The position numbers and the translations under genes were made by a program. DNA of 64,000 bases. It comes from Prochlorococcus sp. MIT 0701 (GTDB lineage Bacteria; Cyanobacteriota; Cyanobacteriia; PCC-6307; Cyanobiaceae). This document shows, piece after piece, positions 1-64,000 of the stretch. Location of the stretch: the NCBI RefSeq assembly GCF_000760295.1, contig NZ_JNBA01000027.1, forward strand, positions 62,001-126,000, in the 5' to 3' direction. The notes beneath the pieces were generated by a model that searched no databases, had not been told where the DNA came from, and saw only the letters and a list, made by a program, of their open reading frames with translations. The stretch's first letter is position 1. Each line of letters begins with the position of its first letter.

Positions 1-55
1 GGGCCTCAGACCATCTGATCATTTAGCAGCATTCTCAAGCCCTGCAAGCATCCCC

Positions 56-835
56 ATGACCGAGGCAATCCCGGAAGGATCGTTAGGGAGTCCACTGCTC
101 ACATTCCCACCACTCGAGGAAGGAGTATTGGTCAAGCGCTACAAGCGCTTCCTTGCCGATGTGGAGCTCATCAGCGGCGAAATCGTGACAGCCCACTGCG
201 CCAACACGGGCCCAATGACTGGTGTTCTTCATCCTGGAGGCAGAGTGCGACTACGCCATGCGCCTTCTCCCAAGCGCAAGTTGGCCTGGACATGGGAGCA
301 AGCGGAGGCACCAAGCACCCAGGGCGGCCTCTGCTGGGTGGGTATCAACACAGCCTTGGCCAATAGCCTGATCAGAGCCGCGATTGAAGCCGGACACCTC
401 AAGCAAGTCCTCGGTCCGATCGCAGCAATCCGTCCGGAAGTGACTTATGGAAGCAACCGCCGCAGCCGCATTGACCTGCTTTTAACCCCTGATACCAATT
501 GCTCGGACACCAGACCCATTTACTTAGAGGTCAAGAACACCACCTGGACCGAACACTCCTTAGCCCTCTTTCCCGACACGGTGACAGAACGAGGGCAAAA
601 ACATCTCAAAGAGCTAATCGGTGTACTGCCAGAGTCCAGAGCAGTCTTGGTGCCCTGCCTCAGCCGCCACGATGTCAAAGCTTTCGCCCCAGGGGATAGC
701 GCAGACCCCCACTATGGAAAGCTCTTTCGCCAGGCTCTGGCAGCTGGCGTGGAAGTAATTCCTTGTTGCTTCGGATTTCACCGCGACCAGATCACCTGGC
801 AAGGCCTTAGGCCTACCAAGACGACACAGAGTTGA
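56..835 (+). CDS. sfsA: SfsA family DNA/RNA nuclease-like protein
   Basis: This 259-residue protein matches the SfsA family (sugar fermentation stimulation protein; E. coli SfsA is 234 aa). Visible family motifs are VKRYKRFLADV (about residues 26-36), HCANTGPM (47-54), SNRRSRIDLLL (133-143), YLEVKNTT (156-163) and PDTVTERGQKHLKEL (173-187). The spaced Asp, Glu and Lys of RIDLLL and LEVKN fit the PD-(D/E)XK-type nuclease fold assigned to this family. Its physiological role in cyanobacteria is unknown; the name comes from an E. coli overexpression phenotype. The ATG at 56 is used. It stands alone ahead of amt1 in the same direction, 181 bp upstream. Confidence 0.93.
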   Translation: MTEAIPEGSLGSPLLTFPPLEEGVLVKRYKRFLADVELISGEIVTAHCANTGPMTGVLHPGGRVRLRHAPSPKRKLAWTWEQAEAPSTQGGLCWVGINTALANSLIRAAIEAGHLKQVLGPIAAIRPEVTYGSNRRSRIDLLLTPDTNCSDTRPIYLEVKNTTWTEHSLALFPDTVTERGQKHLKELIGVLPESRAVLVPCLSRHDVKAFAPGDSADPHYGKLFRQALAAGVEVIPCCFGFHRDQITWQGLRPTKTTQS

Positions 836-1016
836 CACAGCAAAAAGAGCTCCAGATGTAACAAAAAGAACTTTCACCCCGGCAAATAGACCTAAAAGCG
901 TCCACTAATCCCATATTTCGTATCAACCTGAACATAAAAAAATCCCAAGTTGAGCAAGTTTCCCCTTTGAGCTATCACAAAGCTTTCCAGCTCGTTTTGC
1001 AGATCTGCTTCTTCCA

Positions 1017-2495
1017 ATGACAACTGCTCCGCTTCCGCCCTCCAGGCGGCGCACGGTACGCCTCCAGGAGGCCAGTCTCCTGGAGGGGCCAATGCTCCTC
1101 CTGCGCAGTATCCGTGGCTTCAGCTCCAATCGCTCACTGACGTGGCTGGCTTGCGTGCCCTTGGCTCTTTTCGGCCTAGGACTCTTCAACCTCTCGGCCC
1201 ATGCCGCCGAGATGCCAGAACTGAATGCTGCCTTCCTGGCCAACAATCTCTGGCTTCTGGTTGCAACGATTCTGGTGATCTTCATGAATGCCGGCTTCGC
1301 GATGGTCGAAGCAGGAATGTGTCGTCAAAAAAACGCGGTCAACATCCTCGCCAAAAACCTATTTGTCTTTGCCCTAGCGGTAACGGCTTACTGGTTCATC
1401 GGCTATTCGCTGATGTACGGCGATCCTGTTTCGGCAGGATGGCTCTATTTCAACGGCCTGTTCTTTGATCCTGCTGTAACCCCTGAACTGATCAGCGAAG
1501 GAGGTCTTGTCCCAAGCGTCGACTTCCTCTTCCAAGCAGCCTTTGCAGGCACCGCTGCCACCATCGTCTCAGGACTCGTTGCAGAGCGCGTCAAGTTCGG
1601 CGAGTTCGTGGTGTTCTCCCTAGTGCTAACTGGTTTCATTTACCCAATCGCCGGCAGCTGGGAATGGAACGGGGGCTGGCTCAACACTGCCTTTGGCGAA
1701 GGCGTTGAATTCATTGATTTCGCAGGCTCCTCGATCGTTCACTCCGTCGGTGCCTGGGCAGGTCTGGTAGGAGCAATGCTGCTCGGTCCCCGCATCGGCA
1801 AATTTGTCGGTGGCAAGGCCCAAGCGATTCCAGGACACAACATGTCCATCGCCACCCTTGGCGCCCTAATCCTCTGGATCGGCTGGTATGGCTTCAACCC
1901 CGGCTCCCAGCTCGCCATGGATCAATGGGTCCCCTACGTGGCTGTAACAACCACACTCGCGGCTGCAGGTGGCGCCATCGGCGCAACGATCATTTCCACC
2001 CTCTACTCCGGCAAGCCTGATCTAACGATGATCATCAACGGCATCCTTGCCGGCCTAGTAAGCATTACAGCGGGTTGTGGCAATCTCACGCTGGTAGGGG
2101 CCTGGCTTGCAGGCCTAATCGGTGGTGTCATTGTGGTGTTCGCGGTCTCAGCCCTTGACTCTTTAGGCATCGACGATCCAGTTGGAGCTTTCTCTGTCCA
2201 CGGCGTCTGTGGCATCTGGGGAACCCTCGTGATCGGCCTTTGGGGCTTTGACATCCAAGGTGATGGTTCCGCCCTTGGGCTATTCGTTGGAGGTGGCGCA
2301 AGTCAGCTTTGGGCTCAATTTGTAGGCTGCGTTGCCTACGCCATCTGGACCGTGGTGACCTGCTGGATTGCCTGGTCTGTCATCGGCGCACTGTTTGGAG
2401 GTATCCGCGTCACGGAAGCCGAGGAAATCGAAGGTCTTGATATCGGTGAGCACGGTATGGAGGCTTATCCCGACTTCGCCTCAGCCGGCAACTAA
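1017..2495 (+). CDS. amt1: Ammonium transporter Amt1
   Basis: This is a 492-residue Amt/Rh family channel that moves ammonium across the cytoplasmic membrane. Eleven hydrophobic segments follow an N-terminal hydrophobic stretch ending SAHAAEMPE (about residues 57-66), which looks like the cleaved leader of other cyanobacterial Amt1 proteins. The twin pore histidines are visible in IVHSVGAW (His about 242) and SVHGVCGIWG (His about 395), and the AGFAMVEAGMCRQKN segment is typical. The first ATG (1017) gives a long positively charged leader; the ATG at 1092 would shorten it and is a real alternative. A rho-independent terminator follows at 2523-2551. Nitrogen control by NtcA is expected from the family, but the upstream sites I see are imperfect. 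Confidence 0.96.
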   Translation: MTTAPLPPSRRRTVRLQEASLLEGPMLLLRSIRGFSSNRSLTWLACVPLALFGLGLFNLSAHAAEMPELNAAFLANNLWLLVATILVIFMNAGFAMVEAGMCRQKNAVNILAKNLFVFALAVTAYWFIGYSLMYGDPVSAGWLYFNGLFFDPAVTPELISEGGLVPSVDFLFQAAFAGTAATIVSGLVAERVKFGEFVVFSLVLTGFIYPIAGSWEWNGGWLNTAFGEGVEFIDFAGSSIVHSVGAWAGLVGAMLLGPRIGKFVGGKAQAIPGHNMSIATLGALILWIGWYGFNPGSQLAMDQWVPYVAVTTTLAAAGGAIGATIISTLYSGKPDLTMIINGILAGLVSITAGCGNLTLVGAWLAGLIGGVIVVFAVSALDSLGIDDPVGAFSVHGVCGIWGTLVIGLWGFDIQGDGSALGLFVGGGASQLWAQFVGCVAYAIWTVVTCWIAWSVIGALFGGIRVTEAEEIEGLDIGEHGMEAYPDFASAGN

Positions 2496-2522
2496 AACCT
2501 GATCGACAACCTGAATCCCATT

Positions 2523-2551
2523 AAGCCCGACCCAGTGCCGGGCTTTTTTTG
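2523..2551 (+). terminator. Rho-independent terminator after amt1
   Basis: A 7-bp perfect stem (AAGCCCG at 2523-2529 with CGGGCTT at 2539-2545) closes a 9-nt loop and runs into seven T residues. It lies 28 bp after the amt1 stop and 50 bp before ispH, so the two genes are probably transcribed separately. Confidence 0.85.
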
Positions 2552-2601
2552 CTTCAAAAGTATTGAGCTGCCCATAGAGTCAGAAGATTGCGGCTGCCAC
2601 G

Positions 2602-3798
2602 ATGGATACACAAGCTTTCAAACGCTCGCTACACCACTCTGAGCGTTACAACCGTAGGGGCTTCGGGCGAGCCAACGAAGTCGCCAGCAACCTTGAGAAG
2701 GCCTACCAAAGCAGCCTCATTGGCTCGATCCGAGACAACGGGTATGTGCTTCAACATGGCCGACTACAGGTGAAATTGGCTGAGGCCTTTGGTTTCTGCT
2801 GGGGAGTAGAGCGAGCAGTTGCGATGGCCTATGAAACCCGGAGGCACTACCCAAGCGAGCGCATTTGGATTACCAACGAAATTATTCACAACCCTTCAGT
2901 GAATGAACACTTACGCGAAATGGACGTGCTGTTCATCCACGCTGAAGAAGGTGTTAAAGATTTTTCCTGCGTCAGTGACGGCGATGTCGTAATCCTGCCC
3001 GCCTTCGGTGCCACTGTTCAGGAGATGGAGCTACTTCATGAGCGTGGCTGTCACATCATCGACACCACTTGTCCATGGGTCTCCAAGGTGTGGCACACCG
3101 TAGAGAAACATAAGAAGCAAGAGTTCACCTCAATTATTCATGGCAAGGTGAAGCATGAAGAGACCTTGGCCACCAGCTCCTTTGCAGGGACCTATCTGGT
3201 TGTTTTAGACCTTGATGAAGCCCAACTAGTCGCCGATTACATCCTGGGCCAAGGAGATCGTGCTGCGTTCATGAAACGCTTTGCCAAAGCATGCTCTGCA
3301 AACTTTGACCCAGATCAAGATCTCCAACGCCTTGGGGTGGCCAATCAGACCACCATGCTGAAAAGTGAAACCGAGGAAATCGGTCGTTTATTCGAGCGCA
3401 CCATGCTCAGGAAATATGGCCCAATCGAGCTCAATAAACATTTCCTTTCCTTCAACACCATCTGTGACGCCACAGAGGAACGGCAACAAGCAATGTTCTC
3501 GCTAGTTGATGAACCTCTAGATCTCCTGGTGGTGATTGGCGGTTTCAACTCATCCAACACCACTCACCTACAGGAAATCGCCATCAGCCGAGGAATCCGA
3601 TCCTTCCACATCGATACCCCAGAACGTATTGGTGATAACAACAGCATCCAACACAAGCCACTGGGAGAAGATCTGTTCATCGAAAGTAATTTTCTACCTG
3701 CTGGGAGCGTGAATGTCGGCATCACCTCCGGAGCCTCAACACCCGATCGAGTGGTTGAACATGTGATTCAGAAGCTGATCGACCTAACCACCGACTGA
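2602..3798 (+). CDS. ispH: 4-hydroxy-3-methylbut-2-enyl diphosphate reductase
   Basis: IspH (LytB) makes IPP and DMAPP from HMBPP in the last step of the MEP isoprenoid pathway, which supplies carotenoids, phytol and quinone tails. The 398 residues match the longer cyanobacterial/plant form, with an N-terminal extension of about 55 residues relative to the E. coli enzyme. The three cysteines that bind the iron-sulfur cluster are visible in [11 protein letters not shown] (Cys66), DTTCPWVSK (Cys157) and [10 protein letters not shown] (Cys288). The TSGASTPD motif near the C-terminus is also conserved. It follows amt1 but is separated by a terminator. Confidence 0.96.
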
Positions 3799-3860
3799 GC
3801 AACATCCTGGCTTTACATTTGTTAATATCCCCGGCTAACCCCAGCCAGGGATGACCATCC

Positions 3861-4493
3861 GTGCCGCCCTTGTCGATACCTGCCGACGAATACCTGCGCC
3901 TCAGCAACAAATCACAGGTCCGTTGCTATCGAAGTCATTTTTCCGATCGCATGGAGATGCTTGCGCCGCCAAAAAGCGTGGCCGTATATCTTGACCACCA
4001 TCAAGGCTGGTTTCAACGCTGCGCTGCACCCATGGAGGTCAAGACCCTCGATGATCAGTCCTATCTCCTGACCCTTGGTCGATTCGGAAATTTTGGCTTT
4101 GAAGTGGAGCCTTGCATCGGCCTAAAGCTGCTTCCACAGCAGCAAGGGCTCTACCAAATCATCAATGTGGACCTAACTCATCAAGATCAGCCCCTTTGTG
4201 ATCATTACGATGTGGACTTCAAGGCTGGGCTGAAACTTGAGCCATCAGAAACAGAAGCCAGCAAAACTGTCCAACAAACCACCATCGTGAACTGGGATTT
4301 GGATCTTTCGGTGTGGATCCAACTACCGAAAGTGATCACCCTGCTCCCGGATGGTCTTGTCCAGACAAGTGGTGACCAGCTGCTGAGGCAAATCGTGCGA
4401 CAAATCTCGCGACGACTCACCTGGAAGGTTCAAGAAGACTTCCATGCCACCCATGGACTGACCTGCCCACCACGTCGCCATGCAGCTTTCTGA
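3861..4493 (+). CDS. DUF1997 family conserved cyanobacterial protein
   Basis: This 210-residue protein resembles the DUF1997 family found in cyanobacteria and plastids. It has no obvious signal peptide or membrane segment. The central part has alternating hydrophobic and polar residues with short conserved-looking blocks (LGRFGNFGFEVEP about residues 72-84, VNWDLDLSVWIQLPK about 143-157), which suggests a soluble beta-rich fold. The start is a GTG at 3861; an ATG at 3851 is in another frame. It lies 62 bp after ispH. No biochemical function is established for the family, so none is assigned. Confidence 0.8.
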   Translation: MPPLSIPADEYLRLSNKSQVRCYRSHFSDRMEMLAPPKSVAVYLDHHQGWFQRCAAPMEVKTLDDQSYLLTLGRFGNFGFEVEPCIGLKLLPQQQGLYQIINVDLTHQDQPLCDHYDVDFKAGLKLEPSETEASKTVQQTTIVNWDLDLSVWIQLPKVITLLPDGLVQTSGDQLLRQIVRQISRRLTWKVQEDFHATHGLTCPPRRHAAF

Positions 4494-4557
4494 GCAGGTC
4501 AACCCTGTTATCGCCTTGATCTGCAAACCCATTCTCTAAACTGATCACCTGCAATCC

Positions 4558-5127
4558 ATGGTGATGATGGCCGGCTCCGAAACCCCTAAAGCAAAGGGAT
4601 CTGACTCTGACTTAGGACCTCAAGCCAGTACATCGTCAGAATCGATTAACTACTTCTCCGAATTTGGAATTCTCATACTCCGGCTGGGGATCAGCATTTT
4701 GATGGTCCACAACGGATTAGAGAAGCTCCAAAATCCAGAAGGATTCTCGGAATTTGTCATCGGCCAACACCTTGACTTCTTACCAGGCGACCCTCTGCTC
4801 TGGACCTATGCAGCAGCTTTAACAGAAATCATTTGTCCAATTGGAATCGCGTTCGGACTTGCTACTAGGCTCTGTGCGCTGGGCCTTCTATCGACAATGG
4901 CTTTTGCGATTACATACCACTTATTTGATACTGGCCTGCAAGGCTTCCCCTTCGCCGTGGTCGAAAACCATAGCTATGCCTTTGAATTGTCTGGTGTTTA
5001 CGCCACTACTTTCTTTTACTTCCTTTGTGCAGGGCCAGGGCGAATTTCACTGGCAGCAAGGAACAAAGCCAAAGCAAATTCAGTCAGAATGAAACTCATC
5101 AAGGAAATCAATAAAGTCAAAATATAG
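4558..5127 (+). CDS. DoxX family membrane protein
   Basis: This 189-residue protein has about four transmembrane segments and the DoxX family signature, including the first helix ILILRLGISILMVHNGLEKL with the MxxxGxxKL-type ending, and a second block on acidic and aromatic residues (WTYAAALTEIICPIGIAFGLATRL). DoxX-like proteins are small quinone- or redox-linked membrane proteins with no single defined role; a link to thiosulfate:quinone oxidoreductase applies only to the archaeal founder. The first 35 residues are polar and Ser/Thr-rich, so translation could also begin a few codons later (ATG at 4567). The C-terminus is lysine-rich. It stands between a DUF1997 gene and the convergent purH. 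Confidence 0.83.
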   Translation: MVMMAGSETPKAKGSDSDLGPQASTSSESINYFSEFGILILRLGISILMVHNGLEKLQNPEGFSEFVIGQHLDFLPGDPLLWTYAAALTEIICPIGIAFGLATRLCALGLLSTMAFAITYHLFDTGLQGFPFAVVENHSYAFELSGVYATTFFYFLCAGPGRISLAARNKAKANSVRMKLIKEINKVKI

Positions 5128-5168
5128 GGCAACAAAGTAGCTCTATATTAGCTTTGATTATTACTAAC

Positions 5169-6722
5169 TTAATGCAAGAAGTGGCGCTTTCCGGTTAACA
5201 CCATTGCAAGACCAAAATCATCGCAAACAGCGATTGAATCTCCATCACGCTTGCTCCCACCAGGCTGGATCACGGCACGGATGCCATGGCTAGCCGCCAA
5301 GCGCAGCGTGTCGTCAAAGGGGAAGAAGCCATCACTAGCCAAAACAGCACCCCTGGCCTGATCGCCAGCTGCATCAAGGGCTAGACGCGCCGAGCCGACC
5401 CGGTTCATCTGTCCAGCTCCAACTCCGAGACTCTGACCAGCACGAGCCACCACGATGGCGTTAGAGCGCACATGTCGTACCAGGCGCCACGCAAAAGTGA
5501 GATCATCATTTTCTTCAGCAGTAGGCGAGCGTTTGCTGGCCACAGTCCAACTGGTGGGGTCAATCGATTGATCGTCCTGGTCCTGCACCAACACCCCGCC
5601 GAGGATGGTGCGAATGTGATCATGACCAGCCGCATCAACGGCGCCTGGAGCCAGTTCCAACAAGCGTAAGTTGGCCTTGCTGGCAAGAATTTCCCGAGCT
5701 TCTGGGTCAAAGCCTGGTGCCACAACACACTCCAAGAACAAACTGGTGAGCTCCCGAGCAGTCATGGCATCCACCAATCCATTCAGAGCCACGATCCCTC
5801 CAAATGCACTCACCCGGTCAGCATCCAAGGCACGCTTTAAGGCCGACGCCACACCAGTGCCAATCGCGACGCCACAAGGGTTGGTGTGCTTAACCACCAC
5901 GGCAGCATCTTGAACAGCTCGATGAGCCCCATCCATGCCATATCCAAACTCCCGAACAGTGGCCAAGGCAGCTTCCAAATCAAGCAAATTGTTGGTACTG
6001 AGCTCCTTGCCCTGCAACTGAATGGCACCGCCCCAACCCTGCTTCGGAGCGCTGTACCAAGCCGCCTGCTGATGGGGATTCTCGCCATAGCGCAGCCTCT
6101 GCCTAAGGGGAATAGCCTCAAGCCATTGGGAAGCTTGCTCGGTCAGCCGCTCGCCCATCCAATGGCTGATGGCCACGTCATAGGCGGCCGTGTGTTCAAA
6201 GGCTTCAAGGGCCAGCTCGCGACGGAGCTGGCCATCCACACCATCACTTAAAGCCACTAGGAATCTGTCGTACTGATCCGGCCTAGTGAGCACAGTCACA
6301 TGCGCATGGTTCTTTGCCGCCGCTCGCACCATGGCGGGGCCACCGATATCAATATTCTCAATTGCGGTTTCCCAACTCACCTGCGGATTGGCCACTGTTT
6401 CCCGAAACGGGTAAAGGTTCACCACCACCACATCAATAGGAGGGATCTGATGCTTCTCCAGATCGGCCTCATGATCAGGATCGCCCCGCATCGCCAAGAT
6501 GCCTCCATGGACACGAGGGTGCAGAGTCTTCACCCGTCCTCCAAGAATTTCCGCAGCACCTGTGTGCTCAGCAACCCGCGTCACGGGCAGACCGGCCTCC
6601 TCCAGCACTTTGGCTGTGCCACCACTGGAAAGAAGCTGAAACCCATGAATGCGATGCAAGGATTCCGCTAGAGGCACAATCCCATGTTTGTTTGAAACGC
6701 TCAACAAGGCGATGGGAGCCAT
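5169..6722 (-). CDS. purH: Bifunctional AICAR transformylase/IMP cyclohydrolase
   Basis: PurH performs the last two steps of IMP synthesis: formylation of AICAR and ring closure. At 517 residues it is close to E. coli PurH (529). The N-terminal MGS-like cyclohydrolase domain (about 1-145) includes LLSSGGTAK and [12 protein letters not shown]. The C-terminal transformylase domain (about 190-517) includes [10 protein letters not shown], the KHTNPCGVA motif with its catalytic Lys-His, and [10 protein letters not shown]. The ATG at 6722 is used. It is divergent from the carboxylesterase at 6783, with only 60 bp between the two starts. Confidence 0.97.
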
Positions 6723-6782
6723 GGCAGCAGAGACGAAAGCATTCCGTGGGCCAACCTACGCAGCAGCGATACAACCCCTGCC

Positions 6783-7388
6783 GTGAACGAAAACCTTCTC
6801 CGCGACATTCCCAAAGGTGCTTACTACAGGCTGGTGCTACTGCATGGCTGGGGTGCAGATGCAGACGATCTGATGCCCCTTGGCCGAGAGCTCTGCCAAG
6901 CCATCAAGCCTCCCGTAGAACTAGTGGCTCTACGAGCACAACAACTTCATCCTCAAGGTCTGGGTCGGCAATGGTATGGACTCTTTCCAAGCGACTGGAA
7001 AGCCGTTCCTGATGCGATCTCTCAACTTCAGGCTCGTTTGAAAGCCCTGGAAACCCCAGAAATTCCTCTACAAAGAACGGCTCTGCTGGGTTTCTCCCAG
7101 GGGGGAGCAATGGCCCTGGCCAGTGGTTGTGACCTACCTCTAGCAGGCCTAATCGGCTGCAGTGCATACCCACATCCAAATTGGGTAGCTCCAAGCATTC
7201 GCCCCGCTGTGCTTCTCCTGCATGGGCGCCAAGACGACGTAGTTCCCTACTCCGCCTCTGAACAACTCCTCAAAAGCCTAAAAACAAGCGGATTTGAGAC
7301 GGCATTGGTGAGCTTCGAAGGGGGCCACTGCATTCCGGGAGAACTAATCCCCCGGATTCAGCAAGCTCTGATCTCCTGGTTCCACTAA
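6783..7388 (+). CDS. Alpha/beta hydrolase, phospholipase/carboxylesterase family
   Basis: This 201-residue alpha/beta hydrolase belongs to the phospholipase/carboxylesterase (YpfH, acyl-protein thioesterase) family. The nucleophile sits in GFSQGG (Ser105), the acid is Asp151 or Asp152 in GRQDDVVP, and the histidine is His182 in GGHCIP. The oxyanion-side HGWGADADD motif is at 21-29. No signal peptide is visible, so it should act in the cytoplasm on small carboxylic esters; the substrate cannot be told. The start is the GTG at 6783. It is divergent from purH. Confidence 0.9.
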   Translation: MNENLLRDIPKGAYYRLVLLHGWGADADDLMPLGRELCQAIKPPVELVALRAQQLHPQGLGRQWYGLFPSDWKAVPDAISQLQARLKALETPEIPLQRTALLGFSQGGAMALASGCDLPLAGLIGCSAYPHPNWVAPSIRPAVLLLHGRQDDVVPYSASEQLLKSLKTSGFETALVSFEGGHCIPGELIPRIQQALISWFH

Positions 7389-7403
7389 TCAATCCCGATC
7401 TCT

Positions 7404-7772
7404 TCAAACGAAGGCGTACTCGTACTCCTCGATCTCCTCCCAGTCGTCTGAAGTCAGTTCAAGACCCTCAAACATGGTCTCTTCCCCAACGGAGTCAACG
7501 ATCAAGCGCAAAGAAGGGAAAAGAAAATGATTCTCTTCAGCGTACTGAGCACTAAACAAGCCTTTCTCGCCCCAGAAAAAGCGATCAGTGGTGTGCTCGT
7601 TACGACGAACATTAAGGATCGCCGGTGAGATCAAACCAGATTCGGCGATATAGCGACGAGCTGCCGTCACAGGCTTGTACTCACCGGTTTCGAGATGGAA
7701 AGTAGGCACATGAGCCAACACCCGTTGACCAGCCAGTCGTCTGCGGCTGATCCGCTTGCGCTTCTTAGACAT
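7404..7772 (-). CDS. DUF3155 family protein
   Basis: I place the start at the ATG at 7772, giving 122 residues beginning MSKKRKRISRRRLAGQ; the reading frame stays open upstream to 7982, but that extension looks like non-coding sequence. The protein matches DUF3155, a family confined to cyanobacteria. It has a very basic N-terminus (residues 3-15) and an acidic C-terminal tail (SDDWEEIEEYEYAFV). No membrane segment or signal peptide is present. The charged ends would suit nucleic-acid or protein contact, but the function is unknown. It is convergent with the carboxylesterase, whose stop is 15 bp away. Confidence 0.85.
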   Translation of the reverse strand: MSKKRKRISRRRLAGQRVLAHVPTFHLETGEYKPVTAARRYIAESGLISPAILNVRRNEHTTDRFFWGEKGLFSAQYAEENHFLFPSLRLIVDSVGEETMFEGLELTSDDWEEIEEYEYAFV

Positions 7773-8202
7773 AAACGGGAAACTCCTGTATAGGAGTGCG
7801 ATGGAGAGGGGAACGGGGCGGCTTAGAACCGTCCAGCAGATGGTGCTCAAACAAGATGCAAGAGCTTGGCGATGCCCAAATGTCAGCAAGCCATACTCGG
7901 GGCATCGCAGCACAGCCACAACACCCTGAGGGATCACTTTCAACATGACCGGCCGAGGCCGAGGATCCAACAAAGGACGCATCTACCTCTGCTGTAGCTT
8001 TGGTGACACGATTTGTGCAACCTCTGCTGTGGCTTTGGTGACACAATTTGTGCAACCTCTACCTTGTCCGACCTTGAGCTACAGCCTCTGGACGAGGCTT
8101 TCCAGCAAATCGGCGGTCAAATTTTAATACTTTTTTCAGAATTTTCAAGGTGCAATTCATATCAGCCTCTTGGTGTCGGTGTCCAGAGGCACATCGGTCG
8201 CC
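7773..8202. other. 430-bp gap between DUF3155 gene and histidine kinase
   Basis: This stretch separates two divergent genes and should hold both promoters. Open frames on both strands have no protein-like composition. The only clear structure is the 35-bp tandem duplication at 7986-8055, annotated separately. An AT-rich run (ATTTTAATACTTTTTTCAGA) at about 8119-8138 lies 65-85 bp before the kinase start and could hold a -10 element. Confidence 0.5.
7986..8055. repeat. 35-bp tandem direct repeat, two copies
   Basis: Copy 1 (7986-8020) and copy 2 (8021-8055) are 35 bp each, directly adjacent, and differ at two positions. The unit starts CCTCTGCTGT and ends ATTTGTGCAA; the first five bases of a third copy (CCTCT) follow. 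It lies in the intergenic space between divergent genes. It may be a slipped-strand duplication or a doubled binding site. Confidence 0.9.
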
Positions 8203-9342
8203 ATGAAGCTGTCAAACCGCTTCCTCAATCTGGTGAAGCAACAACTCAGCAGCTTCGAAGCGGAGGCTCCACTAGAGAAGCTTGTGGTCTATATCGCTCA
8301 AGCAAGAGACGGGCGCGCGCCCAGCCTGGAAGCCGTAAGTCAGTGGCCTGCCACAGGGAACAAATCCCTGCCACCTGTAGAGGCAGACCCTGAGCTTCGT
8401 GCACCCTCTCCTGATCGACGCTGGTACCCGCTTCAAGAAGGAACGATCCTGCTTGGAGTACTCAGAGCCGAAAAGCCCCTCTCTTCGCCATCCTGGCCCA
8501 CCCGCCTAGACCGACGGCTGCTTGCTACTGCGAGTGCCATCACCCATTGCCTCAGTCTTGAGCTTGAGCGCGCCAGGCTGCTTGATGAGCTAGCCGAGCA
8601 ACGTGAACAAATCAGCCTGATGGTGCATCAACTGCGCAATCCGCTAGCCGCGCTTCGAACCTATGCCCAACTCTTGATGAAGCGCCTAGAGCCCGATAGT
8701 CGTCACCGCACCTTGATTAAGGGTCTGCTGAGCGAGCAAGCACAACTAGATCGCTATATCTCCAGCCTCGACCAAATCGGCCAGGACAATCTGCCAATAC
8801 AAGCAAGCATCAAGGCCCCATTGCTGCTGCCTCCATTACTGCCACAAGCCACTGATCTCACTATCAGATCCTTACTAACACCACTGATCGAACGCGCCAT
8901 AGCCACATCAGCCTTGCAAAAACGTCCTTGGCATGGACCCAGCCAGTGGCCTGCCTGGACTGAAGAGCTACGTCCTTCAGGAGATGGAGTGGTCGCTGAA
9001 ATCGTGGCCAACCTGCTGGAGAATGCTTTCCGCTATAGCCCTGCAGGCCGCCCTATCGGCCTGTGCCTGCGACAAGACGGAGTATGCGTCTGGGATGGAG
9101 GTGAACCCATCAACAAGCAAGACCGTGAACTCATCTTCAGCAAAGGCATTCGAGGCCAAAGCAGTGGCGATCGCCCCGGCAGCGGCCTTGGCCTCGCCCT
9201 AGGACGCCAACTGGCTGAAGATTTGGGAGGTTCGCTGCAACTGATCACCTCGCCAGCAAACCTTGATCCAGCCCTTCCCAGCGAAGGGAATGCCTTTCTA
9301 CTCAGCCTGCCGGCAGTAACACCGCCAGCAACAGAAGCGTGA
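8203..9342 (+). CDS. Sensor histidine kinase, GAF-HisKA-HATPase (Hik2/CSK-like)
   Basis: The ATG at 8203 gives 379 residues; an upstream TTG at 8170 adds eleven unlikely residues. No membrane segment is evident, so this is a soluble two-component kinase. Residues about 10-125 form a degenerate GAF-like sensor region. The dimerisation box has MVHQLRNPLAALRTYAQLL with the phospho-acceptor His at about 142. The ATPase domain shows an N box (EIVANLLENAFRYSP), a reduced G1 box (WDGGEP) and a G2 box (GLGLALGRQLAEDLGG). This layout fits the Hik2/chloroplast sensor kinase type that links photosynthetic redox state to gene expression, but that assignment is by resemblance. No response regulator is adjacent. 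Its 3' end overlaps the convergent cobS by 41 bp. Confidence 0.85.
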   Translation: MKLSNRFLNLVKQQLSSFEAEAPLEKLVVYIAQARDGRAPSLEAVSQWPATGNKSLPPVEADPELRAPSPDRRWYPLQEGTILLGVLRAEKPLSSPSWPTRLDRRLLATASAITHCLSLELERARLLDELAEQREQISLMVHQLRNPLAALRTYAQLLMKRLEPDSRHRTLIKGLLSEQAQLDRYISSLDQIGQDNLPIQASIKAPLLLPPLLPQATDLTIRSLLTPLIERAIATSALQKRPWHGPSQWPAWTEELRPSGDGVVAEIVANLLENAFRYSPAGRPIGLCLRQDGVCVWDGGEPINKQDRELIFSKGIRGQSSGDRPGSGLGLALGRQLAEDLGGSLQLITSPANLDPALPSEGNAFLLSLPAVTPPATEA

Positions 9343-10084
9343 CTGTTTCCACCAGCACGACTGACGCGCCATAAGAATCCCCGCTATGCCCACCAAGACG
9401 ACGTCCAAGCACTTCAGGCACTAAAAACGCCGGCAAGACACCCACACCAATTCCTGCCATCAAAACCATCTGACTGGGCCACCCCACGATCATGAGTGAA
9501 GGGACAACCGTTAATGCCAAAAGCAGCACTAAGAATGCTGGCAATGCTTCCTGCCATCCCTGGCGATAACGACGATGAAAGGATGCGGTGCCAGCCTGAC
9601 CCTCACGCAAGTAAAAGAAGCGCGCCATTGCCCAAAGCGGCGCACAACGCCCCCAAAAGGCAGCAATCAGCAAAGCCAAAGGGGCTAGGGAACCAAGCCG
9701 AAGTAGGGCTGCAATCTGAAGTAAAACCACCACAAGTAGAGCCTGAACTCCACTAGCTCCAACACAGCTGTCATCCATAGCCTGCAGACAGCGCTCACGA
9801 CCAGCCGCCAGACCATCGGCCGTGTCCATCAACCCATCAAGGTGAAGACCACCCGAAAGCCAGGCACCCAGCCCGATGACCAAAAGTGCCACTGCCGAGG
9901 TCGGCCAATCGGCACGAATCAAGACAAGCCAAAGCAAAGACTGCAGTCCTCCCAGCACCAATCCGATCCAAGGAGCAAAGCGAGCAATCCGTTCAAAGCG
10001 TGGCTTCAGCCCTGGCCAAGCAGGCAATACGGAGTAGAAGATCCATGCTCCAGCCAAATCCCGGAGCCAAAGTGGAGCGCGCAA
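9302..10084 (-). CDS. cobS: Adenosylcobinamide-GDP ribazoletransferase (cobalamin synthase)
   Basis: CobS joins adenosylcobinamide-GDP with alpha-ribazole (or its analogue) in the last steps of cobalamin assembly, in the cytoplasmic membrane. The family motif LHLDGLMDTADGLAAGRER is present and the rest is hydrophobic with several membrane helices. The frame is open to a GTG at 10171 (289 aa), but the first 29 residues are polar and unlike CobS. I prefer the TTG at 10084, preceded at good distance by a GGAGG-type site (complement of 10094-10098), giving 260 residues, near the family size. This choice also leaves 92 bp between cobS and the divergent tgt. Confidence 0.88.
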   Translation of the reverse strand: MRAPLWLRDLAGAWIFYSVLPAWPGLKPRFERIARFAPWIGLVLGGLQSLLWLVLIRADWPTSAVALLVIGLGAWLSGGLHLDGLMDTADGLAAGRERCLQAMDDSCVGASGVQALLVVVLLQIAALLRLGSLAPLALLIAAFWGRCAPLWAMARFFYLREGQAGTASFHRRYRQGWQEALPAFLVLLLALTVVPSLMIVGWPSQMVLMAGIGVGVLPAFLVPEVLGRRLGGHSGDSYGASVVLVETVTLLLLAVLLPAG

Positions 10085-10176
10085 GATCTCCAACCTCCAG
10101 TCAAAGGCAAAGTCCAACGTAGGGTCATGATCGGCCTGGTGCCCTCTGGCGCTGGAGTATCGCCGTAGCACTAGCC

Positions 10177-11295
10177 GTGTTTGATTTTCAGATCAACGCC
10201 CACTGTTCACACACACGTGCTCGCGTTGGCTGCTTCCGCACTCCTCATGGTTCTGTCAACACACCTCGTTTCATGCCTGTGGGCACGCTGGCAACGGTGA
10301 AAGGCATCACAGCCACTCAACTGGCCGACACCGGAGCTCAGATGGTGTTAGCAAACACCTATCACCTCCATCTTCAGCCAGGCGAGGGGATCGTGGCAGA
10401 TGCCGGTGGCCTACATCGCTTCATGGGCTGGGACCGCCCACTGCTTACCGACTCAGGTGGCTTTCAGATTTTCAGCCTGGCAGACCTGAATCGTATTGAT
10501 GATCACGGGGTCGTTTTTCGCAACCCTCGCAATGGCAGCCAGATTGAACTCACGCCAGAACGAGCCATCGAAATTCAAATGGCCCTTGGCGCTGATGTCG
10601 CTATGGCCTTCGACCAATGTCCCCCATACCCAGCCAGCGAAAGCGATGTGGAGGCTGCCTGTAAGCGCACTCATGCATGGCTGGAACGCTGCTCAAACAC
10701 CCATCAGCACACAAGCCAAGCCCTATTCGGCATTGTTCAAGGAGGATGTTTTCCCCACCTCAGAGAGCAAAGTGCTCATATCGTTGCCAGCTTTGATCTA
10801 CCTGGCATTGCCATCGGTGGCGTCAGCGTGGGTGAGCCGGTTGAAGACATTCATCGCATCGTGCGCCAGGTTTCTCCTCTGCTTCCCCAGGATCGCCCCC
10901 GCTATCTGATGGGGATTGGCACCCTTCGAGAAATAGCGATTGCAGTTGCAAGTGGTATCGATCTATTCGACTGTGTGCTGCCTACCCGCCTGGGAAGACA
11001 TGGCACAGCACTTGTCGCTGGCGAGCGCTGGAATTTACGCAATGCCCGCTTTCGTGAAGATCACACACCCCTAGATCAAAGCTGTGCCTGTACAGCCTGC
11101 CGCCATCACAGCCGGGCTTATCTGCATCACTTAATTCGCAACGAGGAGCTCCTAGGGCTCACGCTTCTAAGCCTGCACAACCTCACCCAGCTGATCAGAT
11201 TCACCTCAGCGATTAGCCAAGCAATTCAAGATGACTGTTTTTCAGAGGATTTCGCTCCTTGGCAACCGGACTCAGCAGCACATCACACGTGGTAA
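10177..11295 (+). CDS. tgt: tRNA-guanine transglycosylase
   Basis: Tgt swaps guanine 34 of GUN-anticodon tRNAs for the queuine precursor preQ1. The 372 residues match bacterial Tgt. Visible are the catalytic [11 protein letters not shown] segment (about residues 90-100), GGVSVGEP, the [12 protein letters not shown] loop and the zinc site [18 protein letters not shown] near residues 306-323 (CxCxxC with a downstream His). The start is the GTG at 10177. Transcription is likely shared with the 3' psbK, whose start is 30 bp downstream. Confidence 0.97.
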
Positions 11296-11325
11296 CGTCC
11301 ATGAAACGCAGCTGAGCAACTAGGG

Positions 11326-11469
11326 ATGGCAGCCTTCACTCTCGATCTGATGGCCCAACTGCCAGAGGCCTATCAGGCCTACGCTCCAGCAGTGGATGTT
11401 CTTCCACTCATCCCCATTTTCTTCTTCCTGCTTGTCTTTGTTTGGCAAGCATCTGTGGGCTTCCGCTGA
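11326..11469 (+). CDS. psbK: Photosystem II reaction centre protein K
   Basis: This 47-residue gene encodes the PSII subunit PsbK, a single-helix thylakoid protein on the core periphery near CP43. The product begins [20 protein letters not shown] and ends [14 protein letters not shown]. The mature-protein part after the processed leader keeps the conserved PEAY, AYAP, VDVLP and IP motifs and one membrane helix. It lies 30 bp after tgt and is convergent with the glycosyltransferase, whose stop is 14 bp away. Confidence 0.95.
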
Positions 11470-11483
11470 AGCATTCATTTCAA

Positions 11484-12227
11484 TCAACGCTTTTTCCCTC
11501 GCCGCCATACCTCCCAGACGAAGGTAGGCAGGCAAAGAATGCGATTCCATCGGCTTGGCTCTTGGCCCAACCGATAGAGCCATTCGAGCCCTAAGTGACA
11601 CATCCACTGAGGGGCTCGCTTTTTCATGCCAGCCCATACATCGAAGCTTCCCCCAACACCCATCCAGAGGCCTGGGCATGCCCGCCTTACGCGCGGTATC
11701 CATGTTTCTTGACGGGGAACTCCTAGTGCCACAAGCACAAGATCAGGATGCAACGCTCTCAACTTGGCTTCCATGCCAGGCCAAGCATCTTGGGGCTGAT
11801 AGCCATGCGAAGACATCACAAGTCGCAGAGCAGGCAGATCTTGCTTCAGGAATTGCCTCAAACGATCCATGACCTGCGGCGTTGCTCCCACTAGTGCCAC
11901 CTTCCAATCATGAGCCTCTGCATAGGCAAGTAACGAACGTGCCAGTTCAATGCCAGGGCTGCGCGGCACCACAACTCCCTGACGCCTCAGCGCCCAAACC
12001 ACGCCAATCCCATCTGGGATGACTAGATCTGCCGCCGCAATGGCATCACCTAGCCTCGGGTTCTCCCTAGCCGCCATCGTCATCTCCGCATTAAGCGTGA
12101 CGATCTGGCCACCTCCACGAGCATGCAAACCAATGGCTGCAGCCTGAACATCGCGGCATGCGTCCACTGGCACACCTAGAACACTTCGACGGTATTGATC
12201 GCTCGGTGCGGTGCTGGTTGATTCCAT
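11484..12227 (-). CDS. WecG/TagA/CpsF family glycosyltransferase
   Basis: This 247-residue protein matches the WecG/TagA/CpsF family, which transfers sugars such as N-acetylmannosamine(uronate) to lipid-linked glycans. Visible motifs are IVTLNAEMTMAARENPRL, LVIPDGIGVVWALR (Asp-Gly-Ile pair), VALVGATPQVMDRL, LVALGVPRQETWI and WMGVGGSFDVWAG. It is soluble with a peripheral hydrophobic C-terminal region, as in this family. I use the ATG at 12227 over the TTG at 12233. It may take part in the surface polysaccharide pathway whose other genes lie at 50-64 kb; the exact donor and acceptor cannot be read from sequence. Confidence 0.9.
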   Translation of the reverse strand: MESTSTAPSDQYRRSVLGVPVDACRDVQAAAIGLHARGGGQIVTLNAEMTMAARENPRLGDAIAAADLVIPDGIGVVWALRRQGVVVPRSPGIELARSLLAYAEAHDWKVALVGATPQVMDRLRQFLKQDLPALRLVMSSHGYQPQDAWPGMEAKLRALHPDLVLVALGVPRQETWIPRVRRACPGLWMGVGGSFDVWAGMKKRAPQWMCHLGLEWLYRLGQEPSRWNRILCLPTFVWEVWRRGKKR

Positions 12228-12406
12228 CAGCAAGACAACTGAGGTTGAAAATTTAGTTCTCTAAACCTTGAACGCAATCGATGGAGTCCAGAGCCCAATC
12301 GCCACAAGCAAGCGAATGGAGCAACAGCCGATTTGCAAAGAAGCCCCTGAAAAAGTAGCGCTGTGCGAGCCGGGAGGGTTGGTTGGACTGATGTGTTCCT
12401 AACGAC

Positions 12407-13411
12407 TCAGATGGGCTCCTCCAATGAAAGCCCCATGCCGGGGTGTTCGACGGCATGTTCAATCAGGTCAGCCAAACGCAGCGCGCGCGAAGCCTGCTGC
12501 CCATCCACCGCTGGTGTCTCACGACCTCGCAAACACTGAAGAAAATGCTCCAACTCGGCATAGAGAGGCTCAATAGAAGTCGTGCTGACCTCTTCGATAA
12601 AACCGTCATTGCGATACAACAACTCACCGTGATCGGCTGAATACCACTCATGAGCACGACGATGGATATGCAGGGTGTGATTAAGGAAATCAGTCTCAAC
12701 AAGACTTCCCCGACAATGAGCACTGAGACTGCGAATTTTGCGGTGGCTCATCTTGCTAGCCGTGAGGCTCGCCACCACACCATTGCTGAAGCCAAGCGTG
12801 GCATTGACGTAATCGATCGGACCCTCGGCAGTGCGGCCCCCTGCAGCAGCAAGACCTACCACCGGAGCACCCGCCAGCTCAAGAACCAAGTCGAGGTCAT
12901 GAATCATCAGATCAAGCACCACCGACACATCATTGGCTCGGTCTCCATGAGGGCTATGGCGACGAGCCTCAAGAACCACCACCTCCTCATTTTCCACCAC
13001 CTTGATCAACTCTCGAAAGGCAGGGTTAAAGCGTTCAATATGGCCAACCTGCAAGAGCCGTCCAGCCTTATTAGCCGCCACAATCAATGCGGATGCCTCC
13101 TCCTGACTGGCCGCAATCGGTTTTTCGATTAACACATGCAGGCCTGCCTCCAAGCATGCCTGCCCGACCTTGTGATGGAGCAATGTCGGCACAGCAATGC
13201 AGACAGCTTCGACCTCGCCTAGCAAGCTGTGGTAGTCAGGAAACCAATCACATCCAAACTGTTCAGTCGCCAGCTGACCACGCTCAGGATCGGGATCAGC
13301 GACTGCCACCAGCTGCGCATCCTTAAGCAGACTGAGCACACGGGCATGATGCCAACCCATATTGCCAATCCCGATCACACCGACCTTCACCGGAACCATG
13401 GGATCGGTCAT
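12407..13411 (-). CDS. Gfo/Idh/MocA family NAD(P)-dependent oxidoreductase
   Basis: This protein has an N-terminal Rossmann domain with VGVIGIGNMGWHHARVL and the family lysine in HVLIEKPIAASQEEA, followed by the C-terminal alpha/beta substrate domain (YVNATLGFSNGVVASL). Gfo/Idh/MocA enzymes oxidise or reduce sugars, nucleotide sugars or related compounds; the substrate here is unknown. The ATG at 13411 gives 334 residues; the frame is open to a TTG at 13444, with another ATG at 13429. The gene is followed by the WecG-type glycosyltransferase on the same strand after 179 bp, compatible with a sugar-nucleotide role but not proof of it. Confidence 0.88.
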   Translation of the reverse strand: MTDPMVPVKVGVIGIGNMGWHHARVLSLLKDAQLVAVADPDPERGQLATEQFGCDWFPDYHSLLGEVEAVCIAVPTLLHHKVGQACLEAGLHVLIEKPIAASQEEASALIVAANKAGRLLQVGHIERFNPAFRELIKVVENEEVVVLEARRHSPHGDRANDVSVVLDLMIHDLDLVLELAGAPVVGLAAAGGRTAEGPIDYVNATLGFSNGVVASLTASKMSHRKIRSLSAHCRGSLVETDFLNHTLHIHRRAHEWYSADHGELLYRNDGFIEEVSTTSIEPLYAELEHFLQCLRGRETPAVDGQQASRALRLADLIEHAVEHPGMGLSLEEPI

Positions 13412-13447
13412 CGGCAGGCCATGGCGCATCGGGGAAATTATCAACGA

Positions 13448-14731
13448 TCATTCCTCAGTGTGATCGTGACTGGGAAGAATCAGTCGCACACGCTCGATAC
13501 GAGGACCCTTCATCGCCACGATCTCGAATTGCAAACCATCGCAGCGCAAGGCCTCTCCAGCAGAAGGGATGTGTTGCAACTTTTCAAGCAGAAAGCCAGC
13601 CAAGGTGTGATGGCCATCAGCTTCAGGCAAGTCCAGATTGAGCTGTCGATTGAGCTCAATGATCTCAAGATCCCCTGCAACCATCCATGTGTCTGACTGA
13701 CCCTCAATCAGCTCAAGATCCGGCTCGTCGTCGTCAGCATGGGGCTCATCGCCCACGATCTCACCAGTGAGATCGGCAGCTGTAACCAAGCCTTCGGTAC
13801 CGCCATGCTCATCAACGACAAGCAGTAGGGGCTGTCCACTTCGGATCATCGGCAACAATTCAGCCAAAGTGCTCGTCTCAAGAACCCTTGCAGCTGGTTG
13901 TAAAAAAGGTTCAAGCGGAGATTCTGCCTGCAAAGCACCCCGGGAGATGGGTTCCGCCAACCGACGTAAATCAAGCACACCCCTGACATCATCTAGGGAC
14001 TGACCGATCACTGGAAAGCGCGCATGGCGGGTGCTATGCACCACTTTCATCAGTTCAGCGAAGCAGACCCCAACAGGCAAGGTGACCATGCCAGAACGTG
14101 GCACCATCACCTCTCTAACTTGAGTGTCGCGCAAGGCAAAAACACCTTCAAGGATGTTGCGCTCATCAGGACGAAGGCCTGTTACACCACCAATTTCGAT
14201 CAGAGACTCCAGCTCACCAGCAGAGAGAGCAGGAACGAGAGAATCCCAATGTGCATTCAAACCAACCAGCCGCAACATCATCGAAGCGACAGCTTCCATA
14301 AGTGCCAAAAGGGGAGCAAGCACACGCATCACCATCTCCAACAATGGAGCGAGGTTTAGAGCTGCAGCCTCCGGACGATTCAGCACCCAGGCCTTAGGAA
14401 GAAAACCAGCCAACAAGGTGGCCAACACCACAAGCAGCAGAAAAAGCCCCCCGTCCAACCAGCGACTAGCAGGATCAGCGAGAGGCCACCAGCGATGTCC
14501 AACACCACGGCCAACCCAGCCCAGGGCTACCAACGCCAGCATTCCACCCAGTTGAGACACCATCAACGCCCTCCTCAAACGGCGCTGAAGACGATGGACG
14601 GCGGAAGCTCCGGGTTGCTGCTCTTCCACTAAAACCTGTACCCGACTAGGCCGCAGCCGCAACAAGGCAACCTCTCCAGCCGCGAAGAAAGCCGGTAGAA
14701 CCAGCAATACAGCCAGGAAAAGCAACCTCAT
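13448..14731 (-). CDS. CNNM/CorC-type membrane protein with CBS domains
   Basis: This 427-residue protein has three to four N-terminal membrane helices forming a DUF21/CNNM domain (about 1-170), a CBS-domain pair (about 200-325, including REVMVPRSGMVTL and LLVVDEHGGTEGLVTAADL), and a C-terminal CorC_HlyC domain (about 345-420). Such proteins are often annotated as hemolysin-like, but evidence in other bacteria points to magnesium or cobalt export. The ATG at 14731 is used. It precedes the Gfo/Idh gene on the same strand with a short gap, and follows tRNA-Met. Confidence 0.92.
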   Translation of the reverse strand: MRLLFLAVLLVLPAFFAAGEVALLRLRPSRVQVLVEEQQPGASAVHRLQRRLRRALMVSQLGGMLALVALGWVGRGVGHRWWPLADPASRWLDGGLFLLLVVLATLLAGFLPKAWVLNRPEAAALNLAPLLEMVMRVLAPLLALMEAVASMMLRLVGLNAHWDSLVPALSAGELESLIEIGGVTGLRPDERNILEGVFALRDTQVREVMVPRSGMVTLPVGVCFAELMKVVHSTRHARFPVIGQSLDDVRGVLDLRRLAEPISRGALQAESPLEPFLQPAARVLETSTLAELLPMIRSGQPLLLVVDEHGGTEGLVTAADLTGEIVGDEPHADDDEPDLELIEGQSDTWMVAGDLEIIELNRQLNLDLPEADGHHTLAGFLLEKLQHIPSAGEALRCDGLQFEIVAMKGPRIERVRLILPSHDHTEE

Positions 14732-14746
14732 TGAATGAAGAAAATA

Positions 14747-14819
14747 TGGGGGTCGCGAGGATCGAACTCGCCTTAGGCGAATTATGAGTTCGCTGCATTC
14801 ACCAGATTGCTAGACCCCC
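14747..14819 (-). tRNA. tRNA-Met (anticodon CAT)
   Basis: The minus strand folds into a complete cloverleaf of 73 nt: acceptor GGGGGTC/GACCCCC, a short D arm (GCA/TGC), anticodon arm GCGAA-CTCATAA-TTCGC with CAT, variable loop CTAAG, T arm GCGAG-TTCGATC-CTCGC and discriminator A. The 3' CCA is not encoded. The fully paired 1-72 position excludes an initiator. I favour elongator Met; the CAT anticodon also occurs in tRNA-Ile2 (lysidine-modified), which cannot be excluded without comparison. Confidence 0.93.
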
Positions 14820-14831
14820 TCAATCACGGAT

Positions 14832-15386
14832 CTACCACATGCCACGGATAGGAGTGAAGGCCTCAGGCGCCACATTCATCTCAGGACCATCCTCCACCAT
14901 GACAATTTCTGAAGGAACATCCCCTGCAAGGCTGTTATCAAACCCGCTGGAGATATCAACAGTTCGCCAAGGTAGGGAAGGGCTCTGCTCTTCTAGAAGC
15001 ACCTGATAGGTGTTCTGCACAGCAGAACTATCCCAGATGATCGTCTGATCAGGGAAACCAAATCCCATCAAGCGATTGCCCTCATGACTCGCCACAGCGA
15101 TGCCGAGCATATCCGTGAGCTGATGAAGCACATCCACACCCCTGGCATAAGGAGCAGTCCAACTGTAAAAACGACGTTCGATTAAGGCACCAGTGGATTC
15201 CAACGGCCCACATTGGCTCACCTCCACAGGGCCCTTTGACGACTGGTTGGCATCCGGTGCTTCAAGAGTCGTGGTGCAAACCACAGGCCTCGCCCAGGCC
15301 AAACCGCCACCCCATCCAGTGACTGCCAATGGTGTCACCAGGGCCAAACCAAGCATCCTTAGCTTATGGAAGGACACCCAAGCCAT
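14832..15386 (-). CDS. Conserved exported hypothetical protein
   Basis: I do not recognise a named family. The frame opens at 15464, but that start would overlap the divergent pyrE, so I place it at the ATG at 15386 (184 residues); 15356 is a further option. The N-terminus (LRMLGLALVTPLAVTGWGGGLAWARP) is a plausible signal peptide with cleavage near AWA, so the product should be periplasmic or luminal. The mature part has a few cysteines (VVCTTTLEA, SQCGPLES) that could pair, and no repeats. It lies just downstream of pyrE's divergent promoter and 12 bp from the tRNA gene. Confidence 0.7.
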   Translation of the reverse strand: MAWVSFHKLRMLGLALVTPLAVTGWGGGLAWARPVVCTTTLEAPDANQSSKGPVEVSQCGPLESTGALIERRFYSWTAPYARGVDVLHQLTDMLGIAVASHEGNRLMGFGFPDQTIIWDSSAVQNTYQVLLEEQSPSLPWRTVDISSGFDNSLAGDVPSEIVMVEDGPEMNVAPEAFTPIRGMW

Positions 15387-15445
15387 AACTGCAAAAAACA
15401 CGACTACGCGCAAACTAGGCAATGAATCCTTAACGCACCAGCCCA

Positions 15446-16036
15446 ATGAGCCCTCTTCCCCCATCGGCGGAGGCCTGCCGCGATGAGCTGCTCAACCGGC
15501 TAGCGCGAGAGGCCTACCGCCATGGAGACTTCACCCTGGCCTCTGGTCGCCAAAGCAACCACTACGTGAATTGCAAGCCCGTGAGCCTAAGTGGATCGGG
15601 TCTAGAGCTACTCAGTCTTGCTCTACTCGAACATGTGGAGCCTGATGCTGTTGCTGTAGCTGGCCTTACCCTCGGCGCGGACCCGCTAGTAAGTGCAGTT
15701 GCCATGGCAGCAGCACAAGCGGAACGCACTCTCAATGCTCTGATCGTGAGAAAGCAAGCCAAAGGCCATGGCACCGCTGCTTGGCTTGAAGGTCCACTAC
15801 CTCCCAGCGGTGCACGCATCACCGTTTTGGAAGACGTTGTCACCACAGGCGGATCGTCACAAAAAGCAGTGCAGCAGCTGCGTGAGACGGGCTATCTGGT
15901 GACACGCGTCGTCACGATCGTCGATCGACAAGAAGGTGGTAAAGAGGCCTTGAATGCTGCTGAGTTAGAGCTTGTCAGTTTGTACCAGCTCAATCAGGTC
16001 GCTGAGCGGGCCAGACAGCTGGAGACAGAGACATGA
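15446..16036 (+). CDS. pyrE: Orotate phosphoribosyltransferase
   Basis: PyrE makes OMP from orotate and PRPP in de novo pyrimidine synthesis. The 196 residues carry the PRPP-binding motif [18 protein letters not shown] (about 126-143) and the family N-terminal region [16 protein letters not shown]. The stop codon overlaps the following ygfZ-like gene by 4 bp (ATGA), so the two should be cotranscribed and translationally coupled. Confidence 0.95.
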
Positions 16037-16884
16037 GCAACGCGATCAAGCAACGCTGGGACGCCCTTAAACCCCTATTGAGGCTGGAGGGTTCTGGTAG
16101 TCGAGACTTTCTTCACGGCCAGACCAGTGCCGATCTGCTGGCTGCCGAAACAGGCTGCCTGCTTCGCTGCTGCTGGCTCACCGCCACAGGAAGAGTGCGG
16201 GCGCTGTTGGAGATTCGCCTGGATGACAATGGTGCAGATGTGCTTGTTCTCGCCGGCGATCACAACGCAGTAGCCACGGGATTTGAACAGGTGATCTTCC
16301 CTGCAGATCAGGTTCGTCTGCAGCCCATCAACACAATTAGACGACTACAGAGACTCGACCAACTCAAACAGGAGCAAACTCCTGAGGTGATCTGGCTGCT
16401 GCCAGACGAACCTCTGCCAAAACACTGGGCTGCGATGGAGCAAGCCAATAAAGAGCAAGTAGAACGCTGGCGGCTCAAGCAAGGATTCCCCCTTGAACCT
16501 GGTGAAATCAATGGCGACACCAACCCATTTGAGCTTGGACTTGCAGCATGGGTGAGTCTCAGCAAAGGCTGCTACTTGGGGCAAGAAACTTTGGCCAAAT
16601 TGGCCAACAGCGGTGGCATCAAACAACAACTGCGCTATTGGCAGACAGATAGCCCGCTTGCCGTAGGCCAGAAGCTGATTACTCGTCAACCAAAGGAAGG
16701 CGCCAGCAATCGCGCCGGAGTGATCACTTCAGCGATGCAAGACCCAGAGTCAACAGGCAGTCTTGGCCTGGCCTTGGTGCGCCACCAGTCGCTAGCAGAG
16801 CCTGAACTGTTTGAGGAGGAAGACTCAACAAAAGTGTGCCTCTCCATTCCTAGTGGATTTGAGCCTCCATCAAGGAGTGACTAG
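16033..16884 (+). CDS. ygfZ: YgfZ/GcvT-domain folate-binding protein
   Basis: This 283-residue protein resembles YgfZ (IBA57), a folate-dependent helper for maintenance of certain iron-sulfur enzymes. The family signature K-G-C-Y-x-G-Q-E is visible as [14 protein letters not shown] (about residues 176-189), following the GcvT-like beta domain with [12 protein letters not shown] near residue 24. It is coupled to pyrE by a 4-bp overlap. The C-terminal tail past residue 260 is not conserved-looking. Confidence 0.88.
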
Positions 16885-16948
16885 GGACACCCAGATAACT
16901 TTACAGAAGGGAACTCTGCAAAAACACTGACATATAAATTGCCACTAC

Positions 16949-16983
16949 ATAAGTGCATGTATAGATATAGAACATGCACTTAT
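16949..16983. other. 12-bp perfect inverted repeat at edge of AT-rich insert
   Basis: ATAAGTGCATGT (16949-16960) is followed after 11 nt by its exact complement ACATGCACTTAT (16972-16983). It lies 65 bp after ygfZ at the left edge of the AT-rich stretch. No T-run follows, so it is not a classical terminator; it could be an RNA hairpin at the end of the pyrE-ygfZ transcript or an operator for the downstream kinase remnant. Confidence 0.8.
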
Positions 16984-17123
16984 TTGCCGCGATTTCTTTG
17001 AGATTTATTCTTGAGCCTATGTAAATAGGCTGTTGCACTTTTGCTATAGCCATATACAATCTATTTATTCAATATAATTCACACAATAGTCCTCATATTT
17101 CGAGCGGAGAAGCGATTGGCGAC

Positions 17124-18061
17124 TTGTCAGCTGATGCAATTAAAGACATACTGCAAACTGATAGCTACACACTCCAGCCGGTAACAGGTGGCTTGTCTGG
17201 CGCAAAACTTTATAAAGTTTGCGTCGATGGCCATGATTATCTTATTCGCCATACTTCCGGCATTTTTGGGAGCAAAGAAATTCACCAAGAATTTTACATT
17301 CAAGAGTTCATGAGCAATAAGCAAATTACACCTAAAGTTTATTACAGTGATTCCAATTTAGGCATTATTGTAATGGATTTCATTGAGAATACACTGCCAA
17401 AAGGTCGTAGTCCAAATATATTAAATAATATACCAAATGGTCTAGATAAGATCATTAAACTGATGAGAACATTGCATAAAACTCCACGTGAGGATAAAAA
17501 CTTATCTTACCGGATAGCTCAAGACTACATTGCTTATAGTTTAGCAAATACTCCTCAAGACTTTTTGCAGACTGCTTATGTTGAAATTATCAAATCCTAT
17601 GCCAAAAGGAATGGCCCCTGGATCAATTAGTCATTACACATAATGACTTTAGATCAGATAATCTACTTTTTAATCAACAATTTCAACTAATAGACTGGGA
17701 GCTTTCTGGGCCAAGTCACCCTCTATATGATTTAGCATATTTTAGCAATTATCAAGCTATTAGCCAAGATGAAAATTCCGACATTTTAAGCCTATATCTT
17801 GAACGCATGCCGCGAGAAAATGAGCTTGGTACTTTTAAAACTTTAAGAGGATTTGCATACGTATTTAGCGCCATATTATGCTTACCCGGCCTTGCTGCAG
17901 AGGGCTTCAAGACTTTGAATGATTATTACCATCATCTGACTAACGATACTATACGGCAAATATGGGACAAGGTTGATAATGGCGACCTGGATATCAATAA
18001 TGACATGGATGAGTTTTCTATCTCAATGAGATTATTAGCAGAAGCAAAAGAATACTTATAA
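17124..18061 (+). pseudogene. Frameshifted phosphotransferase-type kinase (APH/choline kinase fold)
   Basis: Two reading frames together make one kinase of the aminoglycoside phosphotransferase/choline kinase superfamily. The first (TTG at 17124 to 17632) holds the nucleotide loop VTGGLSGAKLYKV and YLIRHTSG and ends prematurely. The second frame continues with PLDQLVITHNDFRSDNLLF and LIDWELSGPSHPLYDLAYF, which are the catalytic HND-x4-N loop and the DWE metal site, and runs to 18061. Adding one C to the C4 run at 17615-17618 restores the full frame of about 312 codons. So the gene is either inactivated by a single-base deletion or carries a sequencing error. Base composition is clearly more AT-rich than the neighbours, suggesting acquisition from outside. 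The substrate (choline, ethanolamine, amino sugar, other) cannot be told. Confidence 0.85.
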
Positions 18062-18242
18062 ATTGCAGCCCAAGCCAATATTGCCAGTATTAGAGCGATC
18101 CAGGCCACAATGACAAGCAGGCATATTCTGTAGCAGTGAAGTTCACTAAGTTTTGGCCTTTAGAGAATAGGCAACATGGTGAATTGTCTAGCTAAAGATA
18201 TACAGCCTTTACTAAGGAGCGCCTAAGGATTATCTGAGGGTG

Positions 18243-19748
18243 CTAAGTGCCCGTATTGCTTAAACCAGCTTCATCTTGTTTCAACAGCTCGTCTTGCTTC
18301 AACAGCCATGCCGCCACGGCCCAAGTAGCGAGACAATCATCGTGGTTGTAATCAAAGATCCAACGCAAGGAATAGGAACTGCCCCGATCTTGAAGACCTG
18401 AGCCACGCCACTGGCGCCACCAAAGCAGAGCTCGAGCACCATCGACCCCCACCTGACGCCAACAAAATCCCAGCCAACTAGCCACGCACTTCAACCCATA
18501 ACTGTTTAAAGGCAATCGCCAATAACGCCGCACCCGATCGTGCACATCAATCATGCGCTTGCTCAGAGCACTCAACTCAGCCTCGTCAGCTCCCTGCCGC
18601 TGAGCCATGCGGCGAAGAGCCAGAGACTCCGTTTCGCCGTAATGCATCACTGGCCAGTCGGGATAACTTTTCAGCATGCGTTGCAGCCGCTGCCAGCAAC
18701 GTGCCTCGCCGTGCTCATAAAGCACCAGAAAAGGGTGATAATGCGCTCCCTCTAAATCCCAACTGCCATCTGGCCTGCGGCCCAGCCGGACAAAACCATG
18801 TAGAAAATCATCGCGAGCATCTGGATCAGATTCGATGTCGTACAACAACACCCCAGGGGCAGTGGCCAATTCCGGCAAAGCTGATGCGGAGTCCAACCGC
18901 TCATAACGACCATCCCGCTGAGCCCGGGCCTGAGCGACAAGCTGAGGAGCTACCTCCCCGTGCTGCTCGCCGAAATGTTGCAAACGACTTCCGAGTTCAT
19001 TCGGATCGGCTGCCGCTAACTCCTGCAAACCAAGGATCCCCAGTTCCTGAAGCATCTGCCGTCGACGAGTCCCGATACCGCTCACCTCACTGAGATGTCC
19101 CTCTGCAGCAGCCACGGCATTGCAAACACCCCGCCAGGAACACAACTTGCACTTACGCCGATCAGCAACCAAAGGCGGAGGCTCGCTCAGCTCGAGGTCG
19201 GCGGCCAACTTGACCAGTACTTCCTCAAGCTGCCGCTGCAGCCCCCCCAACAATGAAACTCGCTCCATGTGAAGACTCCGACCAGCTCCAGCTAGAGCCA
19301 ATCCTTCAGGCACGGGAGCCGACTGCAGCGGTGCCAATAAACGACCAGCAAGGGCCAAAGCCAAGCGATGCTCTCTGGTCAATCGTCGACCCTGACGTGC
19401 AAGCACCGGTCGGTAAGCAAATGCCCCCCAACGACTTTGCCCCTCGACCCTCTGCAGCAATGGAGGATGGGCCTCCAATAACTGCCCCGCAGGACCAACC
19501 CCCTTAAGCCTCAGCCCCACCACCCCTGGGCATCCTTGACTGCAACCGTCTAGACCCCTGCATGGTTTGCGCGGCAACAAAGCAACAAAGTTGCGCTGCT
19601 GATCATCGAGTTGCAGAGTGCGGTGAGCAGTCCAAAGCCGTTGTTCTCCATCGCCATAACGGTCTAACCAAGCCCTACGACGACAGCGCAGCCAACTACG
19701 CAGCAAGCGATCAGTCAGAACGTTGGCAGCGAGAGGGGTGGCACCCAT
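18243..19748 (-). CDS. TM0106-type RecB-like nuclease with cysteine cluster
   Basis: This 501-residue protein matches the TM0106 family of RecB-like putative nucleases. An N-terminal RecB-like part begins SWLRCRRRAWLDRYGD (about 18-33), and a cysteine set including CKLCSWRGVC (about 202-211) probably binds an iron-sulfur cluster together with Cys22. A helix-hairpin-helix-like stretch follows (VSGIGTRRRQMLQELG, about 223-238), then an RNase H-like exonuclease domain (LLYDIESDPDA, about 299-309, and YNHDDCLATWAV, about 471-482, with Asp/Glu metal ligands). The role in DNA metabolism is inferred from domains only. It is divergent from the phosphohexomutase. Confidence 0.85.
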   Translation of the reverse strand: MGATPLAANVLTDRLLRSWLRCRRRAWLDRYGDGEQRLWTAHRTLQLDDQQRNFVALLPRKPCRGLDGCSQGCPGVVGLRLKGVGPAGQLLEAHPPLLQRVEGQSRWGAFAYRPVLARQGRRLTREHRLALALAGRLLAPLQSAPVPEGLALAGAGRSLHMERVSLLGGLQRQLEEVLVKLAADLELSEPPPLVADRRKCKLCSWRGVCNAVAAAEGHLSEVSGIGTRRRQMLQELGILGLQELAAADPNELGSRLQHFGEQHGEVAPQLVAQARAQRDGRYERLDSASALPELATAPGVLLYDIESDPDARDDFLHGFVRLGRRPDGSWDLEGAHYHPFLVLYEHGEARCWQRLQRMLKSYPDWPVMHYGETESLALRRMAQRQGADEAELSALSKRMIDVHDRVRRYWRLPLNSYGLKCVASWLGFCWRQVGVDGARALLWWRQWRGSGLQDRGSSYSLRWIFDYNHDDCLATWAVAAWLLKQDELLKQDEAGLSNTGT

Positions 19749-19801
19749 CAGTCGACGTTACGGCCCCTGCCTGCTAGATCCAGTCCATTAGTTGATCATC
19801 T

Positions 19802-21265
19802 ATGGCATCGGCCCCCCTGCCGCTGGCCGCGGCCCCCATCCACTTCGGTACAGACGGTTGGCGCGGGGTAATCGGCGTTGATATCACAATCGAAAGGCTG
19901 TTAACCGTTGCAGCAGCAGCAGCACAGGAGTTGGCCTATCGCGCACCCACAGAACTCAAGAGCCGCAAAGTGATCATCGGCTACGACCGCCGTTTCCTAG
20001 CTCCGGAAATGGCAGAAGCCATTGCTGCCGCCGTGCGCGGCTGTGAGCTGGAGCCCTTACTCACCGAAACGCCTGTACCTACTCCTGCCTGCAGCTGGGC
20101 AGTCGTTCAGCATCAAGCCCTTGGCGCCTTAGTAATCACAGCCAGTCACAATCCCCCGGAGTGGTTAGGGCTGAAAATCAAAGGCCCCTTCGGGGGCTCT
20201 GTTGAAGGTGATTTCACAGCCGCCGTTGAACAACGGCTCACAGCTGGTGGGATCACCGTGCCGATCGATAAAGGTACTGAGCGCTTCGATTGTCGCCGGG
20301 AACACCTGGAAGGACTCAGAAGCAAGCTTGATCTTGAAACGCTCAAAGATGGTCTTAAAACAATAGGCCTGAAGGTGATCGTTGATCCCATGCATGGATC
20401 CGCAGCGGGCTGCATCAGTGAACTGCTTGCCCAGGACAACGAAGACTTCGTCCAGGAAATCCGCAGTCAACGTGATCCCCTCTTCGGAGGCCATCCTCCC
20501 GAACCCCTGGCTCCCTATCTTCAAGAGCTGATCGCGGCCGTGCGAGCTTCCAGCGATGCTGGCCAGGACGCCGTAGGGCTTGTGTTTGATGGCGACGGCG
20601 ACCGAATCGCAGCCGTGGATGAAGCTGGCAACTTCTGCAGCACCCAACTGCTGATGCCCCTGCTGATCGATCACCTCGCCCGAGCCAGACAACTGCCAGG
20701 CAAGGTTGTGAAAACCGTGAGTGGCTCTGACCTGATGCGTCTGGTTGCTGAGGATCTAGGCCGGGAGGTGCTGGAACTGCCGGTTGGTTTCAAATACATC
20801 GCAGCAGAAATGCTGACGGGTGACGTCCTGATAGGTGGTGAAGAATCAGGGGGGGTGGGCTTCGGGATGCACTTGCCTGAGAGGGATGCCCTCTTCGCAG
20901 CCCTGCTTGTACTGGAAGCACTTGTGGAGGGAGGGCAGCCCCTCGGCGCACGCATGAAAGCCCTGCAACAGCGTTGTGGGGGAGTCAGTTTTTACGAACG
21001 CTTCGATCTACGCCTTGCTGACATGGACTCGCGACAACGACTAGAAACTCTGCTCGAGCAAACCCCTCCAGCCACAGTTGCTGATCAACCTGTTCAAGAC
21101 GTGATCCGTACAGATGGCGTGAAATTTCGACTTGGACCTAGCCACTGGTTGATGCTGCGTTTCTCCGGCACCGAACCCCTGCTAAGGATCTACTGCGAAG
21201 CTCCCAGCAAGGCAGACGTCAAGGCAGCTCTGAACTGGGCAAAGCAGCTCGCAGAACGAACATGA
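19802..21265 (+). CDS. Phosphoglucomutase/phosphomannomutase family protein
   Basis: This 487-residue alpha-D-phosphohexomutase carries all four active-site elements: HFGTDGWRGVIG at the N-terminus (about 14-25), the phosphoserine loop TASHNPPEWLG (about 114-124), the metal loop DGDGDRIAAVD (about 263-273), the sugar loop GGEESGGVGFG (about 345-355) and the phosphate site RFSGTEPLLRIY (about 456-467). It interconverts sugar 1- and 6-phosphates and so feeds glycogen or nucleotide-sugar synthesis; which sugar it prefers (glucose, mannose, glucosamine) is not certain. It overlaps rdgB by 4 bp, suggesting cotranscription. Confidence 0.93.
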   Translation: MASAPLPLAAAPIHFGTDGWRGVIGVDITIERLLTVAAAAAQELAYRAPTELKSRKVIIGYDRRFLAPEMAEAIAAAVRGCELEPLLTETPVPTPACSWAVVQHQALGALVITASHNPPEWLGLKIKGPFGGSVEGDFTAAVEQRLTAGGITVPIDKGTERFDCRREHLEGLRSKLDLETLKDGLKTIGLKVIVDPMHGSAAGCISELLAQDNEDFVQEIRSQRDPLFGGHPPEPLAPYLQELIAAVRASSDAGQDAVGLVFDGDGDRIAAVDEAGNFCSTQLLMPLLIDHLARARQLPGKVVKTVSGSDLMRLVAEDLGREVLELPVGFKYIAAEMLTGDVLIGGEESGGVGFGMHLPERDALFAALLVLEALVEGGQPLGARMKALQQRCGGVSFYERFDLRLADMDSRQRLETLLEQTPPATVADQPVQDVIRTDGVKFRLGPSHWLMLRFSGTEPLLRIYCEAPSKADVKAALNWAKQLAERT

Positions 21266-21894
21266 GCAACAGTGAATTACCAGAGCGGGTTCTGGTGATC
21301 GCCAGCGGCAATGCTGGCAAAATCCGTGAGTTCCGTCAGTTGCTGTCACACCTGCCGCTCAGCGTGCAAGCCCAACCAGAAGATCTTGCGGTAGAAGAAA
21401 CAGGACAGACCTTTGCTGAGAATGCACGCATCAAGGCCCTGACAGTCGCTCAAGCCACGGGTCATTGGGTCTTAGCCGATGACTCGGGATTAAGCGTTAA
21501 TGCCCTAAATGGAGCCCCTGGGGTGCACTCCGCTCGCTTTGCCGACAGCGATGATGCACGAATCGCTCGGCTGCTCTTCGAGCTAGAAGAAGCAAAAGCT
21601 TCAGACCGAAGCGCCCAATTCACAGCGGCCCTGGCAGTTGCCGACCCAAGTGGAAAGATCCAGATAGAAGTGGCGGGAAGCTGCCCCGGCATGATTCTGA
21701 AAACGCCCCGAGGGGAAGGAGGCTTTGGCTACGACCCAGTGTTCTACATGCCAGAAGTAGGCCAAACCTTTGCTGAGATGGACAAGGCAATGAAAGATCG
21801 CTTAGGCCATCGTGGCCGTGCCTTTAACGCTCTTAGACCAAGGCTGAGCCAGTTGATTTGCGGCCCGTCTGAATCGCCAGAGGCTCTGGGGTGA
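21262..21894 (+). CDS. rdgB: XTP/dITP pyrophosphatase (RdgB/HAM1 family)
   Basis: This 210-residue protein matches the RdgB/HAM1 house-cleaning enzymes that hydrolyse dITP, XTP and related non-canonical purine nucleotides to monophosphates. Motifs seen are ASGNAGKIREFRQLL at the N-terminus (nucleotide binding), LADDSGLSVNALNGAPGVHSARFA (catalytic Asp and purine contact) and GEGGFGYDPVF. Translation starts inside the stop region of the phosphohexomutase (4-bp overlap). Its 3' end overlaps an MscS remnant on the other strand. Confidence 0.94.
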   Translation: MSNSELPERVLVIASGNAGKIREFRQLLSHLPLSVQAQPEDLAVEETGQTFAENARIKALTVAQATGHWVLADDSGLSVNALNGAPGVHSARFADSDDARIARLLFELEEAKASDRSAQFTAALAVADPSGKIQIEVAGSCPGMILKTPRGEGGFGYDPVFYMPEVGQTFAEMDKAMKDRLGHRGRAFNALRPRLSQLICGPSESPEALG

Positions 21895-22236
21895 CGAGGT
21901 TAATGCCTGCAGCGAAAAAGCATCTTGAACCGAAGCAAGCAAATTGGCGCGGGTGAGAAGACCGTAAGCCTCTACTTTCTCTACCCCCACGTTGATCTCA
22001 TAAGAGAGGCAAAAACGCTCAAGAGCAACCTGTCTCACCTCAGGATTGGGATCTTTGCAAACACCAACTGTGCCCAGAACCGCACCAGCCAAACAATCTC
22101 TAACGACTCGCCATGGCACCTCCAAGTCCACATGGACCTTCACAGCAAGCGCTACCGGCTGCTGCCGTTCGCGTCGCTTCAGGCTGTAATTGATCACAGC
22201 TCCATTGAGAACAAAGGAATTGGGCCAACTAATCAC
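21802..22236 (-). pseudogene. Remnant of an MscS-type mechanosensitive channel
   Basis: An open frame of 144 codons holds only the cytoplasmic part of an MscS channel: the beta-domain start SWPNSFVLNGAVINYS, then EVPWRVVRDCLAGAVLGTVGV, CKDPNPEVRQVALERFCLSYEINV and a last partial helix (LLASVQDAF). The pore-lining helices and the usual C-terminal ending are absent; after residue 110 the frame runs into the reverse complement of rdgB. The nominal GTG start lies one base past the stop of the upstream MFS gene. I read it as a decayed gene truncated at both ends, most likely cut at the 5' side by the event that placed the MFS gene there. Confidence 0.75.
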
Positions 22237-22237
22237 C

Positions 22238-23446
22238 TCATCGTTGTGAAGTGCCTTTGATGTTTTGCATCTGAAGCAGTGCAGCTAACACGATCCCCAA
22301 CAAAGCAAGGCTGCCGTAGGTCAACTCCACCAGAGTTGTATTGCCGGGGGGCGATACCTGCAGCAACACCCCAGAGAGCATGATCATCAACGCTCCCATC
22401 AACGTGCCTGCTGTATTTACAAAGGCCACAACAAGAGCTGTTTGAGCTGGAGGGGCTGCAGCTTCTGCAAGAGGAAAAGCCAAAACACTCGTGCCGAGAC
22501 CAAGACCGAGAATGGCTCCGGCCAAAATCAAAACGATGACTGATTGAGGGTTGGACCCCGCCAGGAGCAGCAGAGCGGCGGCGGCGCTGCAGCTGCCCGC
22601 CAACAGGATGGGACCACGCCTGGACTGATGACTGCCGAGCCAACCTGCCCCAAGCATTCCTGCTGATGTAAAGAGGGAAAGAACCATTCCCACTCCAACC
22701 TTGAGCGAACCGCTCCAGCCCTCAACCTGGGAAAGCAAGCCATATTGACAAAAGCCAAAAAGAGTTCCAGCACCCCAGGCATAAATCAAGGCCGCATGGA
22801 CAACCTTCTTGATGGCATCGGCACTCCAGCACCCTGAATGATCAGTGACTTGGCGTTCGCTGATCGATTGGCTGGTCTTTGCATGACTCTGCCGCAAGGT
22901 TGCAACAACCACGACAACTAACGGTGCTGCCACCAGCAACGCCAGCACCATGATCTGCAACGTCACCTGCTGTCGCCAGGAGCCCAAATGGATCAACACA
23001 GGCATCACGGCTGCCAAGGCGGCGCCAAAACCAAGCAGGCTGTCAGTGGCACCCATCGCCAAGGCAAAACGTTGCGGCGGCAGGGTCCGCTTGGCGAGCA
23101 GCCCTGAGGCCGGAAAGGCGACAGCACAAGCAAGACCCATGCCAGCTCTACTGATGATCAAGCCATTGAGGGTTTCAGCTCGAGCGAAGGCCAGTGTCAG
23201 TGCGGTAGCCGTGATTGCGCCGAGTAACAACAAACGTTCTGCGCGACCACGATCCAACACCAAACCGACAGGGATCTGAACGAGGCCATAGGGGAGAAGG
23301 AAGGCTCCCCCCACAACGGCAACATCAGCAGAGGAGAGAGCAAGCTCATCAGCGAGCGATTGATCGAAATATTGAAAGCTCGTTTCAGACCAAACCATCC
23401 AGGCCACGAAGAGCAGGCTGAGGATCCAAAGCAAGCGATCGCGCAT
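22238..23446 (-). CDS. Major facilitator superfamily transporter
   Basis: This 402-residue protein has about twelve membrane helices and typical MFS features, including the loop between helices 2 and 3 with the GLVLDRGRAERLLLLGA pattern (a DRxGRR-like motif A) and a repeat of motif A-like sequence in the second half (GSHQSRRGPILLAG). The central loop (about 188-210) is polar. The substrate is unknown. I use the ATG at 23446 over the TTG at 23449. Its stop lies directly before the MscS remnant on the same strand. Confidence 0.88.
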   Translation of the reverse strand: MRDRLLWILSLLFVAWMVWSETSFQYFDQSLADELALSSADVAVVGGAFLLPYGLVQIPVGLVLDRGRAERLLLLGAITATALTLAFARAETLNGLIISRAGMGLACAVAFPASGLLAKRTLPPQRFALAMGATDSLLGFGAALAAVMPVLIHLGSWRQQVTLQIMVLALLVAAPLVVVVVATLRQSHAKTSQSISERQVTDHSGCWSADAIKKVVHAALIYAWGAGTLFGFCQYGLLSQVEGWSGSLKVGVGMVLSLFTSAGMLGAGWLGSHQSRRGPILLAGSCSAAAALLLLAGSNPQSVIVLILAGAILGLGLGTSVLAFPLAEAAAPPAQTALVVAFVNTAGTLMGALMIMLSGVLLQVSPPGNTTLVELTYGSLALLGIVLAALLQMQNIKGTSQR

Positions 23447-23498
23447 CAAGTCATTGAATACATCCAGGGAAATGTATTTGGAGCGAATCTGTTTGTCT

Positions 23499-24215
23499 TC
23501 AAGACAAGCAGTAATCGAGATTCAGTGTGAGCGACTGGCGCGGCTGCGGTGCTTCGTCGGGATTGAAACGTGAGCTTGCTGCTTTTGAAAAACTGAGCGA
23601 ACGAATCGCTCCACCACCGCGCTGATCAATGCGCAGCAGTCGTACCTGCTTGAGGCCAAGTGCATCGGAAGTGGTTTCAGCCTGATGCTTGCCCTGCTGT
23701 AGAGCCCGACGTAACAACTGATTCTTCAACTTCTGTTCACTAGCAAGATCAGCACGTGAAGACATGCCTTGCAGATCAACGCCAGGCAGTCTGCCTGCGA
23801 TCTGAATCAACGCGTCGTAATTGGATCGGCCCACCTCACCACTGACGCTCGTAGAAGCACGCTGCAGGCGAGGTTTGCCGCCATTGCCATCAATGGCATA
23901 ACTACGTGGAGCAGGAATCTTGAGATCGCCCAGGCTGAGTGGCCTCAGGCGACTGCGAACTGTGGCTAAGCGCTTATTGAGCTGATCCATTGCTGCCGAT
24001 GGAGTTTCAGCCTCGGCCTCCAGTTGAAGAGAGAAGCGAAAGCGATCTGATCGCAGCTCACCACTTTCACGAACACTGAACTGCAGCAAAGTTCCATCAC
24101 ATCGAAGTTCACCAGCATGAACAGGCGAGCTCGCCAACCCCAGCAATCCACTCGTGCCAACAAGCCAAGCAAACATCAAGGGAGAGCACAACAACCGCAT
24201 CGGAGCTGAAAACAT
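23499..24215 (-). CDS. SIMPL-domain (DUF541) exported protein
   Basis: This 238-residue protein has an N-terminal signal peptide (hydrophobic to about SSPVHAGE, residue 35) and a SIMPL/DUF541 domain. The pattern of FSLQLEAEAETPSAAMDQLNKRLATVRSRL and the RRALQQGKHQAETTSDALGLK helix are typical of this family, to which periplasmic E. coli YggE belongs. The molecular function is not known, though YggE is linked to oxidative-stress tolerance. It is divergent from the RTX-like gene. Confidence 0.85.
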   Translation of the reverse strand: MFSAPMRLLCSPLMFAWLVGTSGLLGLASSPVHAGELRCDGTLLQFSVRESGELRSDRFRFSLQLEAEAETPSAAMDQLNKRLATVRSRLRPLSLGDLKIPAPRSYAIDGNGGKPRLQRASTSVSGEVGRSNYDALIQIAGRLPGVDLQGMSSRADLASEQKLKNQLLRRALQQGKHQAETTSDALGLKQVRLLRIDQRGGGAIRSLSFSKAASSRFNPDEAPQPRQSLTLNLDYCLS

Positions 24216-24273
24216 TGAACACTTAGATGTCTAATTTAGATCTAGCGACCTTGAGCCATCAAAGTGTTAATGA

Positions 24274-24990
24274 ATGGCACACCGAACTCACCAACTCATA
24301 ACCAAACATGACTGGATTGAAATCAAGAGTGATTTAAAGCTAGCAGGAGAAGCAAAAGTCAAGATACTTAATCACTTCAAACTTTCTGCTGGTGATTCAT
24401 TTGTGATCACAGAAGTGGATGGTGATCTCACTAGTGAATACGATGGCCTTAATGAAGGCGATTCTGCAGGGCGTTTTAAAAGTGAGCACGGAGGAAGACT
24501 TGATCTTTTCGTGACTTATCAAGGTGGCGATGGCAATGATATTGAGCTCTATACAAAACCATTCTTTGGTGTTCTTCCTGATAGCTTGAGTGAGACAAGA
24601 ATCATTGGTTCTGATGCTGATGATTCATTAACTGGAACGTCTGCAGATGAAGTGATCTTTGGTGCAAATGGTAATGATGTTTTGCTAGGAGGCGGTGGAG
24701 ATGATCAAGTCACTGGAGGCAATGGCGATGACAAGCTTGATGGTGGCTTAGAAGATGACACCCTTAAAGGTGATTGTGGAGCTGATAATTACATCCTCAG
24801 TAGCGGGGAGAATATCTATGAGTCTTTCTCAATCGATGAGAATGATCAGGCTGTGGTAGGGAAAGGTGTTGACTTATCATTCCGGCAAGTTGGTGATAAT
24901 CTATTGATTAAAGGAGTTGCCATTCACAGCACATTGCTTGATGTGGATAAGAATAACTTCCTAGCTGCTGATTACATTGACTACATCTAG
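24274..24990 (+). CDS. Small RTX-type calcium-binding repeat protein
   Basis: This 238-residue protein has a central run of RTX nonapeptide-type repeats (GSDADDSLTGTSADEVIFGANGN to GGLEDDTLKGDCGADNYIL, about residues 110-175), the calcium-binding GGxGxDxx beta roll. An N-terminal domain of about 100 residues precedes it and a C-terminal beta-rich domain follows. It has no signal peptide, as expected for type I secretion, but no ABC exporter or membrane fusion gene is nearby. Base use looks more AT-rich than flanking genes, suggesting later acquisition. It could be a fragment of a larger RTX protein; a surface or extracellular role is inference. Confidence 0.8.
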   Translation: MAHRTHQLITKHDWIEIKSDLKLAGEAKVKILNHFKLSAGDSFVITEVDGDLTSEYDGLNEGDSAGRFKSEHGGRLDLFVTYQGGDGNDIELYTKPFFGVLPDSLSETRIIGSDADDSLTGTSADEVIFGANGNDVLLGGGGDDQVTGGNGDDKLDGGLEDDTLKGDCGADNYILSSGENIYESFSIDENDQAVVGKGVDLSFRQVGDNLLIKGVAIHSTLLDVDKNNFLAADYIDYI

Positions 24991-25080
24991 TCAACCAAGC
25001 AAACCCTTCAGCTTAATGCGAACAATCAAGATCAAAATAAGCTTAGATTTTGTTCGCCAAGCAACTCACAGCGCCATCAA

Positions 25081-26670
25081 TCAATCATCCGCAACCCAAC
25101 TTCCATGCAATCCGTATGGAATCGTGATGGGCATCTCAAGCACAGCCTGCTCGCTTAAATCGTGTGCATTCAGAATTAACAACTGACTGGCACGACGCTC
25201 TCCATTCCATACAAAAACCAACAGCCAACCATCATCCTCAGCTTCACTGCCAGGGCGTGGCACCATCAATGGCTCACTGACAAATCCACGCGGCGCTGCA
25301 CTCCATAAGCATTGATCACCATTGATCAAATCCAGTTTCTTGATCGCCTGAAGGGGGGCATAGCCGGTTTCACGCTCTGCCACAGCCATCCATGCATAAC
25401 GAGCCGGCAACCCTTCTCGGCGTGGATTGACCATCGCAAATTCACAACAGCGCTCACTAAAGCGCTTGGTTTCGATTCCTTTCCCCAAAAGATTGATGCG
25501 GCACTGCTCTAATCGACCCTCAGGGAAAAAGTCAAAGTCCATCGAAAGGAAGTCCTCGCCGGGATCAATCGAGGGATAATCGCCGTAGTAAATGCTCTCC
25601 AACACCAACTCATCCCCCTCCTCCCAAGCATTGAGATGGTGAAAAACAAAACCATCGGGGGCATCAAAGATGCGCGGCGGCTGCCCAGCAAACGTGCCGC
25701 AATCACGAGGAATCAGCCAAAACTTTGCCTGTCCTCCAGGCTTAGACGTTAAACATTGCGCCGCACCCTTCTGACCAAGAACAAACGGCAACGGATTGAA
25801 GTTGATGGCATTCTGCAAAAAGAGCGACCAGTTGGGAGTAATCGCGAAGTCATGCAGAAAAGCAAAACCCTTAAAATTGTCTGTGCGATCACTGATGAGG
25901 CGTCCCGCATCTGGCCCCTCAGTGGCAAACTCCATCAGCCGGATCTTGCTAGTCGGCCCTGTATTCACACCAAAGGTGACCATGCGAGGCTCACCATGGT
26001 GGCCAGGATCGAAGCGGGGGTGAGCGCTAAAGGCCTCTCCAGACTTCAGCACCCCATTCAGACTCGAAAGCCCATGGGTTTCCAGGCTGACAGGGTCAAG
26101 CGCGTGCGGACCAGCCGCCTCCCAAAGAGCCAGTAACTGATCACCAAGTTGAACCACTTGGGTATTGGCAATGTTCTTAAAACGCACGTCAAAAGCATTC
26201 GCCCTCGCCCCACCACGCTTCTGCGTACCAAACACCCCCCGATAAAGGAAGCGACCGGCCTTTTCCTCTTCCTGCCAATATTTCGTTCGCACAAAGCGAT
26301 TACTCAGCGTGGCCTTGCTATCGCTGAAACGCACAGCAGTGATCATGCCGTCACCATCAAAGGGGTGATGCACCCATTGCCCATCGCGTTCAAACCTGCC
26401 TGGACCATTGCGATAGTGGCTGCCTTGTAGCTCAGCTGGAATCTGTCCCCTCAGGGGACGTACAGACACAGCATTGAGCTCTTGCTCAACATTGCAATAA
26501 CCACTTGCCCAGTCATCCCGATCAAACCCGCCGGGTACATCTATTGAGGCCGCGGACACTGTTGAAGGGCTATCGCTAACTGTGCTCACTGCAAGGCTGA
26601 TCAAGATTGTCCAATCCTTACGCAAAAGGGCTTGCAGCCGCGAGCGAGGAAATCCCCACTCCCAAAGCAT
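25081..26670 (-). CDS. Carotenoid oxygenase (RPE65/CCD family)
   Basis: This 529-residue protein is a non-heme iron carotenoid cleavage-type dioxygenase. The four iron-ligand histidines are seen at SAHPRFDP (His217), FLHDFAIT (His273), FVFHHLNAWE (His344 or 345) and GLHGSW (His522). The family start motif LQGSHYRNGPGRFERDG is at 81-97. The first 40 residues are poorly conserved and the true start may be downstream. Substrate and cleavage position (apocarotenoid or full-length carotenoid) cannot be told. It lies 6 bp after hisB on the same strand, so it may be cotranscribed with it. Confidence 0.9.
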   Translation of the reverse strand: MLWEWGFPRSRLQALLRKDWTILISLAVSTVSDSPSTVSAASIDVPGGFDRDDWASGYCNVEQELNAVSVRPLRGQIPAELQGSHYRNGPGRFERDGQWVHHPFDGDGMITAVRFSDSKATLSNRFVRTKYWQEEEKAGRFLYRGVFGTQKRGGARANAFDVRFKNIANTQVVQLGDQLLALWEAAGPHALDPVSLETHGLSSLNGVLKSGEAFSAHPRFDPGHHGEPRMVTFGVNTGPTSKIRLMEFATEGPDAGRLISDRTDNFKGFAFLHDFAITPNWSLFLQNAINFNPLPFVLGQKGAAQCLTSKPGGQAKFWLIPRDCGTFAGQPPRIFDAPDGFVFHHLNAWEEGDELVLESIYYGDYPSIDPGEDFLSMDFDFFPEGRLEQCRINLLGKGIETKRFSERCCEFAMVNPRREGLPARYAWMAVAERETGYAPLQAIKKLDLINGDQCLWSAAPRGFVSEPLMVPRPGSEAEDDGWLLVFVWNGERRASQLLILNAHDLSEQAVLEMPITIPYGLHGSWVADD

Positions 26671-26676
26671 TCAGAT

Positions 26677-27303
26677 TCAGCTCTGTCCGCCAGCCTGCTC
26701 CAGCACACCCTTGCTGCTAGGTATCGCACCGGCCCTACGCGGGTCTATTTCAATTGCCATTCGCAGAGCTCTGGCAAAGGCCTTGAAACAGGCCTCAACG
26801 ATGTGGTGTGAATTGGTACCTGCCAACTGGCGAATATGCAGGGTGAGACCGCTGTTGTTCACAACTGCCACGAAGAACTCCTTCACCAACTCGCTGTCGT
26901 AGCCACCAATTCGCTGAGAGGGGATTTGCAGGCCATAACTGAGATGAGGCCTACCGGAGCAATCAAGAACGACCTGAACCAACGCCTCATCGAGTGGTGC
27001 CACAAAATGACCGAAGCGGTGGATGCCACGTCGATCTCCAAGGGCCTGAGATAGGGCCTGACCAACAGCAATACCAACATCCTCATTGGTGTGATGGTCA
27101 TCGATGTGGGTGTCGCCCGTCGCGGTGATCTCCAAATCCAACAGGCCATGGCTGGAAAGCTGGTGAAGCATGTGATCGAGGAAGGCGACCCCCGTAGCAA
27201 CGTTGCACTGGCCACAGCCATCAAGCCCAACACGCACAAGCACGTCTGTTTCAGCGGTGACGCGATGAACATCCCCCTGCCTTAGCGACGTCATGATGCC
27301 CAT
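26677..27303 (-). CDS. hisB: Imidazoleglycerol-phosphate dehydratase
   Basis: HisB dehydrates imidazole glycerol phosphate in histidine synthesis. The 208 residues form the two IGPD half-domains with the metal-binding histidines in [13 protein letters not shown] and [14 protein letters not shown] for the first half, and [14 protein letters not shown] for the second. It is the single-function form, lacking the phosphatase domain of enterobacterial HisB. The ATG at 27303 is used; 27294 is possible. It sits between fabI and the carotenoid oxygenase, all on the minus strand. Confidence 0.95.
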
Positions 27304-27330
27304 CCAAATGAAGTCATGCTGCCAGTCAAA

Positions 27331-28113
27331 TCACATTCCGTTAATGCAGTAACCGGCATCCACATAGAGCGTCTGACCGGAGATACCACTGGAAAGATCG
27401 CTCAACAAGAACGCGGCTGTATTGCCAACTTCGAGCTGGGTCACAGTGCGACGCAAGGGAGCCTTTTCTTCAACGTTATGGATCATCTCGAGGATGCCGC
27501 CGATCGCAGAACTAGCCAAGGTGCGAATTGGACCGGCACTGATCGCATTCACACGTACCTGCTTATCAGGGCCCAGTTCTGCAGAGAGATAACGCACTGA
27601 AGCCTCCAGAGCGGCCTTTGCCACACCCATCACGTTGTAATTAGGAATGGCACGATCTGCACCGAGATAGGTCAACGTCACAACCCCTGCACCGTCACTA
27701 AACAAAGGCTTGGCGTGATGACAAAGCGGTGCCAGCGAGTAGGCACTGATCTCCAAGGCGCGTGCAAATCCCTCGGCCGAGGTGGCGCTGTAATCACCCA
27801 CCAATTCTTCCTTTCCTGCAAAGGCAAGACAATGAACCAGACCATCCAACTGGCCCCACTGCTTGGCAATCTCAGCAAACACCTCCTCGATCTGATTGCC
27901 GTCCTGCACATTCAAAGGCAGAAACAAACTGGGCTCTAGAGGAGCAGTGAGATCGCGCACCTTGCCTTCCGAACGGCCCCTTTCATCCGCTAAATAGGTA
28001 ATGCCCAGCTCAGCGCCGGCTGCTTTCAACTGTTGAGCGATGCCCCAGGCAATGGAACGGTTGTTGGCGATACCAGTGACGAGGATCTTCTTACCGCTTA
28101 GATCGAGAAGCAT
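27331..28113 (-). CDS. fabI: Enoyl-[acyl-carrier-protein] reductase (NADH)
   Basis: FabI reduces trans-2-enoyl-ACP, the last step of each elongation round in type II fatty acid synthesis. I start it at the ATG at 28113, giving 260 residues beginning MLLDLSGKKILVTGIANNRS, the standard length and N-terminus; the open frame reaches 28137. The divergent SDR glycine pattern (GIANNRSIAWGIA), the catalytic YNVMGVAKAAL (Tyr-x6-Lys) and the QTLYVDAGYCINGM C-terminus are typical. It heads a minus-strand run with hisB and the carotenoid oxygenase. Confidence 0.95.
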   Translation of the reverse strand: MLLDLSGKKILVTGIANNRSIAWGIAQQLKAAGAELGITYLADERGRSEGKVRDLTAPLEPSLFLPLNVQDGNQIEEVFAEIAKQWGQLDGLVHCLAFAGKEELVGDYSATSAEGFARALEISAYSLAPLCHHAKPLFSDGAGVVTLTYLGADRAIPNYNVMGVAKAALEASVRYLSAELGPDKQVRVNAISAGPIRTLASSAIGGILEMIHNVEEKAPLRRTVTQLEVGNTAAFLLSDLSSGISGQTLYVDAGYCINGM

Positions 28114-28212
28114 CAGAGCGAACGAACTAGGGAACATTGGCAGCGATTCTCTCCCATGCCACGCCGAGTTTCACTGGATAACCCGAATAAGGTCGCCAAG
28201 ATTTCTATTCGA

Positions 28213-28776
28213 TCAGCTTCCGGACGAGTTGCCGTTTAGCAACTCCTCCTGACGCCTCCTCTCTTCTTCTGGATCCCTGAGCAGGTCTTCTTCCTCCAAA
28301 GCGGGCAATCTCAAAGGCTTCACCTGATCAGCAGCACGGGGCGGCTCCTGCCAGAGCCATCTCGCCGTAGAGGCCCGTTCAAGACAGAGAGCCTTCAGCT
28401 CACGCTTCAAGGCATGGCGGACATCCCCGCGGGCCACTACCACGAAAAATTCCTTACGGGACGCAAGGCCTGAGCTGAATGGGGCATTGCCATTGCCGTT
28501 AAAGAGTCGTGCAGGGTCTGGCAACCAACGGGGCGTACAGATGGCTGGATCACTGGTGTCCGTTTCGAGAAAGAGATGCACGCCATAGCCATCAGGCTCA
28601 CTCACCACCGCCAGGCCGTCATGAGCTTGATGCCGCTGCAAGGGATAAATAGCCCAGCTGGGTTCTGAAGACGACGTCATACAGCCGTTAAGGACTACGG
28701 CCAAAGCCCCTAGCAAGAAGGTCTTACCTTTTGCATTGACTTGCTTCAAGGCATTGATGCCGCCATGCGAAGTCAT
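28213..28776 (-). CDS. Putative lipoprotein, conserved hypothetical
   Basis: I do not recognise a family. The 187-residue product has a basic N-terminus and a hydrophobic stretch TFLLGALAVVLNGCMTSS ending in a lipobox-like LNGC at about residue 32, so it is probably a lipoprotein. The C-terminal 30 residues are strongly acidic and then basic (EEEDLLRDPEEERRRQEELL), a charged helix. Its start lies 34 bp from the divergent thioredoxin-fold gene. Confidence 0.65.
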   Translation of the reverse strand: MTSHGGINALKQVNAKGKTFLLGALAVVLNGCMTSSSEPSWAIYPLQRHQAHDGLAVVSEPDGYGVHLFLETDTSDPAICTPRWLPDPARLFNGNGNAPFSSGLASRKEFFVVVARGDVRHALKRELKALCLERASTARWLWQEPPRAADQVKPLRLPALEEEDLLRDPEEERRRQEELLNGNSSGS

Positions 28777-28809
28777 CCTGAATCAGCATTGAAGGGCTGC
28801 TTTCCCAAC

Positions 28810-29430
28810 ATGGCCCTCACTCCCTCCACGATGCTGCCTCTCGGTACCCCCTTACCGTCGTTTGAATTGGACGTGGTACCCGGTACCAATCTTGAGATCG
28901 ATGGCGGGCTTGGCGCCCTGAACACAATCAGCACAAGCACCCTCCCAACCAAGCCCCTACTGCTGATGGCGCTCTGCGCCCACTGCCCTTTCGTGAAACA
29001 CATTGAAAAAGAACTGACCCATCTTGATCAGGACTACGGAGATTCCGTGCAGCTACTGGCTATCGCAAGCAACAGTCTGATCACTCATCCCCAAGACGGG
29101 CCTGAGCAGCTCGCCGCTCAGGCCAAGCAACAAGGCTGGCGGTTCCCATATCTACTGGATACTGACCAAAGCCTCGCCAAGGCCCTACAAGCCGCCTGCA
29201 CACCAGACTTCTTCCTATTTGCCCCCTCTCCACAAGGACTGCAGCGACTCTGCTACCGCGGCCAACTGGATAACAGCCGCCCCGGGAACCATGCACCTGT
29301 GACTGGATCCGACCTACGTGCTGCCCTAGGTGCCGTTTTGAACGGCCAAGATGTATCTCCCAACCAGCAGGCCTCGATCGGCTGCAACATCAAGTGGCAC
29401 CCAGGCCAAGAACCACCCTGGTACGGCTGA
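28810..29430 (+). CDS. Thioredoxin-fold (AhpC/TSA-like) protein
   Basis: The ATG at 28810 gives 206 residues; the frame opens earlier at 28741 but that part overlaps the divergent lipoprotein gene. The fold is that of peroxiredoxin/thioredoxin-like proteins: LLLMALCAHCPFVKHIEKEL has a CAHC active site, followed by YGDSVQLLAIASNS and a C-terminal TPDFFLFAPS (cis-Pro loop). It probably acts in thiol redox chemistry; the exact partner is unknown. No signal peptide is seen, so the site is cytoplasmic. Confidence 0.85.
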   Translation: MALTPSTMLPLGTPLPSFELDVVPGTNLEIDGGLGALNTISTSTLPTKPLLLMALCAHCPFVKHIEKELTHLDQDYGDSVQLLAIASNSLITHPQDGPEQLAAQAKQQGWRFPYLLDTDQSLAKALQAACTPDFFLFAPSPQGLQRLCYRGQLDNSRPGNHAPVTGSDLRAALGAVLNGQDVSPNQQASIGCNIKWHPGQEPPWYG

Positions 29431-29484
29431 TCAGCCACTTCCTGAGCTGCTAAACCATCTTCGGCTCGGCTTAAGGTGCATCTC

Positions 29485-30711
29485 ATGCAGGTGCCCCCTT
29501 TTAGCCTTACTCAACAGCTAGCCGAACTGGGGCCTGACCTTGATGAGGCGGTCTTGCGCGTGCTGCGCAGTGGCCAATACATCGGCGGCGCCGAAATTGA
29601 ATCTTTTGAGCAAGCCTTTGCTAACTCAGTTGGCGTGCCTTATGTAGTTGGTTGCAACAGCGGCACCGATGCTTTGATCCTGGCCCTGAGGGCACTTGAC
29701 ATCGGAGCAGGAGATGAGGTGATCAGCTGTTCGTTCAGCTTTTTTGCAACTGCCGAAGCCATCAGTTCGGTAGGCGCAACACCTGTCTTCGTGGATGTCG
29801 AGCCAGACACCTATCTCATCGACCTGGAACAAATCGAAGCAGCAATAACCCCGGCCACCCGTGCCCTTCTACCGGTTCATCTTTTCGGCCGCCCCGTCAA
29901 CATGGAGCAGCTGATGGCCATAGCCAACAAACATGGGCTGAAAGTAATCGAAGATTGTGCCCAAGCCACTGGTGCAGCATGGAACGGACGGTCCGTAGGC
30001 AGTTGGGGCGATGTGGGCTGCTTCAGCTTCTTTCCCACCAAAAACCTTGGCGGCGCTGGCGATGGTGGAGCTGTCAGCACACATGACGCAAAGCTTTCTC
30101 AGCGAATGCGAGAACTCGCTGTTCACGGAATGCCTCGTCGATATTTGCATACCGAACTGGGATATAACAGCCGACTGGATGCGCTGCAAGCCGCCGTTTT
30201 AAACGTGAAGCTATCAAAACTTCCGCAATGGGTTCAAAAACGACAAGCCATCGCGACGCGTTATCAAAAGTTGCTCACAAACCTTCCTTGCCTCGAGCTT
30301 CCAGATCCAACAAAAGCAAGCCATCTACAGCATGCATGGAACCAATTCGTGGTGCGGGTAACGAGCTGCCCAATGAACCAAACCAACTCTGAGAACCTTT
30401 GCAAACCGTCAAAAAGCAATGGCAGCAATAGCCTGCCGGATAGCAGTTGCCGTGATTGGCTCAAACAAAGTCTTCTAGAACATGGCATTAACACCATCAT
30501 TTACTACCCAATCCCTATCCATCTCCAGCCGGCATATGAAGGACTACGCCAAGGCCCAGGCAGCCTGCCGGTCACTGAGCAGCTTTGCAGTCAAGTTCTG
30601 AGCTTGCCGATCTTCCCAGAATTGAGACAAGAGCAGCAGCAACAGGTTGTCTTTATGTTGCAAAAGCTGCTGAGTCCAACAAGCACAACGCAAGTGCGTG
30701 TAGTTGCTTAA
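29485..30711 (+). CDS. DegT/DnrJ/EryC1/StrS family sugar aminotransferase
   Basis: This PLP-dependent aminotransferase matches the DegT/DnrJ/EryC1 family that aminates keto-sugar nucleotides in surface-glycan synthesis. Motifs are VGCNSGTDALILALRAL, EDCAQATGAAWNGR, FSFFPTKNLGGAGDGGAV (PLP Lys in FPTKNL) and LGYNSRLDALQAAVL. The ATG at 29485 is preceded by AAGG at good distance and is preferred over the GTG at 29476. A serine/asparagine-rich insert of about 25 residues (around 299-323) is unusual for the family. It lies 54 bp after the thioredoxin-fold gene and 5' of a GT-C glycosyltransferase. Confidence 0.92.
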   Translation: MQVPPFSLTQQLAELGPDLDEAVLRVLRSGQYIGGAEIESFEQAFANSVGVPYVVGCNSGTDALILALRALDIGAGDEVISCSFSFFATAEAISSVGATPVFVDVEPDTYLIDLEQIEAAITPATRALLPVHLFGRPVNMEQLMAIANKHGLKVIEDCAQATGAAWNGRSVGSWGDVGCFSFFPTKNLGGAGDGGAVSTHDAKLSQRMRELAVHGMPRRYLHTELGYNSRLDALQAAVLNVKLSKLPQWVQKRQAIATRYQKLLTNLPCLELPDPTKASHLQHAWNQFVVRVTSCPMNQTNSENLCKPSKSNGSNSLPDSSCRDWLKQSLLEHGINTIIYYPIPIHLQPAYEGLRQGPGSLPVTEQLCSQVLSLPIFPELRQEQQQQVVFMLQKLLSPTSTTQVRVVA

Positions 30712-30978
30712 AAAGCCTTGTAGCATCGTTAAGTGTGGGTTTTTAATCAGCGACGCTGCTCGAGATCACTATCTGCCACTCACAACGGCAAGAATCATTG
30801 CAATGATAATTTCACAGGTGTAGGAGTACCTTCATTTCACAGACGGGACAGCAATTCTCATTAGCGATTTCATTCCACATCCGCTCAATGATCGAGATCT
30901 ACTCATCCCTATCAATCATGCGAGATTTGCAATTAGACCAGCAAAAAGAAACAACTAGCCAGGGCTAAATCACGGAGA

Positions 30979-32499
30979 ATGAACAAGAAAAAGATTATTC
31001 AGCCTGCTAATGATGCAAATTCAGCGGCACTTACAATATTTTCCTCGCCATCGCCAAGAAGATGGAGAATACGCCTGCTCATAATCGCCCTGATCTGCTC
31101 AGCAGCGTTCATCTTTAAAGCCTTGGTGGCGGTAAATCTCACCAGCCTTTGGAATGATGAACTCTCCACAGTAGAGAAATCCTTTCAACCATCACTAAGT
31201 TTTCTGATTGACTATTTACGTACCGATGTTCACCCCCCTTTTTATTACGTCATTCTCTGGTTAGCAGGAAAGATCTTCGGAGAAACTGTAATCGTACTGC
31301 GATCATTCTCCTGGGTCGCATATGTGGTTGGCTGTGCAGCAATAAGCGCTGCAGCCTGGAGCTATCAGAAATCATCAGTTGCATCAATCTGTGCGCTCTT
31401 ACTTTCTTGTTCAATACCTTTCACAGTTAGCTATTCAGTCGAGGGCAAAGCTTATGCATTCTTATTTGCATTGATCAGCACCGCACTAGTATTTCGGTTG
31501 CGCGTAATACAAAACAAACCTAATTCAAGCTACTTATACGTACTTACATCTGCCGCAGTAGGCCTTACTCATTATTATGGGCTTGGTCTATTAATAGCAC
31601 AAACATTAACAGACGGAATCCGTAATAAAAGCCGCCTTTTTTCTTGTGGTTGCTTAGCTCTTGTGCTGCCAAGCCTTTGGATGTTAATCAACTTAGAATT
31701 CTTGACTGGCCAAGGTGGGCGAGAATGGCTAGCGCCTACTAACCTTCTCTCCCTAAAATTACTTCAAAATCTTCTTTTAACTGCCTTAGGTCCACACTGG
31801 AAACTAGTAATTGCAATAGGTCTTGGAACCTTCCTTCTACTGAAACTCACCCAAACAAATACCTCTTCGCCCTCAGGTCTATTTCTTATACAAGCATGGG
31901 GATTAGATGCAGGACTGTTACTCTTAATAATCACTTATACAATATCTATTTGGAAGCCTTCTGCATTGCCTCGTTATTACATAGTTCTAGCACCTGCTTG
32001 CCTAGGAGTCATTAGTTGCTGGCTAGGGTCACACATACATTCCAAAGATCTGCTGCAATGGCGCGGGGTGCTTCTAACAGGAGTAATAGCAATTCTATTA
32101 TCACTTTTCTGGACGGATTCATTCCTAAGGATAGCCCCAGAAAAACCATATAAACAACGCAATGATTCAAATTATAGGGCCCTGTCGATTAACGCAGCAA
32201 CAAGCGAAATAAAACTCACGCGTGAATGCAGTGCGCTCAATGCCAGTGATTATGTACTAAGGCAAGGCAGAATATTATTGCCAGGCCCAAACTGGATTTG
32301 CATCAATAATAATAGACTGCCTAAAATCGCTTCAAAAATCAAAGGTGGCCAAGAAGTCGTAATGGCCGATAGCAAATCAAGAAACCTACGCAAGCATCGA
32401 TTACAGAAAGATGCCAAAGTGCTAGAAGGAATGGGATTCAACTGCTCTAAAGCAGAAGTGATCGAGCCTGCAAGCCAAGTCATACGTTGCTGGCGTTAG
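30979..32499 (+). CDS. GT-C fold membrane glycosyltransferase (PMT-like), AT-rich paralogue
   Basis: This 506-residue protein has about ten or more membrane helices and GT-C motifs: LTSLWNDELSTVEKSFQPS after the first helix (acidic catalytic loop), DVHPPFYYVI, and VEGKAYAFLFA. These resemble dolichyl/polyprenyl-phosphate-sugar transferases of the PMT/ArnT group. It probably moves a sugar from a polyprenyl-phosphate donor to an acceptor outside the membrane. The C-terminal part from about 410 is a soluble domain. It shares clear similarity with the protein at 59858-61387, with the same SLWxDEL, KSFQPS, HPP and EGKxYA motifs in order, but is visibly more AT-rich. Confidence 0.85.
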   Translation: MNKKKIIQPANDANSAALTIFSSPSPRRWRIRLLIIALICSAAFIFKALVAVNLTSLWNDELSTVEKSFQPSLSFLIDYLRTDVHPPFYYVILWLAGKIFGETVIVLRSFSWVAYVVGCAAISAAAWSYQKSSVASICALLLSCSIPFTVSYSVEGKAYAFLFALISTALVFRLRVIQNKPNSSYLYVLTSAAVGLTHYYGLGLLIAQTLTDGIRNKSRLFSCGCLALVLPSLWMLINLEFLTGQGGREWLAPTNLLSLKLLQNLLLTALGPHWKLVIAIGLGTFLLLKLTQTNTSSPSGLFLIQAWGLDAGLLLLIITYTISIWKPSALPRYYIVLAPACLGVISCWLGSHIHSKDLLQWRGVLLTGVIAILLSLFWTDSFLRIAPEKPYKQRNDSNYRALSINAATSEIKLTRECSALNASDYVLRQGRILLPGPNWICINNNRLPKIASKIKGGQEVVMADSKSRNLRKHRLQKDAKVLEGMGFNCSKAEVIEPASQVIRCWR

Positions 32500-32794
32500 C
32501 AAAAGGGGAATGAGCCAATAGAATGGCTATTACCATTCCTTTAGAGAAATAAGCCAGAAAGCGAACACCGGAATGGAGCCAATTACATATAGGGGTGCCT
32601 ACTGAATAGGCTAAAACAAACAACATGTCAATCACTATTCTCTATAATCTGTTCGACTAAGCAACCACAACTCACACAAGCAAGGCTACTTAAAACCCTT
32701 GCTTAATATTTGCTATTACTAGTTATTAGGCAGCACATGCAGAAATAGATACTGCTTCGCAGTCATACCAGAACAGCCAGCCTAATGGTGAGAT

Positions 32795-33355
32795 TCAGAG
32801 ACCCAACAACTGACGCGCCCGATACCAAGCGGTAATGCTCTTGCCGTCCAGAGCTTCATCACCACTAGCCAAGCAAGCATCAAATTCAGCTGGGGTCATA
32901 TGCAGCACCTCAAGATCCTCGTCTTCATCACCAGCAGGACATTCGCTCAGGGCTTTAAGGTCGCGGGCAAGAAAAAGGTGAATGACTTCATCGGAGTAGC
33001 CAGGGCAGGGCAGCATCTGCCCCAGAGAATCCCAGCGAGCTGCGCTGTAGCCAGCTTCCTCTGCCAGTTCCCGCTCCATCGAAGCCTGCGGATCTTCCCC
33101 CTCCTCAAGCGTGCCAGCAGGGAATTCCAGGATGCGTCGGGCTACTGCAAAGCGGTACTGACGAAGCACCACAACCCTGCCATCGGCTGTGATTGGCACC
33201 GCTAAGGAAGCACCGGGATGGCGAATCAGACCAAAGAGACCCTGTACCCCCATCGGCAGCTCAAAACGGTTGATCTCAAAGCGAATCTTTCTTGCCTCCA
33301 ACGCTGCTGTGGTTTCCAACAGCAGAGACGGCTCAGGGGGTGGAAGAGGCACCAT
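32795..33355 (-). CDS. Nudix hydrolase, ADP-ribose pyrophosphatase type
   Basis: The ATG at 33355 gives 186 residues; the frame extends to 33409 without conserved features. The Nudix box (GTLEEGEDPQASMERELAEEAGY, about residues 80-102) fits Gx5Ex7REUxEExGU. The upstream VVLRQYRFAVARRILEFPAG segment is typical of ADP-ribose/NADH-type Nudix enzymes such as NudF. It likely hydrolyses ADP-ribose or a related nucleotide sugar, from the family. It follows folK on the same strand with 69 bp between, so both may share a transcript. Confidence 0.9.
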   Translation of the reverse strand: MVPLPPPEPSLLLETTAALEARKIRFEINRFELPMGVQGLFGLIRHPGASLAVPITADGRVVVLRQYRFAVARRILEFPAGTLEEGEDPQASMERELAEEAGYSAARWDSLGQMLPCPGYSDEVIHLFLARDLKALSECPAGDEDEDLEVLHMTPAEFDACLASGDEALDGKSITAWYRARQLLGL

Positions 33356-33424
33356 GTTGACCACAAACAAAGAACTCCCAACATGGTGGCTGATGCCCCG
33401 ACACGGCATTGAATTGCGTCACCC

Positions 33425-34057
33425 CTATTCAAGCCAGTCCAAATCTGGGGGAATACGGCGCGGCACCTTACCCACTCCCGTTAGGGCCGCTGCAAGTGGC
33501 ACCACGACAAAACTTCGCTCAATCAGACGGGGGTGAGGAAGGGTTAGGACCTCGTGCTGAACATGTAGCGCTCCCCAGGCCAGCAAATCAAGATCCAAGG
33601 AGCGAGACCCCCAGCGGAGCAACTCTGCTTGGCGATCTCGTCCGAAGAGCTTTTCCAGGGCTAGAAGGCTGTCTAATAAGGACAGAGCAGCGGCTTCACA
33701 AGGCTGCAACAAAGCCAGTCGTGGCCCATCTACCACAAGAACAGCATTGATATAGACAGGCTGTTCGGGTGGACCGCCAACGGGGTCGGTCTCAAACAAT
33801 GGCGACCAACGACAACGCAAACCTGCAGGATTCACCTTCACGCCTGGCACCTCTCCAAGCGATGCTGAGATCCACTCATGGATGGTCTGCTCAAGCTCGG
33901 GCCGCACTGCCAGCAGGGTGGCCCGAGGAGGTCCAACCTCACTAGCCAAATTGGCTCCTAGTGCCACAGCCAAGGTGCTTGGAGCAGGATTGGCTGTGGA
34001 GGTTCCGAGCTGATCAGCGAGACTGGCAGACACGTCATCGAGCCGGGGAGACTCCAT
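33425..34057 (-). CDS. folK: 2-amino-4-hydroxy-6-hydroxymethyldihydropteridine pyrophosphokinase
   Basis: FolK transfers pyrophosphate to the pterin alcohol before its joining with para-aminobenzoate in folate synthesis. The frame is open to 34318, but the part before 34057 is the antisense of chlD and reads as non-coding; the ATG at 34057 gives 210 residues. Motifs are [31 protein letters not shown] and [15 protein letters not shown] (the signature RWG-x-R-x-x-DLD). It is back to back with chlD, with 61 bp between the proposed starts. Confidence 0.92.
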
Positions 34058-34118
34058 GGTTGCAAGCGGATCGGCCGTAACTGCCAACAAAAGGTCCAGC
34101 AATCGAGCAGGCCAGGAC

Positions 34119-36194
34119 ATGGCCACTCGCGCTTTTCCTCTTGCCGCAATCACAGGACATGGAACGCTCAAGCTGTCACTGCTCCTAGCAGCGGTTGATC
34201 CAGAACTGGGTGGGGTGGTGATTGCCGGCGGTCGCGGCACTGGTAAATCGGTCTTGGCTCGGGGGCTGCATGCACTGCTACCGCCAATCGATGTGCTCGA
34301 TCTCGAAGCCATTAGCAAAGATCAGCAGCCTTCAGAAATTCATCGCCCCATTGGCCTCAACCTGGACCCACAGCTCCCTGAGGAATGGGACGAAGCGACC
34401 CAACGGCTCATGACGCAGCAGGGCGCCAACCTTGAGGAGGACTCATCGGAGCCACTGCCGAGCCGTGTGATCCCAGCACCCTTTGTACAAGTTCCAATTG
34501 GCATCACTGAAGACAGACTCGTTGGCGCTGTTGACGTCACCGCCTCCCTAACCAGCGGAACCCCTGTTTTCCAACCTGGACTACTAGCAGAGGCCCATCG
34601 GGGAGTGCTCTATCTAGATGAGCTCAATCTGTTGGATGACGGCATCGTCAACCTGATGCTGGCGGCAGTGGGGGCCGGCGAAAACCGAGTAGAGCGAGAA
34701 GGCCTCAGCCTCAGCCATCCCTGCCGTCCACTACTCATTGCCACTTACAACCCTGAAGAAGGGGCAATGCGCGACCACCTACTAGACCGTTTCGCCATCG
34801 CGCTCTCCGCCGACCAGCTCATCAGCAACGAGCAACGTGTTGAGATCACCGAGGCAGTCCTGGCCCATGGCCAATGCAGTGTCAGCTTCGCTGCAAAGTG
34901 GGCCCAGGAGACCGAAGCACTAGCAACCCAGCTGATACTGGCCCGTCAATGGCTGCCGGATGTACAAATCAGCCACGCACAAATCGAATACCTGGTCAAT
35001 GAAGCCATTCGTGGAGGCGTGGAAGGGCATCGCTCCGAGCTTTATGCAGTACGTGTGGCAAGGGCCCACGCAGCTCTCAGCGGCCGAGACCAGGTTGAAG
35101 CAGACGACCTCCAAGTCGCCGTGCGGCTGGTCATTGCACCGCGTGCCTTGCAGTTGCCGCCTCAAGAAGAGCAAATGGAGCCTCCTCCACCAGAGCAACA
35201 GCAAGCACCGCCACCACCAGATCAATCGCAAGAAGACACTTCTGAAGAGGATGAAGATGATGACGAAGACAGCCCTGAAGAGCAGACAGCACCACCGGTT
35301 CCAGAAGAGTTCATGCTTGATCCAGAAGCAATCGCAATCGATCCAGACCTTTTGCTGTTTTCTGCAGCCAAGTCAAAAAGTGGAAACAGTGGGAACCGTT
35401 CGGCAGTACTCAGTGACAACCGTGGCCGCTACGTCAGGCCCATCATCCCTCGTGGCCCTGTTCGACGTATCGCCGTCGACGCGACATTAAGAGCGGCAGC
35501 CCCATATCAAAAAGCTCGTCGATCCAGACAGCCGGATCGCACAGTGATTGTTGAAGAAGGAGACCTGAGAGCCAAGTTGCTGCAGCGCAAGGCTGGTTCA
35601 CTCGTCATTTTTCTTGTAGATGCAAGCGGTTCGATGGCTCTAAATCGCATGCAGGGCGCCAAGGGAGCAGTCATTCGCTTGCTCACCGAAGCCTATGAAA
35701 ACCGAGATGAGGTTTCACTCATCCCATTCCGAGGAGAACAAGCAGAGGTTTTACTACCTCCAACCAAATCGATTACTGCAGCAAAAAGAAGGCTTGAAGT
35801 GATGCCTTGCGGTGGCGGCTCTCCTCTCGCCCATGGCCTTACCCAGGCTGCTCGTGTGGGTGCTAACGCATTGGCAAAAGGAGATCTCGCCCAAGTTGTC
35901 GTTGTTGCTATCACTGATGGACGCGGAAATGTACCTTTAGGAACCTCGTTAGGCCAACCGCAGCTCGAAGGAGAAGACCCCCCGGACTTGAAGCAAGAAT
36001 TACTTGATGTTGCAAGCCGCTATCGCAGCCTTGGAATCAAATTGCTGGTCATTGACACTGAGCGCAAATTCATCGGCAGTGGCATGGGGAAAGAGCTGGC
36101 AGAAGCTGCTGGCGGCAAATACGTACAACTACCGAAGGCCAGCGATCAAGCGATCGCTGCCATCGCTCAGGACGCGATCGGAGATCTCAAATAA
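34119..36194 (+). CDS. chlD: Magnesium chelatase subunit D
   Basis: ChlD is the AAA+/VWA subunit that, with ChlI and ChlH, inserts magnesium into protoporphyrin IX for chlorophyll. The ATG at 34119 gives 691 residues beginning [15 protein letters not shown]. An N-terminal AAA+ domain (about 1-340, including [19 protein letters not shown] and [14 protein letters not shown]) is followed by a proline/acidic linker (about 350-410) and a C-terminal VWA domain with a MIDAS ([17 protein letters not shown], about 508-524). The RGTGKS P-loop is intact, unlike some degenerate ChlD. Divergent from folK; the stop is 11 bp before the nucleoside hydrolase start, so coupling is possible. Confidence 0.95.
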
Positions 36195-36204
36195 ACGCAC
36201 AATC

Positions 36205-37338
36205 GTGCTTCGTCATCTGTTTGCCATTGCATTTTCGGCTCTTTTAATGGTCGCCTTTCCCATCGCAACGCAGGCGATGGACTGGATCATCGAAACCGAT
36301 ATGGGTGTGGATGATCAGATCTCGATTGTGTACATGGCAACCAAGTCACTCTCATCAGATGCGATCAACATCAAAGCCGTCCTAACCCAGGGCAATGGAA
36401 TGGCCCATGCCGGCCCTGCCAAAAATAACGCTGTGCGACTACTACGACTAGCTGGCCTGAAGTCAACTGAGCTGCCAGATGTGGGCACCGGTAGTCAGTA
36501 CGGACTCGATGGCTTTCATCAATATCCAGCCGACTGGAGATATAACAATGACAACCTCAGTCATGTCTCTATACCTGATTACCAGGAAGCCTGGAAAGAA
36601 CACAATCAATCCTCAGAAAGTCTGCTTAAGCAACATTTGATCCGCTCCAAAAGGACGAATCAACCCATTTCCATCCTCTCCCTTGGCACATTTACCAACA
36701 TTGCCAAAGTTCTTCATGAGAGTCCTGAACTAGGAGGACAGATCACCCAAATTATCTGCATGGCAGGAGCTGTGGATGTTCCCGGGAACCTCAGGGTTCA
36801 TGGATTTTCCGACCAGGCAAAGAACAGATTCGCTGAATTCAACGCCTGGATCGATCCCATTGCCACCAAGATGGTTATTGAATCTGGCATCCCGATCAAA
36901 TTGATCCCACTTGATGTCACCAACAAAGCATCGCTCACTAAAGATTTCCTCGAAAGATTCAAAGCAAAAACCTCAGGGGAAGCAGCCACCGCCATGGCTG
37001 AATGGTGGCAAAAAAACCTCAACCCAGAGACCGGCGAGTACTACAATTGGGACCCATTAGCAACAGCTATTGCGATCAACCCAGGTATCATTACCAAGCA
37101 GAAAGCAGTCAAAATCACTGTTCAGGCGAACACAACACTGAGCCAACAAGACGGCGATGTGATCTTTGGAGAAAAGTCAGATTTCGACATTCTCAATTGG
37201 AAAGGACATACACGGCGATCCTTCAATCCCTACAACGCAGGACGCACACAACGGAGCCACTCCGGGGAACTGGTGAATGTCATCTTTGATGCTGATATTG
37301 AACAATACGAAAAGGAGCTCATTGAGACTTTCAGCTAA
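36205..37338 (+). CDS. Exported inosine-uridine-type nucleoside hydrolase
   Basis: I start this at the GTG at 36205 (377 residues); the frame opens earlier inside chlD, which is a shadow. The N-terminus (FAIAFSALLMVAFPIATQAM) is a signal peptide, so the enzyme should be periplasmic. The family motif (usually DTDxGxDDxxA) is seen as ETDMGVDDQISI, with the first Asp replaced by Glu, and a downstream acidic site [11 protein letters not shown] (conserved Asp near the C-terminus). It cleaves the N-glycosidic bond of nucleosides, giving base and ribose, perhaps to scavenge nucleosides. It follows chlD closely but is likely functionally separate. Confidence 0.85.
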   Translation: MLRHLFAIAFSALLMVAFPIATQAMDWIIETDMGVDDQISIVYMATKSLSSDAINIKAVLTQGNGMAHAGPAKNNAVRLLRLAGLKSTELPDVGTGSQYGLDGFHQYPADWRYNNDNLSHVSIPDYQEAWKEHNQSSESLLKQHLIRSKRTNQPISILSLGTFTNIAKVLHESPELGGQITQIICMAGAVDVPGNLRVHGFSDQAKNRFAEFNAWIDPIATKMVIESGIPIKLIPLDVTNKASLTKDFLERFKAKTSGEAATAMAEWWQKNLNPETGEYYNWDPLATAIAINPGIITKQKAVKITVQANTTLSQQDGDVIFGEKSDFDILNWKGHTRRSFNPYNAGRTQRSHSGELVNVIFDADIEQYEKELIETFS

Positions 37339-37378
37339 AAACAACTGATCCGAACTGATGAGCAAGAACAATTTAATT

Positions 37379-38248
37379 CTATTCTTTTGAAGTCTCAGCG
37401 GGATAAAGCTCATCAAAAAATGCACCAAAGCCAATAGTAACGCTACGCACAGCATTCATGAATTGCGGATCATTCGTAAGTTTTTCCACATCTCCACCAA
37501 CTGCATCAAATTTTGCGGTAAGAGAGCGGGCGTAACTCACAGTCTGCTTGAGATCATTAACTGTTTTGGGATTGTCGAATGCTTCAACCACATTGTTGAT
37601 ATGTCCGGTTGCAAGATTGAGATTGCTGATCATCGGTTCAGCGCGAGCCACCTCATCCTTGAGCTGACTCATTAATTTGGAGACATCTTTGGCGGTGCTC
37701 TCGATCTGCTTGGTGGAGTCAACCAAATAGGTGACCAACTTCTGCTTCTCTGCCTCTTGCAGGAGGCGCTCAAGCGTCTCTGTCACTGAAGAGATGCTCA
37801 CCGGAGGTTCACCAATAATCGTTGCCCCGTTACACAACACCTTGCTGCCAGAACAATCCTTTGATCCAGGCAGGGGAGCATTAGCAGGCAACTGCTTGCC
37901 AAGACTCACCAACGCCACCTGAGAGTCACCCCCAAGCAATGAACTAGAAGCCACCTTGGCGACGACCGGCTTGGAAAGGCGCAGATCACCCTTATTGATT
38001 TCAAGGGTGGCCTGCACAGCTTGTGAAGTCACATCGATTTTGACGACAGTGCCCACCAAGATGCCGCGATAAGTCACGGGGGAACGTTCAGCAAGACCAG
38101 TTGCATCGGGGAAGTTCACCTTGATGCTCCAAACCTTGGCGCCAAGACGCACACCCCTTAACCAGAGCAAGGTTCCTGCAAAGGCAACCACTGCTCCAAC
38201 GATGGAGAATCCGACAATGGCATCACGAACGCTGCGTCGCATAGACAT
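37379..38248 (-). CDS. MlaD/Mce-domain lipid transport protein
   Basis: This 289-residue protein has one N-terminal transmembrane helix (AIVGFSIVGAVVAFAGTLLWL) and a Mce/MlaD domain (VKVNFPDATGLAERSPVTYRGILVGTV), followed by a coiled helical C-terminal part (about 140-289). It is the periplasmic substrate-binding part of Mce-type lipid transport systems that keep outer-membrane lipid asymmetry, as with cyanobacterial Ycf22-like proteins. I use the ATG at 38248; the stop of the ABC gene overlaps it by one base, so the pair should be coupled. Confidence 0.88.
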   Translation of the reverse strand: MSMRRSVRDAIVGFSIVGAVVAFAGTLLWLRGVRLGAKVWSIKVNFPDATGLAERSPVTYRGILVGTVVKIDVTSQAVQATLEINKGDLRLSKPVVAKVASSSLLGGDSQVALVSLGKQLPANAPLPGSKDCSGSKVLCNGATIIGEPPVSISSVTETLERLLQEAEKQKLVTYLVDSTKQIESTAKDVSKLMSQLKDEVARAEPMISNLNLATGHINNVVEAFDNPKTVNDLKQTVSYARSLTAKFDAVGGDVEKLTNDPQFMNAVRSVTIGFGAFFDELYPAETSKE

Positions 38249-39033
38249 CAATGCTCTTCAGGTTGCATTGGCCCGCGAAGACTACCGGTACGGAACTGTT
38301 CGACATAGGGATTATCCGTATTACCGAAGTCTTCTATAGAGCCAGCCCAGTGAAACTTGCCTCCATAAAGCATCACCACCCTTTCTGCAGAACGTTCAAT
38401 CGTGCTGCGTACATGGCTCACCACTACCGAACAACCTCTGGCCACGGTGGTGGTCTTAACAATTAAATCTTCAATTCGTGTGCACGCCACAGGATCAAGG
38501 CCAGCGGTTGGCTCGTCATAAAGCAATAACGGCATCGCTCCGCTCTCACGATCAGGATCATCAATCAGGGCCCTAGCAAAACTTACTCGTTTCTGCATGC
38601 CACCACTGAGCTGGCCTGGAAGTTGATCAGCCACATCGTAAAGCCCTACAGCTTCTAGACAAGCTATGGCTCGCTCACGAATCTCCTTCTGCTTAATGCG
38701 TCCTCCCCGCATCAACAAAAACCCCACGTTCTCCTCGACCGTTAGGGAGGCCAGCAACGCTGGGTTTTGAAAAACAAGGCGCACATCAGGGGGTTGCTCC
38801 TGATCAAGACGCAAATAAGCCTGCTGCTCACCAAATAGACGAAGCTCTCCGCTCGTAGGCAACTCCAAACCTGCCAGCAGCCGCAACACCGTGGACTTAC
38901 CAGCACCAGAAGGCCCCACGACCGCCAAGCGTTCCCCAGGCTGCATGACCAAGTTGACCTGATCAAGCACTGGCCATTGTCCCCACTGCATGGTGAGATC
39001 ACACATCTCGACCACGGGGGTGGCTTTTGACAC
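38248..39033 (-). CDS. Mce-associated ABC transporter ATP-binding protein
   Basis: This 261-residue ATPase has Walker A VGPSGAGKST (about 38-47), the signature LSGGMQKRVSFARAL (about 142-156) and Walker B LLLYDEPTAGLDP (about 167-179). The QKRVSFARAL form and the downstream MlaD-type gene identify it as a MlaF/Ttg2A-type subunit for lipid transport. The start is a GTG at 39033. The permease (MlaE/Ycf63) is not adjacent, so it should lie elsewhere in the genome. Confidence 0.92.
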   Translation of the reverse strand: MSKATPVVEMCDLTMQWGQWPVLDQVNLVMQPGERLAVVGPSGAGKSTVLRLLAGLELPTSGELRLFGEQQAYLRLDQEQPPDVRLVFQNPALLASLTVEENVGFLLMRGGRIKQKEIRERAIACLEAVGLYDVADQLPGQLSGGMQKRVSFARALIDDPDRESGAMPLLLYDEPTAGLDPVACTRIEDLIVKTTTVARGCSVVVSHVRSTIERSAERVVMLYGGKFHWAGSIEDFGNTDNPYVEQFRTGSLRGPMQPEEH

Positions 39034-39230
39034 AAATACCCTGTGCTGGGAACCGAGTCATTTTGCCCGGGATGTCGAAGAAGGAAAGCTTTCGTACAGT
39101 TGCCTTAAAGACCTATGGCCGGTTTTTCCCCGCGCATGTGACCTCGCCCAAACACCGCTTTATTCAGCGCCGCTCTCATCAGCGCCGCGCCAGTATGAAA
39201 GGAATAAAGGCTGCTAGCGAAAGGGGTCTA

Positions 39231-40553
39231 ATGATCCGTTCTCGCAGAGCAGTGAGTTGGCTCCTACCTGGACTGGTCGTCAAGCGCTGGCTGCTCACTT
39301 CGGGCCTCGGCCTTCTCATGGCACTTCTAGGAGCAGCCATCTGGGCGGACCTCAAGCCCATCTACTGGATGATCGAGACCCTCATCTGGCTACTGGGAAC
39401 AATCACAACTGTGCTGCCACGCAGCATTACAGGTCCCTTGGTGGTCTTGATCGGGGCCGCCCTAGTGCTGTGGGGACAAAGCCGCAGCTTTGGTTCGATT
39501 CAACAAGCACTAGCGCCCGACAAGGACACCGTGCTCGTTGACGCCCTTCGTGCCAAAAGCAAACTCAACCGCGGCCCCAACATCGTCGCCATTGGAGGTG
39601 GAACAGGCCTCTCTACTCTGCTCAGTGGCCTGAAGCGCTACAGCAGCAACATCACAGCGATCGTCACAGTGGCTGACGATGGCGGTAGTAGCGGAGTCCT
39701 TCGTCGTGAACTTGGTGTTCAGCCACCAGGCGATATTCGCAACTGCCTGGCTGCACTCTCCACCGAAGAACCCCTGCTCACACGACTGTTTCAATATCGT
39801 TTCTCGGCAGGTAGTGGTCTAGAGGGCCACAGCTTCGGCAATCTCTTTCTCTCCGCACTATCAGCCATCACGGGCAATCTAGAGACAGCCATCACAGCGT
39901 CTAGTCGAGTACTCGCAGTTCAGGGTCAAGTGGTTCCCGCAACCAATGCAGATGTACAGCTCTGGGCAGAACTGGAAAACGGCCAGCGCATTGAAGGGGA
40001 ATCAGCAATCGGCAAGGCCCCAAGTCCCATCGTGAGGCTTGGCTGCTTGCCCGAACAACCGCCAGCCCTGCCCAGTGCCCTAGAGGCAATCTCTAATGCA
40101 GACCTGATTCTTCTAGGACCTGGCAGCCTCTATACATCTCTATTACCCAATTTGCTTGTACCGGCATTAGTTCGAACCATCCAACAGAGCCGAGCACCGA
40201 AGCTCTACATTTGCAACTTAATGACTCAACCCGGCGAAACAGATGGACTGGATGTTGTTGGTCACCTAAGAGCAATCGAAGCCCAACTCGCCAGCCTGGG
40301 CATCAGCCAGAAACTATTCAACGCCGTATTGGCCCAGGACGACTTAGGACAATCCCCATTGGTGAAGCACTATCAAGCCCGAGGTGCTGAGCCGGTCAAC
40401 TGTGATGCTCAAGCACTGATCGCCAAGGGCTATGAGTTGATGCAAGCTCCATTGCAAGGGAAACGGCCTCGCGCAACACTGCGCCATGACCCTCGCAGCC
40501 TTGCCCTAGCGGTGATGCGCTTCTATCGAAAGCATAAAAAGAATGCTCAATAA
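39231..40553 (+). CDS. CofD/YvcK-like (UPF0052) protein
   Basis: The ATG at 39231 gives 440 residues; the frame opens upstream at 39027 but that part looks unconserved. Two membrane helices occur near the N-terminus (about 12-75), followed by a CofD-type domain: [47 protein letters not shown], and [19 protein letters not shown]. This is the UPF0052/gluconeogenesis-factor YvcK family, linked to central carbon and cell-shape control in Bacillus. The membrane-anchored form is usual in cyanobacteria. Its 3' end overlaps ndhJ by 7 bp (convergent). Confidence 0.85.
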
Positions 40554-41104
40554 GCATCCTGCATCTCATAAAAGTCGGGCTGCACATAATCTTTCCGCAG
40601 TGGCCAGCCCTTCCAGTCTTCAGGCATCAGCAACCTTTTCGGATGGGGATGTCCCTCAAAGTTGATGCCGAACATGTCAAAAGTTTCCCGCTCCTGCCAG
40701 TCAGCTCCTCGAAACAAGCCGTAGATCGATGGGAGCGAAGGTGTGTCTTCACGAGACAAGAACACCTTGAGACGTACCTCACGGACCTTGGCCGCGACCG
40801 ACGAATCTCCCACCCCCATCTTTGCAACCATTTCAGCCATGGCAACGAGATGGTAGAAGCACACAAGCTGCTGGCCAGGGCCTTCGTCATATCCACCCTG
40901 GCATTGAAGATAATCAAAACCATCAGCCTTGAGAGCTGCAACGATCACCTGCAGGAACATCGACTCCACACCAATCACCTCCACACCAAGATGATCAGGA
41001 TCAAGCAACTGATGCTCAAAACCCTGCTGGTTGAGCCACCGGCTTACAGGTCCAGGTTCCGGACCCGCCGGCACCATGGTGGGGGTGGAAGGGGTCTCGC
41101 TCAT
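40547..41104 (-). CDS. ndhJ: NAD(P)H-quinone oxidoreductase subunit J
   Basis: NdhJ is a peripheral subunit of the thylakoid NDH-1 complex that takes part in cyclic and respiratory electron flow. The 185-residue product shows the complex I 30-kDa signature around [23 protein letters not shown] and the [13 protein letters not shown] end. It overlaps ndhK by 4 bp, and the order ndhC-ndhK-ndhJ is the conserved cyanobacterial arrangement. Confidence 0.95.
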
Positions 41105-41853
41105 GACTCGTAGGTTGATGAAGACTGAGAAGCTGGGCTGGTATCAATTTGAGTGGTGTTCAACTCCGCAGCAATTGGTAGCCCAGCACCAGGCTTCAAA
41201 GCAGCTTTCTGGGTATCAGCACTCAAGTAGGCCCCGGTGACAATTGGCTCAACTCGCTTCATTTGATGGGGCACTGTGAAGTAGCGGTGGGTCTGGGCAA
41301 TCTTGATCCGCTCAGCGACCGATTCATTACCCACTTTTTTGCGTAACTTGATCACCGCATCAAAAATCGCTTCAGGGCGAGGTGGGCACCCTGGGAGGTA
41401 CAGATCTACGGGGATGAGCTTGTCTACTCCACGCACAGCGGTAGTGGAGTCAGCACTGAACATGCCACCAGTGATCGTGCATGCACCCATAGCAATCACG
41501 TATTTAGGCTCAGGCATCTGCTCATAAAGCCTGACCAGGGCTGGACCCATCTTCATGGTCACCGTGCCCGCGACGATGAGGAGATCTGCCTGCCGAGGAG
41601 AGCTTCGGGGCACCAATCCAAAACGGTCAAAATCAAAACGTGATCCAATCAGAGCCGCGAACTCGATAAAGCAACATGCGGTGCCATACAGCAACGGCCA
41701 GAGACTGCTAAGCCGAGCCCAATTGTGTAGATCGTCCAGACTTGTGAGAATGATGTTCTCACTCAATTCACTGGTCACACTGGGAGCACCGACAGGGCCA
41801 CAACTCGCTGCACGCAAGTCACGAACGGCATCGATGGAGGGGGTCACTGACAT
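41101..41853 (-). CDS. ndhK: NAD(P)H-quinone oxidoreductase subunit K
   Basis: NdhK carries the N2-type [4Fe-4S] cluster of NDH-1. Cysteines are visible in [24 protein letters not shown] and [12 protein letters not shown] start it at the ATG at 41853 (250 residues), 4 bp after the ndhC stop; the upstream part of the open frame (to 41892) would overlap ndhC. The last 35 residues are a low-conservation Ala/Thr/Ser-rich tail. Confidence 0.95.
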
Positions 41854-41857
41854 GAAA

Positions 41858-42220
41858 TCAACTCCATTCGAGGGCACCCTTCCGCCAGGCATAAGCCAGT
41901 GCTACGAGAAGAATGGCAATAAAAATAAGGGCTTCGATGAAAGCCAATAGACCTAAGCGATGAAATGCCACAGCCCAGGGATAAAGGAAAACAGTCTCCA
42001 CATCGAAGATGACGAAAACTAAAGCGAACATGTAGTAGCGAATGTTGAACTGAATCCAGGCACCACCAATGGGCTCCATCCCTGATTCATAGGTCAGCTC
42101 CCTCTCGCCGCTGCGACTGCGAGGCGCCAAGAGCTTGTTGGTGACAAGCGCCAAGATCGGTACTGCCGCTGAGATCAGCAGAAAGCCGAGAAAAGCGTCA
42201 TAACCCGGCAGCGCAAACAT
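41858..42220 (-). CDS. ndhC: NAD(P)H-quinone oxidoreductase subunit 3
   Basis: NdhC is a small membrane subunit with three helices. The ATG at 42220 gives 120 residues beginning [20 protein letters not shown], the usual length. The [20 protein letters not shown] loop and [19 protein letters not shown] helix are typical of complex I subunit 3. It is the first gene of ndhC-ndhK-ndhJ and is divergent from rubA (83 bp), so both operons have their promoters between 42221 and 42303. Confidence 0.95.
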
Positions 42221-42303
42221 GGACAAGTACGACTTGCTACTCAGTCTGGCATTCACTGCCATGGGCTAACGCCGATAGAGTTATTCCACCTGACAGAGCA
42301 GCT

Positions 42304-42732
42304 GTGAGCGACAAAACCACATCTGCCGAAGACTCGACAGAAGCCGAATCAGTTGCTCAAACTGACGTTGATGGTATGGCCACAGAATCCATCGTCTCAG
42401 CAGAGTCCGACACCGACCAGCTCACCCATCGCTTTGAGTGCCGCAGTTGCGGTTACGTCTATGACCCAGAGGAAGGAGTAAAGAAGCTTGGTATCACTTC
42501 CGGAACAGCTTTCAAGGATCTCGATCCAACCAACTTTCGCTGCCCCGTATGCCGTGCCCGCATCGACGCCTTCAAAAACATCGGTCCTCGCAGTGCGCCT
42601 AGCGGCTTTGACGAGAATCTCAACTACGGCATCGGCGTCAACCGCCTAACACCTGGACAAAAGAATGTCCTGATCTTTGGAGGCCTGGCTCTGGCCTTCG
42701 CCTTCTTCCTCTCCCTCTACTCACTGCGTTAA
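42304..42732 (+). CDS. rubA: Membrane-anchored rubredoxin
   Basis: RubA is a thylakoid rubredoxin needed early in photosystem I and II assembly. The 142-residue product has an acidic N-terminus (about 1-42), the iron site ECRSCGYVYDP (CxxC, about 48-51) and FRCPVCRARID (CxxC), and a C-terminal membrane helix NVLIFGGLALAFAFFLSLYSL. The GTG at 42304 starts it. It heads the conserved cluster rubA-ycf48-psbEFLJ. Confidence 0.93.
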   Translation: MSDKTTSAEDSTEAESVAQTDVDGMATESIVSAESDTDQLTHRFECRSCGYVYDPEEGVKKLGITSGTAFKDLDPTNFRCPVCRARIDAFKNIGPRSAPSGFDENLNYGIGVNRLTPGQKNVLIFGGLALAFAFFLSLYSLR

Positions 42733-42744
42733 CGCATCCCTCCC

Positions 42745-43752
42745 ATGATCCGCCTGTTCTCGAACCTTTTCAACCTGGTGCTGATTGTGGCCATCGGATT
42801 CGGCCTCAGTGGGTGCGTCACCAGCCGGCTTCCGGTCGCCAGCACCAGCCCATGGCAACCCTTGGAGTTGAACACTGAGTCAAATCCGCTGGACATCAGT
42901 TTCTCTGACGCCAACCACGGCTTCGTTGTTGGTACCAACCGCTTAATCATGGAATCAAATGATGGCGGTGTCAGCTGGAAGAAGCGCAGCTTGGATCTTG
43001 AAGAGGAGGAAAACTTCCGGCTAATCAGTATCGATTTCAACGGCAATGAGGGTTGGATCGCTGGGCAGCCAGGGCTGGTGATGCACAGCACCGACGCAGG
43101 CAAGAACTGGTCACGACTGAAGCTTGAAAACAAACTCCCAGGGGATCCATATCTGATTACCAACCTAGGTCCCAATAATGCTGAGCTTGCCACCAATGCA
43201 GGTGCCATCTATCGCACAAGCGATGGTGGCACCACCTGGAAAGCAACTGTGAGTGAAGCGGCGGGAGCAGTGCGCGACCTCAGGCGCAGTGCAGCTGGCA
43301 ATTACGTGAGCGTGAGCAGTCTCGGCAATTTCTTCTCCACCTTGGATATAGGCCAGGATGTTTGGCAAAACCATGAGAGGGTGAGCAGCAAGCGGGTGCA
43401 GAGCCTGGGTTATCAACCCAACGGTGAACTATGGATGGTGGCCAGGGGGGCCGAGATCCGCCTCAACGATCAACCCGGAAACGTCGACAGCTGGGGCAAA
43501 CCGATTATTCCAATCACCAATGGCTACAACTATCTGGATCTTTCCTGGGATCCCAATGGGGGCATCTGGGCAGCGGGCGGCAACGGAACGCTTATTAAGA
43601 CCAAGGACGACGGTAAAAGCTGGCAGATCGATCCCATGGGCGACACACAGCCCTCGAACTTGATCAGGATCCTGTTCGACACCAGCTCTGAAAGCCAAGC
43701 CAAGGGCTTTGTCCTTGGAGAACGCGGCCACCTTCTGCGCTGGGTTGGCTAA
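42745..43752 (+). CDS. ycf48: Photosystem II assembly factor Ycf48
   Basis: Ycf48 (HCF136) helps assemble the D1-containing PSII reaction centre intermediate on the luminal side. The 335 residues start with a lipoprotein signal (IVAIGFGLSGC, Cys24), then a seven-bladed beta propeller marked by repeats of SxDxGxxWxx (SNDGGVSWKK, STDAGKNWSR, TSDGGTTWKA, TKDDGKSWQI). The gap to rubA is 12 bp, so it is cotranscribed. Confidence 0.94.
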   Translation: MIRLFSNLFNLVLIVAIGFGLSGCVTSRLPVASTSPWQPLELNTESNPLDISFSDANHGFVVGTNRLIMESNDGGVSWKKRSLDLEEEENFRLISIDFNGNEGWIAGQPGLVMHSTDAGKNWSRLKLENKLPGDPYLITNLGPNNAELATNAGAIYRTSDGGTTWKATVSEAAGAVRDLRRSAAGNYVSVSSLGNFFSTLDIGQDVWQNHERVSSKRVQSLGYQPNGELWMVARGAEIRLNDQPGNVDSWGKPIIPITNGYNYLDLSWDPNGGIWAAGGNGTLIKTKDDGKSWQIDPMGDTQPSNLIRILFDTSSESQAKGFVLGERGHLLRWVG

Positions 43753-43859
43753 GGCTTGACCTTCAGCCAAATGAGCAACGCTCTGTAACCATGCCCGTTC
43801 ACCAGACGCAGTGTTGAGGCTCAGCCTTATAAGATCTAAAAGCTGATACGCCTGAGGCC

Positions 43860-44108
43860 ATGGCTGCTGGCTCCACCGGGGAACGCCCTTTTTTCGAGAT
43901 CGTCACTAGCATCCGCTACTGGGTGATCCACGCCGTTACCCTGCCTGCGATCTTCCTCGCCGGCTACCTGTTTGTGTCCACGGGCCTTGCCTATGACACA
44001 TTCGGGACACCTCGCCCTGATGCCTATTTCCAGGCAAGCGAAAGTAAGGCTCCTGTCGTTAGTCAACGCTACGAAGCCAAATCCCAACTCGACCTGCGCC
44101 TGCAATAA
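43860..44108 (+). CDS. psbE: Cytochrome b559 alpha subunit
   Basis: PsbE carries the N-terminal side of the cytochrome b559 haem of PSII. The 82 residues include the axial histidine in [19 protein letters not shown] and the luminal [16 protein letters not shown] tail, both typical. It is the first psb gene of psbEFLJ. Confidence 0.97.
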
Positions 44109-44111
44109 GCC

Positions 44112-44397
<286 letters not shown>

Positions 44398-44409
44398 GGG
44401 ATCTGAAGC

Positions 44410-44607
44410 ATGAGTACGAAACTTAAAGGCCCTGACGGACGTATCCCTGACCGTCTTCCAGACGGCACTCCAGCCGTTTCATGGGAACGCCGTTGGACAG
44501 AAGGAGCCCTACCTCTATGGTTAGTGGCCACAGTTGGCGGCATGGCTGTCCTCTCAGTCCTAGGCCTCTTCTTCTTCGGCTCCTTCACTGGAGTCGGTTC
44601 AGCTTGA
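44410..44607 (+). CDS. psbJ: Photosystem II protein J
   Basis: PsbJ is a one-helix PSII subunit near the plastoquinone exit path. The 65-residue product has [30 protein letters not shown], the normal helix, preceded by an extended polar N-terminus that is common in marine picocyanobacteria. It closes the psbEFLJ operon and is followed by an imperfect hairpin. Confidence 0.95.
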
Positions 44608-44619
44608 TTTAGAGTCAAG

Positions 44620-44668
44620 ATTCTGTGTGTAAACCCTACCTAGCAGGGTGGGGATTTACATGCAGAAT
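44620..44668 (+). terminator. Terminator-like hairpin after psbJ
   Basis: A long imperfect hairpin pairs ATTCTG with CAGAAT at the base (44620-44625 and 44663-44668), TGTAAA with TTTACA, and CCC with GGG near the loop. It starts 13 bp after the psbJ stop. There is no strong T-tract, so it may stabilise the psbEFLJ mRNA end or serve both convergent transcripts. Confidence 0.6.
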
Positions 44669-44699
44669 TAGATCTTCTAAAAAGAACAAAAACTGACCA

Positions 44700-45614
44700 T
44701 CAACTACCGCCAAACTCGCCCCAGTAAGGCCTTGTAAAGAGGTCAAGTTTGCGGCGAGTTGTGTCAGTTACATGTTTTTTGGCGGTTAGCAAAGCATCTT
44801 CCAAAGCATTGTGAGCTGTGCTGACGGGGCGAATATCTGCAACCATTTTGGCTGTTGCCCGAACGATCTTTGTGGCCACCTGTGCATTGGCCCTCAGATT
44901 TGCAAGCACCATCTCCACAGTCACGCTGTCATGGTGACCATGCCAACAATCGTAATCAGTAACCATTGATAAAGAAGCATAGGCAATCTCTGCTTCCCGA
45001 GCCAGTCGAGCCTCAGTGTGATTGGTCATTCCGATCACCATGCAGCCCCAACTCCTATAAAGTTTCGATTCCGCCCGAGTGGAAAAGGCCGGACCTTCCA
45101 TCGCCAGATAGGTACCACTACGATGCAATTGGCGTCCGTCCGGCATCAGGCTTTCGCCAACATCCGCTAATAAGCGAGAAAGCGTGAGGCAAAAAGGATC
45201 AGCCATTGCCACATGAGCCACCGCCCCATCTCCAAAAAAAGTCAGTGGTCGCTGATGAGTCCGATCAATGAATTGATCAGGTACCACCATGTCTAAGGGG
45301 CGCACCTGTTCCTGCAATGAACCAACTGCTGAAGGCGAAAGGATCCAACGCACACCAAGCGAACGCATCGCCCAAATATTCGCTCGATAGGGAACTTCCG
45401 TAGGCAAAAAAGTGTGATTACGCCCATGGCGAGCAAGAAATACCACCTCCATACCGTCAAGGGTGCCGAGTCGAAAAGCATCCGAAGGCTTTCCAAAGGG
45501 AGTATCAATCTCCAATTCTTGAATGTTCTCAAGGCCTTCGATGGCATAGAGCCCACTGCCTCCCAAAACTCCCAAACGAGCACCTTCGAGAGGAGAAGTT
45601 GTTAGGCGATTCAA
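44700..45614 (-). CDS. mtnP: S-methyl-5'-thioadenosine phosphorylase
   Basis: MtnP cleaves methylthioadenosine (MTA) with phosphate into adenine and methylthioribose-1-phosphate; many members also act on 5'-deoxyadenosine. The 304 residues show LGVLGGSGLYAIEGL, the phosphate/ribose segment ARHGRNHTFLPTEVPYRANIW, the methionine-rich MEGPAFSTRAESKLYRSW and DYDCWHGHH. The start is a TTG at 45614. Its product is the substrate of MtnA encoded on the other strand at 46318. Confidence 0.95.
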   Translation of the reverse strand: MNRLTTSPLEGARLGVLGGSGLYAIEGLENIQELEIDTPFGKPSDAFRLGTLDGMEVVFLARHGRNHTFLPTEVPYRANIWAMRSLGVRWILSPSAVGSLQEQVRPLDMVVPDQFIDRTHQRPLTFFGDGAVAHVAMADPFCLTLSRLLADVGESLMPDGRQLHRSGTYLAMEGPAFSTRAESKLYRSWGCMVIGMTNHTEARLAREAEIAYASLSMVTDYDCWHGHHDSVTVEMVLANLRANAQVATKIVRATAKMVADIRPVSTAHNALEDALLTAKKHVTDTTRRKLDLFTRPYWGEFGGS

Positions 45615-46078
45615 TTAACGTCTTTCAGCTTTAAATAGCATAGCCCGTCAATAACTCCATCAATACTTATAGCCTTGAAGGGCTTAATATAAACGACTGA
45701 TAAGTCAAAGCATCACATCAAGTCATGAGTTTAATTAGCAAATATTTATTCAATCTTCAAAGAATCGAACTGGCCAAGGTCTCCAGCAGAAGGAATCCAT
45801 AAATCTCTTAGCTGCCTTATAAAGTGTTTGCCATCAAGATGCATGTACCCACGTGAAACAACAATTAAACTATTCAAGCGGGCAAACGTCTACAGAGCCA
45901 CCTTGATCCACTGCATTGGGTTGAAACAGAAGAAATCATAACTGGCTTAAAAAACATTTTAAACCTGAGGGCAAGACTTATCTTGGCAAGGTTAATCTAA
46001 AAAAGAGTTAACTCATGATCGCAAAAGGCCTAGCCCAGGCAAAGGTTAGACCAGGCCGAATGCTTTCATTCAGCCTGC
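45615..46078. other. AT-rich gap between mtnP and the mtnA upstream ORF
   Basis: About 460 bp of AT-rich sequence with stop codons in all frames. I see no tRNA, terminator or conserved short peptide here. It probably holds the divergent promoters of mtnP and mtnA. Confidence 0.5.
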
Positions 46079-46321
46079 GTGATTACTGGGCCCAGCAATG
46101 ATCAACAAGCCACACTTGAGCTAATCTTCAACTATGATTTCAGCGCAGAAATCATGAGGGCAGCAAGACTCAATGTATTAGTAGCCAAATATCGTAATGG
46201 GCGATTACACCAGAATGAATTAGTCATGCAACCTGACCGCTTTAAGAATTGGGATCTGCCCAGGCAAAACATCGACTCGGTTAACACTGCCCAGGATCAT
46301 CTAAATGGTGCAATGTCATGA
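46079..46321 (+). CDS. Small uncertain ORF overlapping the mtnA start
   Basis: An 80-codon frame from a GTG at 46079 ends in a TGA that overlaps the mtnA ATG by 4 bp (ATGA), the typical geometry of coupled genes. The product has no recognisable family; it reads as mildly charged, with no membrane segment. It could be a genuine upstream gene, a leader whose translation affects mtnA, or chance. Confidence 0.3.
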   Translation: MITGPSNDQQATLELIFNYDFSAEIMRAARLNVLVAKYRNGRLHQNELVMQPDRFKNWDLPRQNIDSVNTAQDHLNGAMS

Positions 46322-47430
46322 ACATTGATGGCACAGCCTGGCGCACCATCTGGCTCGAAAAAGATGGTCATTCAGTCGGCGTGATCGATCAAACCCAGCT
46401 GCCCCACAAGTTCAGCACCCTCAAGCTCAGCAACTGCCAAGAGGCCGCAACCGCAATTCGCACCATGGTGGTGCGTGGGGCTCCATTGATCGGAGTCACC
46501 GGCGCCTATGGATTAATGCTGGCCCTACAAGAAGACCCCAGCGATGACGCCCTAGAGGCTGCCTTTAAGCAACTCAATGCCACCCGGCCAACAGCAGTCA
46601 ATCTGCGCTGGGCCCTCAAACGAATCCGAGACAAAGTAAAACCCCTTCAACCAGCTAAGCGGGCAGAGGCCGCCAGAGCCGAGTCTGCCCTCATTGCCGA
46701 GGAGGACGTGGCCATGTGTGAAGCCATCGGCAACCATGGCTTAGGAATCATCCAAAAGCTTGCTGCAGGCAGACCAAGCGTGCGACGACAAGAGCCCATA
46801 CAAGTGCTCACCCACTGTAATGCTGGCTGGCTGGCCACCGTTGATTGGGGGACCGCGCTGGCACCGATTTACAAGGCCCACCGGGCTGGCCTAAACATTC
46901 ATGTATGGGTTGACGAGACACGCCCCCGCAACCAGGGAGCGAGCCTCACTGCCTACGAACTAGGTCGTGAAGGCGTACCCCATACCGTGATCGTGGATAA
47001 CGCAGGTGGGCACCTTATGCAGCAAGGATATGTTGACGCAGTCGTCGTAGGTAGCGACAGAACCACACGCAGCGGTGACGTGTGCAACAAAATCGGCACC
47101 TATCTCAAGGCCTTAGCGGCCCTAGACAACGGCGTGCCCTTTTATGTGGCCCTACCCGCCTCAACAATCGACTGGTCAATCTCGGATGGGGTCGCAGAAA
47201 TCCCTATCGAAACCCGCTCGGCGATGGAAGTGACCCACATCCAAGGACGAAACAACAACGCTTCTAGCAACAACCAACTCACCACCGTGCAACTCACCCC
47301 CGATCAAAGCGAAGGCTTCAACCCTGCTTTTGATGTAACCCCTGCGCGCCTCGTAACGGCCCTAATCACCGAACGCGGAGTCGCGGCAGCAAGCGAGACG
47401 GGTCTCATGGAGCTTTACTGCGATGATTAG
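46318..47430 (+). CDS. mtnA: Methylthioribose-1-phosphate isomerase
   Basis: MtnA converts 5-methylthioribose-1-phosphate to 5-methylthioribulose-1-phosphate; the family also isomerises 5-deoxyribose-1-phosphate. The 370 residues show VRGAPLIGVTGAYGLML (about 57-73), LTHCNAGWLATVDWG with the active-site Cys (about 166) and GSDRTTRSGDVCNKIGTY with the active-site Asp (about 244). Together with mtnP it takes MTA to the ribulose phosphate stage. The other genes of the full methionine salvage pathway (mtnB, mtnC, mtnD, mtnW) are not in the window. Confidence 0.95.
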   Translation: MNIDGTAWRTIWLEKDGHSVGVIDQTQLPHKFSTLKLSNCQEAATAIRTMVVRGAPLIGVTGAYGLMLALQEDPSDDALEAAFKQLNATRPTAVNLRWALKRIRDKVKPLQPAKRAEAARAESALIAEEDVAMCEAIGNHGLGIIQKLAAGRPSVRRQEPIQVLTHCNAGWLATVDWGTALAPIYKAHRAGLNIHVWVDETRPRNQGASLTAYELGREGVPHTVIVDNAGGHLMQQGYVDAVVVGSDRTTRSGDVCNKIGTYLKALAALDNGVPFYVALPASTIDWSISDGVAEIPIETRSAMEVTHIQGRNNNASSNNQLTTVQLTPDQSEGFNPAFDVTPARLVTALITERGVAAASETGLMELYCDD

Positions 47431-48158
47431 AAATTAAAACCAATGAATGCAAAAACATCACTACGCAAAGATTGATCAATGACTAATCAAGCTCAAGGTC
47501 GTCTTTAATCATAGAAGAATCTTCAAAGCAGCACTCAATCCTCACTATCCATAGACACCAAACATGAGATGAATTGAAATCGCCAAGATCGACTCAACTT
47601 ACACACTCAAATACAAGGAAGATCCTTGCATTTCTACTTCCCAAGGCTTGACTGGAACCTATACAAAAGAACAAGATATTCATCGAGATTAAATGCTTTG
47701 CAAAAAGGCAAGGTATTGCACACAGCAAGCTTTCATTCCTCAGTTTTACATCTTTTCAACACCAGAGTTAAAATGATTCATTAAATCTAGGGCTCGACAA
47801 TGATCAACAGAAGGCTGGTCGACTTGACAGGAATAGCCAACATTATACTCTGCTATATATGATCCCATAATCATTCGAAAGCCTAAGTATCCGAGGCTTC
47901 AGAACTTTTATATCAACATCTTTTCCATCTACACAGCCCAAGCGAAACACCATGTTTAAGATAACCAATCAGGGAAATTCAGCCATCTGACTGAGAATCT
48001 CTTCAGTCAACACTTCATGCCAAGGAATTGTGATTCTTGGCATGGAAACATCTCAACGAACTACCTAATAAAGCTTTTAGCCTTGAACATCCGCAAAGGA
48101 GAAAGCAGAGGAACTTCAGCGCGACTGAAGTAACGTTCCCGTCGATACGCACCAATCA
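47431..48158. other. 728-bp AT-rich gap between mtnA and the aldolase fusion
   Basis: No convincing coding frame, tRNA or terminator was found. The clearest structure is a 9-bp inverted repeat at 48016-48044 (annotated separately); a shorter one (GAAAGCCT/AGGCTTC) lies around 47877-47902. It is the second-longest gene-free stretch in the window and likely holds the promoter of the aldolase/dehydrogenase gene, or a small RNA or decayed DNA. Confidence 0.5.
48016..48044. promoter_or_regulatory. 9-bp inverted repeat upstream of aldolase/dehydrogenase fusion
   Basis: CATGCCAAG (48016-48024) and its complement CTTGGCATG (48036-48044) flank an 11-nt spacer and lie 115 bp before the aldolase fusion start. 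No T-run follows. It could be an operator for a dimeric regulator or an RNA hairpin; no binding protein can be named. Confidence 0.45.
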
Positions 48159-50306
48159 ATGACGTGCCAAAACCGCTGGTCGGATACCGAGGCACAAGCG
48201 GCCATCAAGTCTTACGCCGCGCAGGACGTCTCTGAAGACCTGGCTCTCCGCACTTACACAGCCCGTCTGCTCGGCTCCGATCCCCAGCTGGTGCTGCATG
48301 GCGGAGGCAACACCTCGGTTAAAACCAGCTGCATAGGATTGTTTGGCGATCACATACCAGTGTTATGTGTGAAAGGCTCGGGCTGGGACCTATCAACCAT
48401 CGAGCCGGCCGGCCATCCTGCTGTGCGATTGGAGGACCTGCAGGCCTTAAGAGATCTATCTGCACTTAGCGACGAAGACATGGTTGCAGCTCAACGCAGC
48501 AACCTGATCGATCCATCGTCACCCAATCCTTCGGTTGAAGCACTACTACATGCATTCTTACCAAGCAAATTCGTCGATCACACCCACGCAGTAGCTGTTT
48601 TAGCCCTAGCAGATCAACCAGATGCCGAACAAATCTGCCGTGAACTCTACGGTCGACGTGTCGCGATTGTTCCCTATGTCATGCCTGGCTTCCAACTAGC
48701 ATTGGCCGCCATCAAAGCCTACGAACAAGCAGAAGTAGAAGCAGCTAAAGCGGGAGTTGAACTTGAAGGGATGGTGCTTCTCAAGCACGGCTTATTTTCG
48801 TTTGCTCCCACAGCACAACAAAGCTACGAGCGAATGATCAATTTGGTGCGTGAGGCGGAAGAGCGTCTTGGGGAAACCCCAACGCTTTGCCTACCACCAC
48901 CAACCAATCCAGCTCATAACAAAAACATCGCTGCAATTCTGCTGCCACTGTTACGTGGTGCCCTGGCTCAATCAGCAGCTGTGCATAACGCTCCCCAACG
49001 TTGGCTTATGGAGTTGCGCTCAACCCCACTGGCACTCCAACTAGTAAACGACATTCACCTTCAAGACTGGTCTCGCCGTGGAGTCGCTACCCCCGACCAC
49101 GTGATCCGAACCAAACCCTGGCCTCTAATTCTCAAAAAGCCTCCGCAACTCCAAGGAGATGAAGCGATTGAATCCTGCCAAGTGCTGGGGGAATGGCTCC
49201 ACTCAGCAAAACTGGCATTAGAGCAATACATCAACTCATATCAGGATTACTTCGAGCGTCAGAATGCTCGCGTTGGCAGCCATAAACAACAGCTCGATCC
49301 ACTACCAAGGCTGATCGCAATCCCTGAAGTTGGCCTCGTTGGCCTAGGCCGTTCAACAGCCGAAGCCAATGTCACCGCAGATATTGGTGAGGCCTGGGCC
49401 GCCACACTGATGGCAGCTGAATCAGTGGGACGTTTTCAACCAGTCAATGAGGCAGATACCTTCGAGATGGAGTACTGGAGTCTCGAACAAGCAAAGCTCG
49501 GCAAGGGCAAAGAAGCACCACTCGCACGCCATGTTGTCTTGGTCACTGGTGGTGGTGGTGGAATTGGTGCAGCGATCGCCCTTGCCTTCGCCAAGCAAGG
49601 TGCACAAGTTGTCGTACTTGACAAGAATGGTGAAGCAGCAACAACTACTGCCAAAGGATGCGGCTCAAGCTCTCTCGGACTGAAGTGCGACCTCACCAAT
49701 GCTGCTGAGGTTCATGATGCATTCGCGACAATTGCAGCTTGCTTTGGGGGCTTAGACATCGTGGTATCCAATGCTGGTGCGGCTTGGAGCGGAGACATTG
49801 CCACTCTTCCAGAATCCAAGTTGCGAGCAAGCTTCGAGCTCAACCTATTTGCTCACCAGCACGTTGCACAAGCTGCAGTTCGCCTGTTTCGAGCCCAGGG
49901 CAATAGAACGACAGATACCAGCAAATCCTTAGGCGGACAGCTGCTCTTCAATGTCAGCAAGCAAGCGCTAAACCCAGGCCCTGGTTTTGGTGCCTACGGA
50001 ATTGCGAAAGCGGCATTGCTGGCACTTATGAAGCAATACGCCCTGGAGGAAGGGCCCTCAAGCATTCGCTGTAACGCCATCAATGCAGATCGAATTCGGT
50101 CCGGCCTGCTCGATCAGGCAATGATTCGAGAACGAGCGGAAGCGCGCGGCATCAGCGAAGCAAGCTACATGGGTGGGAACTTACTCGGTGCAGAAGTCCG
50201 AGCAAGTGATGTAGCGAATGCGTTCGTAGCATTAGCCTTAATGCCGCGAACCACTGGTGCATTACTGACAGTGGACGGCGGAAATGTTGCGGCGATGGTG
50301 CGTTGA
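48159..50306 (+). CDS. Bifunctional class II aldolase/short-chain dehydrogenase (RhaEW-like)
   Basis: This 715-residue protein fuses an AraD/FucA-type class II aldolase (about 1-440) with a short-chain dehydrogenase (about 450-715). The aldolase part has LVLHGGGNTSVKT, the zinc-site histidines VDHTHAVAV (His141, His143) and LLKHGLFSF (His210). The SDR part has VTGGGGGIGAAIALAF (about 456-471), NAGAAWSG and the catalytic YGIAKAALL (Tyr613, Lys617). Fusions of this type act as rhamnulose-1-phosphate aldolase/L-lactaldehyde dehydrogenase (RhaEW) in other bacteria. No rhamnose genes lie nearby; downstream of mtnP and mtnA the aldolase could cleave methylthioribulose- or deoxyribulose-1-phosphate to DHAP and an aldehyde, which the SDR domain would then oxidise or reduce. 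That link is inference. Confidence 0.88.
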   Translation: MTCQNRWSDTEAQAAIKSYAAQDVSEDLALRTYTARLLGSDPQLVLHGGGNTSVKTSCIGLFGDHIPVLCVKGSGWDLSTIEPAGHPAVRLEDLQALRDLSALSDEDMVAAQRSNLIDPSSPNPSVEALLHAFLPSKFVDHTHAVAVLALADQPDAEQICRELYGRRVAIVPYVMPGFQLALAAIKAYEQAEVEAAKAGVELEGMVLLKHGLFSFAPTAQQSYERMINLVREAEERLGETPTLCLPPPTNPAHNKNIAAILLPLLRGALAQSAAVHNAPQRWLMELRSTPLALQLVNDIHLQDWSRRGVATPDHVIRTKPWPLILKKPPQLQGDEAIESCQVLGEWLHSAKLALEQYINSYQDYFERQNARVGSHKQQLDPLPRLIAIPEVGLVGLGRSTAEANVTADIGEAWAATLMAAESVGRFQPVNEADTFEMEYWSLEQAKLGKGKEAPLARHVVLVTGGGGGIGAAIALAFAKQGAQVVVLDKNGEAATTTAKGCGSSSLGLKCDLTNAAEVHDAFATIAACFGGLDIVVSNAGAAWSGDIATLPESKLRASFELNLFAHQHVAQAAVRLFRAQGNRTTDTSKSLGGQLLFNVSKQALNPGPGFGAYGIAKAALLALMKQYALEEGPSSIRCNAINADRIRSGLLDQAMIRERAEARGISEASYMGGNLLGAEVRASDVANAFVALALMPRTTGALLTVDGGNVAAMVR

Positions 50307-50338
50307 CGCCTACATGCACATGCATGTCAAGCTATTGA

Positions 50339-51361
50339 TCAAACCTCATAAAAGCTTCGATACCACTGAGAGAAGCACTCCACCCCCTCTGCGATCGGGG
50401 TCGACGGCCGAAAATCCACCCAGGCCTCAAGAGCAGATGTATCAGCAGCGGTGGCCATCACATCACCAGGTTGCATGGGCTGGAAGTCCTTCACCGCTTC
50501 CCTCCCGAGAGACTTCTCCAAGAGCTCAATAAAATGCATCAACTCAATGGGCTGGCTATTACCAATATTGAAAAGACGGTGGGGTACAGCAGCGGTGCCT
50601 GGATCAGGGTTCCGCGGATCGAAGCCTAAATTTGCGGTAGCAGGCTTGTCGCAACAACGAAGCAACCCTTCAACGATATCGTCGATATAGGTGAAATCAC
50701 GCTGCATCTTGCCGTAATTGAACACCTTGATGGGCTCGCCAGCAAGAATTGCCCTGGCGAAGAGCATCGGAGCCATGTCTGGACGGCCCCAAGGTCCGTA
50801 CACAGTAAAAAAGCGCAATCCTGTAGCAGGCAACCCATACAAATGGCTATAGGTATGAGCCATCAATTCGTTGGCCTTCTTGGTGGCCGCATAGAGACTC
50901 ACCGGGTGATTCACAGGCTGTTGCTCATGAAAAGGCAAGTTGCGATTGCCACCATATACCGAGCTACTCGAGGCATACACCAAGTGCTTCACTCCATGAT
51001 GACGACATCCCTCAAGGATGTGACCGAAGCCCACCAAATTGGCCTGAATGTAGGCCGCCGGATTCTCCAATGAGTAGCGAACCCCTGCCTGGGCAGCCAA
51101 ATTAACGACCACCTGAGGCTTCTCAGTACTAAACAGTTCCTCTATGCCTGCACCATCTTCCAAGGCTATTGGGTAAAAAGTCCAAGACGCTTTAAGGGAA
51201 ACCGCTTCAATCTGAGCAAGTCGTGCTCGCTTCAAAGACGGATCGTAGTAGTCATTCAGGTTGTCAATGCCAATGACACGGTCACCCTGGGCTAACAGCC
51301 TCTGCACAAGGGCAGCACCAATGAATCCCGCAGCCCCGCTAACAACAACGCATCGACTCAT
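50339..51361 (-). CDS. UDP-glucuronate 4-epimerase-type NAD-dependent epimerase
   Basis: This 340-residue extended SDR has VVVSGAAGFIGAALVQRL at the N-terminus, the NLAAQAGVRYSLENPAAYIQANLVG segment typical of UDP-glucuronate 4-epimerases, catalytic YAATKKANEL, and YGPWGRPDMAPMLFA. I start it at the ATG at 51361, which overlaps the UDP-glucose dehydrogenase stop (4 bp). Together the two genes convert UDP-glucose to UDP-glucuronate to UDP-galacturonate, sugar donors for acidic surface polysaccharide. Confidence 0.93.
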   Translation of the reverse strand: MSRCVVVSGAAGFIGAALVQRLLAQGDRVIGIDNLNDYYDPSLKRARLAQIEAVSLKASWTFYPIALEDGAGIEELFSTEKPQVVVNLAAQAGVRYSLENPAAYIQANLVGFGHILEGCRHHGVKHLVYASSSSVYGGNRNLPFHEQQPVNHPVSLYAATKKANELMAHTYSHLYGLPATGLRFFTVYGPWGRPDMAPMLFARAILAGEPIKVFNYGKMQRDFTYIDDIVEGLLRCCDKPATANLGFDPRNPDPGTAAVPHRLFNIGNSQPIELMHFIELLEKSLGREAVKDFQPMQPGDVMATAADTSALEAWVDFRPSTPIAEGVECFSQWYRSFYEV

Positions 51362-52806
51362 ACAGCACCATCTCCAACTCGCCAAAGCATCAAGCCAGAC
51401 GATTTCACAGCGTCTGGATCGACAACAGCGCGAGCATCAAACACCCAGGCAGGTTGACGCATCAAAGGTGCCAAAGCGACCCAATCAAGCTTTCTAAACT
51501 GCTGCCACTCCGTCAGGATCAGCGCAGCATCTGCACCAGCGACTGCATCGGCAACGCTAGTGCAGGACCACCAGGTCCCTTCACCGCTAAGGGCGGCACG
51601 GGTAGGACCTGCCTGGACATCTGGCGGGGAACTAGCCGGCAGCTGCAAATCAAACGCAATCTGTTGCGGATCCACCTTCGGATCATAAATAGCCAGCTGA
51701 GCACCCTCCTCCAGCAGATCATGTGCAATACGAATCGCCGGCGCTTCTCGAGTGTCATTGGTGTCTGCCTTAAAAGCAAAGCCGAGCAGTGCCAACCGCT
51801 TACCTGTAACCGTTCCAAAAAGCTTTTGCACCACCAAACGAGAAATACGGTGCTGCTGCCAAGTATTGAGAGCTACCACGTTCTCCCAATAGTCCGCCAC
51901 ATCCGGCAAGCCAAAATGACGACAGAGATAAACCAGATTGAGGATGTCTTTCTGAAAACAACTCCCACCAAACCCAGGCCCAGCTTGAAGGAACTTGGAG
52001 CCAATGCGAGAATCGCTACCAATAGCGCGCGCCACCTCACGCACATCCGCACCAGTACGTTCGCAAAGAGCCGCCACTGAGTTAATGGAACTGATGCGCT
52101 GAGCCAGAAACGCATTGGCGGTGAGCTTGGAGAGCTCACTGCTCCAAAGATTTGTAAGCAGAATTTTCTCAACTGGCACCCAATGGCCATAAATCTCTGC
52201 CAAAGACTGAATGGCAACGGGGTTTTCGCCACCGATCAACACACGGTCCGGCGACTCCAAATCACGAATCGCCGTGCCCTCGGCAAGGAACTCTGGGTTG
52301 GACAACACAGAAAAACTAATCGGTAGCTCTCCATCAACCGCCTGCCGCTGAGCAGCCTCAAGAATCGAACGCACAACTTCAGCGGTCCGCACTGGCAGCG
52401 TGCTCTTCTCAACAACAATCGTGTGACCCTGCGCAGATTGTGCGACCTGACGAGCGCAAGCTTCCACCCAACGCAGATCACTGGCCTGACCGGCCCCCAG
52501 TCCTTTTGTTTTGGTTGGTGTATTCACCGAAATGAACACCATGTCAGCAGCAGCAATCGCAGCGTCTACCTGCGTAGAGAAAGTGAGATTGCGCCCGCGA
52601 GCCCGATCGACCACCGCATCCAACCCAGGCTCATACACAGGCAGTTTGCTGAGATCAAGGTCATTCCAAGCAGCAATGCGGGCCTCATTGAGGTCCACCA
52701 CGTTCACCTGAATATGTGGACAGCGATCGGCAATCACCGCCATAGTCGGGCCGCCTACGTAACCCGCACCAATGCAACAGATGTTGCGGATTTTAAAGGC
52801 AGTCAT
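51358..52806 (-). CDS. ugd: UDP-glucose 6-dehydrogenase, animal-type
   Basis: Ugd oxidises UDP-glucose to UDP-glucuronate with two NAD. The 482 residues contain ICCIGAGYVGGPTMAVIADR (Rossmann), VFISVNTPTKTKG, FSVLSNPEFLAEGTAI, and the thioester cysteine in GFGGSCFQKDILNLVYLC. The sequence follows animal UGDH closely (same CCIGAGYVGGPT, YEPGLDAVV, SSELSKLTANAFLAQRISSIN), unlike the shorter E. coli or Gram-positive types. It is coupled to the epimerase gene by a 4-bp overlap. Confidence 0.95.
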   Translation of the reverse strand: MTAFKIRNICCIGAGYVGGPTMAVIADRCPHIQVNVVDLNEARIAAWNDLDLSKLPVYEPGLDAVVDRARGRNLTFSTQVDAAIAAADMVFISVNTPTKTKGLGAGQASDLRWVEACARQVAQSAQGHTIVVEKSTLPVRTAEVVRSILEAAQRQAVDGELPISFSVLSNPEFLAEGTAIRDLESPDRVLIGGENPVAIQSLAEIYGHWVPVEKILLTNLWSSELSKLTANAFLAQRISSINSVAALCERTGADVREVARAIGSDSRIGSKFLQAGPGFGGSCFQKDILNLVYLCRHFGLPDVADYWENVVALNTWQQHRISRLVVQKLFGTVTGKRLALLGFAFKADTNDTREAPAIRIAHDLLEEGAQLAIYDPKVDPQQIAFDLQLPASSPPDVQAGPTRAALSGEGTWWSCTSVADAVAGADAALILTEWQQFRKLDWVALAPLMRQPAWVFDARAVVDPDAVKSSGLMLWRVGDGAV

Positions 52807-52909
52807 AGCGTTGTAAACAGCGAGTTCAACAAAAGATGAGGGGAGAGGCCTGCTCAGTCATGGCAGAAGATTAAGTGGAACCTCAGCCTGCAAAGAAAGC
52901 GATCGGCGG

Positions 52910-54220
52910 TCATTCTCGAACCAAACGCACAAGGCCAGTGACATCGTCGAGTCGATGGAGTTGATCGATGGGATTCGGATTGGCTTGAATTGTTGCCTCC
53001 TGCAAACGCTTAAGGCGTCCCTCGCCCCGCTCGGCCTCATCATCACCAATCACCAAAGCCCAGGTGGCCCTACTGCGACCGGCACGCTTGAACTGCTTGC
53101 TAAAGGTAGCGGCAGAACTATCCAGCTCCACCATGAGCCCCGCAGCCCGTAGCCGATGGGCAATGACCAGGGCAACTCGTTCCGCCTGCTCTCCCCGATT
53201 CACCACATAAAGATCCGGCCTCGTGGAAGCCGTTAAGCGAGCAGCTGATCCATCTGGATTAATACTCGCTGCAGCCTCAAGCAAAAGCATCAACCGCTCC
53301 ATACCAAGAGCCCAACCAAAAGCGGGCGTGGGGGGGCCCCCTAACTGCTCAACCAACCCGTCATATCGTCCTCCGCCACAGACTGTGGCCTGGGCACCAA
53401 GCTGATCGCTAGTGATCTCAAAAGCGGTATGGCCGTAGTAGTCAAGGCCGCGCACAAGACGAGGATTAAGTTGGAAAGGGATCTGGAGAGCCTCCAAGTC
53501 AACCTGCACATCCTCAAAGCGGCCCTTACTCTCCACGCTGAGCGCCTCAAAAAGAGTAGGAGCATCCTGCAACAATTCCCTTATTGCAGGATTTTTACTA
53601 TCAAGGATACGCAGTGGGTTGGTGTGCAAACGCTTGCGTGAATCGTCATCAAGCTGGTCACTTCGGGCTTCTAGCCACGCCACAAGCTCCTCTCGATACT
53701 TCTGTCGATCCTGAAGGGTACCGAGGCTATTGATTTCCAGAACAAGACCTTGCACGCCCAAGTCGACCAGAAGTGCCCAGGCCAATGCAATGACTTCAGC
53801 ATCACTACGAGGACTACCAACCCCGAGATACTCCACACCAATCTGATGAAACTGTCGTTGCCGACCAGCCTGAGGTCGCTCATAGCGAAACATTGGACCG
53901 CCATACCAAAGACGCTGTGGCCCCTGACTCAACAAGCCGTGCTGTAGAGCCGCACGCACAACAGAAGCGGTTCCCTCCGGCCGAAGGGTGCAGGATCGCT
54001 CACCCCGATCAACAAAGGTATACATCTCCTTACCAACAACATCCGTGGCTTCACCAATGCCACGTGCGAAGAGTTCAGTCACTTCCAGAAGAGGCGTGCG
54101 AATCTCCTGCAACCCTGCTCTGCGGAAGTGATCTCGCGCAACGCTTTCTACCGCCTGCCAGCGCCTCGTCTGCTCTGGCAATAGATCCACCATTCCTCGC
54201 AGGCTCTGCAGCTGAGTCAC
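52910..54220 (-). CDS. hisS: Histidine-tRNA ligase
   Basis: HisS charges tRNA-His. The 436 residues show class II motif 2 ([14 protein letters not shown]), motif 3 ([17 protein letters not shown]), the histidine-specific [15 protein letters not shown], and a C-terminal anticodon-binding domain (about 335-420). The start is a GTG at 54220. It stands alone, with gaps on both sides. Confidence 0.96.
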
Positions 54221-55121
54221 GCTTCACCGACAAGCAGTCGACAGTCTGCCGGGCCAGTGATCACCAAGCTCGATAAACGAGGCAACCAAACAAGTCGCGC
54301 AATGCCCCTGAACTGTTGGCGAGGCTGCCGGCCGGTGGCAACCACCGCAACGGATCACGCCAGAAGGGACCTGCCCAAGCCCCGCGAACCTTGAAATCAA
54401 CAGGAAATGGCACCACGTTGAACCCCTTACGCTCAAAAAGCCCTGAGCAGGACGCCTATGGAAAGTACAGATCAAAGAAGAATCCTGATAGACAATGATG
54501 CGTTAACTGATCTCAACAAATGACTTATGGCGGCCTCTGCTGCTGTATTCACCACTGGCGGAGTACTGGCCATTGCCGTACCAATGTGGCTCTAAAAAGC
54601 ACCAGCGAAATAGCACGCCAAAAAGTGATTGGATGAGGCTCAATCCCAGAGGCAAAAGCTTGATACGCAAATAGGTGATCACGAGTCCAAAAGCTCTCGG
54701 AAGTAGGCGATGGTGGATTTCAAGCCATCAATCTGGTTTGTTTGATGCTGCCAACGAAATGCTGCAATACCAAATCAATAAGCGGTAGGCGCTGCAAGTG
54801 AGCATCGCTAGGCAAGAGTTTGTTCATTCATGGATAGAGAAGGATTGATTCGCTCGCAAACCAGCTCAGCCAAGTTTCGGGTTATGACTTCAGCGAGGTC
54901 CCGAAGCCTTCAAAGTCTTTGATGGAGTTCAGGGTTTAGCTGCTGCCTTGACTACTAAGGTTCTGAACATTGATGGACAGCTCAATATCACAGCGAAAAG
55001 GGGGTCGACGATGCCCCGCAAACTCTGCAATGGCTCCTCTGGTCAGCTGATCATTTCAAGAGTCTTATGAAATTGAACAGGTACAGCTCCTAGCCTGACT
55101 GCCTAAGTCATTTAATTTGCG
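54221..55121. other. 900-bp gap between hisS and galE with weak coding remnants
   Basis: The longest gene-free stretch of the window. It holds a tiny frame (54527-54595, MAASAAVFTTGGVLAIAVPMWL, hydrophobic) with no known match, and a protein-like but unrecognised frame just before galE (about 54886-55068, containing GPEAFKVFDGVQGLAA). Frames break repeatedly, as in decayed genes. No RNA gene was found. Confidence 0.45.
54527..54595 (+). CDS. Possible very small hydrophobic peptide
   Basis: Twenty-two codons from an ATG give an alanine/valine-rich peptide with one short hydrophobic span. It is about the size of a miniature thylakoid subunit but matches none I know (PetN, PetM, PetL, PsaM, PsbM, Psb30). 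There is no strong ribosome binding site. I list it with low confidence. Confidence 0.15.
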   Translation: MAASAAVFTTGGVLAIAVPMWL

Positions 55122-56168
55122 ATGGCCGAGTTGTTGATCACGGGTGGTGCCGGGTTCATTGGCAGTCACACCTGCCTGGTGCTTCTGGAAGCCGGCCACA
55201 GGCTGGTGATACTCGACAACTTTTCCAATAGCTCAGCTATTGCCTCAAAAAGGGTAGCCGAACTTGCTGGAGTGGCCGCCAAAGAGCGAATGCTCGTATT
55301 GGAGGGAGATATCCGCAATAGCAACGATCTAGATCGCGCTTTCAGCTCAATGGAAAACGGCATCGCGGCTGTGGTGCACTTCGCCGGGCTCAAGGCAGTG
55401 CATGAATCAGTTCAGTTGCCACTGAAATACTGGGATGTGAATGTGGCTGGCAGCCGCTGCCTACTGGAAGCCATGCAACGGCATAACTGCCGCACGATCG
55501 TTTTCAGCAGCAGTGCAACGCTCTATGGCTATCCCGAGCAAATCCCAATCCCTGAAACGACTAGGGTGCAACCGATCAATCCATATGGTCAAAGCAAGGC
55601 AGCGGTGGAGCAGTTGCTAGATGACCTGGCCTGCAGCGAACCTGGTTGGCGCATTGCCCGATTGCGCTATTTCAATCCAGTTGGAGCCCACCCCAGCGGC
55701 TGCATCGGCGAAGATCCCAAAGGAACACCCAACAACCTTTTCCCTTTTGTGAGCCAGGTAGCAGTAGGCCTGCGCGCGGAACTCCAAGTATTTGGAGCCG
55801 ATTGGCCTACACCCGATGGGAGTGGTGTGCGCGACTACATCCACGTGATGGACTTAGCTGAAGGACACCGGGCTGCGCTGGAGGTACTAGAGCGAGAAGA
55901 ACCGCAACTCCTCACTCTTAATCTCGGCAGTGGCAAAGGCCACTCGGTGTTGGAAGTTGTGCAGGCCTTTGAAAAGGCAAGCGGCCAACCCGTGCCATAC
56001 AGCATTAATCAGCGCCGCGCTGGAGATACCGCATGTAGCGTCGCAGATCCAAGACTGGCCGCCGAGCGGTTGGGTTGGTACACGCAGCGCAGCCTTTCAG
56101 ACATGTGCCGCGATAGCTGGACTTGGCAGAAGGCCAATCCACAGGGCTACAGCCAGAAACAACAATGA
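55122..56168 (+). CDS. galE: UDP-glucose 4-epimerase
   Basis: GalE interconverts UDP-glucose and UDP-galactose. The 348 residues start MAELLITGGAGFIGSHTCLV, then VVHFAGLKAVHESVQLPLKYW, the catalytic NPYGQSKAAVEQLL (Tyr-x3-Lys), and RYFNPVGAHPSGCIGEDPKG. Its stop lies 65 bp before the sugar transferase, on the same strand, so the two may be cotranscribed for surface polysaccharide synthesis. Confidence 0.95.
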   Translation: MAELLITGGAGFIGSHTCLVLLEAGHRLVILDNFSNSSAIASKRVAELAGVAAKERMLVLEGDIRNSNDLDRAFSSMENGIAAVVHFAGLKAVHESVQLPLKYWDVNVAGSRCLLEAMQRHNCRTIVFSSSATLYGYPEQIPIPETTRVQPINPYGQSKAAVEQLLDDLACSEPGWRIARLRYFNPVGAHPSGCIGEDPKGTPNNLFPFVSQVAVGLRAELQVFGADWPTPDGSGVRDYIHVMDLAEGHRAALEVLEREEPQLLTLNLGSGKGHSVLEVVQAFEKASGQPVPYSINQRRAGDTACSVADPRLAAERLGWYTQRSLSDMCRDSWTWQKANPQGYSQKQQ

Positions 56169-56233
56169 AACCATTGTTGCTCCCCAACACCAACTCACAG
56201 CCAGGCAAGCCCTAAGGTCACCAAGTCGCTGCG

Positions 56234-57562
56234 ATGCCCTTGTCCTGGCGCGATCCTCGCCGCAACTTGCTGACTTGTGCGGGCCTAGATCTGCTTGGCC
56301 TAGTAGGAGTCCTGGCTGGATTATCAAGCATCTGGTCACAACCGCTAACGGGACAGCTTGGCTGGATGGTGACGACGATCACGGCCTATTTGCTACTGGG
56401 CTGGCTGTTGGGCACATACACCCTGCTGAGCTGGCGCCGTCTGCCCCGCTGGACACTGATCCAACGCCTGGGGCTTTGCCTGCTGACCACATTGATGCTG
56501 GTGGCGATCCTGCGCTGGGTGATCAATCCACCACTAGACATCTGGCTGGTGTACCGCAGCACCCAGCTGTCATGGCTGCTACCAACAACACTGTGGTCTC
56601 TACTGGTGCGAGTCAGTTTGCGCAAGGGGAGACTTCAGGCTGAAGAGCCAAAGCTGATCCTTCTAGCCTCCGAAACGGAAGCAGATCAGACCCTTCAGGC
56701 CTGGCAAAAAACACCCACACGACTCATGCCTAAATGGCTACCTGCTGCAGAGGTGGCAAAACAACGGGGGCCATTAGTGATAGCGGTATCACCCAACATT
56801 AGGCACCACCCTGATTACAGCGAATTACTGGAAATATTTGAGCAGCGCGACCCCCGCGAATGCAACCTGACAACACCTCTTGCCCTTGCAGAGCGACAAC
56901 TCGAACGACTGCCTCCAAAGCTGCTGCCCGAATCCTGGCTGAGCTATTCCGAAATTCCCTGGAACATATTGTTCAGCCCTCAACGCCAACTCAAACGAGT
57001 GGCAGATGTGGTACTAGCAATGCTGCTGTTGGCAGTAACAACACCGCTATTGCTGTTGCCAGCGGCCCTGCTGATCTGGTTAGAAGATCGCGGTCCGATC
57101 TTTTACATCCAGGAACGCAGCGGCTGGTTAGGCCAGCCATTCATGGTCCTGAAACTCCGCACGATGAAAGTGCCACCACCTCATGCTCCCATCAGCTGGA
57201 CAATGCCGGGCGACCCACGCATCACCCGAATAGGCCACTGGCTGCGGCGCTCGCGCCTCGATGAACTACCTCAGCTCATCAACGTGCTGCGTGGCGACAT
57301 GAGCCTGATTGGACCGCGACCTGAGCGTCCTGAAATAGAGCATGAGCTGGAAGAAAGCATTCCCCACTACCGCAAGCGCCACTGGATGCGCCCTGGATTA
57401 AGCGGCTGGGCCCAGGTATGTGCCCCTTATGCCGCAAGTGTGGAGGATTCAGAGCTCAAACTCTCTTACGACCTCTATTACCTCAAATACTTCAATAGCT
57501 GGCTAGATCTCATGATCCTGCTACGCACAATTAAAACGGTGCTCAAGGTGGGTGGTCGTTGA
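56234..57562 (+). CDS. Polyprenyl-phosphate sugar transferase (WbaP/CpsE type)
   Basis: This 442-residue membrane protein starts a polysaccharide repeat by moving a sugar phosphate onto undecaprenyl phosphate. It has three to four N-terminal helices (about 10-140), a small soluble part, and a C-terminal bacterial sugar transferase domain from about 255 (RVADVVLAMLLLAVTTPLLLL, FMVLKLRTM, DELPQLINVLRGDMSLIGPRPE). The tail ends YYLKYFNSWLDLMILLRTIK, as usual. The donor could be UDP-galactose from galE or UDP-glucose; this is inference. Confidence 0.93.
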   Translation: MPLSWRDPRRNLLTCAGLDLLGLVGVLAGLSSIWSQPLTGQLGWMVTTITAYLLLGWLLGTYTLLSWRRLPRWTLIQRLGLCLLTTLMLVAILRWVINPPLDIWLVYRSTQLSWLLPTTLWSLLVRVSLRKGRLQAEEPKLILLASETEADQTLQAWQKTPTRLMPKWLPAAEVAKQRGPLVIAVSPNIRHHPDYSELLEIFEQRDPRECNLTTPLALAERQLERLPPKLLPESWLSYSEIPWNILFSPQRQLKRVADVVLAMLLLAVTTPLLLLPAALLIWLEDRGPIFYIQERSGWLGQPFMVLKLRTMKVPPPHAPISWTMPGDPRITRIGHWLRRSRLDELPQLINVLRGDMSLIGPRPERPEIEHELEESIPHYRKRHWMRPGLSGWAQVCAPYAASVEDSELKLSYDLYYLKYFNSWLDLMILLRTIKTVLKVGGR

Positions 57563-57636
57563 AAATCTCGCCACAGGCAACACGTTCAATTGCCAACGCA
57601 ATGACAAGCCTCAACTCCATGCTGCGCTGAAAAACC

Positions 57637-59829
57637 ATGACGGCTGATCACCTCGTTCTCGCCGGGGGGGGACATAGCCATGCCCTGATGCTGCGTCGCT
57701 GGGCCATGCGTCCCCAACTCCGACCTGCAGGACTGATCACCCTGATCAACCGCCACAGCACCACCCTCTACTCCGGCATGGTGCCTGGTCTCATTGCCGG
57801 TCATTACAAACACAGTGAAATCACGATCGACCTCCGTCGCCTCACGGACCGAGCTGGCGTAGCACTAATCATTGCCGAAATCACAGCAGTGGAGGCCCAC
57901 CACAATCGCCTGCTCCTCGCCAAGCGTCCTCCCATACATTTCCAACGAATTAGTTTCGATGTGGGAGCCGAAACCTTCAACAAGGGCCCATACCTTGAAC
58001 TAAGCCAGGCTGAAATGGCAATGCCAATCAAGCCTTTGGAGCCTGCCCTGGCCTGGCTTGAACAGCAAGACAGTCAGGTGCTGCTCAATGATTCCACGCC
58101 ACTGACGGTGATCGGGGCTGGCCTGGCGGGAGTAGAAGTGGCGCTCGCCCTTCGTCAACGCTGGCCCAAGCGCCCTTTAAATCTGCAGGCGCATCATGGG
58201 CAACCCAGACCAGCCCTAAAACAAGCCCTCTCCAGGGCCGCAATCGTAGTAGTGCCAAGCGGAACCCCCTTGAGTGGCCCCACCCTGCTCTGCACTGGCA
58301 GCCAAGCTCCCGCTTGGCTTGCTACCAGTGGCTTTCCCGTGGATCCCTTTGGGCGTGTTCGCACCACTAAGACACTTCAAGTCATCAACCATCCCCACTG
58401 CTTCGCCGTCGGCGACTGTGCGGTGATTGATAAGGCCCAGCGGCCAGCCGCAGGGGTATGGGCCGTGCAAGCCGCAAAGCCTCTTGCCCAAAACCTAGAG
58501 CGGCTCAGCCGTAGACAACCCACCCGTCCATGGCAGCCACAACAGCTTGCCTTGCAAATACTGGGAGGTCAGCTGACCTCAGGGAAGTTCACCGCCTGGG
58601 CTATTTGGGGCAACCGGATCATCGGCCCCCATACCTGGCTTTGGTACTGGAAAGAAGCTATCGATCGGCGCTTCATGGGGAGCTTTAACGAACTCCCAAG
58701 CATGAGCGGAGTTCTCAAGCGACAGGAGAACATGGCTTGCCGAGGTTGCGCAGCCAAACTGGCTGAGAAGCCTTTAAACGATGCCCTAAAGCAGGCAGGC
58801 CTTGGAGCTCTTGGGCAACAACCTGAGGACGCTGCCTTGATTGCCAGCACATCATCAGGCGACAGCTTGCTGCAAAGTGTCGATGGTTTCCCTGCACTGA
58901 TCAGCGACCCCTGGCTTAATGGTCGCTTAACCACACTGCATGCCTGCTCAGACCTTTGGGCCAGTGGTGCGCATGTGATCTCTGCACAGGCTGTCATCAC
59001 CCTGCCCAAGGTGTCATCTGAACTTCAACAAGAGTTGTTGGTCCAAACGCTCAAAGGAATCCAATCAACCCTCGAACCGCAAGGCGCCAAATTAATTGGA
59101 GGGCATACCCTCGAAGCCCGCAGCATTCCGCCCCAACCAATCAATCTTGGGATCCAGCTCACCCTTAGTGTTAACGGCAAGGTGGCTTCTGGGCGGGTGC
59201 CTTGGAGCAAAGGCAAGCTGCAATCGGGAGATGTCCTGCTCCTCAGCCGCCCCATAGGCAGCGGCGTGATCTTTGCTGCAGCAATGGCAGGAGAAGCTCA
59301 CCCAGAGGATCTCGACGCTGCACTTGCCCAGATGACGATCAGCCAGCACAACCTCCTGACAGCGCTGCGAAGCCTTGAAGAAAAACATGCAGGAATGCAA
59401 ACCATTCATGCATGTACCGACATCACCGGCTTCGGACTACTGGGCCATCTCGGTGAAATGCTTAGCGCAAGCAATCACCAACGCCATAGCGCAGGGCTAC
59501 AACCTCTACGTCTCATCCTCGAAGCCACCGCCATTCCCTCCCTGCAGGGTGCTCTGCTGCTCCTAAAAGCTGGCTATTCGAGCACCCTGGCCCCAGCCAA
59601 TCGTCGCAACTGGCACTTGCTCAATCCGAGCATCGACGGCGAGCCCGCACCGATCGAAATCGCACTGAACGATGTAACCCCAGGCAGTGCACACCACCAG
59701 GCACTGCTCGAACTCATGGTGGATCCACAAACCTGCGGCCCATTAGTCCTGGCCTGTTCAACCAAAATCGCCTCAGAACTTCTCAGGGATGGTCCTTGGC
59801 AACGCATCGGCCAGGTTCAGCCGATGTAG
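57637..59829 (+). CDS. selD: Fusion of FAD/NAD-linked oxidoreductase with selenide, water dikinase
   Basis: The 730 residues join an N-terminal pyridine nucleotide-disulfide oxidoreductase-like domain (about 1-365, LVLAGGGHSHALMLRRW, LTVIGAGLAGVEVALAL, CFAVGDCAVI) with a C-terminal SelD domain (about 366-730). SelD makes selenophosphate from selenide and ATP. Its catalytic region is ACRGCAAKLAEK with Cys and Lys, followed by SDLWASGAHVIS, LIGGHT, LSRPIGSGVIF and ACTDITGFGLLGHLGEM. In bacteria without selenocysteine, selenophosphate serves tRNA selenouridine (SelU). The oxidoreductase part may supply reducing power or sense quinone/NADH; the substrate is unknown. Confidence 0.9.
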   Translation: MTADHLVLAGGGHSHALMLRRWAMRPQLRPAGLITLINRHSTTLYSGMVPGLIAGHYKHSEITIDLRRLTDRAGVALIIAEITAVEAHHNRLLLAKRPPIHFQRISFDVGAETFNKGPYLELSQAEMAMPIKPLEPALAWLEQQDSQVLLNDSTPLTVIGAGLAGVEVALALRQRWPKRPLNLQAHHGQPRPALKQALSRAAIVVVPSGTPLSGPTLLCTGSQAPAWLATSGFPVDPFGRVRTTKTLQVINHPHCFAVGDCAVIDKAQRPAAGVWAVQAAKPLAQNLERLSRRQPTRPWQPQQLALQILGGQLTSGKFTAWAIWGNRIIGPHTWLWYWKEAIDRRFMGSFNELPSMSGVLKRQENMACRGCAAKLAEKPLNDALKQAGLGALGQQPEDAALIASTSSGDSLLQSVDGFPALISDPWLNGRLTTLHACSDLWASGAHVISAQAVITLPKVSSELQQELLVQTLKGIQSTLEPQGAKLIGGHTLEARSIPPQPINLGIQLTLSVNGKVASGRVPWSKGKLQSGDVLLLSRPIGSGVIFAAAMAGEAHPEDLDAALAQMTISQHNLLTALRSLEEKHAGMQTIHACTDITGFGLLGHLGEMLSASNHQRHSAGLQPLRLILEATAIPSLQGALLLLKAGYSSTLAPANRRNWHLLNPSIDGEPAPIEIALNDVTPGSAHHQALLELMVDPQTCGPLVLACSTKIASELLRDGPWQRIGQVQPM

Positions 59830-59857
59830 TGGTTGCTGCTCATTCAATTGATGTTGG

Positions 59858-61387
59858 CTACTGAGAGTCTCCGACAGTGGACGTCATCAGCGTGCAACGC
59901 AACACGCGCGTGTACTCAATCTGTGGGCCATCCTCCCGACATGTATACCCACCTCGTTCAGCTCTCTTGATCAGGGGCTTGAGCCGACGATGCATTGATT
60001 GGTCAGGACCGCTACTCGCAAGCCAGATAACCGATGGCAAAGGGGGGTTATCTAGTCGTTTCTGCAGCGCAGCACCATCACCCCAAGGCATTGGATTTCT
60101 AAGCATTCGACCCGCCGCAACTTCCATATGATCACTCAAATTAAGCAGCCTCGACCGCCGTCCATAGCGCTCCACTTGGCCAGCTAGTGACTGGCTAATC
60201 GCACGAAAATTGTCTTGTTCCCTACCACCGGCACCGCCGAGCCCAGGATGAAGCCCTATATAGCTCTGCTGCCACCACAAAACAGTTAGGGCCGTCAAAG
60301 CGACAAGAGCCAAGGCACTACCTCGGAGGTTGAGTCGAAGCCCCCCCAACTTCACCGCAATCAAAGGCAGAGCTGCCGGCACCAGCACCACGAAGTAGCG
60401 GCTAAAAGCCAACGGCTTCACAAACGACACAGCCACTACTGCCAGAAGCATCAACGCGGATGGAATCAAACCGCTCTGATCCAAAAGAGAACCAGCAACT
60501 ACAGCTGGCTGTAAATCCCTTCTATAGCCATCATCACCATCATGACCAGCAGCCAGTCGCCCCCATCGACGCAAAGCCAGCATCAGCAAGACAAACAACC
60601 CAATTTTCGGCAAAGGCCAAGGACCAAGGGCCCTTGCCAAGGTCTCCTCAAGCAGAGCGAAATCTGGCTGAGCCAACCAGCCACCCGTGGAATCACGAAA
60701 AAGATAAGCAGCCGCGTAAGCAATCCAAACCAAAGCAGGAAGCACAGCCAGTGTGGCTATGCCGCCCAGCCGCCAGCGCTGCTGCCATAGATCCCAAGCC
60801 GCCGCCGCCGCAAACAAAAAAAGACCATAGAAATGTGTCAGTGCTGCAAGGCAAACCGTGATGCCATACAACAGAAGATCTCTTGCAAAAACAGTGCTTG
60901 ATCCCACTGACTGCAAAAGCCGACGCCGCCACCACCAAGCAAGTCCCACAAACAACACCAAAAGGGCATAACTCTTGCCTTCGATCGCAAAACGCACCGG
61001 ATAAGGACTGCAAAAAGCCAGCAATGCCGCAAGGCACAAACTCCGACCCCGCGACACCCCTAGCGCCTGAGCCAAGGCGCCTGCCTGAAACACCATCACG
61101 ATTCCACCAAGCCCATAGGCCAGCCAGGAAAGCAATCGCAACGTCACAGCGTTCTGACCAACGCTCTGACCCCAGAACCAGAGCAGGCTGTAATAAACAG
61201 GCGGATGGGTGTCATTGCGGAGCATTGCCAACAGATCCCTAAAACTCGGCTGAAAACTCTTGCCAACGCTGTAAAGCTCATCACTCCACAAGCTGGTGAC
61301 ATCCACCAACAAAAGAGCCTTAAAGGCAAATGCCACACAGACCAGGATGACCACTACTCCCAGCCCAAAGCGCCGCCAGAACAACAT
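59858..61387 (-). CDS. GT-C fold membrane glycosyltransferase (PMT-like), second copy
   Basis: This 509-residue protein has about ten or more membrane helices and the motifs VTSLWSDELYSVGKSFQPS, DTHPPVYYSLL and IEGKSYALLVLF, as in GT-C transferases that use polyprenyl-phosphate sugars. The C-terminal part is a soluble domain (about 400-509). It is a clear paralogue of the protein at 30979-32499, with the same motif order and RYF-VVL-PA near residue 330. I use the ATG at 61387, which shares a base with the cca stop; a GTG at 61390 also fits. Its composition is GC-balanced, unlike the AT-rich copy. Confidence 0.86.
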   Translation of the reverse strand: MLFWRRFGLGVVVILVCVAFAFKALLLVDVTSLWSDELYSVGKSFQPSFRDLLAMLRNDTHPPVYYSLLWFWGQSVGQNAVTLRLLSWLAYGLGGIVMVFQAGALAQALGVSRGRSLCLAALLAFCSPYPVRFAIEGKSYALLVLFVGLAWWWRRRLLQSVGSSTVFARDLLLYGITVCLAALTHFYGLFLFAAAAAWDLWQQRWRLGGIATLAVLPALVWIAYAAAYLFRDSTGGWLAQPDFALLEETLARALGPWPLPKIGLFVLLMLALRRWGRLAAGHDGDDGYRRDLQPAVVAGSLLDQSGLIPSALMLLAVVAVSFVKPLAFSRYFVVLVPAALPLIAVKLGGLRLNLRGSALALVALTALTVLWWQQSYIGLHPGLGGAGGREQDNFRAISQSLAGQVERYGRRSRLLNLSDHMEVAAGRMLRNPMPWGDGAALQKRLDNPPLPSVIWLASSGPDQSMHRRLKPLIKRAERGGYTCREDGPQIEYTRVLRCTLMTSTVGDSQ

Positions 61388-62646
61388 CACCTCAACGCCA
61401 CCTGCTTATCGATCAACTCCAGCCTGAGCCGCTGTAATTCGGCCCCCAAAGCCGGACCGGGTCGCCAGCCCTGATCAATCAGGGCCTGTGCCGATACAGG
61501 AGATTTCACCTGCCGCCAACGCCCCCACCAACGCAGCAAGGGTCGCCACATCGGTACACCCAAACAAACGCAAAGAGCAACCGCCTCTGGCTGCCAACCA
61601 TTGGCCTCCAAGGTTTCGCACCAGCGAGCGGGCGACCACGTCGACAAACTCTCAGCGACCTCTAGCGAAGCCAACAAAATCTGCAATTCGGCGGCTTCCG
61701 CCAACAACCTTTGCTGCAATTGTGGCAACTGCAACCGTTCTGCCATAGCCAGAGGATCCGCAGCTCCAGCCACCAATGCTGTCAGCAGCGGCAGCCCCAA
61801 ACGCCAGGCCCTGCGCATTCGACGATGCCAGTTTTGATCAGCCTGAAGGCCCTCATCAAGTAACACCAGAGCTCCCCAGTCCTGCAAATGAGCCACTGCC
61901 TTCTGCCAAGGCTCCCTTTCAAATAACAACTCCAGCTCCATCCGCAACCGCGTGGAAAGGGCTGGCGGTGCCAGCTTCGGCGCTTCGCCAGGACGCCAAG
62001 CCCAAGGCCAGGATTGAAGAGTGGAGCGCACCTGAGCAAGAGCCTCAGGCGCCAATACAAAACCAAGCCGGGCCGCATAACGAGCCCCTCGAACGACTCG
62101 CGTCGGATCATCCGCGACACTGTTTGAGTGTAAAAAAGCCAGCTGACGCATGGCTAAAGCCGCCCAACCATCATGGGGATCCAACAAGGTCATCCCTGGT
62201 AACTCCAAAGCCATGGCATTCACCGTGAAGTCCCTTCGGGCTAAGTCTTCTTCGAGATGACCTTCCGTGACCTGCGGGTTTTGTCCAGGAGCTGCATAGG
62301 TTTCTTGCCGAGCAGTGGCTAAATCAAGCAATACGCCATCAACCACAAGTTCCACCGTTCCGTAAGCCCCATGCACACGCAGCTGCGGCAACTGCTCTGG
62401 CCCTAAATGACGGCGAAGCGCCTTGGCTAAAACCACCGCTGAACCCTCCACCACCAAATCGAGATCAGGCAAACCTCGCCAGGGATCACAATGAACCCGA
62501 TGCAACAGGCCATCTCGAACCGCACCACCCACCAAGGCAAGGCGTTTAATCCCAACCTCTGACGCAACTTGCTGCAGTACCGCCAACAAACCCATTGGCA
62601 AGCCTGGTCCATCGAATCCAGGCTCTGGCTTCACCAGACTCTCCAT
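61387..62646 (-). CDS. cca: CCA tRNA nucleotidyltransferase
   Basis: This 419-residue enzyme adds or repairs the 3' CCA of tRNA, which fits the lack of an encoded CCA in tRNA-Met. The class II head domain shows LALVGGAVRDGLL and PDLDLVVEGSAVVLAKAL (DxD metal pair), then RRDFTVNAMAL, LHSNSVADDPTRVVRGARYAAR. The C-terminal tail region is less conserved. The start is the ATG at 62646, divergent from kdsD. Confidence 0.93.
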   Translation of the reverse strand: MESLVKPEPGFDGPGLPMGLLAVLQQVASEVGIKRLALVGGAVRDGLLHRVHCDPWRGLPDLDLVVEGSAVVLAKALRRHLGPEQLPQLRVHGAYGTVELVVDGVLLDLATARQETYAAPGQNPQVTEGHLEEDLARRDFTVNAMALELPGMTLLDPHDGWAALAMRQLAFLHSNSVADDPTRVVRGARYAARLGFVLAPEALAQVRSTLQSWPWAWRPGEAPKLAPPALSTRLRMELELLFEREPWQKAVAHLQDWGALVLLDEGLQADQNWHRRMRRAWRLGLPLLTALVAGAADPLAMAERLQLPQLQQRLLAEAAELQILLASLEVAESLSTWSPARWCETLEANGWQPEAVALCVCLGVPMWRPLLRWWGRWRQVKSPVSAQALIDQGWRPGPALGAELQRLRLELIDKQVALR

Positions 62647-62665
62647 GGCGGTGGTATGCAGGAGA

Positions 62666-63688
62666 ATGACCGCATCATCACGAACTTACAGTTTGTCTGC
62701 CCTCACCCGCTGCCTGCAGGAAGAGGCTGCCGCCATCGCCGTCGCTGCCGAACGACTCAGCAGCAGCCAGGTGGAAAAGGCATTGGTCTTGCTTGAACGC
62801 TGTGGTGATCAACGCGCCAAATTGGTGATCACCGGCGTAGGCAAAAGCGGCATCGTTGCACGCAAAATTGCTGCCACCTTTTCCTCGATCGGCCTGATGG
62901 CCCTTTACCTAAACCCCCTCGATGCAATGCATGGCGATCTGGGAGTGGTAGCCCAAGAGGACGTCTGCCTACTGCTCTCCAACAGCGGTGAAACTGCTGA
63001 ACTGTTAGAAGTGCTTCCCCACCTCAAACGACGTGGCACCGCTCGCATCGCTCTGGTTGGAAAGCCCGACTCATCACTTGCTCGCGGTAGTGACGTGGTG
63101 CTTGAAGCAAGTGTTGATCGAGAAGTGTGTCCTTTGAATCTTGCCCCCACCGCCAGCACGGCGGTGGCCATGGCGATCGGTGATGCCCTTGCTGCCATAT
63201 GGATGGAACGTCGCAACATCTCACCTGCAGACTTCGCGTTCAACCACCCAGCCGGTTCGCTCGGCAAACAGCTCACCCTCACCACTTCGGACCTAATGGT
63301 GCCAGTTAAAAAGGTCCAACCACTAAAACCCAACAACAGTCTGCAAGAAGTGATCTGCAGACTGACCCAAGATGGTATTGGCAGTGGCTGGGTGGAAGAC
63401 CCCTCCACCGCCGGGCTGCTGCTGGGCCTCATTACCGATGGTGATTTACGCCGCGCCTTGCGTGATCACAGTGCCGAGAATTGGGCCAGCCTCAGTGCCG
63501 CTGACCTGATGACAGCCGATCCAATCACCGTGGACGCTGATCTCCTCGCAGTCGAAGCGATCAAGCAGATGGAATGCAACCGTCGCAAACCCATCTCAGT
63601 ACTGCCCGTCGTAGGCCCTGACAGCTCAGGCAATCTGTTGCTCGGACTACTACGGCTTCATGATCTGGTTCAAGCAGGGCTGACATGA
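62666..63688 (+). CDS. kdsD: Arabinose-5-phosphate isomerase
   Basis: KdsD (KpsF/GutQ) interconverts ribulose-5-phosphate and arabinose-5-phosphate, the first step toward the sugar acid KDO. The 340 residues from the ATG at 62666 have an N-terminal SIS domain (KLVITGVGKSGIVARKIAATFSS and LNPLDAMHGDLGVV) and a CBS pair (about 200-335, DLMVPVKKVQPLKP and TADPITVDADLLAVEAIKQM). The frame opens at 62645, but the first seven codons overlap the cca start. It overlaps kdsC by 4 bp. Confidence 0.94.
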   Translation: MTASSRTYSLSALTRCLQEEAAAIAVAAERLSSSQVEKALVLLERCGDQRAKLVITGVGKSGIVARKIAATFSSIGLMALYLNPLDAMHGDLGVVAQEDVCLLLSNSGETAELLEVLPHLKRRGTARIALVGKPDSSLARGSDVVLEASVDREVCPLNLAPTASTAVAMAIGDALAAIWMERRNISPADFAFNHPAGSLGKQLTLTTSDLMVPVKKVQPLKPNNSLQEVICRLTQDGIGSGWVEDPSTAGLLLGLITDGDLRRALRDHSAENWASLSAADLMTADPITVDADLLAVEAIKQMECNRRKPISVLPVVGPDSSGNLLLGLLRLHDLVQAGLT

Positions 63689-64000
63689 GCGGCACCACCC
63701 TGATCTCTCGAACCAACCCCCGTTACTGGAACCGAGAGCTGCAATGGCGACTGCAGTGGAAGGCATTAGCTTCCATCGATCTACTGGTGATGGATGTTGA
63801 TGGAGTACTTACCGATGGTGGGCTATGGCTTGATGCTCACGGCGAACTGCAAAAGCGATTTGATGTGCGCGATGGACTGGGACTACGACTGCTCCAACAA
63901 GAAGGCCTGATACTGGCCTTGCTGAGCGGTGGCAAAGGAGGAGCGACCGATGCGCGCGCCAAGCAGCTCGGCATTCAGCATTGCTTAGTGGGAATCAAAG
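63685..64000 (+). CDS. kdsC: 3-deoxy-manno-octulosonate 8-phosphate phosphatase, truncated by window end
   Basis: The visible 105 residues have LLVMDVDGVLTDGGLWLDAHGE, the HAD nucleophile Asp motif of KdsC, and RDGLGLRLLQQEGLILALLSGG. This family removes the phosphate from KDO-8-phosphate. It begins inside the kdsD stop (ATGA) and runs off the right edge, so its 3' end is not seen. Confidence 0.92.
   Translation, partial: MSGTTLISRTNPRYWNRELQWRLQWKALASIDLLVMDVDGVLTDGGLWLDAHGELQKRFDVRDGLGLRLLQQEGLILALLSGGKGGATDARAKQLGIQHCLVGIK

Follow-up and report, generated by a model that had tools for sequence, protein, structure and literature searches.

Introduction

Gene gain by Prochlorococcus through homologous recombination in flanking core genes has been described for nitrate assimilation genes, and the available part of that account (PMC6370341) depicts accessory genes lodged between core genes, tracts that end within those core genes, and a donor resembling a close relative. 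The locus described here is like that route in all these respects and unlike it in that a single kinase gene is concerned, in the LLIV clade rather than the clades treated there, and in that the presumably imported copy is broken. The gene itself resembles the APH family (PF01636) and the choline kinases (PF01633) in its motifs and domain scores and differs from them in being split between two reading frames.

The locus lies in a window of 64,000 nucleotides of Prochlorococcus sp. MIT 0701 (positions 62,001 to 126,000 of contig NZ_JNBA01000027.1), a strain that belongs to LLIV according to the available part of PMC4421930. The word "pseudogene" was not found in the searched texts on MIT0701 and MIT0702, and we do not claim that the gene is absent from print. 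Comparison of the locus with its relatives leads us to consider it likely that an accessory kinase gene was imported and is now a young pseudogene in MIT0701. We set out below the split, the nature of the gene, its surroundings and the alternatives.

A kinase gene split between two reading frames

Two overlapping forward-strand frames divide one APH/choline-kinase-like protein between them. Frame A (17124-17630) encodes the ATP-binding N-lobe, 168 aa counted from a TTG at 17124; its open stretch amounts to 201 codons and thus extends upstream of that TTG, and its stop ends at 17630 rather than at 17632, the end given in a first, sequence-only reading. Frame B (17585-18061) encodes the C-lobe and is the only one to hold the HND-x4-N and DWE motifs, in the form of an HNDFRSDN catalytic loop followed by DWE, which bears out the earlier placement of the catalytic half in a different frame running through to 18061; its earliest ATG, GTG or TTG, at 17807, lies 3' of these motifs. 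Frames A and B share 17585-17627, and passing from A to B takes a -1 step. Against the Pfam APH profile (PF01636, cut-off 23.2 bits), the C-half scores 46.2 bits over profile positions 158-217, and the N-half, at 13.8 bits (E 0.051), gives a weak match under the cut-off over the complementary positions 3-123. That these are complementary halves of one protein, as first proposed, and that the split is not a product of chance, follows from a natural single-frame orthologue that spans both at 95-96% identity. The split of the kinase across two frames is real.

This orthologue is found in G004, a MAG of the same genus, as one frame of 331 aa that likewise lies between ygfZ and the TM0106-family gene; a protein identical to it is public in CAJWUF010000008.1 (uncultured cyanobacterium MAG). 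Base-by-base alignment of the two copies places a one-base length difference and one adjacent substitution within 17601-17607, 8-14 bases upstream of the run of four C at 17615-17618 on which the break had earlier been blamed. Adding a C to that run does open one frame by arithmetic, but this is not what G004 shows: the run has four C in both copies, hence the same length in the one intact orthologue found. Since the intact state is known from one copy, and that in a MAG, the ancestral state is one that we infer. Upstream, the window has ATT at 17067-17069 where G004 has an in-frame ATG, so that the candidate natural starts are the ATG at the 17067 position, in G004, and TTG 17124, present in both copies. 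Between the two kinase copies we counted 6 synonymous and 9 non-synonymous codon differences, too few to show relaxed selection; the corresponding figures for the part of ygfZ at 16402-16881, again small, are 2 and 2.

Kinase family and distribution

The intact orthologue reaches 63.0 bits against PF01636 and so, like the C-half of the window copy and unlike the N-half alone, exceeds the family cut-off. HNDFRSDN and DWE, which we take to be the HxDxxxxN catalytic loop and the D(W/F)E motif of the APH family, align in frame B with four remote relatives (L022-L025; L026 was left out). Scores against the choline/ethanolamine kinase family (PF01633, cut-off 29) are marginal, 33.9 bits for the orthologue and 29.2 for the C-half, and say little on substrate; the best solved relative by sequence is the choline kinase 4r77 (E 1.1e-5). 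Judging from these superfamily scores, a substrate such as choline or a similar alcohol is a guess. More specific families were tried with the intact orthologue and rejected: APH(3') aminoglycoside phosphotransferase (NF033068; 25.4 bits vs a cut-off of 205), the thiamine kinase ThiK (TIGR02721; 46 bits vs 299.45), and the GntI kinase (NF041256; 59.1 bits vs 357), the last a matter of remote superfamily similarity only. A structure prediction for the orthologue, made without an alignment, has a mean pLDDT of 41 and was set aside.

The gene occurs in two of the five genus genomes, the window's own and G004. In a draw from the phylum, 6 of 386 match at E <=0.001: the genome of the window itself, and five that have remote kinases of 25-31% identity, G004 not being reported there. 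One of the remote relatives, L024, adjoins an ORF that we take to be nucleotidyltransferase-like; Lic-type choline kinases adjoin ORFs of this kind. As to mobile elements, an origin from which we reject, there were no matches in 50,697 phage records; two stretches in IMG/VR fit a pattern, neither of them confirmed, and 76 plasmid records hold remote relatives only, all below 60% identity, with 20 at 21-27% among the matches listed.

An AT-rich insert within a probable recombination tract

The kinase frames lie in an AT-rich insert of about 1.35 kb (16885-18242, forward strand) between two core genes, ygfZ (CAF17-like; 16033-16884, forward) on the left and a gene for a TM0106-family RecB-like nuclease (18243-19748, reverse) on the right. 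The AT-richness noted at the outset is confirmed by a GC content of 36.9% over 16885-18213, compared with 54.9% in ygfZ, 57.5% in the TM0106 gene and 53.5% in the window. In three of the five genus genomes (G001, G002 and G003), ygfZ adjoins the TM0106 gene, and 10-28 bases between the BLAST-aligned ends stand in place of the insert; these empty junctions support the view of this DNA as an insert. No tRNA lies at the insert junction, the sole tRNA in the window being tRNA-Met at 14747-14819, and the only direct repeats near both ends are a 13-base pair at 16930 and 18054 (92%), which may be due to chance. At the insert's left end, just past ygfZ, a perfect inverted repeat with arms of 12 bases and a loop of 11 occupies 16949-16983. 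The 3' end of the TM0106 gene (18243-18320) contains an 18-base repeat encoding LLKQDE at the C-terminus of its protein, and the copy number of this repeat seems to vary between the window and G002/G003.

The similarity of the window to its relatives switches around the insert. Sites that separate G004 from G001 occur only outside it, and those that flank it define a G004-like tract of about 1.9 kb (16413-18282): all 83 informative sites to the left (16413-16882) and both of the two to the right (18265-18282) are G004-type, and beyond, at 18283-18400, 19 of 21 are G001-type. Identity to G004 drops from 94% (18243-18345) to 81% (18346-18500). The left edge of the tract is sharp, and the right edge, resting on two sites and this fall in identity, is less certain. 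Measured over 250-base blocks, the window matches G004 at 96-100% identity across the seven blocks of 16501-18250; outside, this figure falls within 80-86% for 14 of the 17 blocks at 12001-16250 (67, 92 and 96% in the remainder) and within 78-85% for all five at 18501-19750, regions where 16 of the 17 and all five blocks, respectively, show 94-99% identity to G001. From 19751 onward G001 identity is lower and mixed (65-96%), and the contrast with the G004-like tract is thus a local one. Such a switch is the pattern expected of import by homologous recombination through core neighbours.

Smaller G004-like patches were also seen. One, at 15571-15703 in a presumably pyrE-like gene, has 31 consecutive G004-type sites amid G001-like DNA and appears as a second small recombination tract; a further one, at 16308-16358, has 12 such sites.

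Alternative explanations of the split locus

The sequence-only reading had left three options for the split, a recent pseudogene, a phase-variable gene and a sequencing error. An error, with the gene intact in the living strain, has in its favour that the MIT0701 assembly is a draft (2,592,571 bases in 53 contigs) and that the frame can be kept, as the intact G004 orthologue at the same place attests. Against it stand the substitution directly beside the length change and the rarity with which runs of four bases are misread by Illumina GAIIx chemistry. In a survey of ORFs of at least 100 aa, compared between the window and G001 at a match of >=60% identity (breaks near gene ends would escape it), 54 of the 87 G001 ORFs kept (17,613 aa) and 54 of the 58 window ORFs kept (17,950 aa) were matched, in each case with one ORF matched in two frames. 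The first of these, which is no conserved gene, occupies the spacer that lies upstream of what we take to be a histidyl-tRNA-synthetase-like gene. The second, the window ORF at 59858-61390, is whole in the window (510 aa), G001 keeping its last codons in two frames, and represents a remnant in G001 rather than a break in the window. Thus not one of the 54 window ORFs matched in G001 represents a window gene disrupted by a frameshift, and with no such break seen across some 53 kb of conserved ORFs, an assembly error within the 1 kb of the kinase is unlikely. The platform argues likewise: the available part of PMC4421930 states that isolates were sequenced on the Illumina GAIIx, all but two being assembled with Newbler, and MIT0701 is such an Illumina assembly.

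Programmed -1 frameshifting, or some other recoding that would still yield a full-length kinase, could draw on the overlap of the frames, the -1 step and a short hairpin downstream. It is made highly improbable by what the overlap (17585-17627) holds: read by eye, it has no in-frame X XXY YYZ heptamer, and the RNA downstream is no more stably folded than its shuffled versions (z -0.18; of 200 shuffles, 81 fold at least as well), so that neither the slippery heptamer nor the stable structure of a programmed -1 frameshift was found, and the C4 run and the hairpin are also in the intact G004 copy, where a shift would be harmful. Switching by slippage in the C-run can be virtually dismissed, the run being only four bases long and invariant between the two copies found, with no variation in tract length of the sort that marks contingency genes; to our knowledge, contingency tracts are longer than runs of 4-5 bases. 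As for where the gene came from, its presence in two of five genus genomes might suit a gene that the genus had from its ancestor and that G001, G002 and G003 have since lost. This is very unlikely given the GC content of the insert (36.9%), the presence of the gene in only 2 of 400 family genomes, and the passage from G001-like to G004-like and back to G001-like DNA, which points to import here whatever the gene's older history. Of the three options, a recent pseudogene is the best supported.

A possible route to the lesion

The altered stretch at the lesion is a 10-base word that also occurs at 17395-17404, 205 bases upstream, and that is present twice in the window insert and once in G004. 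Copying from the upstream word could account at once for the substitution and for the change in length. When the insert was simulated 4000 times with a Markov model, the full 10-base word turned up in 0.5% of the simulations, its 9-base core in 1.2% and the minimal 8-base core in 6.1%, figures that give weak support, the repeated words having been picked after the fact. It is a tentative suggestion, more doubtful than probable, that templated copying from 17395-17404 broke a just-imported gene in a single event; if true, this would be a small case of a newly acquired gene inactivated by local template switching.

Other differences from G001 in the window

Several other features of the window differ from G001. 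The ORFs at 30979-32499 (506 aa) and 59858-61390 (510 aa) look like mutual relatives and membrane proteins with a common motif such as SLWxDEL...KSFQPS...DxHPPxYY, and neither 30720-32659 nor 60021-61348 is matched by DNA in the G001 stretches compared. The same holds for 1.2 kb at 36167-37397, where an ORF presumably encodes a nucleoside hydrolase. An ORF of 238 aa (24274-24990) within a 1-kb block of 43.9% GC has glycine/aspartate-rich repeats, which we take to be of the calcium-binding type; it may be a remnant, because G001 carries about 1.5 kb of extra DNA at 24316-24370.

Conclusion

In the course of events that we favour, an accessory gene of the APH/choline-kinase superfamily would have come from a G004-like relative and entered an LLIV Prochlorococcus genome on a tract of about 1.9 kb, with homologous recombination acting through ygfZ and TM0106, the core genes on either side. 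A one-base change in length within 17601-17607, probably a true mutation, leaves the catalytic C-lobe out of frame with the N-lobe and would make both fragments inactive as an enzyme; this break may precede or follow the import. The site of the lesion is corrected here and a sequencing error made unlikely, results that have no bearing on any wider open question. Gene gain and loss of this kind is ordinary, and the locus offers one clear example, in which an LLIV Prochlorococcus would have gained an accessory gene by way of its conserved neighbours and the gene would soon have been broken.
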